The position numbers and the translations under genes are program-made. A stretch of 64,000 nt of DNA, from assembly GCA_009768925.2 (NCBI GenBank), contig VHIT02000034.1, forward strand, positions 186,001 through 250,000. The letters run 5' to 3'. Positions 1-64,000 of this stretch are shown here, one piece after another. The notes below the pieces were generated by a model. The model was not told the origin of the DNA and made no database searches. It worked only from the letters and a program-made list of their open reading frames with translations. Each line of letters begins with the position of its first letter. The stretch's first letter is position 1. Source of the DNA: Cryptosporidium bovis. Lineage: Eukaryota; Apicomplexa; Conoidasida; Eucoccidiorida; Cryptosporidiidae.

Positions 1-1508
1 ATAGGTATTACAGTTAGTAAATAATGTTCATCTAATTCAGACACTCCGGAATTGATTTTTTTTGAATAACTAGTAGTTTCTAAACATAAAGCTTTGTCGC
101 AATTACTTCCGAGATAGTTTCTATTCCAGTCCCAATATTCATTTACTTTAATCCAGTAATACTTTGAAATTCCGCTTGGTTTCTCATTCGAAATTTCAAA
201 AACTAACAGTATTAAATAAGGTTGGACTTTGTTGAACAATAAAGTACCGTAGTAATCGTTAGTTATTATTAGTGGTATAGAATGAGAAACATCAAGGTCC
301 ATTGATAATTCAGAATCATCCAATAATATTGGTCTAAGGCTTGGTAATGTATTTTTTAAATCACTTGAACTGTCATGAGGCACATTTTCATCTGTCGATG
401 CTCTATTGTTTTCAACAGAAGATGTTGTATAATTTCCTCCAATTGATGATACTTGCAAAGATCCTCCTGTAATCTCTCCAGTCTCTATGCCAAACATCTT
501 TGGGTTAAAAGAATGAATCCTTCCTGTACATATGTCTATTTCAAGTTTTTTCTCTGGTATATTCTTATAATGGTCATTTACGTTTACTAATGTAAACGGT
601 CTTTGCAAACCTCCATGAACTAATATGCAACTTCTTGCCAATACAATAACTCCACCTGATAGTGAGTTGTTCAAGTTTTTCCCCGTATTTATGGGAATTA
701 TTTTATATGCATCCATAGGCAATAATTCAAGCTTCTCTAACACTGTGAACTCTGAAATTCTCATGTTCAAATTCAAATAAATTAAAGAAGATGAATTCGA
801 ATGAGACTGAATTGAACCATTGCTTACTGGCCCGATTCTGGTTAGAAGGGCAATTCTAGGTTGCAAACACATTTGACTGTGCTCATCATGTATTAGGCAT
901 GAATCTATAATAGTATCGATAAATAAATCCGTCTCTGATGAAATTCCCCAGCATACGCTCAATAGTAACTTTTGACCGTAATATCCTGATAAGTTGATCT
1001 TATAAGTTACTAATACCAAACATTTTGCAAATGTTATCATAATAGAGAAAATATTTGAATCAAGTGTATTTCCAAATACTATTTGCTCCATTTTAACATT
1101 CTCATCCATATCGACAATAGTTAAACACTTATTATTACAAGATCCTTCTAGTAAATCTTCTATATTTATTTTATCCTTACTTACAAGTTCTAATTCATCA
1201 TATTCTGTCGAATAACGATATATCATTATCTCCAAATTCATAAACAACAGCGCCATATAGTCTGTAACTCCATCAACTCCCTTAATTGTTGTAGATGCTA
1301 TTGGAGCTAACAAAAGTCTACATGACGTCACATATTCTATTTTATTGTCTACTGTTACTTCGTATATTTCCAATGAGTCGCTTTTTATCAGTGCAATGTC
1401 CAAACCACCACCATTATCATTTAAATCATCCCTCTTCCTCACAAACTTGCCAAATAGCGAAAACTCTGGTCTTTCATTCCTACAGTATGTGTCCAAAACT
1501 GCTGTCAT
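1..1508 (-). CDS. CPSF1: CPSF160 (cleavage and polyadenylation factor subunit 1), 5' part
   Basis: About 502 N-terminal residues of a protein whose 3' part lies left of the window. In the family, CPSF160 is the three-beta-propeller scaffold of the nuclear complex that recognises the poly(A) signal and cleaves pre-mRNA. Seen: a long open frame from the ATG at 1508-1506 with an in-frame stop upstream and no earlier Met. The pattern SLIYLNLN, then ELLPMDAYKIIPI, then SGGVIVLARSCILVHGG matches the conserved first-propeller stretch of CPSF160 (a LPxD..x..P..GGVxV motif). It fits this better than its relatives DDB1 and SF3b130. An Asn/Ser-rich insertion follows the GGV motif. An E2F-like site lies about 210 bp upstream. 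The frame shows no intron here. Assignment is by recalled motif resemblance. Confidence 0.72.
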   Translation of the reverse strand, partial: MTAVLDTYCRNERPEFSLFGKFVRKRDDLNDNGGGLDIALIKSDSLEIYEVTVDNKIEYVTSCRLLLAPIASTTIKGVDGVTDYMALLFMNLEIMIYRYSTEYDELELVSKDKINIEDLLEGSCNNKCLTIVDMDENVKMEQIVFGNTLDSNIFSIMITFAKCLVLVTYKINLSGYYGQKLLLSVCWGISSETDLFIDTIIDSCLIHDEHSQMCLQPRIALLTRIGPVSNGSIQSHSNSSSLIYLNLNMRISEFTVLEKLELLPMDAYKIIPINTGKNLNNSLSGGVIVLARSCILVHGGLQRPFTLVNVNDHYKNIPEKKLEIDICTGRIHSFNPKMFGIETGEITGGSLQVSSIGGNYTTSSVENNRASTDENVPHDSSSDLKNTLPSLRPILLDDSELSMDLDVSHSIPLIITNDYYGTLLFNKVQPYLILLVFEISNEKPSGISKYYWIKVNEYWDWNRNYLGSNCDKALCLETTSYSKKINSGVSELDEHYLLTVIP

Positions 1509-1716
1509 TATTTTCCATACATGCGTCTCGTTAACATATTACTTTTTTTGTTCACTCCAAAACAAAGCCTACTTCATGTGAAATATGAAAATTATTTATT
1601 CTAAAGTAAAATTATGAACACTTTCCAATTATATTTATGTTCTTTGTAATCACCTATTATTTTTCTGTCCTGCAAACATTCAATATAGATCATAATTGAT
1701 ATCATGGTACCTTATG

Positions 1717-1723
1717 TGGCGCC
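1717..1723. promoter_or_regulatory. E2F-like TGGCGCC element
   Basis: TGGCGCC in otherwise AT-rich DNA, about 210 bp upstream of the CPSF160 ATG and downstream of PRMT1. The rest of the gap 1509-2084 shows nothing recognisable. The role in CPSF160 transcription is inferred from position. Confidence 0.45.
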
Positions 1724-2084
1724 TGCGGTAATAAGTCGTAACCACAAAACACATTACAAATCATGAAATAACAAATAAAAAAATCACGAAAACGATATAG
1801 CACAGATAAATTTATGCACATTATTTAGATATAATTAGATCTACTATGAATCTATTTACGTGGTGAAACAAGAAAACAAACATCTTATCCGTGAGTGATC
1901 GGGTGTCAACAATTCTCTTGATATTAACTGATATTACGTGTTTAGTAGAAACAAAATTATGGTTTGAACAATGCAGGGATGCTTATTTAAGAAGAAACCA
2001 GCGTATCATATATTTTGTTTTTAACCTGTTTGACTAGAATAACGCCTTATCCTACCATTATATATATGTTTGTCTACCTTAGGT

Positions 2085-3131
2085 TTATCTGAGTCTATAA
2101 AAGTTAATTCTCTCAATAATTGAATCATCTTTATTAAAATTGAATTTAATTTTAATGTCTAAATCTCTTATGTTTTTGGAATTTTTCTTTAAAGCAAACA
2201 TTCCGGTAATAATATCATCTTGATTGCATACAAGATCATCTTCAAAATAAAAAACTGATTGCTTCCAATGAGTATATTTACCGAAAGGACTTGTTGTAAA
2301 GGAAATAGGTTTGTGACCACTTCCAAAAATGACATCAAACCACACAATAAAAGCGTGTACGTAGTCTTTTCTTGTAACTTTTAACTGAAATGCAGAAGCA
2401 AACTCAAGATCTTCTTTCTTGCATTTATATAAATCAATATTAAATATACAACATGATGTTGTATTCACGGCATTTTCTGATACAGTATCTATGATGGGTT
2501 CCTCCATAATACATGGTTTTACAAATTGATAATTAAATCCATAAACGTTATTCCAATAACCCAACTTTTCTTGTTTATATTCAGCATCTTCAATTCCAGC
2601 AATGTACATTTGGGCTTTATCTGGGAATATTAATCCACCTTCAACAAGCCATTTATCTCTACAATATAACACCGTATCTAACATCGATTCAAATAATAAT
2701 AAATACCCCATCCATTCCGAAATAATGATATCTACTTTCTCAACAGGTAGCACTGCCTCTTCTGCCTTGCTTTGTATAAATGTAATCTTGTCAGAGAGAT
2801 TATTATCCCTAATAATATTCCTAGAAACATGAACTATCTCTGAACACTCAATACCATAAACATGTTTTGCTCCAGCAGCAGCAGCAAACATACATAATAT
2901 TCCTGTGCCGCTACCTACGTCAAGTACTATTTTGTTTTGAAATAAGTGTTTATTGTACATAATAGCCCTTTGGTATGTTCCAGTTCGAACTGAATCTTTT
3001 AACATCTCTTCGTGAATGCCGAAATGGGCATATGAATTAAAGTAGTAGTCTGCACTGCTTATATCCTCCTGAACAAGAGGGTTCCATGAACTCTTGAATT
3101 CGTTAAGCTCCTCCACTGTTGGTTGAATCAT
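2085..3131 (-). CDS. PRMT1: Type I protein arginine N-methyltransferase (PRMT1-like)
   Basis: Transfers methyl groups from S-adenosylmethionine to arginines, typically on histones and RNA-binding proteins. 348 residues, the usual PRMT1 length, in one exon. Seen: YFNSYAHFGIHEEMLKD at 30-46 (family signature YFxxYxxxxxHxxML). SAM-binding VLDVGSGTG is at 69-77. The double-Glu hairpin SEWMGYLLLFESM carries E139 and E148, the substrate-arginine clamp. The THW loop is at 287-289 (FGKYTHWKQ). All catalytic motifs are intact, so the enzyme should be active. It is divergent from the DBP5 gene with a shared 717-bp intergenic region holding two E2F-like sites. PRMT3/6/8 are excluded only by the lack of extra N-terminal domains and by overall resemblance. 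Confidence 0.93.
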   Translation of the reverse strand: MIQPTVEELNEFKSSWNPLVQEDISSADYYFNSYAHFGIHEEMLKDSVRTGTYQRAIMYNKHLFQNKIVLDVGSGTGILCMFAAAAGAKHVYGIECSEIVHVSRNIIRDNNLSDKITFIQSKAEEAVLPVEKVDIIISEWMGYLLLFESMLDTVLYCRDKWLVEGGLIFPDKAQMYIAGIEDAEYKQEKLGYWNNVYGFNYQFVKPCIMEEPIIDTVSENAVNTTSCCIFNIDLYKCKKEDLEFASAFQLKVTRKDYVHAFIVWFDVIFGSGHKPISFTTSPFGKYTHWKQSVFYFEDDLVCNQDDIITGMFALKKNSKNIRDLDIKIKFNFNKDDSIIERINFYRLR

Positions 3132-3552
3132 ATTTTCTTATTTGTACAGAAGAGGTAGATATTGACCTTGCTATTTAACTAAACGTTTTTTAATCAGGGT
3201 TGCAAATGCCTAAAATACGTACACTCCTTCTCAGAGAAAACAAATTAGAAAGATGCTCTCAATATTATATATGATCTGTTCTTCTGGTATAATATAATAC
3301 AAATTTATTTACTGTGCTATCACCTCTTTTAAATATATATGTATATAGGTGAACAACAGGTTTTTATATATTATATCTCACTCTTTAATGAGCAACAATG
3401 CACTTCCTAAAACTGTATCAACTTCTTACACCTTTAAAGAGTGTATATTCAATATATACTCGAATGAATCTTAATAATGAAAATATCAAATGGCAGTGCA
3501 ATTTAATCAACCAAATTACTCCTAAACTTTTGACATTTTATTGTCTAAATAT

Positions 3553-3572
3553 GCCCGCCAAAAGTGGCGCCA
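3553..3572. promoter_or_regulatory. Paired E2F-like sites in divergent PRMT1/DBP5 promoter
   Basis: GCCCGCCAAAA at 3553-3563 (reverse complement of a classical TTTTGGCGGGC E2F site) sits 1 bp from the palindrome TGGCGCCA at 3565-3572. They lie between two divergently transcribed genes, about 420 bp from the PRMT1 start and 280 bp from the DBP5 start. Shared regulation is inferred. Nothing else is recognisable in 3132-3848. Confidence 0.55.
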
Positions 3573-3848
3573 TTTAGATACTTGTTAATAGTTCAGTATT
3601 GCTGCAAAGGGTCACGATATTTTGACACTTTTTAATAGGAAAAGGGTGAAAAAGGAGTGTTAAAGCAAAGAAAACACAACTACAGGAGTATTAAATTTTA
3701 TATAGTACTCTTGTAATTAGAAGACGTGCTTTTCTCTTCTAATATTGATTCTTCCGAAAGTCCTGATAGTTTGGTGATTAAGCAGTGTAGATAATAATAT
3801 ATATGTATAATATCTGATTATCATTAAAAAATATATTTAATTTATTAA

Positions 3849-5444
3849 ATGATAGCTGAGGAGAATAGAAAGAGTGATAAGTCAAAGACTGACTCAGAGG
3901 AAAATGGAGAGGTTGCAAATGTGGATGAACTAAAAGAGTATTTTAGGGATATATCCTCTAATTCTTGCGAGAATGGTGCAAGTAAGGAATGTAGCGGTAG
4001 TAACAATGGTCTGGAGAGTGATGAATTAGTGAATCTAAAGACTGAGTTTGGAAGAGAAGGTAATATAATTATAGAGGCAGAAGCATCATCAAGGGAGAAT
4101 AAAGGAAATGATGAATATATGAACTTGAAAGAAGTTGATTCATCTTCAATATCAGTTGAAGCCGTTGACTCTAAGACTCAACTTTATTCTGCAAAGGACT
4201 GGTCTGATTTAAACTTATCTCACGATCTTCTTAAAGGGATTTATAATAAGGGCTTTACAAGGCCTTCAAAAATTCAAGCAGCTGCATTGCCACTTATATT
4301 TAATTCACCGATGAATTTAATAGCTCAGGCCCACAATGGTAGTGGGAAAACGGCCACATTTGCCCTAGCAATGCTAGGAAAAGTAGACACTAAAATTATA
4401 CATCCACAATGTATGTGTTTATGCCCAACAAGAGAACTCGCTCGTCAAAACATGGACGTAGTTAATGATCTTGGGTGTTTCACTGGGATCACGACATGGT
4501 TAGTTGTTGCCCAGGGGGATAAGTATGACAGAACTATTGGAGCACAAATAGTTATCTGTACACCTGGAAAAATGCAAGACTTCCTAAAAAAACGTGCTTT
4601 TCCAACTGAATATTTGAAGTTAATGGTTATAGATGAGGCTGACGAAATGATCGATCATAGAAATATGATGGCACCACAAGTTGGACAAATTAGAAAATTT
4701 TTCAAGCAAAGTTTACAGATATTACTGTTTAGTGCAACATATCATGATGAAGTTAGACAGTTTGCTGAAAAAATTGTTCCAAATGCAAATAAGATAAGTG
4801 TTAAAAAAGAGGAATTAACGTTAAATACAATACAGCAGTTTTATGTGATATGTAATGATGAAAACGATAAACTAACATTTTTATCTGATCTTTATTCATG
4901 TATGTCTATTGGTCAGTCAATCATATTTGTAAACACCAGAAAAACAGCTTTTTCTATTGCTGAAAATATGAGAAAAGAAGGTCATGCTATTTCAGTTATT
5001 TGCGGAACTCAAACTAATTCTGGTGAGAAAATGGATCATGAAATACGCGATCAGGTTATGGATTCATTTAGAAATGGTGAAACAAAAGTCTTAATATCAA
5101 CAGATGTGTTGTCTAGAGGAATTGATGTGCCTCAAGTTACATTAGTCATTAATTTTGACATTCCTGTTAGATTTAACAATTCTAACATTTCGAATTCTAA
5201 TTCATTTGGTGTGGCTGGCTTCCCATCCACTCCTGATCAGTCTATTCAGGTTGAGAATGAGACATATATTCACAGAATTGGAAGAACCGGAAGATTTGGT
5301 TTAAATGGTATATCTATTAATTTTATACTACCAAGTCAACTCTTTTTAATTAATCAAATCGAAACATATTATAATTGTAAAATACAGCCTATTGAAAAAG
5401 ATATTGAAAATCTTGAACAAATACTAACCTCTCTTAGAACTTAA
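3849..5444 (+). CDS. DBP5: DEAD-box RNA helicase, DBP5/DDX19 type
   Basis: ATP-dependent RNA helicase which, in the family, remodels mRNPs at the cytoplasmic face of the nuclear pore during mRNA export. 531 residues. Seen: an acidic, Ser/Glu-rich N-terminal extension of about 110 residues; Q-motif region GFTRPSKIQAAALP; Walker A AHNGSGKT (161-168); PTRELARQ; DEAD at 262-265; FSAT; the DBP5-like stretch TLNTIQQFYVICNDENDKL; STDVLSRGIDVPQV; and HRIGRTGRFG. The motif I form and the strand-order phrases LDTI-QYYV and NETYxHRIGRTGRFG are characteristic of DBP5/DDX19 rather than eIF4A. A 25-residue Ser/Asn-rich insertion sits before the motif VI region (FNNSNISNSNSFG). Single exon. The 3' region 5445-5748 is plain AT-rich DNA. 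Confidence 0.88.
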   Translation: MIAEENRKSDKSKTDSEENGEVANVDELKEYFRDISSNSCENGASKECSGSNNGLESDELVNLKTEFGREGNIIIEAEASSRENKGNDEYMNLKEVDSSSISVEAVDSKTQLYSAKDWSDLNLSHDLLKGIYNKGFTRPSKIQAAALPLIFNSPMNLIAQAHNGSGKTATFALAMLGKVDTKIIHPQCMCLCPTRELARQNMDVVNDLGCFTGITTWLVVAQGDKYDRTIGAQIVICTPGKMQDFLKKRAFPTEYLKLMVIDEADEMIDHRNMMAPQVGQIRKFFKQSLQILLFSATYHDEVRQFAEKIVPNANKISVKKEELTLNTIQQFYVICNDENDKLTFLSDLYSCMSIGQSIIFVNTRKTAFSIAENMRKEGHAISVICGTQTNSGEKMDHEIRDQVMDSFRNGETKVLISTDVLSRGIDVPQVTLVINFDIPVRFNNSNISNSNSFGVAGFPSTPDQSIQVENETYIHRIGRTGRFGLNGISINFILPSQLFLINQIETYYNCKIQPIEKDIENLEQILTSLRT

Positions 5445-5742
5445 TATCTTAATTACTGAAATTTTCACTTTATCTAAAATAATATATTTAGAGTATAATT
5501 AGTTTTCAAAGGCATTGTTTATTATTTCTAAATTAATTTAATTCTGAATTTTTGTCTCGACCTAATTTATTATAATGTATACATCTTTACAATGTCAACT
5601 GTTGCTGTTACTCTGAAAAGGCAGCGAATTATGAATTGTAAATACATAGAAACCAATACTTGTAACACAGAAACCGATCTCCCTTGTAAGTTACCTCTAA
5701 TGTGCAAATTCAACACTATTTGTCACGATTTCCAATCGGCGG

Positions 5743-5747
5743 AAAAA
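5743..5747 (-). terminator. RNA polymerase III T5 terminator of tRNA-Ser
   Basis: Five T residues on the minus strand, beginning 2 nt after the tRNA-Ser 3' end. This is the standard Pol III stop. Confidence 0.75.
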
Positions 5748-5748
5748 T

Positions 5749-5830
5749 CGACAATGGCAGGATTCGAACCTGCGCAGCGAGACGCTATCAGTTTTCGAGA
5801 CTGACCTCTTAACCACTCGAGCACATTGCC
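5749..5830 (-). tRNA. tRNA-Ser(CGA), reading codon UCG
   Basis: An 82-nt sequence folds into a complete class II tRNA. Acceptor GGCAATG pairs with CATTGTC (one G-T pair). The D arm is CTC-GAGTGGTTAA-GAG. The anticodon stem TCAGT/ACTGA has loop CTCGAAA, giving anticodon CGA. The long variable arm has stem AGCG/CGCT, typical of serine tRNAs. The T arm is GCAGG-TTCGAAT-CCTGC. Discriminator base 73 is G, as expected for eukaryotic tRNA-Ser. No CCA is encoded. The internal B box GGTTCGAATCC is canonical. There is no intron. A T5 terminator follows directly. Confidence 0.96.
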
Positions 5831-6208
5831 TAAACCGAGACGCAGCCATTAAAATATGGTCAATATTGTCCATTGTTCACTTTGCCTTGAACAAAGCAGT
5901 ATATAATTCCGAATGTGTGGATGGCAGCAATATCCACCTTTATTGTTTACAGGTTTTCTCTCCCGCTGTAATTGTTACTCCATAAGAAAGGTTTACTATT
6001 ATCAACTTCGAATTATAAATGAGCAAATATATAATGAAAATTGAAACGAAAAAAAGACACACTTACTTCAAAAAAAGAGAAACACGGGTGCTTGTTTGAT
6101 CAAGTAATCTAAAAATCAATACTACTATTCAACATGTAAGTTAAAAATTAAGAGTTTGTTTAGATTTATTTATCATATTATTATTTGTTCTACTGCTAAT
6201 GCTTACAT

Positions 6209-6493
6209 TTATTCCCAATTCATTCTGTCGTCTACTAGCTCTCCTAGGTATTTTCTGGCAGTTTCTTTATCTATAGAATAAAGCCTTCCATTGGAATCAA
6301 AAGTCATATAAACGACGCTTGTAATTTGTGTAACGGCAAGGAGCTCACCCATGTTGCCTTCTCTGTTATTAACCCCGAAAGAAGAACTTCTAAGTTCCAC
6401 ACCATCTTTTATTACTACATGTGTTGGATGCTTCGGTCTTAGTATTGACATTGAATTTAATTCATTTATCTCTTGTGTGAAATCTAAGGACAT
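6209..6493 (-). CDS. Small hypothetical protein, 94 residues
   Basis: A single-exon frame with a plausible coding composition, mixed hydrophobic and charged, unlike the Phe/Leu/Ser-rich shadow frames. I do not recognise the family. Seen: no signal peptide or membrane segment. The N-terminal half contains PKHPTHVVIKDGVELRSSS; the middle (VTQITSVVYMTFDSNGRLYSID) looks like alternating beta strands; the C-terminus KYLGELVDDRMNWE is acidic and likely helical. A GCGCCA element lies about 290 bp upstream. The flanks 5831-6208 (towards the tRNA) and 6494-7240 (5' side) hold no other gene that I can see. Confidence 0.6.
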   Translation of the reverse strand: MSLDFTQEINELNSMSILRPKHPTHVVIKDGVELRSSSFGVNNREGNMGELLAVTQITSVVYMTFDSNGRLYSIDKETARKYLGELVDDRMNWE

Positions 6494-6711
6494 TTTTACT
6501 AATAATTTGCACCTATGCTGTGATATATATCAATTCGTTACTGTTATTTACTTTTGATGATTCACCAAAGAACAAAGTTTCTTCAGGTAATTTTGTGTTG
6601 AAAATGAATACAAAGCAAAATGAAACAGGCATACAGACTTGTTTTTTTATAAGTCTGTGGTCCTATTGCAAATACCACAAAGTTAATCTTTTTAATTTAA
6701 TGGCCATCTTC

Positions 6712-6726
6712 ACCCCCCACCCCCCC
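6712..6726 (-). other. G-tract pair (G7-T-G6 on minus strand)
   Basis: Runs of six and seven C separated by one A on the plus strand, at roughly 6713-6726, in a region otherwise nearly free of G/C runs. They lie about 220 bp upstream of the 94-residue gene. On the transcribed orientation of that gene this reads as two long G tracts, which could stack as G3 blocks. Function unknown. Confidence 0.5.
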
Positions 6727-6782
6727 TCGAAGGAATAACAATTATAATGCACTTAAATAGGATATAAATGCATTACAATCTA

Positions 6783-6788
6783 GCGCCA
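6783..6788. promoter_or_regulatory. E2F-like GCGCCA element
   Basis: TAGCGCCACG (core GCGCCA) about 290 bp upstream of the 94-residue gene on the minus strand. No other recognisable element was found in 6494-7240 apart from the G-tract pair. Confidence 0.4.
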
Positions 6789-7240
6789 CGTCTTTAAATG
6801 CGTTTGTTTAAATAAATGGAATGAAAATAAGTCTATTATAAAGCGTGAAATAAATGATAATGTAAGAATAATTTCACATGAGTATCTATGTAATATTTTC
6901 TGTTAAACTTACTAATGAGGCTAGATAGTTGTATTTAACGTAACATACAATCTAAATATGAAACACGATAAACCGAAACGTGACAATTATATGAACTAAT
7001 TAAAATATTCGTTCTTAAGTGAACAGGATTTAAATGATAACACAAGATGTGCTGTAAACTATGTTGGCAGTTTTCTATGAAACTATATCATATATTAGAA
7101 CAATCTTGGATTTCTTGAAGTAAATATTCAATTTTTGTTTGTTCAAAGTGGATCTAAATGAAGGTAAATATTCAAAAACAACAAAACAACAATGTGAATA
7201 TTTTTAATTAGCGACAAAATTGAAATAGTGATATATTTAT

Positions 7241-8263
7241 TTATAAACTTGCCTTTGGAGGTAATCTATTACCTAGGTTTTTAAGTGTTTGTTTTAACTT
7301 ATTTTCACAGTCTCTCCCTTGAAATTTTATCTTTTGCTTTAAGTTATTATTAAAATTATGGAGTATATCATTAGTAGAGATACAAATTGAAATGCTAAAA
7401 TTACTAATTACTTTATTTGTTGAATAAACTATGCAATCCTAATATGCAAATATTAACATTGTGATAAATGAAATAGTGACACTTCATTTACTTACCTGCA
7501 AGACATTATCCATATATATTTTGCTTGAGCATATGTCATTTAGGCAGAAATCTTCTTTAATCAACAGTCTACTAGGCTCAATATAAAGTCCAACTCCAAC
7601 ACACTTAACAAATGATTCTTTTATGGTCCAGTATTCCATAAACTTTGGAATATCATCATTTATGTAATTCCACTCAGATTCACTAAATACATTTCTCATA
7701 TTGGAAAAGAATTTCGAAATGTGATTCTCACTTTTGTTTCTATTTGGAAACTCAAGCTTCATTACATCTACTCCAATAATAAACTTTGAAATTGCGATAA
7801 CCACTATTTCGTTATCATGCGAAATATTAAAGTGAATAGTGCATTTATCTTCATCTTCAAAGAAAATATACGGCTTTTCCCCATTTACACGAACTATTTT
7901 TAATTTATTTGGTGGTACTCCACAATAATTTCCCAGATATACCCTAATTAGCATTACGCCTGTTAAAGATCTTATTTTGTCTGGAAGCATTTTAAAACTT
8001 GTTTTAAAATATTAGAATTGTGTTTCTAGTTAGTATTTGCGACAATATTCGTTTAACAACACATATTCACAAATATATATTGCTTTAAATAAAACAGGTG
8101 TTTAAACTTACTTTTTAATCTTATTATACTCCTCGACGTTTAAAAATTCATCTTTGAGCTCATTTATTAAAGATTCAAAATTTACGTTGCTATCGAGTTC
8201 GTTTATATTGCTCCATATCACACATATGTCATTTGTTTCAAGTATTTTTCTTATGTTCAACAT
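7241..8263 (-). CDS. Sfp/AASDHPPT-type 4'-phosphopantetheinyl transferase, three exons
   Basis: Attaches 4'-phosphopantetheine from CoA to acyl carrier protein domains. In Cryptosporidium this serves the giant type I FAS and PKS. Model: exon 1 8263-8112, intron 8111-7998 (114 nt, GTAAGT...CAAG, contains TACTAAC), exon 2 7997-7496, intron 7495-7439 (57 nt, GTAAGT...TTAG), exon 3 7438-7241. Total 283 residues, with phases consistent throughout. The first junction creates YNKIKNFKMLPDKIRSLTG, matching the family's ERI.F.F..D..rSLaGR region. Other motifs: FNISHDNEIVV, IGVDVMKLE (metal-binding Asp), FSESEW, and WTIKESFVKCVGVGL (family WxxKES.xK..G.GL). The reading frame stays open upstream of 8263 to about 8397 (ILWVTFNTNRYDFFSPE), resembling the N-terminal RWAF...W region. 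The true start may therefore be further upstream, possibly across another short intron. Confidence 0.82.
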
Positions 8264-8463
8264 ATTTATCTTTGATATTCTTCTTTTTCTAATTGGAAGT
8301 GTTGTTATCTCAGGCGAAAAAAAGTCATACCGGTTTGTATTAAATGTTACCCACAGTATTACTTGTATAAAATAGGAACTTGACCTTATTATTATTTATT
8401 TATTTTTTTCGCCATAAATACCAAATGACATATTCCATTGCACTTAAAAGTCAAAATGCACAG

Positions 8464-8497
8464 AAGCGCCACCGTCGGGCGGGCACGTTTGGCGCTT
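8464..8497. promoter_or_regulatory. Inverted pair of E2F-like sites
   Basis: AAGCGCCA at 8464-8471 and its exact reverse complement TGGCGCTT at 8490-8497 flank a GC-rich spacer (CCGTCGGGCGGGCACGTT). This is the most GC-rich spot between the divergent transferase and DHHC genes, so it is a likely shared promoter element. The remainder of 8264-9020 contains no convincing gene. Confidence 0.55.
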
Positions 8498-9020
8498 ACG
8501 TGTAAAAGCTAGGAAATGGGGAAATGTACAGAGGGTGGTAGGAAGAAATAGAAAAAATCACAGGTAAATGCTGATAATGGATAAACATCTGTATATCTGA
8601 CTGTAAAAAGAGGGATATAATGTAAAGTAAGGGGTACATATAAATAAATTGTGATATTTTACAGGACGAAAAAAAATTTGAATGAATTTGTGGTAATTGT
8701 TTGTGTGTCAAGGAGGCTTAACGTGGGAAAGAAGAAAAGGCGAGTGTAGAACTCATAAGTATTTATAAAATAAAACAATCAAATAAATATATTTATGTAT
8801 CTTTTATATATAAGATATCAAAGCATTGATATATATTTTTTATAGGTATTGCCTATATCACTACATGGGTAACAAACCGATATTATTTAATTGGTTTGAA
8901 ATATATGTTTTGTCTGACAGTTGAATGAAACAAAGTTAATGAACAGCAAGTAGTGCTTTTAGTTTAAAGAGCAACTTGTTGACGACTAATAATTAACATA
9001 GACAGTGATTACACAGTTAT

Positions 9021-10784
9021 ATGGTGAGATACAGAGAAAATGATATTTCATCCTATAATGACAATCCATTGGGTTTATTGCCATCTCGTTTTATAGCAAA
9101 TTCAAGAAGTCATTTAAATATTACTGGTATATTAGTATGCTTGCTTAGATTTTTTTCTTATTATCCGGTTTGGCTATTACTCAACAATACAGAAAGTAGG
9201 TGGTATTTCGACAATGGCCCTTTTTTAATCCTGCTTTCAATAGTCCTAGGTTTAATTAATAATACACTATATGTTTTGATATCCTTTGGCGATCCAGGTT
9301 TTTTAAGGTCTTGTCCTTCATCTAAACTAAGACCAGTAGATAGGATTCGTGATCCGCTTAGAGTAAAGTATAGTATAGAATTAAAAGGTTTAGATAATAC
9401 ACAAAAAGGATTTGTTTCAGGTAGCAATGGAGACAATGTTATTATTTCTGACACTTTATATAGTTCTGAGGAAGAGCTGGATGAAGATGAAAATATTGAT
9501 GTATTAGGTAATTCCGTTCGTGAAATTGACTACTGCTCGAATCTTGGGACAGTGAGAAGTAATAAACCACTAAAAAGATTAGTTTCAGAGGGAATGGAAG
9601 ATGAGAAAAGAACCGAAGAAGTTATTAGTATAGATTCTTCTGGATTTTCCAATGGAGATGACGCTTTGAACCAACATTTAAATATAATTTCAGGAAACAC
9701 CATAATGTCTTTCCCATTACTAAATGCAAATAGACTTATTAGTTCATCAATTAGAATTGACAAAAGTACTGCTAGTTTGAGTTTGGCAATGGAAAGCGCT
9801 CCTGGCCATATTTTAAATTCAATAGGTGTTTCTCAATTCAAGAATAGCAATAATTTGTTTTTCAAGGAAAGGAAAGAAATCGGTTATTTTGAAAATGATA
9901 AGCTGGATCAAGACAATAATGCTTTTGGGGATTCGAATGCAGAAAGTCAGGATTTTATCATTGACATTCCAAAAATTGACAACAAAGCTAATATTGACGC
10001 TTTTAATACTTTTTACGATAAGAACAAACAAGTAAACAGAAAAAAAAGCGAAATGAATATGTTATTCCATTCTAGAACAAATCTGGATACTAGTCTTACA
10101 TTTCCTCTCTCACCTTGTTCTTCGGATGGAATAGACTTTTTACCTAGGAAAGATGCGAATGGAACGGATATAGCTAATAGTTATTTTCAAAGTGATGATG
10201 GCTTTTTTGTATTTAAACAAGGGAAAATGTACCAAAATGGAGTTAGACTGAGATTTTGTGACTATTGTAGGATGTATCAACCGCTTCGAACTAAACACTG
10301 TTCTTCTTGTGAAAGATGTATAAGGACACATGATCATCATTGCCCTTGGCTTGGAATATGCATTGGGGAATATAATAGATGCAAATTTTGGTGGCTTTCT
10401 CTTGTTCAAGCCCCGGAGTGCATTTGGGTGCTTTACTGTACTTATCTTTGCCTTTTCAAAGTGCAACTCATCAACAACCATCCGTCACTTTTTGAAATTA
10501 TTTCTCTTATTGCAATTTCTGGCAATGCATTATTTATTGGATTTTTATCACTACTTCTAGTAGTATATCATTTTTTTTTGGCCCTCAATAATTTAACTAC
10601 ATGGGAAAATTTGGCTTGGAGTAAGATATCGTATTTAAAGCCTTTTCCTGACACACAAAGCTCTCCATTCTCTAGAGGGTATTTATATAACATTGCAGTA
10701 TTTTGCATACCCCATTGCGTAGATGATCTTATTATTGGGGAAGAAGGAGAAATTATATGGGAAAGAAACCAACCCGAAAAATAA
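9021..10784 (+). CDS. DHHC-type protein S-palmitoyltransferase
   Basis: Membrane enzyme that palmitoylates cysteines on target proteins. 587 residues, one exon. Seen: two N-terminal hydrophobic spans (around residues 36-54 and 66-90); a cytosolic loop of about 310 residues, acidic and Ser/Asn-rich, that is much longer than usual; then the Cys-rich domain RFCDYCRMYQPLRTKHCSSC-ERCIRTHDHHCPWLG with DHHC at 438-441. Two further hydrophobic spans follow (IWVLYCTYLCLFKV and ISGNALFIGFLSLLLVVYHFF). The conserved TTxE motif appears as TTWE. All Cys/His ligands and the catalytic Cys441 are present, so it should be active. The long loop between TM2 and the DHHC domain is the unusual part. Localisation cannot be read from the sequence. 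Confidence 0.93.
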   Translation: MVRYRENDISSYNDNPLGLLPSRFIANSRSHLNITGILVCLLRFFSYYPVWLLLNNTESRWYFDNGPFLILLSIVLGLINNTLYVLISFGDPGFLRSCPSSKLRPVDRIRDPLRVKYSIELKGLDNTQKGFVSGSNGDNVIISDTLYSSEEELDEDENIDVLGNSVREIDYCSNLGTVRSNKPLKRLVSEGMEDEKRTEEVISIDSSGFSNGDDALNQHLNIISGNTIMSFPLLNANRLISSSIRIDKSTASLSLAMESAPGHILNSIGVSQFKNSNNLFFKERKEIGYFENDKLDQDNNAFGDSNAESQDFIIDIPKIDNKANIDAFNTFYDKNKQVNRKKSEMNMLFHSRTNLDTSLTFPLSPCSSDGIDFLPRKDANGTDIANSYFQSDDGFFVFKQGKMYQNGVRLRFCDYCRMYQPLRTKHCSSCERCIRTHDHHCPWLGICIGEYNRCKFWWLSLVQAPECIWVLYCTYLCLFKVQLINNHPSLFEIISLIAISGNALFIGFLSLLLVVYHFFLALNNLTTWENLAWSKISYLKPFPDTQSSPFSRGYLYNIAVFCIPHCVDDLIIGEEGEIIWERNQPEK

Positions 10785-10814
10785 TTCCATTATTATTTTT
10801 TTATCTTAGATTAA

Positions 10815-10832
10815 CTTGACAGTAATGTCAAG
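10815..10832. other. Hairpin in 3' region of the DHHC gene
   Basis: CTTGACA-GTAA-TGTCAAG is a perfect 7-bp stem with a 4-nt loop, 31 bp after the DHHC stop codon. It could mark transcript-end structure. The rest of 10785-11325 contains nothing recognisable except an isolated ATGATGA without a partner D box. Confidence 0.4.
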
Positions 10833-11325
10833 ATGGATAATCATAGACTGTTATATTCATAGCTGTATTGTCTATTCGTAAATATGCACTTACGAATTAT
10901 TTTACTGGATGGAAATAATGGTTCACTACTTAGTTGATTTTAAGAATGAAATTTCCGATATTAATCATAAGTAGAATGTGATTGTATTCATATAACTTTA
11001 AATTATATAGCTTTGACAAATAGATTGTCGCCACCGTTATACTTTTTTTCTCGTAATGTATATTTATTAGTTTAATTTGTTGTGTTGGTGGTATGATCTT
11101 GTCTTTTTACTTTGCACTTTCTAAGACCTGTTTCTTTTAGTTTAATTACCTGCATTTGATTTCCGTCTCGTGGTAATACCAATTAGCATGTTAATGATCG
11201 TTTTTTTCTCTAATTTTGTCTTTAAACTAGTTTGCCGGTAAATGATGATTTTAATAAAAGAAAAAATTAAGCATTAATAATAAATACAAAAATGATATGG
11301 CTATAAATTATAACAAGAATTTAAA

Positions 11326-13922
11326 ATGGGAAACAAAGATGATGAGGAGAGAGGGAATTTAGGTAAACCGGAGATAATCAGTGAAGTTGAATCAAAAATA
11401 GAGGATATAATAGAACAAATAGAAAGTGTGACAATATCAGATAAACAAATAAAGAAAAGCAAGGAAATAAATGAAAAAAATGTGAGCTCTTTTGAAAAAG
11501 AAGTGAGAAGAACGAAGCTGATAACTGGTGATTTTCAAACAGGTGTTGAAGAAAAGTCGAAGTCAGAAATAATTAATCCTTGTGATTATAATTTTCAAGT
11601 GATTGATTCATTAAACAATGACACCTTTTTTTCAGTTGTTCCTATCTCAAATTCAAATTATGCTGATAGTGAAGGAAACGAGAATAATGTAGAACCACCT
11701 CAAGAACCATATAAGGGGTGGTACTGGAACTCCGAAAAAATGGAATATTATTTACCAAGCAATTCAGGTAGAATAAAAAGAAGAATGTACGTATCACCGA
11801 AGGTGTTTTGTAAATTGAAGGATCATGAATATCAGTATGATGGAATTAGGTGGTTGTGGGACAGATTTAGAAACAGTGAAGGTGGTATCTTGGCAGATGA
11901 AATGGGATTGGGAAAAACAGTTCAAGTTTGTGTATTCTTAGGTGGGTTATTTAGGTCAGAGATAATAAACTTTATTCTTATTATTTTGCCTCCAAGTTTA
12001 ATTAGTCAATGGGTAAATGAATTAGATACTTGGTGCCCAAAAATACCAAAGTATATATATCATGGTTCGAATAATGTAAGGAACAGCTCACTTAGTGAAT
12101 TATATAAAAGCAAAATGGGTGGAATACTAATAACTACATTTGAGACAATTAGAAATGATATTGAAATGCTTGATTCAATTAATATAAAAAAGACAGAGTG
12201 CAATTATATTAGAAACAAGGAAGGGATTAAAGTATCGAGAAACGAATATATACGTGATTTAGCTGAAAGCAGTGAGAGTGAATTTAATATACCATGGGAT
12301 ATTGTCGTTATTGATGAGGCACACAAATTAAAAAACAACAAAACCAAGTTGTTCAGGGATGTTCAAAATTTAAAAAGTTACTCCAATATATTATGTACAG
12401 GTACTCCTTTTCAGAATCGTTTAACTGAACTTTGGTCACTTATTCAATGTGTAAAACCAAATTTACTTGGAAAAAACATTAAATCATTTAAGAGTAATTA
12501 TGGCGTACTTATTGAAAAAACAAATAATAAAAACATAATGATAAGCGAGATGAAATCACGTGAAATGGCAATGAATCACTTAAAAAATGTTATAAAGCCA
12601 TATATACTGAGGAGAAATAAAAAGTTAGTATCAAGTATCTTTACAGTTGGTATTGAAAACGATGAAAATAATGACAGAGATACTTCAAAAATTAGTAAAT
12701 TTGACATTGTTTTATGGCATAGTATGTCTGTAGAACAATTGAATGCATACGAGGACGTTTTAGATAGTCAATTAGTAAATAACGTGTTAAATGATGATTT
12801 AATATTTAAAAAAAATAATGGAGCAGTTTTGCAAACAATAAATTTGCTATTAAATGTTTGCAGGCATCCACTACTTGTTTTAAAAAGTGAATTGCAGACA
12901 TGGAGGTATTTATTGGAGAAGAACAATAACAACAGACTAGAAATAAAAGAACAGATTGACTGCGATTTTGCAGATAATTCAGATAGTTACGTTAATAAAG
13001 ATAATAACGCGAGTAAGACAGATTATGATGAGGAGATTGAGTATATTTTTTCATCAGTTTTAAGTCTTCCACAAATAAGTGTTGAATTAATAAGAAAACA
13101 AAGCACTAAGCTTCAAATATTGTCTTTACTAGTTCCTCAAGTCGTTAGTACTAACAAAAAGTTATTAATATTTACGGAAAGCCTACTAATGATGGACCTA
13201 ATTGAATTAACTATATTAATTCCTAATAATGTCAATTGGGAAAGGCTTGAAGGAAAGCAAACTCTAGAACAACGGAAAAAATCCATTCATAATTTCAATA
13301 ACAAAGAGGTAAGTTAATATTGATTGTCAACTCTCTGGTTATATATATTAACTAAACTGTAATAAATGATTTATATATAGAAAACGAAGGTTTTGTTGTT
13401 ATCAAAGAGTGTAGGTTCTACTGGACTCAATTTAACAGAGGCTAACAGAATAATAATAGTTGAACCGCACTGGAATCCAACTCAGGACGAGCAAGCAATA
13501 GGAAGAGCCTATAGAATCGGACAAAAAACGGACGTCATTGTTTACAGGTATGTTCTTGTATATTATAAGCATTCACCAGCTTGGATTTATAAGCGATTGA
13601 CTTTAACTCGTCAAATAGATTAATTACCGCTGGAACAGTTGAGGACTTTAAATTCAGACTGCAGCTTGACAAAATAGGGCTTGCAAGAACATTCCTGACT
13701 GGTGATAATCAAGAAGTAATGTTTACTAAAGACGAATTGAATTATCTATTTTCTCATTCCAGAGTGAATACGGGGGATGTTCAGGAGGCAATGTTCAAAT
13801 TCAATATAAATGATTCGCATTTTAAGATACTAAGAAAAGATTTATCAGGGGAAGTAATAGAGCAACTGGAACCTTTTGTAATGGCATATCTAGATTTTGA
13901 AAATATAAAAAGAAATGAATAG
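11326..13922 (+). CDS. ERCC6L: SNF2 ATPase, ERCC6L/PICH-like, three exons
   Basis: DNA translocase of the CSB/PICH branch. PICH acts on ultrafine anaphase DNA bridges and centromeres. Model: exon 1 11326-13308, intron 13309-13380 (72 nt, GTAAGT..ATAG), exon 2 13381-13547, intron 13548-13618 (GTATGT..ATAG), exon 3 13619-13922. Total 817 residues. Seen: motif I GGILADEMGLGKT at 186-198; ILPPSLISQWVNEL; DEAH at 330-333; CTGTPFQNRLTELWSL; IKPYILRRNKK; then on exon 2 SKSVGSTGLNLTEANRIIIV and QAIGRAYRIGQ. The second junction makes VYRLITAGTVEDFKFRLQLDK followed by MFTKDELNYLF. This closely resembles the PICH continuation (VYRLIT.GTVEEKIYRRQ..K and FSKQELRELF) more than CSB or RAD54. The N-terminal TPR region of vertebrate PICH is not evident. 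Confidence 0.82.
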
Positions 13923-14075
13923 ATAATCTGCTTTGATTTACAGTTTCATTATATAGCGTTTTAATTACATGAATTCCATAAAAATAAAAAATGTACTATA
14001 CTTGGCTGTTCACTAAATGCAAACGAAAGGAAAGTTACAGACAGAATGCCAATAACAAAAGGTGAGAAATGAATC

Positions 14076-14083
14076 TGGCGCGC
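14076..14083. promoter_or_regulatory. E2F-like TGGCGCGC element
   Basis: TGGCGCGC 52 bp upstream of the POL5 ATG, very close to the start. Inferred promoter element by motif and position. Confidence 0.45.
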
Positions 14084-14134
14084 ATTGACATAGGTTAGTT
14101 TCGTCTTGACATTTTGAGCATATACAACACAAAA

Positions 14135-17100
14135 ATGGATAACCCGAATTTTTTACAGTATTTCTGGGATTTAGGAAGTTACGATGAAAAAGTCTCCGTC
14201 TCATCTATTGAGGGAATAGTTAATTGTCTGGACTTTTCAGTTAGAATACCAAATAAAAAGATCAAGGAAAAAGACACGTCTAAATCGTTAATAAATTTAC
14301 CAGAACTTAATAATGGAAGGGAAGACTTAGAATATACACTTAGTCGTTTAATTAAGGGGTTGGAGTCGCAGAGAGAGTGTGTAAGGCGTGGATATGGGAG
14401 TTGTTTGTCAATAATATTAAGTAGATATTCAATTCCCATTTCGAATGTATTGGAGGGACTGGAGAAGCATTACTTTGAGAGGATAAAGAGAGATATAAAA
14501 GGAAAACCAGGCACGGTAGGAGATACCAGGGATAGAATAATAGGTCTTCTCCTTGGATATTTGTCAATTATAAAGAGTGGGTTTTTTAAGTCAAATGCTT
14601 CAAGACCGTATATAGAACAAACTATAGAAAATTTATTGACAGTTTATAATGTAAAGTTGTACTTACAGGATATGGTATGCGAGGTAATGTACTTGATAAT
14701 TGTGGACTGTTGCGAATACGATCCGGGATTACCAATAAAGTGCATTTCCTCAAACATGAGTAAATTATTTGATTCAAGAGTACTAGATTCAGATGTAAAT
14801 GAACAAAAAAGGAACCAACTGGCAACTCAAATACCATTGTTGAATTTGTTTCTAAAATTAAGGCTTTTCTTGGAAAGCAATAAGGAAATATCAATAAATG
14901 GCGAACTTGACTGTAATGACAAGTCTAAAGCTAACTTAATTACGGTGAAAATAAATAATAGTAAATGGGATAGTTGGAACAAGGTTTTTCTATCTCCGGG
15001 ACATGTTTTTTTGAAACAAAGATGGGATATATTGCTTGCAAATATTCAATATTTTACAATGTTTAGTCCGAGAATTCCCAACTTATTCGACACGCTAGTA
15101 GGCTATTTATCAAGTTCACCTTGTTTAAATGACAGAATAAGTTATATATTTTTGTTGGATATATTGGATAGTATACAAAACAAGTATTTCTCGGATAATT
15201 ACTCGCATCAAAAGTGTTACATTGGTGGAAGAATGATTTTGCAATTTTTTACGCAACTAAAGTACAAATTATATTCTGATTCAAGGTCAAATATAACAGA
15301 GGAATTGTTTATAAAACTGGTCAATAAATTTGTTTCAAATGAGTCTAAATGTTTTTTTTGGGCCATGAAAACATCTTTAATTGATAGAAATCCACTATCG
15401 TCTTTCTCAATATTGTTTATCCAAACTTTTATTGGAATTATCTCAGGTAATATATTTAGTGGATTTGATTTTAGCAGAGGAGGCAACAACGATAGTAATA
15501 ATATAAGAGACTACTCAAGTATTATCTTTGGATTTGAGGATTATGTTCATTTTGAAGGAAATAACAAAAATAAGGCAGATACTTCCAAGTCACTTGTACC
15601 TTTTTTACTAAATGAGACATTAACTAAGTTTTTTTGGGAAAGGGATTTGAGTGACAATCGAGATAGTCAGGTAATATCAAAGTTGGGCAATATGACTATT
15701 GCTTTAGATAAACCCCTTAACATTTCAAATGAGGAGAAAGTTAAATTATTTTGGAATTTTATGAGAGTAATTATCTTAAAGACTGGTGTTAAGATTAAAA
15801 TCATATTAAAGATTTTCTTTGAATTAATTTCTGGTAATGAGGACTTGGAGTCTATAGTGGTTGCACAAGGACTGGAAATGATCAATAACATCAAAAAAGA
15901 TATGATCAATGAGGAGAAAAATTTTACCATCGGTGACGATAATAAGAATGAAAATAGTGAATGTAATTCTGAGGATGAACATTCCAATGAAATAAGTCTC
16001 AAAAAAGCAAGTAATTGTTGGAGAAAAATATACTGTATACAAAATATATTATTGGAATATCTTGTAATTTCATCAAGTAGTAAAAATAACTCAATAATGT
16101 TAGTTAATTTTAAAAACATAACAAAAGTGATAGATTCAATATTTAAATTTGGCTCTTATGACAAAGAATGGGTTGAGAATTATCGTCAATTAATATATCC
16201 AAGATTAGAGAAAATAATTGGAAAAATTACGAGTGACATACTCTGTCACTTGGAGAGTAGTGATAAAGATGTTATTAACAATAACAAAACTTTAATTAAA
16301 AGTAAAATTAGTGAATATAATAATGAGGTTATTAGACTATTAACAAAAACAATGAATAGATTGCAATATATGAGTGAGGAAGCACAAAATAAAAACAATA
16401 ATTTAAAGCAATTATTGTTGAAAAGAGACGTCTCAAAATTAAAATGCAATTCAGAGTTGGCATTTAACTTGATAATCAATTGTTTAGTATTATTTTACAT
16501 TTTGGAGGATTGCAATTGCGATTTTGTACTAAATATTATAATTAATATACTAAAGTCTTCTGGAGACAATTTTAGATTAAAGTTAATAATTAAGTCAATA
16601 ATAGATCTAGATGATATTAGTGATGGTAATAATGTCAATGATAAAAATGCACCGAGTTGTGTTTCAGGCCTTAATCTTTTATTTCAATTGTCGATAAGAT
16701 ACTTGGACCCAATTAAAAATATGGATATGGAACAATTTGTGGAATTCACGCGTAAAATTTCACAACTTCCAGATCTTTGGAATATAAATATGCACTTAAA
16801 CGAAGAAGATGTTTCGGATGAAGATAACGAAATTAATTTGCCAGAATCTTCCCAAGATGATATTGTAAACAATTATGGCGATATTGAACAAGAAGATGAT
16901 AACGAAGAGAACGAATGTAGTGGTAATAAGAGTGATAAAGAAGACGATAACGAAGAAAAGGATGAAATACTTTACTATTCAGACAATTCTTTACTGTTAC
17001 ATTTGTTGGATGATGAGTCTCAGATACCACCGAAATATGAAAAGCAAAAGGCACAAAAGGAGCTTGAGAAACAACAATTGCAGAAAATTAACATTGAAAT

Positions 17101-18187
17101 TCAGAATAAACTTAGAATGCTGGACACATTGTCACTCATGTCTGATATAATGAATTCATCAAAGATTCAAAGAGACGACGTAAAAATCCCACTAATACGC
17201 TCATTAATACTCCTTCTTGAAGCATATAGAGTTGGTTGCAAACACTCATTGTATTATTCAATTAAGTTTACAATGACTGTGTTTTCTGATTTTGTAAATA
17301 AATTGTCAGTTACAATAAACAAATTGATGCATATGAATGCACTAAAAGATTCAAGTTTTAATGTAAAGGAATACAGCGATTTATCAGATTTATACAAACT
17401 TTTGATTCATATAATAAGCAAACCTATTGTTGAACCCCAAAGAATAAATCGCTGGAATAGAAAATTAGATAACAAAAACATAAAATCGAGAATGGAAAAT
17501 TATTCCAAACAAATGGAAACATTGTCTATAAATTTAACAATTATTATTTTATCTTTTTACATTGATGGCAATAATAAAAACATTGAAAAAATATTGTCTA
17601 AGGAATTAATACAAAAGTGGATAAACCAAAAAAGAATGGGAATAGTTACTTTATCTTATTTGAATAAATTAGTGCATAGAATTAAGAATATTGAAACCGA
17701 AAATTCGTATTTATTTTTGATTAACAACATTATTCTAGAATTTGAAGCAACTATTAAGTACTCGAAAAGTTCTTATCAACTTAGGGAATATGTAAACTTG
17801 GTAAACCAAACAGTGATGGCTTGTCATAATTCAAAGATAAATAACAAAAATGAGAGTTATATCGACGACATTGTACATGTTGTGGTTAGAATGATTGATT
17901 TCTGCACTGGAAATAATAAAGATAATATCAAGGATTTTGACGGATTTAAATTTAATACTGAAATTCAAGGTTTAGAACTACTTAATTCCCTAATCTCACT
18001 TTCAAAAACAATGATTGTGATAGGAGAAAAAAATGATAAGAAATATAATATCATTCAAAACAAAATAATAGAGTCTGATGAATTCCTAAATAACTTCAGA
18101 CAAACATGCAATTCCGGAAGGATGAAAAGACAAATTAATAAATTGAAAAATGTCATAAATAACAATAAAAAATCAAAGCATTCTTAG
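14135..18187 (+). CDS. POL5: POL5/MYBBP1A-like nucleolar protein
   Basis: The family (misnamed DNA polymerase V) works in the nucleolus on rRNA transcription and large-subunit processing. 1350 residues from the first true ATG at 14135; the frame extends 21 nt upstream only through a TTG. Seen: the N-terminal family hallmark LEYTLSRLIKGLESQRECVRRGY, matching the Y.L.RLi.GL.S.Re..R.Gf. pattern of POL5, followed by TRDRIIGLLLGYLSIIKSG. A long helical-repeat body follows, with Asn/Lys-rich insertions. The strongly acidic segment DIEQEDDNEENECSG through EEKDEILYY precedes a helical C-terminus with a basic tail (KRQINKLKNVINNNKKSKHS), as in the family. Polymerase motifs are absent, as expected. Single exon. 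The neighbours JJJ1 and NOP9 also act in ribosome synthesis. Confidence 0.8.
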   Translation: MDNPNFLQYFWDLGSYDEKVSVSSIEGIVNCLDFSVRIPNKKIKEKDTSKSLINLPELNNGREDLEYTLSRLIKGLESQRECVRRGYGSCLSIILSRYSIPISNVLEGLEKHYFERIKRDIKGKPGTVGDTRDRIIGLLLGYLSIIKSGFFKSNASRPYIEQTIENLLTVYNVKLYLQDMVCEVMYLIIVDCCEYDPGLPIKCISSNMSKLFDSRVLDSDVNEQKRNQLATQIPLLNLFLKLRLFLESNKEISINGELDCNDKSKANLITVKINNSKWDSWNKVFLSPGHVFLKQRWDILLANIQYFTMFSPRIPNLFDTLVGYLSSSPCLNDRISYIFLLDILDSIQNKYFSDNYSHQKCYIGGRMILQFFTQLKYKLYSDSRSNITEELFIKLVNKFVSNESKCFFWAMKTSLIDRNPLSSFSILFIQTFIGIISGNIFSGFDFSRGGNNDSNNIRDYSSIIFGFEDYVHFEGNNKNKADTSKSLVPFLLNETLTKFFWERDLSDNRDSQVISKLGNMTIALDKPLNISNEEKVKLFWNFMRVIILKTGVKIKIILKIFFELISGNEDLESIVVAQGLEMINNIKKDMINEEKNFTIGDDNKNENSECNSEDEHSNEISLKKASNCWRKIYCIQNILLEYLVISSSSKNNSIMLVNFKNITKVIDSIFKFGSYDKEWVENYRQLIYPRLEKIIGKITSDILCHLESSDKDVINNNKTLIKSKISEYNNEVIRLLTKTMNRLQYMSEEAQNKNNNLKQLLLKRDVSKLKCNSELAFNLIINCLVLFYILEDCNCDFVLNIIINILKSSGDNFRLKLIIKSIIDLDDISDGNNVNDKNAPSCVSGLNLLFQLSIRYLDPIKNMDMEQFVEFTRKISQLPDLWNINMHLNEEDVSDEDNEINLPESSQDDIVNNYGDIEQEDDNEENECSGNKSDKEDDNEEKDEILYYSDNSLLLHLLDDESQIPPKYEKQKAQKELEKQQLQKINIEIQNKLRMLDTLSLMSDIMNSSKIQRDDVKIPLIRSLILLLEAYRVGCKHSLYYSIKFTMTVFSDFVNKLSVTINKLMHMNALKDSSFNVKEYSDLSDLYKLLIHIISKPIVEPQRINRWNRKLDNKNIKSRMENYSKQMETLSINLTIIILSFYIDGNNKNIEKILSKELIQKWINQKRMGIVTLSYLNKLVHRIKNIETENSYLFLINNIILEFEATIKYSKSSYQLREYVNLVNQTVMACHNSKINNKNESYIDDIVHVVVRMIDFCTGNNKDNIKDFDGFKFNTEIQGLELLNSLISLSKTMIVIGEKNDKKYNIIQNKIIESDEFLNNFRQTCNSGRMKRQINKLKNVINNNKKSKHS

Positions 18188-18489
18188 GTTTTTTCGTTAT
18201 TTTTTTGATTTTACTACATATATGCTTATATTACTCATTCAATACAATATAGGTTAGCCGACATTTAATCTCTGTATTTACTTTTTTCCTTTGAATTTTT
18301 TTATTGAAATGACCATATACTGTTAGAAATAAAATGTAGTAATTACATTAAATATACATTATGTGGGTAAATCATGTATTATTTGTACAAACAGTAGTAA
18401 ATAAAATCTCAAATGTGCGGTACCCCGCCTTTATTTGTGTGTTGTAATCAAACTTGAAGGGATTATATACTTGTATTTATTTGCACTAA

Positions 18490-19167
18490 ATGGACGTAGA
18501 AGAAAGTGGTCTATCAGAATTAGAGTATTACTCTGACTCTATTGAGTTTAGTGATGTAGCGGATAACGAGTGCGAAAACAATTTGAAGCTCTTAAATATA
18601 GGAAGAGATGAATTAAAGTCAGAATTAAAAAATATAGACGAATATGAACATGATGATATAGCTATTTCAAATAAAAGAGTGAAGATAGCAGATTCTTCTC
18701 AGGAAAGCTGCACCCAAAATAGTAGCTTTATCAACCTGAGCAATGAAATAGAAATTATAAGTAATAGAATAGAATCAATAAACAACAACATAAAAAGTAT
18801 GATAAATAACATATCACCATATGTTTGTATACTGGAACAAGTTAGTCCTATATTACAAAAGACGAATGAAAAAAGTATAGTAAATATTGGAATTAAAGGA
18901 ATTAAGATAGGGAGAAGTCTAGACTCAAAGCTTCCGAAAGATAGAAATAAAAATGGTTTTATGATGCTCTCAAGAGAGCATGCCTATATATATATTAAAT
19001 TAAGTGATGGTAAACCTGAATCCTATATTGTAGACTGCAACTCTAAAAACGGTACCTTTGTAAATAATGTAAAAATTAGAAACCATAAATTACAGCCGAA
19101 TGATATAATTTCGTTTGGCTGCAAAAATAATTCGAATGTATACAAGTACAAAGTAATTAAAGCTTAA
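18490..19167 (+). CDS. FHA-domain protein
   Basis: 225 residues. The C-terminal third is a forkhead-associated domain, which binds phosphothreonine peptides: GIKIGRSLDSKLP, then LSREHAYIYIK, then CNSKNGTFVNNVKI and LQPNDIISFG. The key Arg (GR), SREHA and NGT-N residues are all present. The N-terminal half is acidic with a likely coiled-coil patch (INLSNEIEIISNRIESINNNIKSMI). A candidate nuclear localisation patch is SNKRVKIAD. The specific partner or pathway cannot be read. A CCCGCCTT element (reverse of AAGGCGGG) lies at 18424-18431, about 60 bp upstream. The gene ends 23 bp before the convergent JJJ1 stop, so the 3' UTRs must overlap. Confidence 0.85.
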   Translation: MDVEESGLSELEYYSDSIEFSDVADNECENNLKLLNIGRDELKSELKNIDEYEHDDIAISNKRVKIADSSQESCTQNSSFINLSNEIEIISNRIESINNNIKSMINNISPYVCILEQVSPILQKTNEKSIVNIGIKGIKIGRSLDSKLPKDRNKNGFMMLSREHAYIYIKLSDGKPESYIVDCNSKNGTFVNNVKIRNHKLQPNDIISFGCKNNSNVYKYKVIKA

Positions 19168-19190
19168 ACACACTATTTTTAATAATAAAT

Positions 19191-20744
19191 TTAATACTTT
19201 ACCTTGGAGTTGTTATAGTTACTCTTTTTTCTCACTTCCGCATGATTTAATTCTTTAACGTGAGTAAATAGTTTGTTTCTTGATTCAAATTTTTCATTAC
19301 AAACTAAACATTTCCACAATAATTTTTGATCGATGCTAGCTTCAAATTCAGTACAGTTTTCTTTTTTCTCTTTTATCTTAGACGACTTTTTTTTCTTCTT
19401 GTTTCTTTTACTTTCATTATTTTTTCCGTCTGAATCGGGCTCGTTGCTTTTTAATCTTCTATTTCTATGGCTTTTGCCACTCAAAATGTCCATCATCTCT
19501 GTAATCTTTTCTACATCTATCTCTTCAGATGAATCCCCACTTTTCGAATCCGAAGATATTTGTGTTTCTTGTAATTCCTTTTCAGTATCGAAATACAAAT
19601 AATTTTTCCTTTCCTCATACACATCATATGTTTCATCTATTTCCAGATCATAGTTTTTTTCAGTTTCTGTAACAAATTCACAATCATTTTTTTTATTAAC
19701 ATCTTTACACGTATTCTTAATAACACTAGATATATTATTTTTTTCCGCTTCTTTAACCTTTAAAATATGTTTTTTACTTTTTAAATGTGAATTTAATTGT
19801 TGTTCACTTTTAAAGAATTTATTGCATAATTTACAATGATAAACTACTTTTTCGCTTTCATCATCGCTAGTTTCACCACTGGCACATTCTTCTCCACATA
19901 ATTCCCTTCTTTTCGCATCAAGCTCTTCCAGCCTTCTTAATTCTTCAATTCTTGCCTCCTCTCTTGCCTTTCTTCTTGCTTCTTCCTGCAGTTTTTTTTC
20001 CCGTTCCTTTTCAATATTAATCTTCATTATTTTTTCAGACTTTAATTTCATATGCATTACAACTCTGGGATCTCTTTTTTTGACATATTCAACTAATTTC
20101 CTTATAGTTTCATTGTATTCTTTTTTTCCTTTTTTCCTTTCTTTAATATTCTCATTTTCCATTGCTCTCCTTATCTGACGATTTTGAGCTTGATTCAAAT
20201 TCCATATGTCCTTCCAGGAAAAACTTCTTGTCGAAGAGAAATTGCTCCAAAATCTGTAAAACTCCATTACTTCATCTAAATTCGTTTGACTATTGCCAAA
20301 TCTATTTGCTTCACTCCAAAATCTATATTCATTTGAATCAATAGATAAATATTTTTTCTCCTCTTCTATTATATCACTAAATAATTTATTATAAACTGTG
20401 TAAAATCCTAAATTCTCATCATTGAAATCTGCAAAAATATCTCTTGAAAAATACTTCCAAACATTTATCCCTAACGGATCGTAATCTTGGTCATTTCCCG
20501 CACCATCGTAATTATTTTGCGATAAAATCTGTTTTCTATGAGAATCATACCATGCCCTTTCATTTGGATCACTAAGGACTTCATAAGCTGCTGCAATTTG
20601 TTGGAATTTCTCTGTTGCTTCCTCTATGTTATTTCTGTTCTTATCCGGGTGCCACTTTAAAGATAGCAGTTTGTATGCTTGCCGTATTTCATCAAAAGTT
20701 GCCCTGCTATCAACCTCCAATACTGAGTAGTAGCATTGTTTCAT
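19191..20744 (-). CDS. JJJ1: JJJ1/DNAJC21-like J-domain zinc-finger protein
   Basis: Cytosolic Hsp70 co-chaperone. In yeast, Jjj1 with Ssa and Rei1 recycles the 60S export factor Arx1 from pre-ribosomes. 517 residues. Seen: the J domain at 1-75 with HPD at 32-34; a spacer with WSNFSSTRSFSWKDIW and RRAMENENIKERKKGKKEYN, characteristic of this subfamily; a charged coiled coil at about 240-285; a first C2H2 finger with C304, C307, H320 and H326; an acidic and Lys-rich linker; and a second C2H2 finger with C479, C482, H495 and H501. The J domain plus two U1-like C2H2 fingers is the DNAJC21 layout. Single exon. Convergent with the FHA gene. Upstream, 20745-21572 is a bidirectional promoter shared with BRR2; there is a CCGCCCG element near 20846 but no gene. 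Confidence 0.9.
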   Translation of the reverse strand: MKQCYYSVLEVDSRATFDEIRQAYKLLSLKWHPDKNRNNIEEATEKFQQIAAAYEVLSDPNERAWYDSHRKQILSQNNYDGAGNDQDYDPLGINVWKYFSRDIFADFNDENLGFYTVYNKLFSDIIEEEKKYLSIDSNEYRFWSEANRFGNSQTNLDEVMEFYRFWSNFSSTRSFSWKDIWNLNQAQNRQIRRAMENENIKERKKGKKEYNETIRKLVEYVKKRDPRVVMHMKLKSEKIMKINIEKEREKKLQEEARRKAREEARIEELRRLEELDAKRRELCGEECASGETSDDESEKVVYHCKLCNKFFKSEQQLNSHLKSKKHILKVKEAEKNNISSVIKNTCKDVNKKNDCEFVTETEKNYDLEIDETYDVYEERKNYLYFDTEKELQETQISSDSKSGDSSEEIDVEKITEMMDILSGKSHRNRRLKSNEPDSDGKNNESKRNKKKKKSSKIKEKKENCTEFEASIDQKLLWKCLVCNEKFESRNKLFTHVKELNHAEVRKKSNYNNSKVKY

Positions 20745-21572
20745 TTCTCAAATTATTTTTTATTTGACAAATTACACACTCTTGCTGCTCTAACTAATTT
20801 CTTTTCACTACTCCAAGTCTTAATTTAATATACCAAAGACATCTGCCGCCCGAATTTTTTAAATTTGCATTTATTGAATAAACGTTAATTATTGCTTTCC
20901 ACTTTTTCAGTAAAGTTTAATAATAATTTTAATATGAGAATTCATCTATTCAAATATATTTGACGTATTTGTTAGCATTTTCTCGATTTCAAGACATATT
21001 TCAATTTTTACTATAACTTAAATACTTTTGGTTTCTTATATTCTTAAGATCAGCTCATTCTTAAAACACGTCCAAACTGTGGTTTTGTAGTATAAAAATA
21101 AATGGTAAACTAAAAATTTTCATTATTTTCCGCATAATCTTGTGAAACTTATTTATAATTCAATTTTGATCAAATTTTCATGCATCCACATGAAAATGCA
21201 AAAAAAATAATTTGTATACCGGCAAAGTAAAAATGATCATACCCTCAACCCGGTACTTATTGACAATAAATTACGTAAAAGAGAAAAAATAATTAAGATG
21301 ACTTTTTTTTAAAGCAATATTTAGAATTAATGCTTTAAGTTGATAATTAATAAATTGGGAAACTGGGTAATTAAATATTTATAGAACCTAAAAAAAAGTT
21401 AAGCTGTGGTATTTAGAGCAAAGAAAGACATCAAATATAAAAGAAAAAATATTTGAAATAGACAAACGAGAAAATATAGCTGTTAATTAAGAAAAGTGGT
21501 CATTTTTATCTTTTAAAGTATAGATGAAAGTTTCAAAAGTAATAAGTTGGGAAGTAGTATAATTACTGGAAG
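20745..21572. other. Intergenic region between JJJ1 and BRR2
   Basis: 828 bp of AT-rich DNA between divergent genes. Apart from the short GC-rich patch CCGCCCG about 100 bp from the JJJ1 start and several poly-A/T runs, I see no ORF, RNA gene or repeat. Confidence 0.6.
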
Positions 21573-24500
21573 ATGGTTGATGAAAATGAGTTATCTAAAA
21601 GATTCGGGTATAAGAATAACAGCAATTTAGTGATTCAAACAGGTCAAAGGAACAGAGAAAATGCTCCTACTGGAGAGGCAGAAAGTTTGGTTGGAAGGAT
21701 TAAATATAGGATGGGAGATTTGGCTAACAAAGGGGTTAAGGTGAAGAAACCAGAAAAAAAAGTAATTAATAGGAAGACTTCGAATAAAATAGTGAATGAA
21801 AATGAAACTTATAACATTTTGGAAATGGATATTGGAAGTAAAAATAGGTACAGACCAACTACAATCGAAACAAAACTTGCATATGATGAGCTGTTGGGAA
21901 TATTGACTGATATTTTAGGATCTCAGCCGGGAAATATAATGGATGATATAGTATTTGAACTATTATCAATATTAAAAAATGGCGAGATAAATGAAGAAGA
22001 GAAAAGAGAAAGATGTAATAACATATTATCCGACATTAAAAATGATGATTACACTGAAATAATTGATAAAAGTAGGAAAATAACAGATTTTATTTATAAC
22101 ATTGATGATGAATTAGAAGAGAGCGATGTTAGGAATTCCTCGGAGGTTGCAGTTGTATTTGATGAAAGTGAATCAGAGGATAGTAGTAATGACGATTACA
22201 AAAACGAATTAGATGATGGCCTAGATGTTATTGATACTGAAAGTGAGAACGAGAATTACCTTTATGAGGAAAATGATGGTGATAATGATAACAATTACGA
22301 TGAAAATAATGAATCTGAAGATTTCATACATTCGATACACAGTAAAAGTGATAAAAATAACTTGATTGAAGATCCTGATATCATTGAAATAAATAAATTA
22401 GATGCATATTGGTTACAAAGAGAGTTATATTCCCTCTATAATGATGCAGAAAAGTCATTGGAACTTGAGCAAAAAATAATATCAATATTAGAAATAGTTG
22501 ACGACCAAGAATGTGAAAACTCCTTAGTTTTGTTGTTTAACTATGAGAATTTTTCTTGGATAAAAAAACTATTAAAGAATAGGTGGAATATTTATTTCTG
22601 TACTATACTTGGCCAAGCATCTTCTGACAACGAAAAAGGGAAAATAATTGAAAAAATGAAAAGCCATCCTCAAGGATCAATTGTACTTGATCTACTGAGT
22701 AAGCCTTCTATTTTGAAAGGCAAGAGTTCAAGTTTTTTGAATTCTATAGAAAAGTTGATAGAAAATAGCGTAGATGAAACAAATAATAATACAGCTAAAG
22801 ATACTTCAACTATTATGGAAGGAAGTGGTTATCTCTATTCAAAGAGAACAAGAGGTAAATTGTTAGACTTGGAACGTATATATCAAGAACAAAGTATTAA
22901 TACTAACTTGAATACAAAGGTAGTGCTTCCAGAAGGAACTGAAAGAGTAGAAGATGTAGACTATGACTCAATAGTTATATATCCAATAACGGCAAAACGC
23001 GAGAGAATAAATAAAGTTTCTATAAGTGACCTGCCAGAGTGGTGTAGAGAATGTTTTAGTTGTGTTTCAATAACTCATTTGAATGAAATTCAGAGTAAAG
23101 TTTATGATACTGCATTCAAAGAGTACAATGAGAATATGCTTATTTGTGCTCCAACAGGTTCGGGTAAGACTAATATTGCAATGTTATGTATATTAAATGT
23201 TATATCACAATATATTACTAAACAAGGAGGTGAAAAACCAATTTTAGACATATCTAAATTCAAAATAGTTTATGTATCACCCATAAAGGCACTTGTTGCG
23301 GAGCAAGTTGAATCACTTAGAATGAGACTTAAGCCTTTGGGAATAACCGTGAATGAGATGACTGGTGATACAAGAGTGAGTCGTTCACTTATGGATTTGA
23401 CCCAAGTGTTTGTAACAACACCGGAAAAATTTGATGTAATTACGAGAAAAACTACAGATGGCCTTTCTGATAGGGTTAAATTAATTATTTTTGATGAGGT
23501 GCACATGTTACATGATTCTAGAGGTGCAGTTTTGGAGGGAATAGTGGCAAGATTTAAAAAAAGCTATGTTAGGATGGTTGGTCTGTCTGCTACTCTTCCA
23601 AACTATTTAGATATAGCAGAATTTTTGAGTGTTGACCCTGTAAAAGGATTGTTCCATTTTGGTCCAGAATATAGACCAGTTCCCTTATTACAAACATTTA
23701 TTGGGATCAAAGCAAAAAAAGGTTTCAAAAAACTTCAACTTATGAATGAGTTAGTATTAGAAAGGGTATTAAATGACATAACTAAACATCAAATCCTGGT
23801 TTTCGTTCATTCCAGGAAAGATACATTACAAACAGCTAGATTTATAAGAGATAAATCTATAGAAAAAGGTAGATCTGAGTTATTTTTTCAAGGTAGCAGT
23901 AATGTATCTAGGGAAATTATATTTGATGAGATTTCTAAGATAAAATCCAACAACTTAAAAGAGATTCTTCCATCTGGTATCGGAATACATCATGCAGGTT
24001 TAGTTAGATCTGATAGGAAAATAATTGAAGATTTGTTTTCAGACGGTCATATTAAGGTTTTAGTTACAACTGCTACACTAGCATGGGGTGTTAATTTACC
24101 AGCTCATACGGTAATTATAAAAGGGACTCAAATATATCAACCAGAAAGAGGTGAGTGGACTGAGCTTTCTCCACTAGATATGTTACAAATGATCGGAAGA
24201 GGAGGGAGGCCTCAATATGATAATAATGGTCATGGTATTGTAATAACAGACTTTGACCATCTTACATATTATTTGTCTCTATTAAATCAACAACTCAATA
24301 TTGAATCGCAGTTAATACCTAAACTGCCAGATTTTATTAATGCTGAAATATCATTGGGTAATATTAAGAATAAGAGTGATATTATTAACTGGATAAAAGA
24401 TACATTTCTTTACATAAGAGTGAGAAGAAATCCGAAGCTATATGGGCTTGATATAGATAGAGGTGGCAATTTAGATCTAGAAAAAGAATTGCAGGATCAT

Positions 24501-27500
24501 GATATGAATCAGGAAAGTAGAGATATTTTAATCAAAAAATCAATAGAGAATTATTTGTTAAAGTTAATTGAAACTTCAATAGATAGGCTCGAGAAGTGTG
24601 AAATGATACAGTACGATGGTAGGGATGGCGTTATTGAATCATTATTCTTGGGAAAAATATCTTCTCACTTTTATTTAACGCCAGAAACTGTATGCGACTT
24701 AAACAAACAATTATTGCCAAATTTGTCAGAAATACAATTATTTAGGTTATTTTCAACATGTAAGGAATTTAAATATTTGGTTGTAAGAAACGAGGAGAAA
24801 ATTGAACTCGAAAAACTTGTAAATAAAGTTCCAATACCTATACAAGGAATAAGAACAGCTGTTAATAATATGAATGGAATGGAGAATATTAATAGTAATA
24901 TGATGATAGACCTGGATGTATATACAAAAATAAATGTACTTCTTCAATTATATTTAACTGGTTCTAGATGGGTTAATGCCAAATTAACATTACTTTCTGA
25001 TTTACACTATATTGTTCAATCTGCTCCAAGGATATTTAGAGCTGTTTTTCATTTATCACTATATAAAAGATGGTCAACATTAGCAAAGAGAACATTAAAA
25101 ATAGCGACGGTAAGTTAATTACTTTACCAATAAATTCATATATAGTAAAATAATATAATAAATAAATGTCAACATTGAAGTTTTATGTAAATGATCATTA
25201 AAGGATATAATGATGATAAAACGTAAATTCTTGTCACTACCATTGAATAATTAGTTATTCATTTTCTTTTATATTGAAAATGAATAATTTATCAAATGAA
25301 AATAATAAACGTTTTTAAATCTGAATTTTTCCTTAATGATTGTGTTAAATAATGAAAAATGTTGTATATTTTGAATCTTAGCATTTATTTATTGAAATTA
25401 TTATTTTATTATAAATATTGCCAAAATTTGAGCCTACATTTGAGTTACATTTTATTAACTTCAATTAACTATATAGATGGTAGAGAGGAGAACATGGGAA
25501 GCAATGTCCCCATTGAGACAATTTAAGGGAATATCAGAAGAGGTTGTGAAAAGATTAGAAAAAAAGGATATAAATTGGAACAAGTATTATGATTTTACTT
25601 CTAATCAGTTGGGTGAGATATTGAAGTCAGGTAAATTAGGTAAGTTTTATTTAATTTAATAATTAAACATTGCCCATGTAATGGTTTGTACTATTCCTTA
25701 TTTGCATAAAATTATGTAATATTGAGTATATAATAATAGTAAGTCAATTTAATTATTACTATTAATACATGATTTTATCTGACGTGATAATAAGTTGCAT
25801 ATTGAAAGATGGTGAATGTGATGATAAACAAAACAAAATTGACAAGCATATGTCTGAATTTGCACAAACTTAATCTGAGGTCATATATCTTTATTTTTTA
25901 GGCTTTGCATTTCTGGCATGTTATTATTTGCATTTGTATTTGTTATTTTTTAACATATACATATGTTTTTAAATGCATGTTCGAGATGAAGTCTTCTTTT
26001 AGTGATATATGTACACAGATCTAAGATATTTTTGATGTCAAGGTTTTAATATCTGACTCACCAATTTATGTATGTGACTTGTATTCTTTTGTCACGGAAT
26101 GAGGAATTATATATATCATTATGTGGTGATTTACTTAATGATGTTTTTTACAATTTAATAATTTAATGAATACGCTGTAGGACCGGTTCTGTACAACTTA
26201 ATAAGAAAATTACCAAGAGTTAATATAAAGGGAACGGTGTTCCCACTGGATTCGAGAGTATTGCAAGTTAATTTGGTTGTGAAACCTGATTTTATATGGG
26301 ATACTAAAATACACGGTCAATCTTTATCTGGAGATATAAATACGGAGAAGATGAATACAGGTGAAACATTTTGGATATTTATTGAAGATTGTAATGGAGA
26401 CTATTTGTACTATTCAGATATGATTGTCATAAGGCCATCATTTCGAGGGAGAAACGATGAAGAAAATAATACAGAAATAAAAATGGAGGATGAATATCAC
26501 TTAAGTTATCAAATATTTTTAGATAAGAATAATATAGATAGTTATTATGACGGCAATAATGATGATGTAATACCACCATTTATACTTGTGAAAGCAATTG
26601 CAGATAGATGGCTTCACTCAGAAACATGTATACCTATTTCCCTAGAAAGATTAATTTTACCAAATAAACACAAAGAATACACGGAATTGCTTGATTTGAA
26701 TCCAATAAATATAACAAAAGGTTTTTCAGATAACAAATTAATAGATAAATATTTAGAAAGAATGTTCAATGTAAAAAATATAGATGAGGATATAAAACTA
26801 AATCCCATACAAACTCAACTATTCAATTTAATATATAACTCTGACAAAAGTTTTTATTTATCGTCACCACCTGGTAACGGACAGTTTATTTGTTTATGTA
26901 TGGGAATATTGAGAGAGTTGAAGATTAGACCAGATTTACTGGATGACAATTTTCAAGTTTTAATACTTGAATGTAATTCAGAGAAAGTTAATTATATAGG
27001 ATCAAAATTAATCAATATATTTGGCGATTCTGCTGTTGGGATTTTGAATAATAATAGTGATTTTAATGATATGATTATAAGTAAAAAGTCAATAATAGTT
27101 TCAAATGTATACTATTGGGATAAAGTGAGCAAAAAGCTCTCGAAAATACGCGAAATATTAAAGTCACTTAAATTATTAGTTATAAATGAATTGGAATACA
27201 TATTCAACAACAACAACAATGGCAATGATAATTTTAGTGGATATGTTGTGGAATCAGCTATATCAAGACTGAGATATATGATAACCCCACTAAATTTAAA
27301 TATACGTACATTTGGATATTCAAAGTGTATTTCTAATGCATATGAGGTTTCTGAATGGCTAGGTATACCAAAAGAAAATACATTTTCATTTGATCAAAAT
27401 ATATTTAATGATAGTATTGAGAAGAGGGTTATAGGATTCGATTCATATTATCGTTCAACACGTTTACAAATGATGTTAAAGTATATTAAGGAGCAAATAT

Positions 27501-30071
27501 TGAGATTGAAAGTAAATGAAGGGAAAAAAGACACATTGTTAATATATGTTTTGGAATACGAATTTTGTTTATCTATTTCAAATGAGTTGTCATTGTTTAT
27601 ATCAGAAAATATTTCTATTCATAGTAATTTATGTAACAATGATATACTATTAAATAAAAATAACATCTCTATATTAGAAAGATATGTGACCAATGGTATA
27701 GGATATTTATACAGGAGTCAACCTGAACTAGAGAAGGAATATGTAATTACGCAGTATAATTCTGGTAATATATGTATATTGATTGCTTGTGAAGATATGA
27801 AAGATTTTATCAATTTAAAATTTAATAGAGTTATTGTTATGGACACAAAAAAAATAGATCAAGACGATAATATGGGATCTTCTACAATAAACTTTAGCGA
27901 TAGAAGAAATGTTGAGTATTCTCATTTGGATATTCACCAAATGATGAGTAGGTGTCATCATTGCACGAACAACAAATCATATTATAATTCAAGATCTTCA
28001 TTTACTCTACTTTGTTCCACTAATAAACAAGAATTTTATGAATACATACTAGAAAATACTTTGCCTTTGGAGTCTAGTATTGATGATGGTATTATTGATT
28101 GCATTAATACTGAAATTGCTTTAAGGACTATAAAAACTAAACAGGATACGATTGATTGGATAACATGGACACTTTATTATAGAAGGATATCGAAGGTAAG
28201 TTGATTGATTCAGAGTGATAAAGAATGAAATTAAGGTAAATTGAGCATTTTCCAATAAAAAAGTTTACCTTATTTTAACATATTTTTATATAAACAATTT
28301 AAATGAATTATTATGAGTAAAAAAGTGATATTTTGTATTTAATGAATATAATATATTTAACATTCATACTGAGGAGACAATACTCTTATGATGACAATTC
28401 AATAGTCATGATTTTTAATTTTAATCATTGTAATTCTTAAAATGATGTAGATTATAATTATGTTCGTACTGTCTGATAAAGAGTATATTATTTTCAGTTT
28501 TGGTGTTAGTTTAATTCAACTTGGATTATATTTACCTAAGTACATGATAAAATGTCAATATAGCACATATAAATGTGAACTAAATATTTAACAAGTGCTC
28601 AGTTTTTTTAATTCAACTCACTCGATCTAGTTCGCATACTAATGAATAATTACTAAATTTTATTAACTTTCAATTTAAATTTTAGAATCCAAGCTACTAT
28701 GGTATGAGTGGTAATACCAATAAGCATATTTCAGATTTTTTATCAGAATATTTAGAGAACTTATTAGATTCACTTTCAAGTGCAAAATTCATTCAAATAA
28801 TTGAAAATGATGGTCTGGAAGATGAGAACTCGAGTGATTGTAACAACAATGAGATTGTAGTTACAAGTGAAGAGATAGTTCCACAAAATTTATGTTTAAT
28901 TTCAGCTTTTTACAACATTAAAGTGTCTAGTATTGAATTTATAAGTAGAAACATGAATGTTGATGATACATATGACTCGCTATTAAGATTAATATCTCTT
29001 ACACCAATTATACAAGAAAACTGTATAATTAGAAAAGGGGATATAAATATGATGATTCAACTAAGTAAAGATATACGCTTAAATTCTATTGGTAAAGATG
29101 ATACATTAGTATCGAAAAAAATAAAAATATTATTAAATTCATATTTAAGACGTCATAAGTGGTATTTAACAAGACCTATTGTTAAAGCTGACATTTACAA
29201 ATTGATTAATTCAGTAATGAGTCTAATATACCCAATGGTGGATATATCAAGTTCATTTGGCTGGACAGAAACAACTTTAAAAATAATGGAGCTTTGTCAA
29301 ATGTTTGTTCAGGCAATAGTAGATCCGGTAGCTGATAAGTTAAAACAATTACCAGGCGTAAAAACAAGTGATCAAGTTAAAATATTTAATGAGCTAGGCG
29401 TTTTTGACGTGTATGATTTGATTAATTTAGAAGATGAACGCAGAATAGATCTACTTTATAATAAGGCTGGTCTTGATGATGAAGATGTAAATAAGATAGC
29501 AAGAGTTTGCAACAATTTTCCAATAATTGAAACGGAATACACCCTTATACAAGTGGAAGATGATAATAATTGCAAAACTAATAAAACAGGCCGTGAAGTG
29601 AGTAGTATTAAGAGAAGGAAGACTGAAAACCCGGTTAATGGCAACACCAGAACGTTTGAGTTTAACAGTGAGTCTGAAATCATTATTGTAATTAACATTC
29701 GTAGAGATTTTAATCCTGATGAAGATATGGATAATCAACTAGTACTAGATGATCTTGAATATTATCCATTGAAGGAGAAAATTGAAAAGTGGTGGATATT
29801 ATTGTTGGAGAAGAATGGCGATAGCGACCACTCTTCATTGAGAGAAGAAAGAGAAATTCTGGAACAAATAGGTAAACAAAACGAGTACAACAAAAATGAT
29901 GAGAGAATTATTGGGATTAAAATTGTGACGTTAAACAAGGAAAAAAATGAAATAACACTTAAATTTAATTCAAATAGTGAATTAAACACTATTACAAACT
30001 ACAAATTATTATTAGTTTGCGACAGTTTTATAGGATGTGACCAAGAATTTTGTTTTAATATCAAAACTTAG
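21573..30071 (+). CDS. BRR2: BRR2/SNRNP200 spliceosomal helicase, four exons
   Basis: U5 snRNP Ski2-like helicase that unwinds U4/U6 for spliceosome activation. Model: exons 21573-25109, 25477-25639, 26181-28195 and 28686-30071; introns of 367, 541 and 490 nt; 2366 residues. Seen: the N-terminal YKNNSNLVIQT...PTGEAESLVGRI signature of BRR2; first cassette APTGSGKT (526-533), DEVH (641-644), GLSATLPNY, and MIGRGGRPQYD. Across the junctions the protein reads TLKIAT-MVERRTWEAMSPLRQF, KSGKLGPVLYNLIRKLP and YYRRISK-NPSYYGMSG, matching the family. The second Sec63 unit ends in the conserved LLLVCDSFIGCDQEFCFNI. The second helicase cassette has lost its motifs: Walker A is PPGNGQF (1463-1469) and the DEVH position is NELE (1569-1572). 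Each intron hosts a candidate C/D snoRNA. Confidence 0.93.
25194..25341 (+). ncRNA. Candidate box C/D snoRNA in BRR2 intron 1
   Basis: C box ATGATGA at 25210-25216; D box CTGA at 25321-25324; D'-like TTGA at 25243-25246. Directly before the D' site, TTCTTGTCACTACC (25228-25241) is complementary over 14 nt to GGTAGTGACAAGAA of Cryptosporidium 18S rRNA (recalled sequence). By the plus-five rule the target is the A of GGT-A-GTG. Flanking sequences pair: ATCATTA-AAGGA upstream with TCCTTAATGAT downstream, 11-12 bp with one bulged A. This stem is set about 4 nt back from the boxes. No clear C' box is visible. The D-box guide (AAACGTTTTTAAAT) has no target I recognise. Confidence 0.62.
25805..25892 (+). 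ncRNA. Box C/D snoRNA in BRR2 intron 2, U27/snR74-like
   Basis: C box GTGATGA at 25818-25824; D' box CTGA at 25854-25857; D box CTGA at 25875-25878. The segment GACAAGCATATG (25841-25852), just before D', is the perfect 12-nt complement of CATATGCTTGTC near the 5' end of 18S rRNA. By the plus-five rule the target is the A in CAT-A-TG, which by my count is yeast 18S A28 and human A27. Those are the positions methylated by snR74 and U27, and the C-to-D' segment resembles human U27 from memory. The 3' half is short, with no obvious C' box. The terminal stem is weak (TGA/TCA near the boxes, AAAGAT/ATCTTT further out). An alternative reading, with D at 25854, has a 6-bp stem at 25812-25817/25858-25863. 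Confidence 0.8.
28381..28485 (+). ncRNA. Box C/D snoRNA in BRR2 intron 3
   Basis: C box ATGATGA at 28388-28394; C' box ATGATGT at 28442-28448; D box CTGA at 28473-28476. A perfect 7-bp terminal stem closes it: TACTCTT (28381-28387), directly before the C box, with AAGAGTA (28479-28485), 2 nt after the D box. The layout and length (105 nt) are those of an intron-processed C/D snoRNA. A degenerate D' (CTTA) lies just before C'. The D-box guide ends in TTATGTTCGTACTGT. I could not place its target or the D' target in rRNA, so the guide specificity is open. Confidence 0.75.
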
Positions 30072-30251
30072 TTTTTTGATTATATAAAAGCCTATCAAGG
30101 TATTAATGTTACCAAACCTGATTTTTATTCATTTAGTATAATAAATAGTTATACCACTATTGATATGTAGGTAAGTTAATTCAAGTTTTGTATTGAAACA
30201 AATAATTGTGTGACTAATAGTAAAAAATATGCAATTAATACACAGTAAGAA

Positions 30252-32744
30252 TTACCTTTTAACCCTTTTATTTATATTGGTACTTCTAATGTGTTGAAGA
30301 ATTGAATTCATGCCTATATCATCTGAAATGTCATGATCTTTACTTCTATCATCAGAATCAAAGCTTTTGTTTTTAATCTCACTCTTATTTATCCTCTTGT
30401 TATTGATATTAATGTCGCCATTATTATCGGTAGTTTCAATTTTTTCGTCAATAATGCTCTTGAACATTTCCCTAGTTTTGTCTATCTTATTGTTTATATC
30501 GTACCAATTCTTGTCTTGTTTAACAAAGGTTTCTATTTTTAAACTTTTGAATATTTTGAAGTTTTCACTCATAATTACGTCCTTTCCACCACCTCGTTCC
30601 TCATCCAAGAGCTCTTCAACTATTATTTTACGGTAAAAGTGGTCAGAGGCATAAAACATTGCAATTAGTGCATAGTTACAAACCCCACCCTTCAACGTAA
30701 GTCTTAAAAAGTCTCCAATATAACTTTGTATCCATTTTTTTTTAATAGATGTTGGAATAGTACTTGTGCTAGATAAAATATTTTCTACCATTCTGGTACC
30801 ATAATTTGTTTCTATTATTTCGCTCTTCATTGCATTTTTAAAATTGGTTATAAAATATGTTATGCCAGATATTAATGGATGTATTGTTTCTGCCGGGAAT
30901 TTTGAGAGTGAACTTATAATCATACACCCTTGGGACGATATTTTGTACTCAGAAGATTGAAACACTTCACATTCAGAGTTAAAATTGCCAGAATCATTCT
31001 TGTTCTCATTGTCTGTATCATTCATATAACCTTTAGTCTGATTAATGCAATTACCTTGGCTGCCATCTTTTTTTGAACTGTCAAAAATACTCCTTTTTAC
31101 CAGAAATATTAGGCACGAAAAAGTATATTGGTAGTCTTCACTCGTTTCTATCTCCAGAGACTTCCACAATTTCCTAGTTAGGTATTTGTATTCACACTGA
31201 AATCTCCTACATGAATCTATAAGTGCAATAAGTATATCTATAAATTCCTTTTTACACGTTAACTTTGAAAAGTCAAGCGATTTTAAGACCAAAGTAAACT
31301 CTTCCTTTCTTAGAACATTAGACTTAAGCAAGTTTAGTATCACAAAGTGACCATATTCTGAATTAAGCATTTTATCAATCATTCTTTCTTTGTCGCAAGC
31401 TCCTTTAATTGAGTCAGAAGACGTTAGTGATGAAATTAAACATGTGTGAGAACTAGTCCAAATTGTAATTATATCATAAGGAACAATCTCTAATAAAGCT
31501 TCAAGCAGTCTACTTTTTAAGCTGCAATTTATCCAGTTATTCGTGCAGTTTATGAGTAATCTAGATATCTTATCAGTATCTAATTTAGATTTTTCAATAA
31601 TTTCGCCTATAATATCCTCCTCTACCTCTTGGCCATTCGTAATTATCACTGTTATTATTCTACCTAGAATTTTCAAGTACTTATTCTCCTTCCTACTTGC
31701 CTCATTTAAGGCTCTAAGTAGTGTTATTAATGAAGGCAACCCATATGCATCACTTATTATTCCCTCCATATCTAATAACAAAGCCTTATATATTTGATTT
31801 GAGATTGTATTGCTTGTATTACAGTCATCATCCAAACCAGTTTTGTCTTCTTCTCCAAATGTACACAACAAACTCAACAAGTCTTTTGTTGAATAACGCT
31901 CACTGCTGAATGAAATCTTGTTGTTGGAACGCACTTTACTTCCCTGATTTCTTCTTCCTATACTTTCCATTATGTACTCTTCCATTGCTTCAATACTCAT
32001 TTTAATTTTTCCCACGCAAATGTTCATTATAATTCTCCCTACATGTGTAGCCGATGAATCAGTGATTACTGAAATCCAACCTGGACCTTCTCCAAGTCTT
32101 TTTATAGAATCAACAATTATATTTCGTATTCTATCTCTCTCGCATATTAGAGACTCCCTTACTCCCTTAAGCTTTTTATCATTCAGCATTTTTCCTATAT
32201 AGTTTTGAAGTAGTATTCCTTCTTCCAAAGCTGTTTCAGTTATGTGAGAGCCATACATGCTAAATACATTATTTTCTACTTCCCTGAAAACGCTTTCTAG
32301 TATAAACACGCATTTACTTAATGTATTCATCAGTCTCTCTAAATGAATGCTGTTTTCTTGTTTATCTTCATTTTTAGAATCAGGGACATTATCAAATAAT
32401 CTTCTTATGCTTAATATACCTATACTCAATATCAACTCAAATGTCTTACTACACCTCTGATCCGTGAGTAATAATGTCTCTATATCTTTTTTTTTCATAT
32501 CTTCAACCATTCTTTCCACTAAAATTTCGCAATTCTCTTCATCATCTAACAACTCTCCATCCAGTATTGCACTTTTTATTCTCTTATAGTAACCAAGAAT
32601 TTCCGAATAACGATTTTCAGTTTCATTTATTGACTTTTTTCCAGATGAGTCATCATTCACAAACCCGTATGTATCACTTCCAAAATTAATCGAATCGGTA
32701 TTTTCTGCCACTTTTTCTTTAGTTCTCCTTTTTACCTTGCCCAT
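30252..32744 (-). CDS. NOP9: NOP9-like Pumilio-repeat nucleolar protein
   Basis: In yeast, Nop9 is a nucleolar RNA-binding protein of 11 Pumilio-like repeats needed for 18S rRNA maturation at the ITS1 side. 830 residues, longer than usual (about 640-670). Seen: basic start MGKVKRRTKEK; repeat-like segments LLLTDQRCSKTFELIL, GSHITETALEEGIL, DSSATHVGRIIMNI, YGHFVILNLLKS and TNYGTRMVENILS. The stretch around SIKKKWIQSYIGDFLRLTLKGGVCNYALIAMF, then YRKIIVEELLDE, matches the family C-terminal repeat pattern. The C-terminus is rich in charged residues and ends RSTNINKRVKR. PUM3/Puf6 is the main alternative. Single exon; convergent with BRR2, with 180 bp between stops. An AAGGCGGGC element is at 32935-32943 upstream. 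Confidence 0.68.
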   Translation of the reverse strand: MGKVKRRTKEKVAENTDSINFGSDTYGFVNDDSSGKKSINETENRYSEILGYYKRIKSAILDGELLDDEENCEILVERMVEDMKKKDIETLLLTDQRCSKTFELILSIGILSIRRLFDNVPDSKNEDKQENSIHLERLMNTLSKCVFILESVFREVENNVFSMYGSHITETALEEGILLQNYIGKMLNDKKLKGVRESLICERDRIRNIIVDSIKRLGEGPGWISVITDSSATHVGRIIMNICVGKIKMSIEAMEEYIMESIGRRNQGSKVRSNNKISFSSERYSTKDLLSLLCTFGEEDKTGLDDDCNTSNTISNQIYKALLLDMEGIISDAYGLPSLITLLRALNEASRKENKYLKILGRIITVIITNGQEVEEDIIGEIIEKSKLDTDKISRLLINCTNNWINCSLKSRLLEALLEIVPYDIITIWTSSHTCLISSLTSSDSIKGACDKERMIDKMLNSEYGHFVILNLLKSNVLRKEEFTLVLKSLDFSKLTCKKEFIDILIALIDSCRRFQCEYKYLTRKLWKSLEIETSEDYQYTFSCLIFLVKRSIFDSSKKDGSQGNCINQTKGYMNDTDNENKNDSGNFNSECEVFQSSEYKISSQGCMIISSLSKFPAETIHPLISGITYFITNFKNAMKSEIIETNYGTRMVENILSSTSTIPTSIKKKWIQSYIGDFLRLTLKGGVCNYALIAMFYASDHFYRKIIVEELLDEERGGGKDVIMSENFKIFKSLKIETFVKQDKNWYDINNKIDKTREMFKSIIDEKIETTDNNGDININNKRINKSEIKNKSFDSDDRSKDHDISDDIGMNSILQHIRSTNINKRVKR

Positions 32745-33127
32745 ATTACCTCATCTGCAACTTTAAAAATTTAAGGCAACGAACAATAACAATTTACTCT
32801 TAACTATATCTATTAAATAAATTAACAAACTGTCGAATCTACCAATAGTATATATATTACAGAAAGAAATAAATTAGATACTTTTTTTTCTGCAATATTT
32901 ATTTCGTATGTCATTAAATACTCGTATTGACTTTAAGGCGGGCTTTTCGTTTAATAGATACCTATGAACCGGTACATGTAAATGAAAATAATAAGCAAAG
33001 TACTTATAAAATGATATGATTGGCAACATAATATAATATGCTTAATGAAATAAAAGCAAAATAGGTTTTAGGTATGTGAAATTGTTATAGTTTTTAAGTG
33101 GGTAACTAAAATAATTCGATAGTGTCC

Positions 33128-34011
33128 CTAGTGGTTCTTAAGCCCTCCCATAAAATTTCTTGGATCAGGCACATTACCATTAAATTCGGCGTTCGAGAAA
33201 TCAAATCCGGGATTCTGATGGAATTATGAAAGTGATGCACCAAGTACAAATTAAGTGCTAAGAAACATTGCGAAAGAAGTAAGGAAACATACCTCTCTTT
33301 GAAATCTTTCAAGCATCATTTGCTTTTTCATATTTTCCTGCAATTTAAAAGGCAAAGTTGTGGTTGAATATTACGAAAACAAGACTATTTTTGAGTAACT
33401 TACAATCTCAAGGGGATTGTATTCGTTTTGTCTATCTTTTTCAACAGAGTTCCAAACAGATCCCTTACGCATTTTTGAAAGTTGTACAATAAGTTCGTTG
33501 TTCTCTTTAATTCATGATATGGTCGTAGTTTAAGTGTTTTGTTGGTAAGTGTAAGAATGAAAAAAAAAGCAAAAGTTAACAGAGTAACCTACCTATGTAC
33601 CAAAATGACTCAGAGTTTTCAATAGTGTCAAAAAGTAGCTCCTGGTGTAGCGTTGATAACAAAATTAAGTTAAATAAATTTTGTAACGATAAAAATTAAC
33701 CTACATTAAACAGCTCTTTATTAAGAGAAATGCAAAATACTGTAAGTTGTTTACTTTGTATTTTTATATTAAAATCACATTTTGATAATTTACAATGAAT
33801 ATTCTCACTTTTTTGTCCGTATATCTCCGTATTTGAAAAGTATAATATTACCTCATCTATAGTCTGTTCCCACATATATTTACAATTCCCTGTATTTTAA
33901 GGTGTATATTAAGATTAAAATAGGCAAGATTAATGTTGATTTAACTTAGGTTTATTTTCCTTAAGCATTACCTGATTTGCTGCCTAAAGCTGATATTTTT
34001 GTTGTTTTCAT
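33128..34011 (-). CDS. NUDCD2: NUDCD2-like CS-domain protein, six exons
   Basis: Reconstructed; no exon is a long ORF. Exons (minus): 34011-33972, 33889-33705, 33641-33593, 33504-33404, 33337-33293, 33214-33128. Introns are 82, 63, 88, 66 and 78 nt, all GT-AG (donors GTAATG, GTAGGT, GTAGGT, GTAAGT, GTATGT). The spliced ORF is 507 nt, 168 residues, against 157 in human NUDCD2, with every phase consistent. Seen: CKYMWEQTIDEVILYF (CS-domain first strand), ELLFDTIENSESFWYIEN, ELIVQLSKMRKGSVWNSV, and the diagnostic C-terminus LERFQRENPGFDFSNAEFNG, which fits NUDCD2's LERFQKENPGFDFSGAEI. The family are p23/HSP20-like HSP90 co-chaperones linked to dynein regulator LIS1. This is the most intron-dense gene here. 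Region 32745-33127 holds no other gene. Confidence 0.85.
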
Positions 34012-34282
34012 GTTTTAGCCTTCCGGGTCTGATATTTAATCACTTAGACCAATTAAATTCATTAAGAATAAACTCAAGAATACTTTTTTGATTCAGTGAA
34101 CAATATTCTTCCTTGAATATTGATTATATTCAAGTTTTATATTCAATCGCGTATCAAAAACTAAAAAGCTTCCTTTCAACTAATTTTATATTATTTTTTA
34201 ACTTAAAAATCCCAGTTGATTTATTTTTTATTTAAAATTAATAATTTATGTGGTGTGCACTTCGAATTTGTGAGACATTTTA

Positions 34283-34290
34283 CCGCCAAA
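34283..34290. promoter_or_regulatory. E2F-like CCGCCAAA element
   Basis: CCGCCAAA (TTTGGCGG on the other strand) about 120 bp upstream of the RTF1 ATG, in the divergent region shared with the NUDCD2-like gene. Inferred from motif and position. Confidence 0.45.
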
Positions 34291-34407
34291 GACTAAAGTC
34301 AAGAATACCGGGTTTAGCAAATGAGAATTAGGAAAAATAAACAAAGGTAGAAATAATACTTTTATGTAACAGCATAGTTATTGGAACAAGGTGAGTTCAT
34401 TCACAAT

Positions 34408-37119
34408 ATGAATACAGTGAATGATAGCGAGGTGTTAAATCTGCTAAGAAAGTCTAGAAGAGGGAAAGCTAAAGAGAGCACAAAAGTGGACGAACAAAAT
34501 GAGTTAACTAAAGAAACTAAAAATAGGGGTAGAAAAGGAAGAAGAGGTGCGAAAAAAACAAGTAAAGAGAGTGATTGCGATAAAATTAATGGTGATGACA
34601 ATGTAAGCGATCATTTGACCGAGCTGAATTTAGTGGAGAGTGAGGGTAGTGTTTCAGAGGACAAATTAAATCTTAACGAGAATGATGCTAAAGATGCTGA
34701 TTATGGAGGGCGAGAAGATGGAGAAAAAAGTGTGGATGATGAATCTGAGGATATTGTAAGTGATGACGCTCCTGAATTTGAGAGGGAAGCAAAGCTAGCA
34801 GAGGAATATGAGACTAGAAATGTTGACAAAAGAAAATATGAATTGCTTTATAAAAATAAAAAAAGTCCGACAAGCAAACAAGACTCTGCATTACTTAGAC
34901 TAAGAAACGCAAGAAAAAGAAAGACAAGTGGGAGAAAATTATCTCTGAGTGATAAAGGAAGCGGATTATTTGATGATGATGAGGAAGAGGATGAAAGTAG
35001 GGATGAGTATAATGAATATGAGGACGATGAAGGAGACAATAGTGATGAAAGGGACGAATGTGAGGATGGTGACGATGAAGAGATGAATGATTACTCAATT
35101 AGAGAGAAAAGGAATAAAAAAGGAAAGAAGCAAGGCAAAAGGTCTTTATCAAAAAGAACCTCTAGAGGTAGAAAAGAACTAGATGAATATGAAGAAGGCG
35201 AATATACCGATGACTATCTTGATGAATATGATGGAATGAGTGATATTAGCGAAGAGAGACTAAACAAGAGAGAGAAAAAGAGAGTAAAGGATGACAGGAG
35301 CGACGCGTCTAATTTATTTGAAGAGAATCAGCATATGCAGGAAAAGATAATGAAGAGATGTGAAAGGATATTAGATTCAATAAATATGAAATTAATGAAA
35401 TCGGTTCATTTAACTAGAGACAGAATAATGTTTATGTTAGAGCATCCTAGATTTGCTGAATATATTTGTGGTAGTTATGTTAAGGTTCCAATAACTAATC
35501 CAACAACGAAAATGGAAACATTTCTAATATGTGAAATATATGATTCTTATATTGATGATAATAATGAATGCATACTTATATTGCAAAGAGGAGGATCTAA
35601 AAAAGAATGGAATATTTCTAGTATATCAAACAATATATTTACAAACGAAGATCTTATTGAATGGAAAGCGATGATTAGAGAATTTTACTCATCAGATCCT
35701 GATTACATTTTTTCACTTCCTGTAACCCTCCAGGAAAAAGCAAAAGTACTAAATGGATTTCAGTATAGTGACGAAGATATTGCTTTAATATTGGAAAAGA
35801 AACAAAAAGAATCAAATAAACCCAATTTATCAGGAAAGGTTTTAATAGAAAACAGAACAAATTTGCAGACTCAGATTAAACAGATAGAGTCACAGCTTAA
35901 AAACGTTAACTTGAATAATGAAGAAAGGAGGACAAAATTAAGAAAAATGGATGAATTACAAAAAGAGCTCGAGTATACTATTAATGAAATAGAAAAATTA
36001 AGAGTGCACAAAGAGATGCTTCACCCTGATAAATCACTTAAAATAGTTTCAACTAGGTATATTGGAGGAGTTCAAGGAAAAGGAACAGGCTCATCTTTGG
36101 TAATTGCATCTAACGAGAGTCTAATTTCTCCTGCTATTTCATCTTCTTCACATTCGCAAAATGTTGAATCAACAACTAATAAAAATGAGGAAATGGAGGT
36201 AGACAAAGGTAATAAAGATTTAGAAAACGAAATTTATGAGAAAACAAGTAAAAATAGACCATCTTATCTGCTTAAAAAACTAATTTTTGATCAAATTAAC
36301 TCTATGGAATTCAATTCTTACGATCTATTTTTATCACGAAGTCACATCTCAGAATCCAGTAATGCAAACAATAAAAGTACTATGGAGGGTGGAAACAACG
36401 GTAAAAAAGATGGTGGAAGTGTTGACAATAACAGTGCAGGAAATATTGTTGGGAATATAAATAGTTCAAACAATAACAAAACAAGTGTAATTATTAATAG
36501 TATGGGTGAAAACGACAATCTGCCAATTTCAAAATCCTCTTCTTTACAGGACAATGAACACCAATTTGGAAGAAGAGAGTGCAGACCATCTGTAATGTGG
36601 GAAACAAAAAGAAGTAAAATAGTTGCGAGCAATTTACAAGAACAAACAAATTCATTGGAACAGAGAACGAGCCAACAGAAAGAACAACAAAGACAAAGAG
36701 AGTTAATGCAGAGACAACAGCAAAGAAAAATAAAACTACAACAAATACATCATTCGAATAATAATAATAATACTTCCAAACTGAAACCATATGATTCAAA
36801 CAATTCAATTGTACTTAAAAAGCTTCTATCTGTTCCTGGAAGAAAGGAAGAACCTTTGATATATAATATAGGTACCAACAATTATAATATTCAGAATGAA
36901 GCAATGATTATGAACAACTGTTTTAAAGAATTTAATTCCAGTAACGATAATCTTGGTAAATACGAAGAAAAAGGCAGTTGTGTATTCCCTCCTTCTTACA
37001 GTTTTGACAAGAAGGATATCATTGAAACAGATGGTATTGGATTAAAACGAGATAATAATATTGAGCAAATGTCGTTCAATGAGTTTTTAAATGCCATTTC
37101 ATGCAATATTTCCAATTAA
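34408..37119 (+). CDS. RTF1: RTF1, PAF1-complex subunit with Plus3 domain
   Basis: Transcription-elongation factor that links the PAF1 complex to Spt5 and supports histone H2B ubiquitination. 903 residues. The first true ATG is at 34408; the frame extends 27 nt upstream through a TTG only. Seen: a highly charged N-terminus with long acidic runs (DDDEEEDESRDEYNEYEDDE) and basic patches. The Plus3 domain spans about 325-440: HLTRDRIMFMLEHPRFAEYICGS, YVKVPITNPTTKMETFLICEIYD, and LILQRGGSKKEWNISSISNN. The coiled coil NLNNEERRTKLRKMDELQKELEYTINEIEKLR follows. The last third is low-complexity, with Gln/Arg-rich and Asn-rich tracts, and is probably unstructured. Single exon. The family assignment rests on Plus3 plus the acidic N-terminus and downstream coiled coil. 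Confidence 0.87.
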   Translation: MNTVNDSEVLNLLRKSRRGKAKESTKVDEQNELTKETKNRGRKGRRGAKKTSKESDCDKINGDDNVSDHLTELNLVESEGSVSEDKLNLNENDAKDADYGGREDGEKSVDDESEDIVSDDAPEFEREAKLAEEYETRNVDKRKYELLYKNKKSPTSKQDSALLRLRNARKRKTSGRKLSLSDKGSGLFDDDEEEDESRDEYNEYEDDEGDNSDERDECEDGDDEEMNDYSIREKRNKKGKKQGKRSLSKRTSRGRKELDEYEEGEYTDDYLDEYDGMSDISEERLNKREKKRVKDDRSDASNLFEENQHMQEKIMKRCERILDSINMKLMKSVHLTRDRIMFMLEHPRFAEYICGSYVKVPITNPTTKMETFLICEIYDSYIDDNNECILILQRGGSKKEWNISSISNNIFTNEDLIEWKAMIREFYSSDPDYIFSLPVTLQEKAKVLNGFQYSDEDIALILEKKQKESNKPNLSGKVLIENRTNLQTQIKQIESQLKNVNLNNEERRTKLRKMDELQKELEYTINEIEKLRVHKEMLHPDKSLKIVSTRYIGGVQGKGTGSSLVIASNESLISPAISSSSHSQNVESTTNKNEEMEVDKGNKDLENEIYEKTSKNRPSYLLKKLIFDQINSMEFNSYDLFLSRSHISESSNANNKSTMEGGNNGKKDGGSVDNNSAGNIVGNINSSNNNKTSVIINSMGENDNLPISKSSSLQDNEHQFGRRECRPSVMWETKRSKIVASNLQEQTNSLEQRTSQQKEQQRQRELMQRQQQRKIKLQQIHHSNNNNNTSKLKPYDSNNSIVLKKLLSVPGRKEEPLIYNIGTNNYNIQNEAMIMNNCFKEFNSSNDNLGKYEEKGSCVFPPSYSFDKKDIIETDGIGLKRDNNIEQMSFNEFLNAISCNISN

Positions 37120-37657
37120 ATTATTGTTCATTATTATTATTTAGGCGGTAAAACTGTCTTTAGATATTTTATAGCAGTACCTTCCCCCACTTAATTATTT
37201 TTAGTAAATGTAAATGCCAGGGTGTTATGTGTTTTGATTATTTATAAGTAGAATTAATTTAAGTAAACTTAAATCTGGTTCTTTATCTTTTAACATTGTA
37301 CCATTATACTGTATTTATATAGCTCGTGTATGTGCATTTTTTCTTTATTTCTAGTTCTATAGTGCATTATTTTCCGAATTTTGTCTTTAAAGTGTGGTTC
37401 CCGGAATTTTGAATGTAAATTAGTACCTATCCCATCCGGGTACTTGAATATGTAAATAAAATCCCGACACAATTTGTGGGGAGATCATGAGTATGGTTTT
37501 GTGGTTTATTTAAATATAAGTGGACATCATTAGCCCTTGAACTGAACAAGCTAATGGTATTGAAATACTCGGTTAGTGAACATACGCACAGTAGCATTAA
37601 ATTAGTGGGTTGGAGACAATTTTTAAATAGATTAAGTATATAAGAAAATCAGGCAAA
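37120..37657. other. Intergenic region after RTF1
   Basis: 538 bp of AT-rich DNA between two same-strand genes. I see no ORF, RNA gene or GGCGCC element. It is presumed to hold the RTF1 3' UTR and the promoter of the next gene. Confidence 0.6.
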
Positions 37658-40435
37658 ATGCCTGAATTTGACGGAAATGTAGAAACATTGGAAATAGAAA
37701 ACAATGGGTGGGAAATAAATAAAACTGATAAGGCTTTTGTAATGGTAAAAGATAACAGTGAGCCATTTGAAATAAGTAGCATTTGCTCAATTCCAGGTTT
37801 TAGGGTAAAAAAGAGTTGGCTGGATTATTTGGTGAGATTAGAAGAGGAAGAGAAAACATTTTTATTGAACAGAGAGTGTAAACTCATATGTTGTTCTAGT
37901 TCGAGTGATTCAAAAATAAGAATAATGAATCAATATGAATCGTTTACAATATGTTTTGAAATATTAGACTCGAATACACTGGAAAGAATTGAATATGACT
38001 TTACAAATGTGCATGGAATTATAAAACAAGACAGTAAAGAAGATATTGAATATGGATTAAATGGTAAAGCTGGAAAAGAACACGAATTGGAATATCTCTT
38101 CAGAGACTTGATTTTAATATTAAATACAGGGAAAAAGATACTTACATGTAAAATACCTTTTTATGTAATATTAAGTATTTACATTAGAGAGACAATATTA
38201 AAGTACAGAAAAAAGTCTAATGGTGGCATTAACAATGCAAAAATTGATTCGTCAAACTCATCTATTTCACTAAGTTTAAACATTCCAAATTACAAAAAAA
38301 CAATTTGGATTTATAATTTAGAAAACAAGTACTTTGAATGCAATAGTTTAATTACTTGCTTCAATGTAAATCAAGTACGCCCATATTTAGTTGCAATACA
38401 CAAAAAAAAGCACGGAAATAGCATATATGTCTGTTTAATAACACCAAATACATCCGAATTTGAAGATTCTATAGATAGTGAGCAACCAAAAGACAGCAAT
38501 TCTTTAATAAACCAAAATGCTCCGCTAATTGTCGTTAATAGTACTAAGTTTGATATTAAGAATCATGAGTTATGTGGTAAAATAATAGACGGTGGGATTG
38601 GGTTTTATCCTTTGAAAAAAAGCTATATTTGGATTGTTTCGCTAACTTTAGACAGTGCTTCGGATACAAATATAGAAAACACTTCAAGGGAAGATCTCAG
38701 TTTAGAGGAATTATCTGAAAACAATAACAAGAACTTATTTACTAAGACAAGAATTTATTTAATAGAGACCTTTAAAAAGGACATTAAATTGAGAGGAGTA
38801 ATTGAAACTTTTTCATATTGCATTAAAAACCTTTCAATATTAGAAGCTAGATGTGAAAAATTTGAAGAACATAAAGGACTTAAAATAAGAATAGTGTCGT
38901 CAACAATTGATCCATTTGGACTTATTTGTTTTGATACATTTATTTTAACTGAAACAAATAGAGTTGAAAAAATGAATATTTTATCTTTGGTGTTTATGCC
39001 AATAACAAATAAAGAAATAATTAATAATAATCAAAATGATAAATATGAAATTGAGAACCCAGACTGTCCTGATGACAGTATTGATAAGGATATATATGGT
39101 AATGACAATAATAATATAGAACTTAACTATTCATTCGGGAAAGGTTCTGGATTAAACAGTTATTTAAGGAAAGAAAATAATAATACTTCACTAAATGATG
39201 AAAAAAAAGAACAGATGGAAGTCAATATAACTACTTTTTGTGTAATACCTTCATACATTCATTCATCATTGGGAAAAAATATTTTAGACCCAGAAGTAAG
39301 TAATAGTTTTCCATTGGTTTGTTGTGGTCTTTCAAATGGTGAATGGAGGATATATACTCTTAAAGAGGATATGTTGGATGAGCAAAAATATAGCAAGAAA
39401 AAAGATATTGTAATAAATAGTAGTAATAATATTGGTTATTTTGTATTGAAAGGAGTGCATATACTTAAAGGAAATGAGTTTTCTTTAATTAATCAACTAG
39501 AAAATAAAGGAGGTTCAAAGTATACAAAAGTATCTTCTTCCTGTTGGGGATTTGAAAGACACCCAAATGTATCCAATCTAACAATAGTAGCCTGTAATAA
39601 TATTGGGAATATTTTTTCGTGGTCACTAGAAGGGAGAAAAAGGGGTACTTTTCAAAATATAGATAAAAACAATACTTCTCAGGATGAATTCAAATCTAAA
39701 GATCTTAATAGATGCGATAGTGATACATTAAAATCAAAAAGTGTCCATAAAGGGATTAGTGGTAATAAAATTTCCCAATATAAAACAGAAACGAATTCTA
39801 ATTTGAAAACCAAAGAATTATTTGAAAGAGATTACCAAGAAAAAGGGTTTAGTGACACTTTGGAAATTTTAGATAGACATATTAGAAGAATAGATGAAAG
39901 ACTAAGTAAAGTTAAGGCTCAAGAGGCAATTATTTCACGAGCAGAAAAATGTAAGACTTTCTTGACAGAAAGCAGGCGGAAAGGAGGGATCTCTGGAGAA
40001 AAAGAAAATAAACTAAATAAAAACTTTGTTCCTAGTTGTGCAAATAGATCTGTAAGTCCTAGAAGAGGATGCGAATCATGTAACAAAAATCCAGAAAATG
40101 GTGAGGCATCCAATGAAAATTCGAGTAATAGGATGAGGCTTTTTTTTTACAAGTCAAAGTATGATGATATGGAGCACAAGAGATATAGAGGATACAATAG
40201 AGATGAGGAACATGAATGTGTTTTTCAATTAAATAATCACTTTACAATCAAACATATTCTTAGTCCAGACATTGATACTTATAGTAATGATACAAATATT
40301 GAAAATAATGACACCTTTAATTTGGAAAACGCCATAAATTATGAGTCAATCATGAATAATTGGAAAGAAAAAAATACCAGTGTTTTATATAGCGACATTT
40401 TATTTGCTAATTATTTCAATTTGTCTACTAAATAA
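37658..40435 (+). CDS. Large hypothetical protein, possible degenerate beta-propeller
   Basis: 925 residues, single exon; family not recognised. Seen: an N-terminal region with alternating strands (ISSICSIPGFRVKKSWLDYL, LICCSSSSDSKIRI). Two mid-protein stretches look like propeller blades: FPLVCCGLSNGEWRIYTL and LTIVACNNIGNIFSWSLEG, each a hydrophobic strand, G/N turn, then W/I-containing strand as in WD40-like repeats. Near residues 735-765 there is a charged helical segment (LDRHIRRIDERLSKVKAQEAIISRAEKC). Asn/Asp/Ser-rich insertions are frequent. No signal peptide or membrane span. It could be a lineage-specific scaffold or a very divergent homologue of a known propeller protein; a structure prediction would decide. 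Confidence 0.75.
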   Translation: MPEFDGNVETLEIENNGWEINKTDKAFVMVKDNSEPFEISSICSIPGFRVKKSWLDYLVRLEEEEKTFLLNRECKLICCSSSSDSKIRIMNQYESFTICFEILDSNTLERIEYDFTNVHGIIKQDSKEDIEYGLNGKAGKEHELEYLFRDLILILNTGKKILTCKIPFYVILSIYIRETILKYRKKSNGGINNAKIDSSNSSISLSLNIPNYKKTIWIYNLENKYFECNSLITCFNVNQVRPYLVAIHKKKHGNSIYVCLITPNTSEFEDSIDSEQPKDSNSLINQNAPLIVVNSTKFDIKNHELCGKIIDGGIGFYPLKKSYIWIVSLTLDSASDTNIENTSREDLSLEELSENNNKNLFTKTRIYLIETFKKDIKLRGVIETFSYCIKNLSILEARCEKFEEHKGLKIRIVSSTIDPFGLICFDTFILTETNRVEKMNILSLVFMPITNKEIINNNQNDKYEIENPDCPDDSIDKDIYGNDNNNIELNYSFGKGSGLNSYLRKENNNTSLNDEKKEQMEVNITTFCVIPSYIHSSLGKNILDPEVSNSFPLVCCGLSNGEWRIYTLKEDMLDEQKYSKKKDIVINSSNNIGYFVLKGVHILKGNEFSLINQLENKGGSKYTKVSSSCWGFERHPNVSNLTIVACNNIGNIFSWSLEGRKRGTFQNIDKNNTSQDEFKSKDLNRCDSDTLKSKSVHKGISGNKISQYKTETNSNLKTKELFERDYQEKGFSDTLEILDRHIRRIDERLSKVKAQEAIISRAEKCKTFLTESRRKGGISGEKENKLNKNFVPSCANRSVSPRRGCESCNKNPENGEASNENSSNRMRLFFYKSKYDDMEHKRYRGYNRDEEHECVFQLNNHFTIKHILSPDIDTYSNDTNIENNDTFNLENAINYESIMNNWKEKNTSVLYSDILFANYFNLSTK

Positions 40436-40485
40436 CGTAAATAACCATTATCATTTTTGCATGTTATTTACACTAGACGATTATG

Positions 40486-40492
40486 TGGCGCC
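40486..40492. promoter_or_regulatory. E2F-like TGGCGCC element
   Basis: TATGTGGCGCCT, the same 12-mer context (TATGTGGCGCCT) as at 1713-1724 upstream of CPSF160, here 123 bp upstream of the 98-residue gene. Confidence 0.5.
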
Positions 40493-40614
40493 TTTATTTT
40501 TTTAATGGGTACCCTGGATAATTAGAAATATAAGTGGTGAATTATAGACAATAGGAAACTATTGTGTAGTTTTTTTGTTTGAAACAATAGCATATCTAAA
40601 TGTTTTATTAATAT

Positions 40615-40911
40615 ATGGGGAAGTTAGTGAGGTGTGAGACATATTTAAATTGTGATATCCTGTGCGAATTTGAATCAGAGGAGATTAAACTATCATTATC
40701 TGAGCAATTAACAAAAATATCTGAAAAAACTAATGAATTTTTAACAAATTATATAAAAGAGAGTTCTATAGAAAATACAGACCTCACCGACGAGAATGAA
40801 TCTCCATCAGATACCGATGAATGTGTGTTAGGATTGGACTTCATCGAGAGGAAGAAGAAAAAGATCACTGTCAGAGAATGTACAGATTCACGTTCTGAAT
40901 CTAAAATGTGA
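40615..40911 (+). CDS. Small acidic hypothetical protein, 98 residues
   Basis: Single-exon ORF with an ATG start and an E2F-like site 123 bp upstream. Not recognised with certainty. Seen: a short beta-like N-terminus (LVRCETYLNCDILCEFES), one likely amphipathic helix (LSEQLTKISEKTNEFLTNYIKES), then an acidic disordered tail (DENESPSDTDE) and a basic patch ERKKKKITVRE. The order of short strand, single helix and acidic tail at about 100 residues recalls the KEOPS subunit GON7, but this is only a resemblance of layout. Convergent with eS7, with 261 bp between stops containing nothing else visible. Confidence 0.6.
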   Translation: MGKLVRCETYLNCDILCEFESEEIKLSLSEQLTKISEKTNEFLTNYIKESSIENTDLTDENESPSDTDECVLGLDFIERKKKKITVRECTDSRSESKM

Positions 40912-41172
40912 AGAAAAGATTGTCTTCACAGGAGAAAAACTAGTTAATTCGACCATTATAAGTTGAGAGTTCTAATTTAATGCAATGACAACGCAAACAA
41001 GGGCAAGCGTAACAAAATGTCACTCAATACTCCCAATTTCACAGTAGTAATAATTAGTTTGAAAATACGTTAAAATTGTCTTTTTTTATTTATCTTATTA
41101 TTCTAAGTCTAAGACCCTGTCATTGTTATGTTTAGAGGGATTTAAGAGCTAATAAACATTGAGAATATTTAT

Positions 41173-41775
41173 TTAAGACATAATTCCTATTCTACCTGGA
41201 TAGTAGTTTGTGGCCGGGAAGGAGAATTCAGCCTCCTTATTGGTGAGTCTTTTGTAAACTGCACCAAAGACGTCAACTTTATCAGCAATGTCTTTATCTC
41301 TGTCCTTAGGATCGAGAATAACTTTCAATAAAGTACTACCATCGACACGGTATCTAATGCGTTTTCCAACAATGTCACTTGGCCCACAAATGTCCTCCAG
41401 AAGTGCATCATGAACAGCAGTTAGAGTTCTCGACCTCGGCCTCGATTTGAAGCCATACTTTCGATAGTTTCTTGGTAAGATTAATCTCTGACCGATAATC
41501 ACAACTGGGCATTTAAGTTTCTTTTCCAACTCGGCTATGATACGACCTTGTATCTTGCGAACGTATGCCACAAAGATTGAATAAGGTACAAAAACAGCTA
41601 CTGCTTTTCTTGATCCACAATCAATTTCCTTTGCTGTTGAAAAAATCACAGAGTGAACAATTGCCTTAAGTTCTTCATCATTACTGGATGATTCAATGTC
41701 TTGAAGGCACCTCTCCACGTCCTTTTCCAATTGAGTTAATGGTGAATCACCCTTTCTTATACACTTTCCCTTCAT
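41173..41775 (-). CDS. RPS7: 40S ribosomal protein eS7
   Basis: Small-subunit structural protein, 200 residues (human 194), single exon. Seen: AIVHSVIFSTAKEIDCGSRKAVAVFVPYSIFVAYVRKIQGRIIAELEKK, matching the eS7 AVVIFVPxPxLxxFxKIQxRLVRELEKK block. This is followed by VVIIGQRLILPRNYRK (family V.I..RRILPKP.RK), SRPRSRTLTAVHDALLEDICGPSDIVGKRIRYRVDGS and the C-terminal VYKRLTNKEAEFSFP. No key segment is missing. Codon and amino-acid use is less Asn-rich than its neighbours and G+C is higher, as usual for a highly expressed gene. Three GGCGC-containing elements lie 185-245 bp upstream. Confidence 0.96.
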   Translation of the reverse strand: MKGKCIRKGDSPLTQLEKDVERCLQDIESSSNDEELKAIVHSVIFSTAKEIDCGSRKAVAVFVPYSIFVAYVRKIQGRIIAELEKKLKCPVVIIGQRLILPRNYRKYGFKSRPRSRTLTAVHDALLEDICGPSDIVGKRIRYRVDGSTLLKVILDPKDRDKDIADKVDVFGAVYKRLTNKEAEFSFPATNYYPGRIGIMS

Positions 41776-41960
41776 TATGTCTAAATACCACTTTATCAGA
41801 GTCCTTTGTATATCAATTTATTCTGTTTTAAAACTCTTTCTCAATATTCTTAAATACAGCCTACCCTAAATTTCCTCGTCTGATTACTCCACAGGCGCGA
41901 TCTGCTTTTTTCTCCTTTACTTTGACCAAATTAAACCTTGTCTCAATTTTATGTTAGCGG

Positions 41961-42018
41961 TTTGGCGCCGTCTTTATTATTGTAGCAAATCAAAGGCGCA
42001 ATGAATATTCAGGCGCCT
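41961..42018. promoter_or_regulatory. Cluster of three GGCGC elements upstream of eS7
   Basis: TTTGGCGCC at 41961-41969, AAAGGCGCA at 41992-42000 and the perfect palindrome AGGCGCCT at 42011-42018, within 58 bp. They lie 186-243 bp upstream of the eS7 start. AGGCGCCTAT recurs at 49841 upstream of NAA10. Probable E2F-like promoter cluster. Confidence 0.55.
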
Positions 42019-42429
42019 ATACGAAACAACATGCATTTATTTTCCCTAGATTGAAGGTAGTAAGTAACTGAAATAAATAAAATTATTGTTCTTAGCAATT
42101 TTATGATATATAAATGTTAGTGATTTATGTTCTAAATTGATTTAATCGCGATAACCCGTTTTACACAAATCTAAATTTTCTTTTTGGAATAATATACCGA
42201 GATCTATGATAAGACCTAACGATACTGTCAATAATGAGTGTAACGAAGTAGTAATAAACATTTAAAAAAACATGAGAAAAACTTGATTGTGAATAAATAT
42301 ATAGATTTTCATATTGTTAATAATTTAATTAATAAATATAATACAATATTTTTGTATTTTTCGAATTTATCAAGCTTTTATTTCTAGCTATATACTTTGA
42401 ATGTGTGCGTGTGAGAGTATGTATATATA

Positions 42430-42435
<6 letters not shown>

Positions 42436-42474
<39 letters not shown>
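42436..42474. repeat. (AT)n microsatellite
   Basis: 39 bp of uninterrupted AT dinucleotides preceded by imperfect TATA runs, about 320 bp upstream of the apicortin ATG. Likely length-polymorphic. The rest of 42019-42789 is AT-rich with no visible gene. Confidence 0.95.
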
Positions 42475-42477
<3 letters not shown>

Positions 42478-42789
42478 TTAAATTATATGATAACTTAATA
42501 CAAGTATATTAGTAGATTTAAACATATACAAATTACTATATATTTGATTTAAACTAGAGTATTTAAAAAGCAATATAAATAAAAGCTAAAATAAAATACA
42601 GCGAATATAAAACCTGTATAATCTAATTGAAAAAGGTGATAATTAGTTAAAAATTCAACTCAAAAAAATTATGCTTTAATAGTAGGTGTAGTAAATAATT
42701 TGTGTTTTAAAAGGATAAAAATTTAAGTAAAACTATTATTGAATAAAGTTAGAGTATACGTACAAATTTTAGTTTCAGATAATGTAAAC

Positions 42790-43614
42790 ATGAAAATGAG
42801 AAATTTAAAGAATACTAAATTGGAAGAGATAACATTTCTCCCGGAAGAAGAGGATATATTAATATGGAAGATGAAAACATTGAAAGATTCTACTAGAGGA
42901 AAAAATATAGATGAATTAATATGTGATGATAACAAATTTGGTTTGAGATCAAAGAGCTTAAAAGAACAAGAACTAAAAGTTAACATGGAGGAACAAAAGT
43001 TGAAATCAATAAACAAATGTAATACAATGCCAGTTGAATCAAAAAAGAGTGTTTTTGATAGACTATTGGACCATAGACTATATACAGGTATTCATAAATA
43101 TAGGTTTGACAAAGATGGAAACGGACTTGGGAAAGCAGGAAGAGAATATATTTACAATGAAGATGGTTATACTGAGAGTAACAAAAGAAGACATGAAGTT
43201 GTCAGTTCTCCAATAAGAAAGCACTCGTACACAAATTTAGGTCCAATTGACAGTTTGCAGAAGGCGAAAGTAATATGGTTATATAAAAATGGTGACAAGT
43301 ATGATAATGGCACAATTTATTATATAAAACCATATATAAGAACAATGCCTCAACTATTTAATGAAATAAATAGGGTAAGTTTACATTGTATTTTCACTTT
43401 AATCAACTTGATAAATAATTTTTCATTTCTCTTCTATTACAAGAATTTAAGACTTTTAGGGGGACCTGTTAGACTTCTGTTTGATCAGGGACTTAAACCG
43501 ATAAATAATGTTAATGAAATAATGGATGGAGCTAAATACCTTTGTACTTCAGGAGAGCAGCCTACATCTGTAGATAAGCTTGAAAAATTTTTGAGCTATT
43601 GGATTGTAAATTAA
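42790..43614 (+). CDS. Apicortin (partial p25-alpha plus DCX domain), two exons
   Basis: Apicomplexan microtubule-associated protein. In Toxoplasma, apicortin localises to the conoid region, and it stabilises tubulin. The first true ATG is 42790. Exon 1 42790-43374, intron 43375-43443 (69 nt, GTAAGT..ACAAG), exon 2 43444-43614; 251 residues spliced. Seen: the p25-alpha motif SVFDRLLDHRLYTGIHKYRF followed by DKDGNGLGKAGRE (family F.G.HK.RFD..GkG.G.aGR). A doublecortin domain follows: AKVIWLYKNGDKYDNGTIYYI, LFNEINR joined to NLRLLGGPVRLLFDQGLKPI, then GAKYLCTSGEQP. The intron is a multiple of three with no in-frame stop, so unspliced mRNA also stays open; it would insert 23 hydrophobic residues in the middle of the DCX domain. 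Splicing restores the expected DCX spacing. Confidence 0.92.
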   Translation: MKMRNLKNTKLEEITFLPEEEDILIWKMKTLKDSTRGKNIDELICDDNKFGLRSKSLKEQELKVNMEEQKLKSINKCNTMPVESKKSVFDRLLDHRLYTGIHKYRFDKDGNGLGKAGREYIYNEDGYTESNKRRHEVVSSPIRKHSYTNLGPIDSLQKAKVIWLYKNGDKYDNGTIYYIKPYIRTMPQLFNEINRVSLHCIFTLINLINNFSFLFYYKNLRLLGGPVRLLFDQGLKPINNVNEIMDGAKYLCTSGEQPTSVDKLEKFLSYWIVN

Positions 43615-44006
43615 TAAAAAAATTAAAACAATACATACTCTCATTAATATTACTATTTATTATTATAACAAGTTCATATGGTTGGACTAATTAAATTAGG
43701 GGAAAAGGTAATGTTGAAGAAAAAGAAATAAAACAAAGATACAAAGAGTTAATTCAATTGAATAAATAAAAAATATAAATTCAATCATATGGATTGTTTG
43801 TACGATGCTTAAATTATTTGAAATGCAATAAAATAGTGACTTAAATAATAAATATATTGAGATTATTGAATTTTTCTTTCATTTAAAAATACAATTGGAA
43901 TTTAATGTATTTATATTATTTTGTGATTTGACAATATAATTATTATTTATCACAATTTTATGGAACATTGAATTAAAATCGTAAGTAATAGTTTATTTGA
44001 ATAACA
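43615..44006. other. Convergent intergenic region
   Basis: 392 bp of very AT-rich DNA between the apicortin and NSE4-like stops. No ORF, RNA gene or repeat seen; presumably 3' UTRs of both genes. Confidence 0.6.
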
Positions 44007-44921
44007 TTAATAATCATCGTTCTGTGATAATTCCTTCCAAACATTGTAACTAAAGTTTGAAATAATTCCGGTGTTCTTCTCCAAATCTGGTGAGATTTCC
44101 GAATCATTAATACGAACAAGTACACTTGAAATTTTTTCATTTAAAATAGTAGTGCTTGGGGAGTTAATGATAATTTTTGACTCCTTTAGCAAAGATAAAA
44201 GCGAAAATAAGTTATAACATGTATTTGAGAATCCGTTTTTTTCATCTTTATCAAGAACCAAATTCCATATTTCTATACCTTTTTTTCCGGCATCCAACAT
44301 TCTTAATTTGTTATATAATTCACTTTTTACATGCTCCAGCTCCTTGAGATTATTTGTTTGTTCTACATTTTCATCCCTTAAAAACTTTGTCTCTTTTACT
44401 TTATCTGAATTTTTTGACCTGTTTCCTACTGTTCTTGCTCTTTTATCACTCATATCATTGTTTTTAGCTCCAAATAACCCTTTGAGTGTATTGTATCTTA
44501 TGTTATTAAAAGGAAAAATATTTATTTTACTATGATCATTATACCAATTATCCCATTTAAAATCACCGTCAAATAATAAATCAACATTATTATTATTACT
44601 ATTATTATTAGAATCGAATCTCCCTATTGAATATTTTAATCTCCAACTACTAAGTATACTCTTAATTAATGAACTTTGGGACTGTTTTTGTATTTTGTCG
44701 TATCTTCTTTCATTTACAAGTGCTTTTACTGAACCAAATTCGCATAGTAAAGAAAAAGACCGATAGTCATTATTACTTATTTTTTCAAATAACTCTTCAT
44801 CCTTGTACACATAATTACTATATTCCAATCTCTTTTTCGGTTGACTCAACAATTCTTGCTCTTTCTCTACTTTTTTTGTTAACTCTCTAATTTTTAAACG
44901 CACTTGCTCATCCCGTTGCAT
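44007..44921 (-). CDS. Possible NSE4-like subunit of the SMC5/6 complex
   Basis: 304 residues, single exon. Tentative. Seen: a charged N-terminal helix (VRLKIRELTKKVEKEQELLS); a region LFEKISNNDYRSFSLLCEFGSVKALVNERR, which resembles the NSE4 N-terminal kleisin helix; an Asn-rich middle; and near residue 235 the stretch DEKNGFSNTCYNLFSLLSLLKESKIII, which resembles the NSE4 C-terminal signature (FSRTVENLFxLSFLVKDGxv). NSE4 is the kleisin bridging SMC5 and SMC6 heads. Without a profile search this remains a resemblance; otherwise hypothetical. Divergent from the carboxylesterase, with a 744-bp gap. Confidence 0.45.
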   Translation of the reverse strand: MQRDEQVRLKIRELTKKVEKEQELLSQPKKRLEYSNYVYKDEELFEKISNNDYRSFSLLCEFGSVKALVNERRYDKIQKQSQSSLIKSILSSWRLKYSIGRFDSNNNSNNNNVDLLFDGDFKWDNWYNDHSKINIFPFNNIRYNTLKGLFGAKNNDMSDKRARTVGNRSKNSDKVKETKFLRDENVEQTNNLKELEHVKSELYNKLRMLDAGKKGIEIWNLVLDKDEKNGFSNTCYNLFSLLSLLKESKIIINSPSTTILNEKISSVLVRINDSEISPDLEKNTGIISNFSYNVWKELSQNDDY

Positions 44922-45665
44922 TTGTATGATTTTTTTTAACTAGTAAAAATAACTACAGTGAAGTGAATTAACCAAAGAGAAAAATGTGGTGTTAATGTTT
45001 ATCATTTAGCTTTCTAATTAATTATAAAATTTAATTAAATTAACAAAAAAAAGAATAAAGCCAAAAATTAACACTAATAGCACGCAAATCAACTACTTAT
45101 TCAAAATTTCAAGCTATTTGTGTTTAGTGGTTAGTATTAACTAACAATTAAGGCAGAAAAAAACACAAAAAAGAGCAACCGCGAAGTTAAATTCATTACT
45201 TTCTGCTCTTAGTTTAACCGACACGCCAACCCTTTAAACTAAAATAACTTATTAAGGGTTTACAGTCCCCACATAGTGGCGCACTTTGCATGTATTTGGC
45301 ATAAACATTTAAAAATGCATGTAAAAGCGTTCAAAAAAAGCATAGAAATAAAATATAATTGCTCTCGAAAATGGGTAAAGAATATAATATAAAAAATAAA
45401 GAATAATAATGATAAATTGTTGGTGAGGTAGGAATATGAGATAGTGAAATTGAAATTTATATAATTATTAAAAAGAAAAAAACCTATAATATTAATTGCA
45501 ATAAAGAATTTTTGAGTAAGGATAGTTTTAATAAGAGTGTATATATATGTGCATGGTATAAATATAAATAATGTGATACTGTTAATATAACGAATGAGTA
45601 TATCTATTAATTGAGTAACAAAAGCTTATTTAATAAAAATTTTAATATAGTAACATAATTTAAAA
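44922..45665. other. Divergent intergenic region with TGGCGC element
   Basis: 744 bp between the NSE4-like gene and the carboxylesterase. TGGCGC at 45277-45282 (AGTGGCGCAC), about 360 bp from the former and 390 bp from the latter, is the only element I recognise. No ORF or RNA gene. Confidence 0.55.
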
Positions 45666-48437
45666 ATGGTTTTATTTAAAATAGTGTTCATTTTGTTGTT
45701 ATTTACAAATTTATCGAAAGTTTTTGAGTGTGTTGAGATAGAAGGTATACAACTAATAGGGAAAAAAAACAGCAATGGCGTAACCTCATATTATAATATA
45801 CGTTATGGTGTGGCTAATAGGTTTCAACCTCCAAAAATGCTTAGAATTACAGAGGCAGCAATAATGGATGAGGATAGAGCAAACAGAATGCCTAAAAGTT
45901 ATGATTTATCTGTAAATAAAGGTTCATCTTGCCCACAAGACTGTTCAGGCACGCAACAAACAAATCAGAAAACATTTTTATGTAGAGGAACTGAACCAGA
46001 AACCCAATCTGAATCATGTTTGACACTGAATATATACACTCAGAATACTCAAATAGATGAGTTATTAAATCAATTTGCAACGGTAACAAAACATGTAACA
46101 AATGCGAATAATAATACACAATTGGGAGGTGTTGTTCTTTCAAGTATGAACAATTCAATAATAAATAATATAAACAAGCAAAAACCTCATATATCTTCTG
46201 TCGTTCATGCAACAATGGCTCAATTGAAGCCCGTTTATGTCTTCATTCATGGTGGTTTGTATTTACTTGGTTCTTCAAGTTCTGAATTGTACAATGGTGA
46301 AAAACTTGCCGAGTCTGGTGCTGTTATTGTGACAATAAATTATAGACTTGGGATATTTGGTTGGTTAAGAGCAAAAAACTTATCAAATGGAAACATGGGT
46401 TTCTTAGATCAAAGAATAGCACTAAAGTGGATTAAAAAATATATTGAATATTTTGGTGGTGATCCAAATAAAATAATATTATCAGGTCATAGTGCAGGTG
46501 CTAAATCAGTGTTATGTCATTCAATTACCCCAGAAAGTAACCAATACTTGTCGGGGGTTATCTTACATTCAGGTGCCTTGTCTCAAAATGAAACAAGTCT
46601 TAGTGATGCTGAAAGCATGGCTGAACAAGCTGAAAATATAGCTACAAATAAATGTTTAGCCACAATATTAAGTTGCACAACAAGGCAATTGATAGAGATA
46701 CAGATGGAGGTAAGAGCTCAGATTGTGAGGTCAAATCCGACAAAAGCACTCCATTCCTGGTCACCGATTGTTGATGGTGAAATTATAAAAGATTCGTGCA
46801 GGAACTCGGCATTAAATGGTGGAATTCCAAAAGATATGAATGTAATTATAAGTACTACTAATTCAGAGGGAGTTCAGTTCTTAAGGTCCTTTATTTCATA
46901 CTTGCCATCAATATCGAGAAATCTAGCCACAAGCAACATTGCCTTTAGATATATCGTTTCTAGAATATTTGGTCCTAAAGCAGGAGATGCAATGAGAATA
47001 TATACGTCAAGTCTTTTTTCAAATAATAATCAACAGGGTAGGAGTAGTTCTGATGACAAAGAACAGGTTTATATCTTCAAGGATAATAATTTAGTTAAAG
47101 ATGATGATGATGGGGATGTTTATAATAGTGATATAAAAGTAAGAAACGATAGTAAGGACAATTCAATTGAAATGGATGGGGGTATATCCAATAAAGCGAA
47201 CGATACCAGTCAATTCGTCTCAAGTTCAGGTTTTAATTTACTTTCTGTTGGAAGAAATAAGGATGAGGATAAGTGGAATAGCATTGCAGACGAACCTGTT
47301 GCCTTGGCGTATGCTAGGATTATTGGTGACTTTTTATACAGTGTAAGTTAACTATAAAATAATAAAAGCTATTTACTCATTCGTTTTAAATAATTAACTT
47401 CTTTTTATTTTATTTTAATATAATCTACTATTTAATTGAAATTAAAGTGTCCGGCTAGAATGTTTGTTAAAAGAATTTCAAAATACAACTCAAATGTATT
47501 CGGTTACATTGTGAATAGTGGCCATAGATGGACTGAGGCACTGAGAAAGGGGAACGAGGTTACTGGTAATTCATTTATAAATGGTAAGTTGAACAGTCAC
47601 ATTTAGTAAAATGCTGGAATGTATATGTTTAAACAAACACTAATAAACTAAAAGATATATTTCAAGTTCCAAAATTTTCGTTCAGAAATTCTCCAAAAGG
47701 GATTATATGTCAAAGCGACGATGTTGGTTGTAAGACCTTTGTATATGATTGCAGTGATACGAGACTCGTCTGTCATATGGAAGATTTAATATGGTTATTT
47801 CAAACGTATCCAAATAAGCAAAATGAGGGCGAAAGCAGAGCCTTATCTACTGAGAATTCATTTGCATCAAAATTCTTTTCTCATTTGATAAGTAGGTCTA
47901 CAGGTGATTTTAATAACGGCTCAAACAAGCAAATTTTAAAAAAGTCAATCGGTACATTGGGTGAGATTTCTCCAGATGTAGTTTACTGGAATTCTTACTT
48001 TGAAGGTGGTAAGTTGGCATTTATTTTTTAGTTTAAAATACATATTTATTTATAAAACTGAAATTATATTTCTTTGAATAATATTATAACTATGATTAAT
48101 ATATATAAATATAGGTAAATTCCTCAAAATAGAAGATGTTGATGCGGAATTGGTACCAGATTTTAAATTTGATGAATGCGAATTATGGGAATGGAGGAAT
48201 CCTGACTTATCTATGAATTTTCACCAATTAATCGATTCAAAAACTATTCCTCAGGAAAAGTTAAATGCTGATATTGAAGAATTAACAGGACTTATGAACG
48301 CTGAAGATATAGAAGGAAGGAATTTAAAGCTGAATACAGAAGAAATTACTGATTTAGGTAATAAAAATGAGAGTCATTTAGGTAAATTAATGAGCATGGT
48401 TAAAAATAATACTAATTGTGTAACGGAGGCATGTTAA
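45666..48437 (+). CDS. Secreted type-B carboxylesterase/cholinesterase family, four exons
   Basis: Alpha/beta hydrolase acting on esters; substrate unknown. Exons 45666-47342, 47448-47583, 47667-48008 and 48115-48437; introns 105, 83 and 106 nt; 825 residues. Seen: a signal peptide (VLFKIVFILLLFTNLSKVFEC); PVYVFIHGGLYLLGSSS (oxyanion-hole HGG); VIVTINYRLGIFGWL; nucleophile elbow GHSAG with Ser276 (usual family form GESAG); the acid Glu401 in TTNSEG; and the catalytic His641 in VCHMEDLIWLF, encoded across exon 3. The full triad is present only after splicing. Exon 2 adds CPARMFVKRISKYNSNVFGY, the conserved helix region. Two Asn/Asp-rich insertions (around residues 120-175 and 460-530) make it longer than the usual 530-600. 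No clear GPI or membrane tail. Cysteines CPQDC and others suggest disulphides. Confidence 0.88.
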
Positions 48438-48826
48438 CCAATTATGAGACAAATCAAAAACAATTTTGACGGTACTTATCACAAATACCTTGAAAGGGAG
48501 AGGCAAATATAATAAGACGAAAAAACTAAATAAAGTTACTTATACAAATATACATGCGAATTGAAAGTGGTTGTTTATATAATCGTAATGATCACTGATG
48601 CTTTACAATTTTTACTTGGTTCTCTAAATTTATATTATTTATTATTTTTTCCCCAAATTATAACATATAAATACAGTAAGTACAGGCTTACATAAGACAG
48701 TTAACGTTATAAATAAAGCAAATAAATAAGAATATTGTATATTCAGGAAAATAATGACTGTTATATTTTAATAACTATAGCTATAGTGACAATGAACATG
48801 ATTATGTAAAAAAAAGAGATGACTAT
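48438..48826. other. Convergent intergenic region
   Basis: 389 bp between the carboxylesterase and NAA10 stops, AT-rich. No ORF or RNA gene seen. Confidence 0.6.
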
Positions 48827-49312
48827 TTATTTTGTAGTTTTTGAATTTTCTTTAAAGTTTAATTTCATAAAGTAAGCATCCTCGTTGTCAGCATAGTATT
48901 TAGATTCAATACCATCTATTGAGTAATTTAAAGACTTTTGGTAAAGATTCTTTGCTACGGTATTTGATACACGAACATGCAAACTACAGTATGGAACTTT
49001 ATAATTCATTATCATACCTTCGTGACTTTGATTAAGAAGTTTTTTAGATATTCCGAAACCACGTTGATTCCACAACACGGCTATAGATGTTATATGGCCA
49101 TGAGATACGCCCAAGTCGTCATCAATCTTACCAAGAACATAACCTACAGATTTTCCTTCATCTGACGAGTCCGTAGCAACATCTAAAAGTTGTGGCCATG
49201 TCATTGAATGAAAATAATAATATTTTACCTGATAATTCTCCGGAAGACAATACAGATTGTTTTGTTGTATTGTAAATACATCGTCTATAGTTCCTCTTCT
49301 TATACAAGCCAT
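48827..49312 (-). CDS. NAA10: NAA10/ARD1, catalytic subunit of NatA
   Basis: GNAT-fold acetyltransferase that, with NAA15, acetylates N-termini exposed after Met removal (Ser, Ala, Thr, etc.) co-translationally on the ribosome. 161 residues, single exon. Seen: IQQNNLYCLPENYQVKYYYFHSMTWPQLL, a near-perfect NAA10 substrate-loop signature (CNLLCLPENYQMKYYFYH.LSWPQL). GHITSIAVLWNQRGFGISKKLL carries the acetyl-CoA pyrophosphate loop QRGFGI (family RrlGlA, here with Phe-Gly). SLHVRVSNTVAKNLYQ and ESKYYADNEDAYFMKL complete the domain. NAA11 or NAA50 are less likely. The C-terminal regulatory tail of human NAA10 is absent, as usual in protists. Confidence 0.95.
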   Translation of the reverse strand: MACIRRGTIDDVFTIQQNNLYCLPENYQVKYYYFHSMTWPQLLDVATDSSDEGKSVGYVLGKIDDDLGVSHGHITSIAVLWNQRGFGISKKLLNQSHEGMIMNYKVPYCSLHVRVSNTVAKNLYQKSLNYSIDGIESKYYADNEDAYFMKLNFKENSKTTK

Positions 49313-49840
49313 TGTTTTTTTCGTATTTTAACCATTAAACCAAAATCTCGAGTTTTTATTGAAAAATAATGTCTTATTATGTTAGTTTTCTTTAAATTAA
49401 AAGATAAAAAATGACACAAAAGAAAGTGAATATTGTACTGTTAGTGCTGTACTCTGCGTTTAAAGGTTCTTTACGCTGCCACAAAAACTACCATCCAAAC
49501 AATGTGTACGTAGATATACCAACAAATAATATTTTATTAATGTTCTTTTTTCTTTTAAATTGCGTTCAAGCAGATGTGAAATGACTAAATATGCACATAT
49601 GTAAATGTATTTATGTGTACAAGTATAAAATTGGTCAATGTCTTCTCTAACCTAAAGCAATTGTGTAAACTATAAAACTATGTTAGTGGGTGATAACAAG
49701 TTTATGTGTTTTAACTGAAAATGTGCTCCAGTTATTTTGTTTTTACAAGGATTTATCTTTAGTTACTATTGATTGTTAGTTTTGCCCTAATCTGAATATT
49801 TGCTAATTTAAGCCCCGGTACATAATAATATTATTTGTTT

Positions 49841-49848
49841 AGGCGCCT
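49841..49848. promoter_or_regulatory. AGGCGCCT palindrome between NAA10 and cullin genes
   Basis: Perfect palindrome AGGCGCCT, in the same AGGCGCCTAT context as near eS7. It lies in the 1293-bp divergent region 49313-50605, 529 bp from NAA10 and 758 bp from the cullin. TTGGCGCT at 50065-50072 is a second copy nearer the cullin. Confidence 0.5.
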
Positions 49849-50022
49849 ATTTCGTTTAAACATTTTATTTTGGTTCATAGGTAATAATATTGGAATAAAA
49901 AGAAATAAAGTACAAAGATAGTAGTAATAACACATAAGTGGGTAAACGAAATGGGCTTTTAAACCAAATAATTTAAGAGTTAGATAATTAGAAATAAAGC
50001 CTTAAGTGCAAATTTCAGTTGT

Positions 50023-50274
50023 TTATTTCGGAATTGTACCTTTGCGTTTTCGATCCACCAAATATTGGCGCTGGGAGGACACTCTGCAGATTTGCCTTGT
50101 TTTAACTTCAAATAAAGGGTTTTTTTCGATATAGTAATTATATTGTTCAAAATTAAGAGCTCGTAAACAGATAGTGTTCATAGTTATCTGGTTGGTTTCT
50201 GAGCTAGAGTGTATTTTTGTTGGTGTGTTTAATCTTTTAAGCTTTAATGTGCACAGTATATATTTAATACACAT
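50023..50274 (-). CDS. Uncertain small ORF, 83 residues
   Basis: An open frame in the otherwise empty NAA10-cullin gap. Not recognised. Its C-terminal half (SSQRQYLVDRKRKGTIPK) is basic and locally more GC-rich than typical intergenic DNA here, which hints at coding. A Met at codon 32 would give a 52-residue form. Against it: a GGCGCT promoter-like element lies inside the frame, and no known fold or family is visible. It may be chance. Confidence 0.25.
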   Translation of the reverse strand: MCIKYILCTLKLKRLNTPTKIHSSSETNQITMNTICLRALNFEQYNYYIEKNPLFEVKTRQICRVSSQRQYLVDRKRKGTIPK

Positions 50275-50605
50275 TTAATTTGTGGTGTGAACACATATTT
50301 TAACACTGGTTATTTATTATTGGCGTTTTGTAATAGGAGGAGAAACTTCGTTCTGAACTATTGAAGTGGGAAAACGGCAATTTGTGTATATTTTTTGTTT
50401 GAACCAAAATAAATGACATAAATTTGGTAAATATAAAGTTCACTTATGATATAACATACAAATATAACATATTATGAGATATATATCGTAGCTAAGTGTG
50501 CTGACGTACTATATTGATGTTTTTTTTGTGTATATTAGTAATATATGTGTCCGTGTATGCTAGTTTAATAGTAGACGGTTTTATTTTTCGTAAAAGAATA
50601 AAAAA

Positions 50606-53600
50606 ATGAGTGTTCAGGACAGTTTTTGTGAGTTTTCAAAAAATGATGGGAATAAAAACATTATTATTGACAACAACGTTTCCAGAATACTGCTTGAAAT
50701 AGACAGAAAGTGCATAAAACCAACAATTTGTTTTTTAAAGTCTATTCCATTAGGATTCGTTCCAATTGGAGTTTTGCCAAAAACTCCAATTTTAGAGAGC
50801 AACAGTAAGAATTTCAGTGAATATAGTAAAAATGAAGGAAGTGGAGGTGTAGATAGGAAAGGTAATAATAATTTTAACAATCATAGCAAAAATAATGCGG
50901 ACCTTGACAACAGTATCAATACAAACTACTTGTACTCAACTGTAACAACTGGCGAGGGTATAAAAAGACTTAGGGAAGGAAACCTTTTGTTAAACTCAGC
51001 TTTTACTAAAGGTTACTTAAACCAGGGAGGACCAAATGCTGTTAAGAATACATTTGAAGCGGAGAACCAGTTTTTTACGGAAGGAGGAATTTACTATTCA
51101 ATATTTAAGGGTTTGAATGACGGAAATGAATTGAATACAAATTATACACTGCTTCTCTCTTCACTTGGAATGAGTAGTTTTTTATGCAGAAGTAGCTCTT
51201 CAATATCAAATAACAACATAAGTACAAATAGAGAACATGACAGCACTAATGAATTCAAGGAAAGATCAGAAAAAAACGAGAGAATTACAGAAGAAACTCC
51301 TGTAACTGGGAATAAGATGGGATCTTTTGAGGGGTTTGAAAACGTTAAAGACAATAGTGACGACTTTAATGCCGTCATTTCTTCCGAACAAATACTTAAC
51401 ATTTGTAGATTGGGGGGAATAAACAATGAAAATATATGGACAGCATTATTTTGCAGCTTTTATGAGGATAAAGATGGTAATCAAAGAAAAAAGTACTCAA
51501 TGCCTCATTTTCTCTCTAATAAGATAATAATTGAATCTTATTCAAATGTAATACGTTTTTCGGAACCACAATGCAATTCGATTCAAATATATATATATTG
51601 CAGAGATATAATTAAGAATTATTGTTCGGAAGTAATAGGACCTAGGATACTTTTACACGCAAATTTATTTACAATATGGAACAACAGTATTAAGGATTTG
51701 ATTATAAACAAAGGTGGTAATAAGATTTTCTATGAATTATTTGGAAGTGAAAATTTATTAAGGCATGATGATAATGTATGTGATGAAAAACTTGGCGAGA
51801 TAAAATCTGGATATGCACATTTATATCAATTATACTCGAATTTGGTTAGTGGTAATCTGCCAAGTTTACTCTTTTTAAGAATATTTGAGGAAGAATTTGC
51901 GAAATTTAGTGTACTAGTTCATCTTTTCACGAGAATATTTGGATATTTGGATAGAAACAACTGCCATGTATTCTCATCTCCAAATTTAACAGCGACTTCA
52001 CTGCTTTACTTTTATAAGTACGTGTTTTTTCCATTTTCAGTATCATTTTCAGCAGCAATATTGAATATTATTACAATTGAAAGAGATTATTTTATGAAAA
52101 AGAGTTTAAGATCGCTTTTTACCTATAAAGTATATGATGAGAATGTATTTTCATCTTTGCAGAGACGGGGGGAACCTTGTTTGGGTTTCATAAGCGATTT
52201 AAGGGGGGCTTGTTCTAAATGCATGGTTGAAACCCACTTTTCAGTCAATTTTGACTCTTTATCGGACACAAAGATGGAGAAACTTACGGGAAGAAGTTAC
52301 AGATCTATTCTATACAACGTTGTAAACAATATAATATACGTAATGAATAGCAATACACATAATAATATATCTTTAAAGAGAACTAACACATTTGACTTTG
52401 ACTCGGATTCAGCTTTTGTTTATCCAGAAAAAAGAGTTGCAAATGCTGAAAGGGGCTTTTTAGGTAGAAACAAGAGTGAAGATTCTGGTGGGAGCATTGG
52501 ATGCAACGCTGCAGACAGAATTGATATTGGCACCACAGAAATATCTAACTCTAATTCAATAGACGCAGGACTTAACTTTGGAAAGTCTAAAAACAATTAT
52601 ACAGGAGAAAAAATAGTAGATGACTTTAATGATTGTGGAAGTAAAGTTGAAAAAATAATTACAAATTTGAACAAAATATCAAGGACAATAGACTCGAATA
52701 AAATAGGACTAGAAGAAAGTTCTGACTCAACATCTGGCCTTTTTTGGTTTATTTCAGAAGAAACAGATTTAAATATATACAAAACAACGGTTGAGGATCC
52801 CATATTAAAAAGCATTATATTTTACTATACAAGCAGGCTTGATGGAATTTTTGATGTATTAGACTTGAAACAATGCTGTATTTTGATAAACTGGATACTG
52901 GTTCACGAAGAAAGAAGATTAATTGGAATTTTTCCAAAAACTTCTTATTCAAAGTCCCTAAAGATACTGGAGGACATATTGTTTCAATTTTTTTCAAAAA
53001 AAATATTAAATTCAAACTCGAGATGCTTGAATAACTTTATATATATAGACGAGAAAAACAACTTAAATTTAAATAATAATGTTTTTGACAGTAATAATTT
53101 TGTAAAAGACAGTCTAAGTACATACATAAATAACGATAATTACTGTGCATTAAAGTTGTTTTACATACTTGTATTTAAAGATTCAGCCAAACAAAACTCG
53201 TTTAAGATACTAAATGATCTTTTAAATAGCGTTCAAAAGAATGCGTCAGTGTATGAAAAATTAAAGTTTCCTTTAAAAGAGATAAGTTTTGAATTATTGA
53301 AAAATAACCTAAATTTGGCAAATATATTTGGACTGGGTTGTTTAGTTAATGGGGAAAACAATAAGAAGGATAGTATTGTGGATTACTTTTCGGACAGACT
53401 ACCAAGTATGGTCTATTTTGTTTATGTTATATATGAATCAATACTAGAAGACGTATTAAAGGCAATGAAATTGGAGGTTTTCAACTTAAATTCTGGAATT
53501 AAGATCGATAATATGAGATTGTCAAACAGATTTAAGAGCATTCAGATAGTTCTTTCAATTTTAAATAAATACAGGAAATTTACAAAATATTCATTTTTGA

Positions 53601-56600
53601 ATGATAATACTATTTGTAAATTTATTTTTAAAGGTATATATGACGGACTTATTATATACTTGCAGAAAAATATTTCTAAAAACCACTTTTCGTGCTTATT
53701 CACCTTGTCATTTTGGATAAACTCTTTTATAGATAACAGAATTCTTCAGATATATTCGTTTATTTCTTTGTTTCAAGACAAGAATAACATTAATTTGCTA
53801 GACGAAAAACTTGAACTATATAGAAAACAACAACTTCATCTTTTCATTCCTTCTTTTCTCGGAAGCGATAACTCTTTTGCTCCTGGTACTTCTGAATTTG
53901 GAAAATATACGGGTACGTTTCAGAGTTTTAACTCGAAAGAGTATTTTTTGAAATTCAGGGCGTTCTCTTTAGATTGGATTGGCAAATTGTTCGATAAATA
54001 CGCCTCATTTATATGTGATTACTTTAATTCAGTTAAAAGCGATTCATTTGATCTTTTAAACTCTTTGGAAAGTTATATTGACATTACAGAACTTGAATTG
54101 TTTATGAATAACATTATTTCTGGAATAATATTACTTAAGATTCTTCCAAACAGCGAGATTGTAATTTCACACTATAAAGATCGTCTTTGCAAAAGGTTAT
54201 TGGCAATTAATTGTTTAGGAAACAACAGACTTTTGTATCCAGCAAGAAACTTAACCTCCATGCTTATTTGTATATCAATGGAATATTTCTTTTTAAGTTT
54301 TATGGATTCGAACACCGATTCTGTAAATTTAATTTTTGGAAGTGAATTTAATAGTGTTTTTTCATTAAGCAATTACAATGAAGAGGGAGACGAATTAGGA
54401 TCTGGTTTCAAAAGAGAGGCAAATTCCAGAAGTAGCAATGATAATAACAGTAGAAACAATGTTGATTTAAACTCCACCAATGAATGCAAGAATACATCAT
54501 TAAAAAGCCTTGATTATCTTCTTGATGATTGTGTAATTTCTCTTTTTTCAAATAGTTTGAGTACCGGTTGCTTTAATGCATTCATAACTTGTGATTTTAA
54601 TTGGAGGAACAATACAAAATTTGTTAATATGGATCTTAGCATCAATATAATGAAAAACACAAACGAATTTGAGTCGTCTAATTTAAAAGTCAATAGTGAA
54701 AATACAAGTATTAGCTCTTCCGAAACGCCATATTTGCATTCAAATCAATATTTTGATGTTGAATTCAAGAATTTGAGTGGAAACCAAGGTAAATCAAATA
54801 ATTTAGGCAGCAATTATAGTTTAGACTCTCGTCTAAATTATTCTAACATTAATTTACCTGAAAAAATTAAATTGGAGTTGGAGAATATTGAAAACAGCTA
54901 CAGTAAAATATATCCGCATAGAAAATTAACGTGGGTTTTAGATACCGGTTTTGTTATTTTAAGTTGCATAGGATTTAATGTTTACAATGATATCTCGCTT
55001 AAAGAAAAAAATGATCAATTTAAGAAGGTCGAAATTCTAACTTCCATAAGTACAGCTTTGGTGCTCATTTATATAGGCGAATCTAACGATGGGAAAATGA
55101 GATTGTTTGACTTAATTAAAGGGACAAAACTGCCTGTTTTAGATGTAATTAGGGTCTTATTGAGTTTTATCATTCCTGGACAAAATTTTTTGAGAATAGA
55201 AGGAATTCCTAGCTCACAAATTAATATGGACAAGATTAAAGACTGGAAAAGCTGGTTACATCCAAATAAAATAATAAGTCTTGGTGACATTGTCTTAAAT
55301 AATAATTGTTTATTCAAAAAGAGTAGTAGCTTGATATTTTGTCCAAAATTACTTCCCACTGAGTTTTTTATTAAATACAACGTTGATTTTGAAAGAAGCA
55401 GTATTATTAATAGGTGGATTATGTTTAATATCGAGTATTTTAAGAAATCAGTTCCTTTTTTTGAAGATAATAGCGAATCAAGAAAAAGCCAGAACCCAAC
55501 TGGATTTGTCATTAGAAACGACTATTTTCTTAAATACAGCGACTTGGTGGAAGGAATAAATTTTCCAACATTAAATTCAAAGGTATACAGGATTAACTAT
55601 CCTTGGAATATAGATATTTACCTAGACGACGACAAGTACGAGTACTTTAGTAATTGTTTTTCCGAAATTATTGGATCTGATGACATTTTTTATTCATTGT
55701 ACAATGTTCCACCTAGAGTTGAAAAAAATATCGAAAAAGTAACTTCAGATAGTGAATCGGTTGTTTCTGGAATTTATGTATACAAAGATAATCATAATAT
55801 TATTCTAGAAGAAGATAATGACAGGAAAAAAACTGAAATTTTATGCAATGACAAAAGGATCATATTTGGCAACATTAACAATGCTGGCCTTTTATATTCA
55901 TCTTGTTCATACTCAGGTCTGAAAGACTTAAACAAATGTTTTAGGAATCAGTTGGAAAATACAAATAGTGAGGTTTCAAAAGGTGACGTCAAATCCTTGC
56001 TTGAAAATAACGGATCTGGAAACGCAATAGACTCTGAAAGCACAAATAGTGCAAGTAATGGCAATAGCAGTAATGTAAACTATAACTTAAATGGGGAACA
56101 ATCTGTTAGTGATACAAGTTCAACCTTGGCGGTAACTGGAAAGGTTGTTTACCCTCTAGTTGAAAATGGGAGTAATAATAGAAAAAGAGCAAATGCAACT
56201 AGCAGTTCAGAGTCAGAATTTATATACAGTGAAAAATCGCAGATAACTCATAATTTGACACACTACTCATCATCATCTTCTTCTTCATCGTCATCTTTAT
56301 CATCATCGTTCTTGTCTTCATCATCCTTTGTTGAAGATGGTGAATTTTACTTATGCAGCAAAAGACACAAATTTAGTGGTTGCTTTACTGGAATAATTGA
56401 ACTTGTTTGCAAATTGGAGTCGATTATTGTAAGACTTTTAAAGAGAAACAAAAGCAATAAGTACAGTGAAATAATAAATCACATTCATTCAAATTGGAAT
56501 CCAAACATTTCTGATATTCCAACTACCGAATACATTGATAAAGCACTAATTAGACTTATTAAAAGAGAGTTTATCACGCTGAATTGTAACCACAAAAACA

Positions 56601-56707
56601 GAGAAGCGTGTTCTTGTGAGTCAAATTTGCAAAGAATACTCAACGATAACACCGAATTAAGTCAAAACTTTTTCGAGAAAGAGTCCACATTCAATTACGT
56701 GCCTTGA
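50606..56707 (+). CDS. Giant divergent cullin
   Basis: 2033 residues in one exon; ordinary cullins are 750-900. Cullins scaffold RING ubiquitin ligases. Seen in the cullin-homology region: SEIVISHYKDRLCKRLLA near residue 1189 (family F..yYk..LakRLL); IYPHRKLTWVLDTGFVIL near 1435 (family G.kLtW....g...l); ILTSISTALVLIYI plus LLSFIIPGQNFLRIEG near 1470-1540. The C-terminal winged helix near 1938-1990 reads SIIVRLLKRNKSNKYSEIIN and YIDKALIRLIKREFI (family IVRIMKxRK..h..L and ik..Ie.LI.rEyl). Lys1946 aligns with the NEDD8 acceptor. Asn/Ser-rich insertions separate all blocks, with a poly-Ser tract near 1890. The N-terminal 1100 residues presumably hold stretched cullin repeats (e.g. LDLKQCCILINWILVHEERR). 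CUL1/3/4 class and APC2 cannot be told apart by eye. Confidence 0.75.
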   Translation: MSVQDSFCEFSKNDGNKNIIIDNNVSRILLEIDRKCIKPTICFLKSIPLGFVPIGVLPKTPILESNSKNFSEYSKNEGSGGVDRKGNNNFNNHSKNNADLDNSINTNYLYSTVTTGEGIKRLREGNLLLNSAFTKGYLNQGGPNAVKNTFEAENQFFTEGGIYYSIFKGLNDGNELNTNYTLLLSSLGMSSFLCRSSSSISNNNISTNREHDSTNEFKERSEKNERITEETPVTGNKMGSFEGFENVKDNSDDFNAVISSEQILNICRLGGINNENIWTALFCSFYEDKDGNQRKKYSMPHFLSNKIIIESYSNVIRFSEPQCNSIQIYIYCRDIIKNYCSEVIGPRILLHANLFTIWNNSIKDLIINKGGNKIFYELFGSENLLRHDDNVCDEKLGEIKSGYAHLYQLYSNLVSGNLPSLLFLRIFEEEFAKFSVLVHLFTRIFGYLDRNNCHVFSSPNLTATSLLYFYKYVFFPFSVSFSAAILNIITIERDYFMKKSLRSLFTYKVYDENVFSSLQRRGEPCLGFISDLRGACSKCMVETHFSVNFDSLSDTKMEKLTGRSYRSILYNVVNNIIYVMNSNTHNNISLKRTNTFDFDSDSAFVYPEKRVANAERGFLGRNKSEDSGGSIGCNAADRIDIGTTEISNSNSIDAGLNFGKSKNNYTGEKIVDDFNDCGSKVEKIITNLNKISRTIDSNKIGLEESSDSTSGLFWFISEETDLNIYKTTVEDPILKSIIFYYTSRLDGIFDVLDLKQCCILINWILVHEERRLIGIFPKTSYSKSLKILEDILFQFFSKKILNSNSRCLNNFIYIDEKNNLNLNNNVFDSNNFVKDSLSTYINNDNYCALKLFYILVFKDSAKQNSFKILNDLLNSVQKNASVYEKLKFPLKEISFELLKNNLNLANIFGLGCLVNGENNKKDSIVDYFSDRLPSMVYFVYVIYESILEDVLKAMKLEVFNLNSGIKIDNMRLSNRFKSIQIVLSILNKYRKFTKYSFLNDNTICKFIFKGIYDGLIIYLQKNISKNHFSCLFTLSFWINSFIDNRILQIYSFISLFQDKNNINLLDEKLELYRKQQLHLFIPSFLGSDNSFAPGTSEFGKYTGTFQSFNSKEYFLKFRAFSLDWIGKLFDKYASFICDYFNSVKSDSFDLLNSLESYIDITELELFMNNIISGIILLKILPNSEIVISHYKDRLCKRLLAINCLGNNRLLYPARNLTSMLICISMEYFFLSFMDSNTDSVNLIFGSEFNSVFSLSNYNEEGDELGSGFKREANSRSSNDNNSRNNVDLNSTNECKNTSLKSLDYLLDDCVISLFSNSLSTGCFNAFITCDFNWRNNTKFVNMDLSINIMKNTNEFESSNLKVNSENTSISSSETPYLHSNQYFDVEFKNLSGNQGKSNNLGSNYSLDSRLNYSNINLPEKIKLELENIENSYSKIYPHRKLTWVLDTGFVILSCIGFNVYNDISLKEKNDQFKKVEILTSISTALVLIYIGESNDGKMRLFDLIKGTKLPVLDVIRVLLSFIIPGQNFLRIEGIPSSQINMDKIKDWKSWLHPNKIISLGDIVLNNNCLFKKSSSLIFCPKLLPTEFFIKYNVDFERSSIINRWIMFNIEYFKKSVPFFEDNSESRKSQNPTGFVIRNDYFLKYSDLVEGINFPTLNSKVYRINYPWNIDIYLDDDKYEYFSNCFSEIIGSDDIFYSLYNVPPRVEKNIEKVTSDSESVVSGIYVYKDNHNIILEEDNDRKKTEILCNDKRIIFGNINNAGLLYSSCSYSGLKDLNKCFRNQLENTNSEVSKGDVKSLLENNGSGNAIDSESTNSASNGNSSNVNYNLNGEQSVSDTSSTLAVTGKVVYPLVENGSNNRKRANATSSSESEFIYSEKSQITHNLTHYSSSSSSSSSSLSSSFLSSSSFVEDGEFYLCSKRHKFSGCFTGIIELVCKLESIIVRLLKRNKSNKYSEIINHIHSNWNPNISDIPTTEYIDKALIRLIKREFITLNCNHKNREACSCESNLQRILNDNTELSQNFFEKESTFNYVP

Positions 56708-57608
56708 TTGATAATATATCTAAGTTATCTCAAACTACTGTTAATTTAGCCTTTAGATGTTAACTTTATCTTTTCTCATGAATTCTTAACACTTGTTATT
56801 GTTTAAATGAGCAAAAAAACCAAATTTTCTTTTTTAGACAAAGGTGATAACAAAAACATGTTATTAACACCTATTTATTTTGATCACTCTCAAATAAACT
56901 AGTTATCTCGTATTTTATTTGAAAAATAAAGGAACAATTCACGAATTTATGCTAAAATATACAATAAACAGCTATTTGGTTCTAATGTATGCATGTAATT
57001 TATTTTGCATGCAAACAAAATTATTTTTGCAAGGCTGTATTTAATGACTACCCACACGAAAATACAAAATAGTATAAATAAATTGAAACAATATATTTAT
57101 TTGGTATTTTGTCCATAATAACTCAAAGTAGAATTACTTTGGAAACGCTTTACTCGAGTAATATTTGTCATCGTGTTTTTTAATTAACAAATAAATTGAG
57201 CAAATTGGGTACATAAATAGGAGTTTTAATAATGATTAGTGATATTTGGAGAAATAATAAATAATCTAATAGTGAATTTAAGCAGGCACAATTCTAATTT
57301 TAAAGTAGAGATTTCTTTTGCCGGTGGGTTGGAAAATAGCACGATCTTGATGAGGGGAGATTGAGGGGATTTTAACGGTTTTAATTTGACGTTAATAAGG
57401 ATTAATAATAAAATCAAATAATTTGAAGGATTATGAAACAGATAGTGTAGTTGTTAATAATCCCAATATTACAGAAACTTAAAAGTTATTTGAGGTTCAG
57501 TTTTAAATTAGTGATAAAGTGAGATAAAGGTATAATTAATTTTGAATAAAAAAAGGTATTTAGAGATATGTCATAATAAAATTAGAATTATAGTATAATT
57601 TGTAATAA
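56708..57608. other. Intergenic region between cullin and VPS13 genes
   Basis: 901 bp, AT-rich, same-strand genes on both sides. No ORF on either strand looks coding, and I see no tRNA, snoRNA box pair or GGCGCC element. Confidence 0.6.
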
Positions 57609-60600
57609 ATGCTAGAAACTATAATTCAGAGATTACTTGGAAGGTATTTAGAGCCATATGTGTACAATTTAAGTCGCGAAAATTTGAGGTTGGGTGTTTT
57701 GTCTGGAAACTTGGTTTTGGAGAACCTGAAATTAAAAGAAAATTTGGGTGATATTTTAAATTTACCACTAACAATAGATTCTGGAAAAATAGGTCATGTT
57801 TCAATAACAATACCTTGGACATCACTGGGTTACAAACCCTTGGTGATAAAGCTAAAAGGAATACATATAGTTGCGAAACCAAAGGATTATGGAGATTTGG
57901 ATGAGAAAACATTGAGAAAGGAATTAAGAGAGTCAAAAGAAAAGTTAATTGAATATAGAGAAAAATGTCTGAATGAACGTTTTATAAACGGTGAATTGAT
58001 AAATGCAAATGACAATTCTGTTAGTTCAAATTTTAATAATTCTTCAGAAAAAAATAGCGAATCGAATACAAACAATAAACAGGATGAAAATGGCTCAGCA
58101 AATGGGACAAATTTACTTTGGAGAATTATTAAAAAGATAGTTGCAAATGTTCAGATTGAGATTCAGGATATTCACATATGCATGATTGGTTTCCAATCAA
58201 ATGTTAAAAATGGTAACTTAAATTTAAAAAATTCGAATAGCGATATTATCCTTGGGATAATGATAAAGTCTGGCTTTGTCGTAACAACAGATTCTTCTGG
58301 AAACAAAAATTTCGACATTTCAAGTTTAGAAACAAAGTCAGAAGATCCAAATGCTTTATTTAAAACAGTTGAAATAAACGATGTAGGGTTATACATCGGT
58401 CAATATTTTCCTAATTCATTAAATTTGATGAATAATAAACCGAAAAAAGATGATAATTCTCCAATAGAATTTAATTTAGTCAATGTGAACAGTGTAAGAG
58501 ATATATTGTATGAAGACAATAACAATAAAGAGACAAATAATGTATTTGACAATAAGACATCAGATATACTTGAGTCAAAATATTTGATTGTTTATGATGA
58601 GATTAACACAAAAATGAGTTTAGGAGCCTGGAGATTAGAATTTATATTAAAACCACTCACATTTAAATTGAACGTATCTCACTCTCAAACCAATAACGAA
58701 TTAAAAGGAATATTGCAAGTTCATAGTGTAACTGAGCATACAATAATAATTAGAAGAAGCCATTTAAGACCCATAATTTTTTCATTGCAAAGTTTAAATA
58801 TAAGACAGGAGAAATATAGAGAGATACTTTTAAAAGATTCTCATCTTGTTATGTTGGATCCCATATCTTTAAGGACAACAACTCAAGATGAATACATTTC
58901 TTTATATTCTAGAAAACTTAAATTGGAAGCAATAAAATTGTATAATAGTGATGGAAATGAGAACAATTTCTTTGGAATAATAATAAATCCTTTATCTCAA
59001 GAAGAGTTAACAAGACTTCAAATTTTAGATGATGTTATTTGTGTCAGAAATATAGCAAAATGGCGATGTAAAGCTAGGGAAATAATTAATAGAATAATAA
59101 TTGAGGCTTCTTCAAGAAAAAAACTCAGAAATTTATCATCAGATACAAAATCACTTCAAATGGAAAAAGGTAATTTGATTGTAAATAACGAGATGGTTAA
59201 GAATTTAGGGATAAATACAAATGGCAATAATAATGTTTCATGGACAACATGGGCAGTAAATAAGATTACTGGTAGAAATAATAATTCGACGAACAGAACA
59301 CTAAATAATAGCCTCGATGCATCCTCTCCAAGTTATTTAATGCAACAAAGGGGAATTACATCAAATAATGATTTTACTGTTTCATCAAATAATGCTTTAA
59401 TAACTGAAGAAGAGATGGACGTAATAATGACAGCGGTTACCAATGAAAAATATTTTGAAAAAATTGAAACACCTACAAAGTTTTCTATTACATTTGGTTT
59501 GGCTTATTTTGGTATGACTATTTTTGATGATGTTTCGAAACCAATTATACACAAGGAAAGTAATAGTGATATGATTAATAAAATAGACGTGAATGATATT
59601 AATATGTGCAGAAATATTACAGTAAAATTTATTGAATCGATTCCTAATCCAACGATTGATTCTACATTTTTGACTTTGAAACTACATGAATTATACATTC
59701 AGTTTAATATTCATTCGGTTATAGATAGAAACGATAAAGACAGCAATGAATGGAATTTTTCAACTTACGTTGGAAATTTAGCATTGAATCACTATGACAA
59801 AAAGGTTTTATTTTTTGATAAAAAGAATAATGACATTGATAATGTTTCAAGTAATAGCGAATATATTGACAATAATAGTAAACTTGGTTCAAATAAGGAT
59901 TTAGAGAAAAATCGTTCAATGTACTATTTAGGCTCATTAATTAGATCTTTTTCTGATTCTTTCGGATTTGATAATTCAAAAAACATTAAAAATAATAATG
60001 CTAATTTATTAAATGTGACTGATTACTATTTAAATAATTCATCAATATTTTTACATTTGTCACACAATGTGAACAATGATGGAAATTCACTTAAGTTGAT
60101 GTTAAAAGTTAGTCCAATTGAAATATTTATCACTCCACATTTTGTTTTGGATTTATATTCATTACTATATCTTTACAATTCAATAATACTTATTTCAAAT
60201 AATGTTTCTAAAAAGGATAATGGTACTACTACTACTACTACTAATAATAACAATAATAATGGTAATAATAATAATGTAATATATAAAACCAAGAACTTTG
60301 GTGGAGCAAATGATCATAACAACTATTTAATTGACGATAAAAACGAGTTTGTGGAAAACTTAATTGAAAAAGGGAATAGTGTTAAATACTTGTCACAAAA
60401 TAATTCGTTTCCAGATTTTTTGTATTTTGATATTGAGATATTGTCACCCGTAATTCACATTTTGTGTAGTAATTATGAGGACCAAGACAACTCTTTATCC
60501 TCTATTCAATTTATATTGGGAAACTGTCACATAAAAACAAAGTCATTATGTGAGTTTGATGAATTGGACTTTAATATTGAATTGTCTAATACACAAGTTA

Positions 60601-63600
60601 AATATTTAACATATATAAAAACAAACAATATTAAAAATGGTGTTTTGAATGGTGATAATTGCAATGATTCGATAATCGGAGGATTGGAATTGGATAAAGA
60701 ATTTACTATTTTGCATCCTATACCAGTGTTAATTAATACGAATATACACAATCAAAGGAAGGAAGAAATTGGAAGTGAAAAAGATAATTTGTATATATAT
60801 ATAATGTGTAATTTACAACAGTTTATATTAACAGTGAATAACGAAACAGTAAAGTATATACTTCACATTCCTTTATCATTTTACAATGTTTTGTCTTTCC
60901 CAAATATTTTAGGATATTATTATCTACCACCTGATACACTTAAATTGGTAGACGCTGCTAGAAACACAGAAAGTGATTCAAATTTATTAAGAGGTAACGT
61001 TGATACTAGACACAATTTGAATAAAGACGGAAACTCCAAGAATGGTAAACTTGAATTTTATAATGAACAAAATATTTCTAATGAATATTTAGGAAGCGGA
61101 AAAAAGATAGCGAGTGATGTATTAATACTTATGAATAAAACATTGAAAATTGATTGCTATACGAAAACAGATATATTAAGTTTTAGAATACTTTCAGATA
61201 GTGGTAATATTGATATTTTGCAAGGATCAATAAAGAGCATATCTAGTTGTTTTTCATATGATTCAGTTGATTCAGTTTATAGGGGCAAAGTTAATTTGAA
61301 TAGAGCTTTATTAACTTCTTCATATACAAAAAAACCACTATTACTGGTCGTTACTGATAGTGACCCTTTAATAGATAATTTATCAGTTTCAAATGGCAAT
61401 AACCGTAATAATGAAAAGAAAAGACTTCAGTTTAATGAGATATCAGATATTGATAGAAATAATGTTACTAATTCATGTGGATTAATTTCTAAGGAAAATA
61501 ATATCCAAGAAAATTCCTTTGAAAGTGATAATTTATTTGAAGATGCAATTGAGGAATATGATAGTACACTGGAAATATTTTTTGAATATAATAATAAACA
61601 GAAGGCGTATGATGAAGAAAATCTACGTAGTGATGAAGAATGCGATACCGTCTTAAATATTTCATTAATTTCGTCACCAATTGAACTATATTGGGATAAA
61701 CCAACGATATTAAGTTTAATAGGTTGTATTAAATCTTATCAAGAAGGAGTATATAGAATTTTGGTTTTACACATGGAAACATTGGGCAGGATATATTTAT
61801 TAAATAAGTTTTACAATCAAAAAATAGAGTGTAATTTAATTGACAATAGCGAGATTACATCAATTTATGGTAATTCGTACAAGATAACGAGCATGGACGA
61901 TTTTTTGAATATACAATCATTGATATTGATGCGTAGTTATTTACTAAATATCAAGGATAATAATAAAGTGGAATGTTTAAATATTAATAAAGACAACTAT
62001 AATTCAATATGGATGAATGAATTAAAACATATTGTTTATCATCTTGGAAAAATTGAAAAAAACAACAACAATTGGATATATAGTATAATACTAATGCCAC
62101 CAAGATTCAATTATTTACATATTCAAAATGTATATTTGTTTTTAAATAATATAAATAATGTGATTGAGTATAGCAGCCAAACTAATGACATAAATTCAGA
62201 GATGGATGGAAAAAATGCAGACTATTACTTAGATTATAACTTTAAAATTTATTCTAATATCCGTCAGATTCAGGATGAAATTAAAGGTAGTTGTAAAAGA
62301 GAAAGGATGTATTCAAACGAGAGTTTAAAAAGCAATTCTGGTGAGAATAATAACAATAGTGATAATGTTGGATCTTTTAACAATGAAGCAAGTTGTTTTG
62401 GTGTTAACAATATAAGGGATTATTATCAAAAATATATGTTCTCTGGTCTTTTTGATAGTGGTATTAATGAAGAAGAAGTGGTATTTGATAATGAAAATGT
62501 TGGTTTACCTGATTTTTCTTTTTCGGTTGGAAACAGAATTAACAAAATCTATAATAATAAACCAAAAATTAAATTTACATATATAATTAAAGGAGGGTCT
62601 TTGACGTTTATAAAAGATGAAAAAGTGTATGTAACAATAGGAATAAGCAATATTTGTATTTGTTTTGATTTGTACAATACGGGGGATAAAAAGATAAAGT
62701 TTTCTGTAAATAATTGTTCATTTATAATAAATAACAAATGTATTTTATCTAGATACAATAAAAGCGATAAACCTTTGTTATTAATGCACATGAATGTTTA
62801 TAAATCATTAAGTAATTCAGAAAGGATATTATTCGGTAATGAGTTAAATATTGCACTGAAGTGTTACATGGATTCATTGTGCTATATAATATATTACAAG
62901 GACGTATTAGAATTTATTGACTATATTAATGATGGAATTCTTGATACATTAATAAGCAAATCATATAAAGCAGCCAAAGATATTACTTCCAAAAAAGTTC
63001 TTCTTTATTATTTTAACATAAACAATTCTGTGATAAAGCTGCCGGAGGATCACGAAATCGTACCGGAAAATGATTATACAAATCCGAAGGATGTATTTGA
63101 CGAAGCTGTTCAACATTATAAAGATACATTGCACGACTTATTGCAAGAAATGTATTTTGATTCAGTAGAAAGTTTTAACCATTTTAATAATTTTTCTGAA
63201 GATAGAATTAATGTTAACGAAAATGGCGATACAAGAAGAATTCAACTTGAAAGAATGCCTAGTGATGATTTAAGAATACCGAACTACTTACTGGAGAGAA
63301 TAAGCAATAGAGAGTCGCTGATATTATTAGAAAAATCCATATCAGATTACCCAAGATTTAAAAATATTCTCTACGATATAAATTTATTTGAGAAAACCCA
63401 ATCCTATTGTGAAATTAGTACAAAGAATATTAAAATATTTAATAAGATGATAAATAACACTAGTTTGATAAAGAGATTTTATAGTTCAAGACTAAATAAT
63501 GAATCGTCCAATATTGAAATTTCTGAAATTAATGTATGGATTACAAGAGTGAAAATTACTGATGGCACTGTTGACATTGTGGAATGCAAAGAAAATAATG

Positions 63601-64000
63601 GATCAGATGAAATATGTGGAAGAATTCTTGAGAATGTTAATTCAGAGATTGAATTTGGAGTTTGCAAATATTTTCCAACTTTATTAATTACAAGGATGAG
63701 TAATAATAAAAAAATTGAATTAATTGATAATAACATATCTTTATTAAATATAAACTTATCTCCATTAGCAATTTATTTATCAAGACAGCAATTGACATTT
63801 ATAATAAATGTAATCACAGAAAATTTTTCAAACAAGAATGAAAGAACAGACAAAAACTCAAGAATAAGTAACAATTCGTTAATTAGCATAAATATTTCTC
63901 GATTATCTTTGGAAACGTCGTTTTCTCATTTTGAATTCAATAAAATAGACGGCTATAGATCAACATCTATGCCATTATCATTATTAACACTATTTGAATG
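57609..64000 (+). CDS. VPS13: VPS13-like chorein-domain lipid-transfer protein, 5' part
   Basis: The first 2130 residues of a protein that continues beyond the window. VPS13 family proteins are bridge-like channels moving bulk lipids between membranes at contact sites. Seen: N-terminal chorein domain starting at the first Met with LETIIQRLLGRYLEPYVYNL, then LRLGVLSGNLVLENLKLKEN, and IGHVSITIPWTSLGYKPLVIKLKGIHIVAKPK, the standard VPS13 start. The rest is a long run of alternating beta-strand segments (for example KFSITFGLAYFGMTIFDD, LMLKVSPIEIFITPHFVLDLYSLLYLYNSI, FLYFDIEILSPVIHIL), as expected for the repeating-beta-groove rod. Asn-rich and poly-Thr insertions (TTTTTTNNNNNN near residue 875) are common. 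I followed the frame by eye in many places and saw no stop or intron. Confidence 0.87.
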   Translation, partial: MLETIIQRLLGRYLEPYVYNLSRENLRLGVLSGNLVLENLKLKENLGDILNLPLTIDSGKIGHVSITIPWTSLGYKPLVIKLKGIHIVAKPKDYGDLDEKTLRKELRESKEKLIEYREKCLNERFINGELINANDNSVSSNFNNSSEKNSESNTNNKQDENGSANGTNLLWRIIKKIVANVQIEIQDIHICMIGFQSNVKNGNLNLKNSNSDIILGIMIKSGFVVTTDSSGNKNFDISSLETKSEDPNALFKTVEINDVGLYIGQYFPNSLNLMNNKPKKDDNSPIEFNLVNVNSVRDILYEDNNNKETNNVFDNKTSDILESKYLIVYDEINTKMSLGAWRLEFILKPLTFKLNVSHSQTNNELKGILQVHSVTEHTIIIRRSHLRPIIFSLQSLNIRQEKYREILLKDSHLVMLDPISLRTTTQDEYISLYSRKLKLEAIKLYNSDGNENNFFGIIINPLSQEELTRLQILDDVICVRNIAKWRCKAREIINRIIIEASSRKKLRNLSSDTKSLQMEKGNLIVNNEMVKNLGINTNGNNNVSWTTWAVNKITGRNNNSTNRTLNNSLDASSPSYLMQQRGITSNNDFTVSSNNALITEEEMDVIMTAVTNEKYFEKIETPTKFSITFGLAYFGMTIFDDVSKPIIHKESNSDMINKIDVNDINMCRNITVKFIESIPNPTIDSTFLTLKLHELYIQFNIHSVIDRNDKDSNEWNFSTYVGNLALNHYDKKVLFFDKKNNDIDNVSSNSEYIDNNSKLGSNKDLEKNRSMYYLGSLIRSFSDSFGFDNSKNIKNNNANLLNVTDYYLNNSSIFLHLSHNVNNDGNSLKLMLKVSPIEIFITPHFVLDLYSLLYLYNSIILISNNVSKKDNGTTTTTTNNNNNNGNNNNVIYKTKNFGGANDHNNYLIDDKNEFVENLIEKGNSVKYLSQNNSFPDFLYFDIEILSPVIHILCSNYEDQDNSLSSIQFILGNCHIKTKSLCEFDELDFNIELSNTQVKYLTYIKTNNIKNGVLNGDNCNDSIIGGLELDKEFTILHPIPVLINTNIHNQRKEEIGSEKDNLYIYIMCNLQQFILTVNNETVKYILHIPLSFYNVLSFPNILGYYYLPPDTLKLVDAARNTESDSNLLRGNVDTRHNLNKDGNSKNGKLEFYNEQNISNEYLGSGKKIASDVLILMNKTLKIDCYTKTDILSFRILSDSGNIDILQGSIKSISSCFSYDSVDSVYRGKVNLNRALLTSSYTKKPLLLVVTDSDPLIDNLSVSNGNNRNNEKKRLQFNEISDIDRNNVTNSCGLISKENNIQENSFESDNLFEDAIEEYDSTLEIFFEYNNKQKAYDEENLRSDEECDTVLNISLISSPIELYWDKPTILSLIGCIKSYQEGVYRILVLHMETLGRIYLLNKFYNQKIECNLIDNSEITSIYGNSYKITSMDDFLNIQSLILMRSYLLNIKDNNKVECLNINKDNYNSIWMNELKHIVYHLGKIEKNNNNWIYSIILMPPRFNYLHIQNVYLFLNNINNVIEYSSQTNDINSEMDGKNADYYLDYNFKIYSNIRQIQDEIKGSCKRERMYSNESLKSNSGENNNNSDNVGSFNNEASCFGVNNIRDYYQKYMFSGLFDSGINEEEVVFDNENVGLPDFSFSVGNRINKIYNNKPKIKFTYIIKGGSLTFIKDEKVYVTIGISNICICFDLYNTGDKKIKFSVNNCSFIINNKCILSRYNKSDKPLLLMHMNVYKSLSNSERILFGNELNIALKCYMDSLCYIIYYKDVLEFIDYINDGILDTLISKSYKAAKDITSKKVLLYYFNINNSVIKLPEDHEIVPENDYTNPKDVFDEAVQHYKDTLHDLLQEMYFDSVESFNHFNNFSEDRINVNENGDTRRIQLERMPSDDLRIPNYLLERISNRESLILLEKSISDYPRFKNILYDINLFEKTQSYCEISTKNIKIFNKMINNTSLIKRFYSSRLNNESSNIEISEINVWITRVKITDGTVDIVECKENNGSDEICGRILENVNSEIEFGVCKYFPTLLITRMSNNKKIELIDNNISLLNINLSPLAIYLSRQQLTFIINVITENFSNKNERTDKNSRISNNSLISINISRLSLETSFSHFEFNKIDGYRSTSMPLSLLTLFE

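Follow-up and report, generated by a model that had tools for sequence, protein, structure and literature searches.

Does an intron of a spliceosomal helicase gene in Cryptosporidium encode a small nucleolar RNA (snoRNA), and is it the only intron of that gene to do so? A sequence-only reading of Cryptosporidium bovis DNA had placed a U27/snR74-type C/D snoRNA in intron 2 of the BRR2 gene. We followed up this proposal in the window, by which we mean the whole 64,000-nt stretch analysed (G000:C1:186001-250000), and in the assembly from which it comes (9.06 Mb, 43 contigs). Judged by its sequence, intron 2 very probably encodes a U27/snR74 C/D snoRNA directed to A28 of 18S rRNA, and BRR2 is very probably a snoRNA host whose introns 1 and 3 carry candidates too.

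Structure of the BRR2 Gene

The identification of the host as BRR2 held up. The gene encodes Helicase_PWI, DEAD, SNRNP200_wHTH, and Sec63 domains (Pfam), in the PDB the exon 3 frame best matches chains of the U5 snRNP 200 kDa helicase (E 7.1e-82), and the four exons joined form an open frame (read from 21558) whose single stop is the terminal one. The gene model is predicted from sequence, with the start ATG chosen by us, and the intron borders follow from continuity of frame and domains (Table 1). All three introns start with GTAAGT, which opens 84% of Cryptosporidium introns (PMC2483917). A table in the same source gives a median of 61 nt and a mean of 82 nt (SD 73) for 213 Cryptosporidium parvum introns, and introns are reported in only 5% of C. 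parvum genes (PMC2722674).

Table 1. Features of the BRR2 gene and of the predicted C/D snoRNAs in its introns (window positions)
Feature	Position	Strand	Details	Basis
BRR2 (U5 snRNP 200 kDa helicase) gene	21573..30071	+		Pfam domains, PDB match, open spliced frame
BRR2 exons	21573-25109, 25477-25639, 26181-28195, 28686-30071	+		Frame and domain continuity
Intron 1	25110..25476	+	367 nt, phase 0	GTAAGT...TAG
Candidate C/D snoRNA, intron 1	25191..25343	+	Terminal stem of 14 bp, one bulge	Motif scan
C box, intron 1	25210..25216	+	ATGATGA	Sequence, motif scan
Putative guide, intron 1	25228..25241	+	TTCTTGTCACTACC, 14-nt antisense to 18S GGTAGTGACAAGAA (SNORD70-type, at D′)	Assumed 18S sequence
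D′ box, intron 1	25243..25246	+	TTGA (non-canonical)	Sequence
D box, intron 1	25321..25324	+	CTGA	Motif scan
Intron 2	25640..26180	+	541 nt, phase 1	GTAAGT...TAG
Predicted U27/snR74-type C/D snoRNA, intron 2	25805..25892	+	Terminal stem 25805-25815/25881-25892	Rfam SNORD27, 36.0 bits
C box, intron 2	25818..25824	+	GTGATGA	Sequence
Predicted guide, intron 2	25841..25852	+	GACAAGCATATG, antisense to 18S 25-36, plus-five base A28	Genome's own 18S fragment
D′ box, intron 2	25854..25857	+	CTGA	Sequence
D box, intron 2	25875..25878	+	CTGA	Sequence
Intron 3	28196..28685	+	490 nt, phase 0	GTAAGT...TAG
Candidate C/D snoRNA, intron 3	28368..28498	+	C box ATGATGA at 28388-28394	Motif scan, stem
SNORD41-type guide with D box, intron 3	28459..28476	+	TATGTTCGTACTG (28459-28471), T, CTGA (28473-28476)	Rfam SNORD41

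Relatives allowed the positions of introns 1 and 3 to be compared. Apart from the window's own entry, the nearest proteins are those of Cryptosporidium ryanae (82% identical for the exon 1 product and 79% for the exon 3 product). When the donor is read through, the exon 1 frame ends in KIATVS in the three closest entries, namely the window's own, C. ryanae P0013, and P0014; P0002 and P0014 presumably come from one species. The exon 3 frames of four of four aligned proteins, the window's included, hold ISKVS, the read-through of the intron 3 donor. These matching read-through points indicate that close relatives have introns 1 and 3 at the same positions. The more distant P0015 and P0016 are longer proteins in which the intron 3 site is read through as coding sequence, and P0015 also continues past the KIATVS point of exon 1.

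In the public annotation of C. ryanae, BRR2 seems to be divided at its introns into the hypothetical proteins FG386_000194 (P0013) and FG386_000195 (P0001). Tail to tail with BRR2 lies a gene for a NOP9-like PUF-repeat protein (30252-32750, minus strand), presumably a ribosome-biogenesis factor, whose product is 68% identical to that of C. ryanae and 50% to those of Cryptosporidium tyzzeri and Cryptosporidium ubiquitum.

A Predicted U27/snR74-Type RNA in Intron 2

The letters of intron 2 bear out what had been read from them: its borders, the C box, the 12-mer guide, and the D′ box, which a single base (T 25853) separates from the guide. The 12-mer had been described as antisense to the start of 18S rRNA, with the plus-five rule pointing to the adenosine served by U27 and snR74, and the genome's own rRNA agrees on both counts. 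The guide complement, CATATGCTTGTC, has two genome places only, intron 2 and L002 1501-1512; the latter lies within 56 bases of 18S at the end of a contig (L002 1477-1532; Rfam SSU_rRNA_eukarya, 65.2 bits). With L002 1477 taken as base 1, the plus-five rule gives A28, the U27/snR74 site. The pairing spans 12 bp, to which the flanking bases add no pairs. The contig concerned (G000:C38) ends within the rRNA gene, and its 56 bases are all of the 18S seen in the assembly data.

Rfam supports the proposed U27/snR74 identity of the RNA. The SNORD27 model matches 25816-25886 with 36.0 bits (E 2.3e-4 in 924 bases and E 0.0022 in 8.8 kb). In a genome search that scored 64 of 4431 first-look candidates, intron 2 was the best of 10 matches (E 5.3e-4), the next reaching 24.1 bits. 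The scan with this model, which the sequence-only reading had suggested as a check, thus puts intron 2 first in the genome but below the gathering score of 52, a curators' threshold and no defining trait, and it is on account of this cut-off that the RNA is missing from a gathering-threshold scan of the window. What characterizes the SNORD27/U27/snR74 group, a guide to 18S A27/A28 at D′, is present in intron 2. Of 14 prokaryote genomes used as controls, 10 also show weak SNORD27 matches, none above cut-off. The sole above-cut-off Rfam match within the 64-kb window is a tRNA gene (5749-5830, minus strand, 59.8 bits).

The 3′ half of the predicted RNA is indeed short, as had been noted: 17 nt separate D′ from D, and no C′ box was seen in this stretch. 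Together these two features leave room for the reduced, single-guide form that had been proposed, which we consider plausible; upstream of D, no exact 18S match of at least 9 nt was seen (18S sequence assumed beyond base 56). The terminal stem (11 bp, one bulge, -7.8 kcal/mol) is weak evidence, since 186 of 1980 random same-spacing places are as stable, and the fold of the whole intron was uninformative. The probe range suggested earlier, 25811-25883, omits part of this predicted stem.

Comparison with Known U27 RNAs

The predicted RNA resembles SNORD27/U27/snR74 (RF00086) in its C box, its guide GACAAGCAUAUG at D′, its CUGA D′ box, its box D, and its 18S site, and differs in the short D′-D stretch with no C′ box seen, in its host gene, and in scoring below the family's cut-off. 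It shares 19 consecutive bases, TTGACAAGCATATGTCTGA, and the C box GTGATGA with Plasmodium falciparum PFS4, which is assigned to 18S Am28; unlike the intron 2 RNA, PFS4 is listed as intergenic and with a C′ box (PMC2656528). That source reports confirmed expression for 14 of 18 predicted P. falciparum snoRNAs. AtU27, human U27, and yeast snR74 are given at the same 18S site in two sources (PMC3511168, PMC8817022), the second of which adds Dictyostelium CD18. A model of Tetrahymena TtnuCD28 aligns on the intron 2 guide as well (20.7 bits, E 3.1).

Candidates in Introns 1 and 3

Intron 1 has a C box, a D box, and a stem of -13.0 kcal/mol; of 1950 same-spacing places drawn at random from the intron, 0 were as stable. 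Its antisense stretch ends one base before the TTGA D′ box and is the longest 18S match among those listed in the window. The putative target is the A in GGTAGTGAC of 18S, which we take to be the human 18S A512 site. The intron and SNORD70 (RF00575) share GUCACUACCA followed by UGA, but the consensus guide stands beside D and that of intron 1 beside D′. The SNORD70 model does not match intron 1 significantly (19.2 bits, E 2.6; an implausible CRISPR-repeat model ranks above it with E 0.62), and a SNORD70 genome search (60 of 8162 candidates scored) gave three matches, intron 1 not among them. This model also finds weak matches in 9 of 14 prokaryote controls, none above cut-off. We do not claim membership of a family whose guide lies beside box D; from its sequence, the intron 1 candidate may act like SNORD70.

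The intron 3 stem comprises 8 bp beside the boxes and 8 more outside them, and its stability (-16.0 kcal/mol) was reached by 0 of 1965 random places. As in SNORD41 (RF00588), the guide UUCGUACUG stands one base before the CUGA of box D, the arrangement that marks the family; the guides diverge 5′ of UUCG, and the score of 20.5 bits (E 0.23 in 501 bases) falls short of the cut-off of 41. The snoR22 model scores 25.0 bits (E 0.4), and further models, such as the hammerhead, reach similar E values. In the SNORD41 genome search (63 of 2343 candidates scored), intron 3 came first of four matches (E 0.98), with the next only 0.5 bit lower (20.0). Weak SNORD41 matches occur in 13 of 14 prokaryote controls, none above cut-off. 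The exact 13-base complement of the guide has no other occurrence in the genome, 28S being absent from the data seen. Its putative target, the U in CAGUACGAA of 28S, we take to be the human 28S U4276 site.

All three introns thus hold a C box of the form RUGAUGA and a D box CUGA. All three also have a terminal stem, strong in introns 1 and 3 and in intron 2 present but matched by random places. Antisense to rRNA upstream of D or D′ is found in each, in intron 2 against the genome's own 18S, in intron 1 against an assumed 18S sequence, and in intron 3 via the Rfam SNORD41 guide only. The sequence-only reading called a spliceosomal helicase an unusual host for this guide, an understatement now that every BRR2 intron bears a C/D candidate.

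Scan for Further C/D Candidates

The candidates in introns 1 and 3 had been noticed by eye (and in Rfam matches) before a motif scan was run. Run on both strands of the 64 kb, the scan required RTGATGA and CTGA flanked by a perfect stem of 5 bp or more, and gave five matches: one per BRR2 intron, 10192-10251, and 24900-25000. Applied to 200 kb of the window's contig, with a 4-kb overlap with the window, the scan gave four, one of them with a stem of at least 6 bp (12 bp, L085). Of these nine matches, the three in BRR2 introns contain no open frame longer than 43 codons, and all six elsewhere are covered by open frames, on either strand, that run to between 484 and 1824 codons. Given these long frames, we set the six aside as coding. 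By demanding perfect boxes and stems the scan misses real snoRNAs, so it serves as a control for the three introns and is no census. Of 3000 dinucleotide shuffles, a match with a stem of at least 6 bp arose in 13 for intron 1, 13 for intron 2, and 6 for intron 3 (borders for introns 1 and 3 one base short).

Two further places with GGTAGTGACAAG (C8 and C43) were likewise taken as coding, because ∼310 bases surrounding each are open in one frame; the loci hold no above-cut-off Rfam match. A search for rRNA pieces in viral contigs was unproductive, with LSU context words in 0 of 52 loci. One contig of the viral collection (L067), in which an 18S-like end is joined to phage-like sequence with no Rfam match, is probably chimeric.

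Alternative Explanations

Chance could enter in two ways. At its most sweeping, a chance 12-mer beside chance boxes would leave no snoRNA at all. Counting both strands, 12-nt stretches antisense to 18S turn up at 33 separate places in the window (with an assumed 18S sequence past base 56), and the intron 2 12-mer read backwards, our control, also has two genome occurrences. The earlier judgment that the arrangement is very unlikely by chance must therefore be confined to the combination of boxes, guide, and target; it fails for the 12-mer alone. Only after the intron 2 guide, among the 33 places, does CTGA follow within one base. The word shared with PFS4 runs to 19 bases in intron 2 and to at most 13 elsewhere in the window, and the SNORD27 E value holds genome-wide, which together make the absence of any snoRNA extremely improbable. 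More narrowly, the intron 2 snoRNA alone might be real, with the motifs of introns 1 and 3 arising by chance in AT-rich DNA. Neither of these candidates is significant in Rfam, and the window has 31 other 12-nt places antisense to 18S. Against this stand, in both introns, boxes joined to stems that no random place matched, a 14-nt antisense one base before D′ in intron 1, a SNORD41-type guide one base before D in intron 3, and the lack of any comparable non-coding match in the rest of the scanned sequence; we regard this reading as unlikely.

Two other explanations accept the U27 sequence in intron 2 but not its working or its origin from the host. If it were a decayed copy, blocked from forming a working particle by its weak stem and missing C′ box, the short 3′ half and the unexceptional stem would be expected, but the C, D′, and D boxes are intact, as is the guide, which is the sole exact copy in the genome, and the 19-base block common with PFS4 is retained exactly, so that decay appears very unlikely. 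An RNA transcribed from an intronic promoter of its own, independent of BRR2 splicing, has a precedent in PFS4, whose intergenic listing (PMC2656528) implies that the U27 family needs no host intron. That every one of the three introns has a single candidate, always in the sense orientation of the gene, would suit processing from a host better, and we think an internal promoter rather unlikely.

Proposed Pathway and Significance

Splicing, debranching, trimming, and methylation form the known pathway of intronic snoRNAs. If BRR2 acts as a snoRNA host, its introns would be transcribed and processed along this route: after debranching of excised intron 2, trimming would leave the C/D core, snoRNP proteins such as fibrillarin, Nop56/58, and 15.5K would assemble on it, and base pairing of the D′ guide with 18S 25-36 would let fibrillarin methylate the 2′-OH of A28. 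Introns 1 and 3 would likewise supply a SNORD70-type guide to 18S and a SNORD41-type guide to 28S. Other splicing-factor genes serve as snoRNA hosts in vertebrates, so that a host from the spliceosome is in itself no novelty.

The candidates would extend known families, in a host arrangement that we did not meet in the literature searched. Three candidates with named targets in a single gene would add to the five C/D snoRNAs listed for C. parvum in Table 8 of a 2025 review (PMC12246861), which include SNORD96 and SNORD36. That list does not name SNORD27, SNORD70, or SNORD41, and the numbers of its three unnamed C/D entries (cgd2, cgd6, and cgd7) imply that at most one could lie in BRR2. The review describes the modification targets of C. 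parvum snoRNAs as without experimental confirmation. One annotation incorporates small RNAs from earlier work (PMC12179316), and the reference list of PMC12246861 gives the earlier small-RNA work on C. parvum as Li et al. 2022 (doi 10.1099/mgen.0.000821). We found no report of snoRNAs in BRR2 introns in the literature searched, which excluded Li et al. 2022 and does not establish absence from print; one source, PMC8628893, mentions both Cryptosporidium and SNORD27, in unrelated passages.

A broader idea, possible although we hold it doubtful, is that Cryptosporidium lost most of its introns and kept the surviving long ones as snoRNA carriers. BRR2 would then be a three-snoRNA host whose own helicase releases them, tying the level of the spliceosome to rRNA methylation. 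Such a scheme offers a testable reason for the persistence of unusually long introns in a parasite with few introns overall, and might connect splicing with the production of ribosomes.

Other snoRNA Candidates and snoRNP Genes

Two further models served as yardsticks within the same genome, SNORD96 with 42.5 bits (cut-off 43) and SNORD36 with 40.9 bits (cut-off 30). The SNORD96 candidate (L088 1501-1583; G000:C31, around 96261-96343) sits inside a possible 240-nt intron (L088 1431-1670) in a gene with no recognised family, and splicing would leave the flanking frames open whether the acceptor ends at 1670 or at 1691. It is a possible seed for the intron-retention idea and no test of it. For the SNORD36 candidate (L090), no GTAAGT was found upstream on the same strand. 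A second match to the SNORD36 model (G000:C31:243900-243983, 28.2 bits) falls slightly under the cut-off. Among genes for snoRNP proteins, the genome contains a fibrillarin gene (350.9 bits) and three Nop-domain places.
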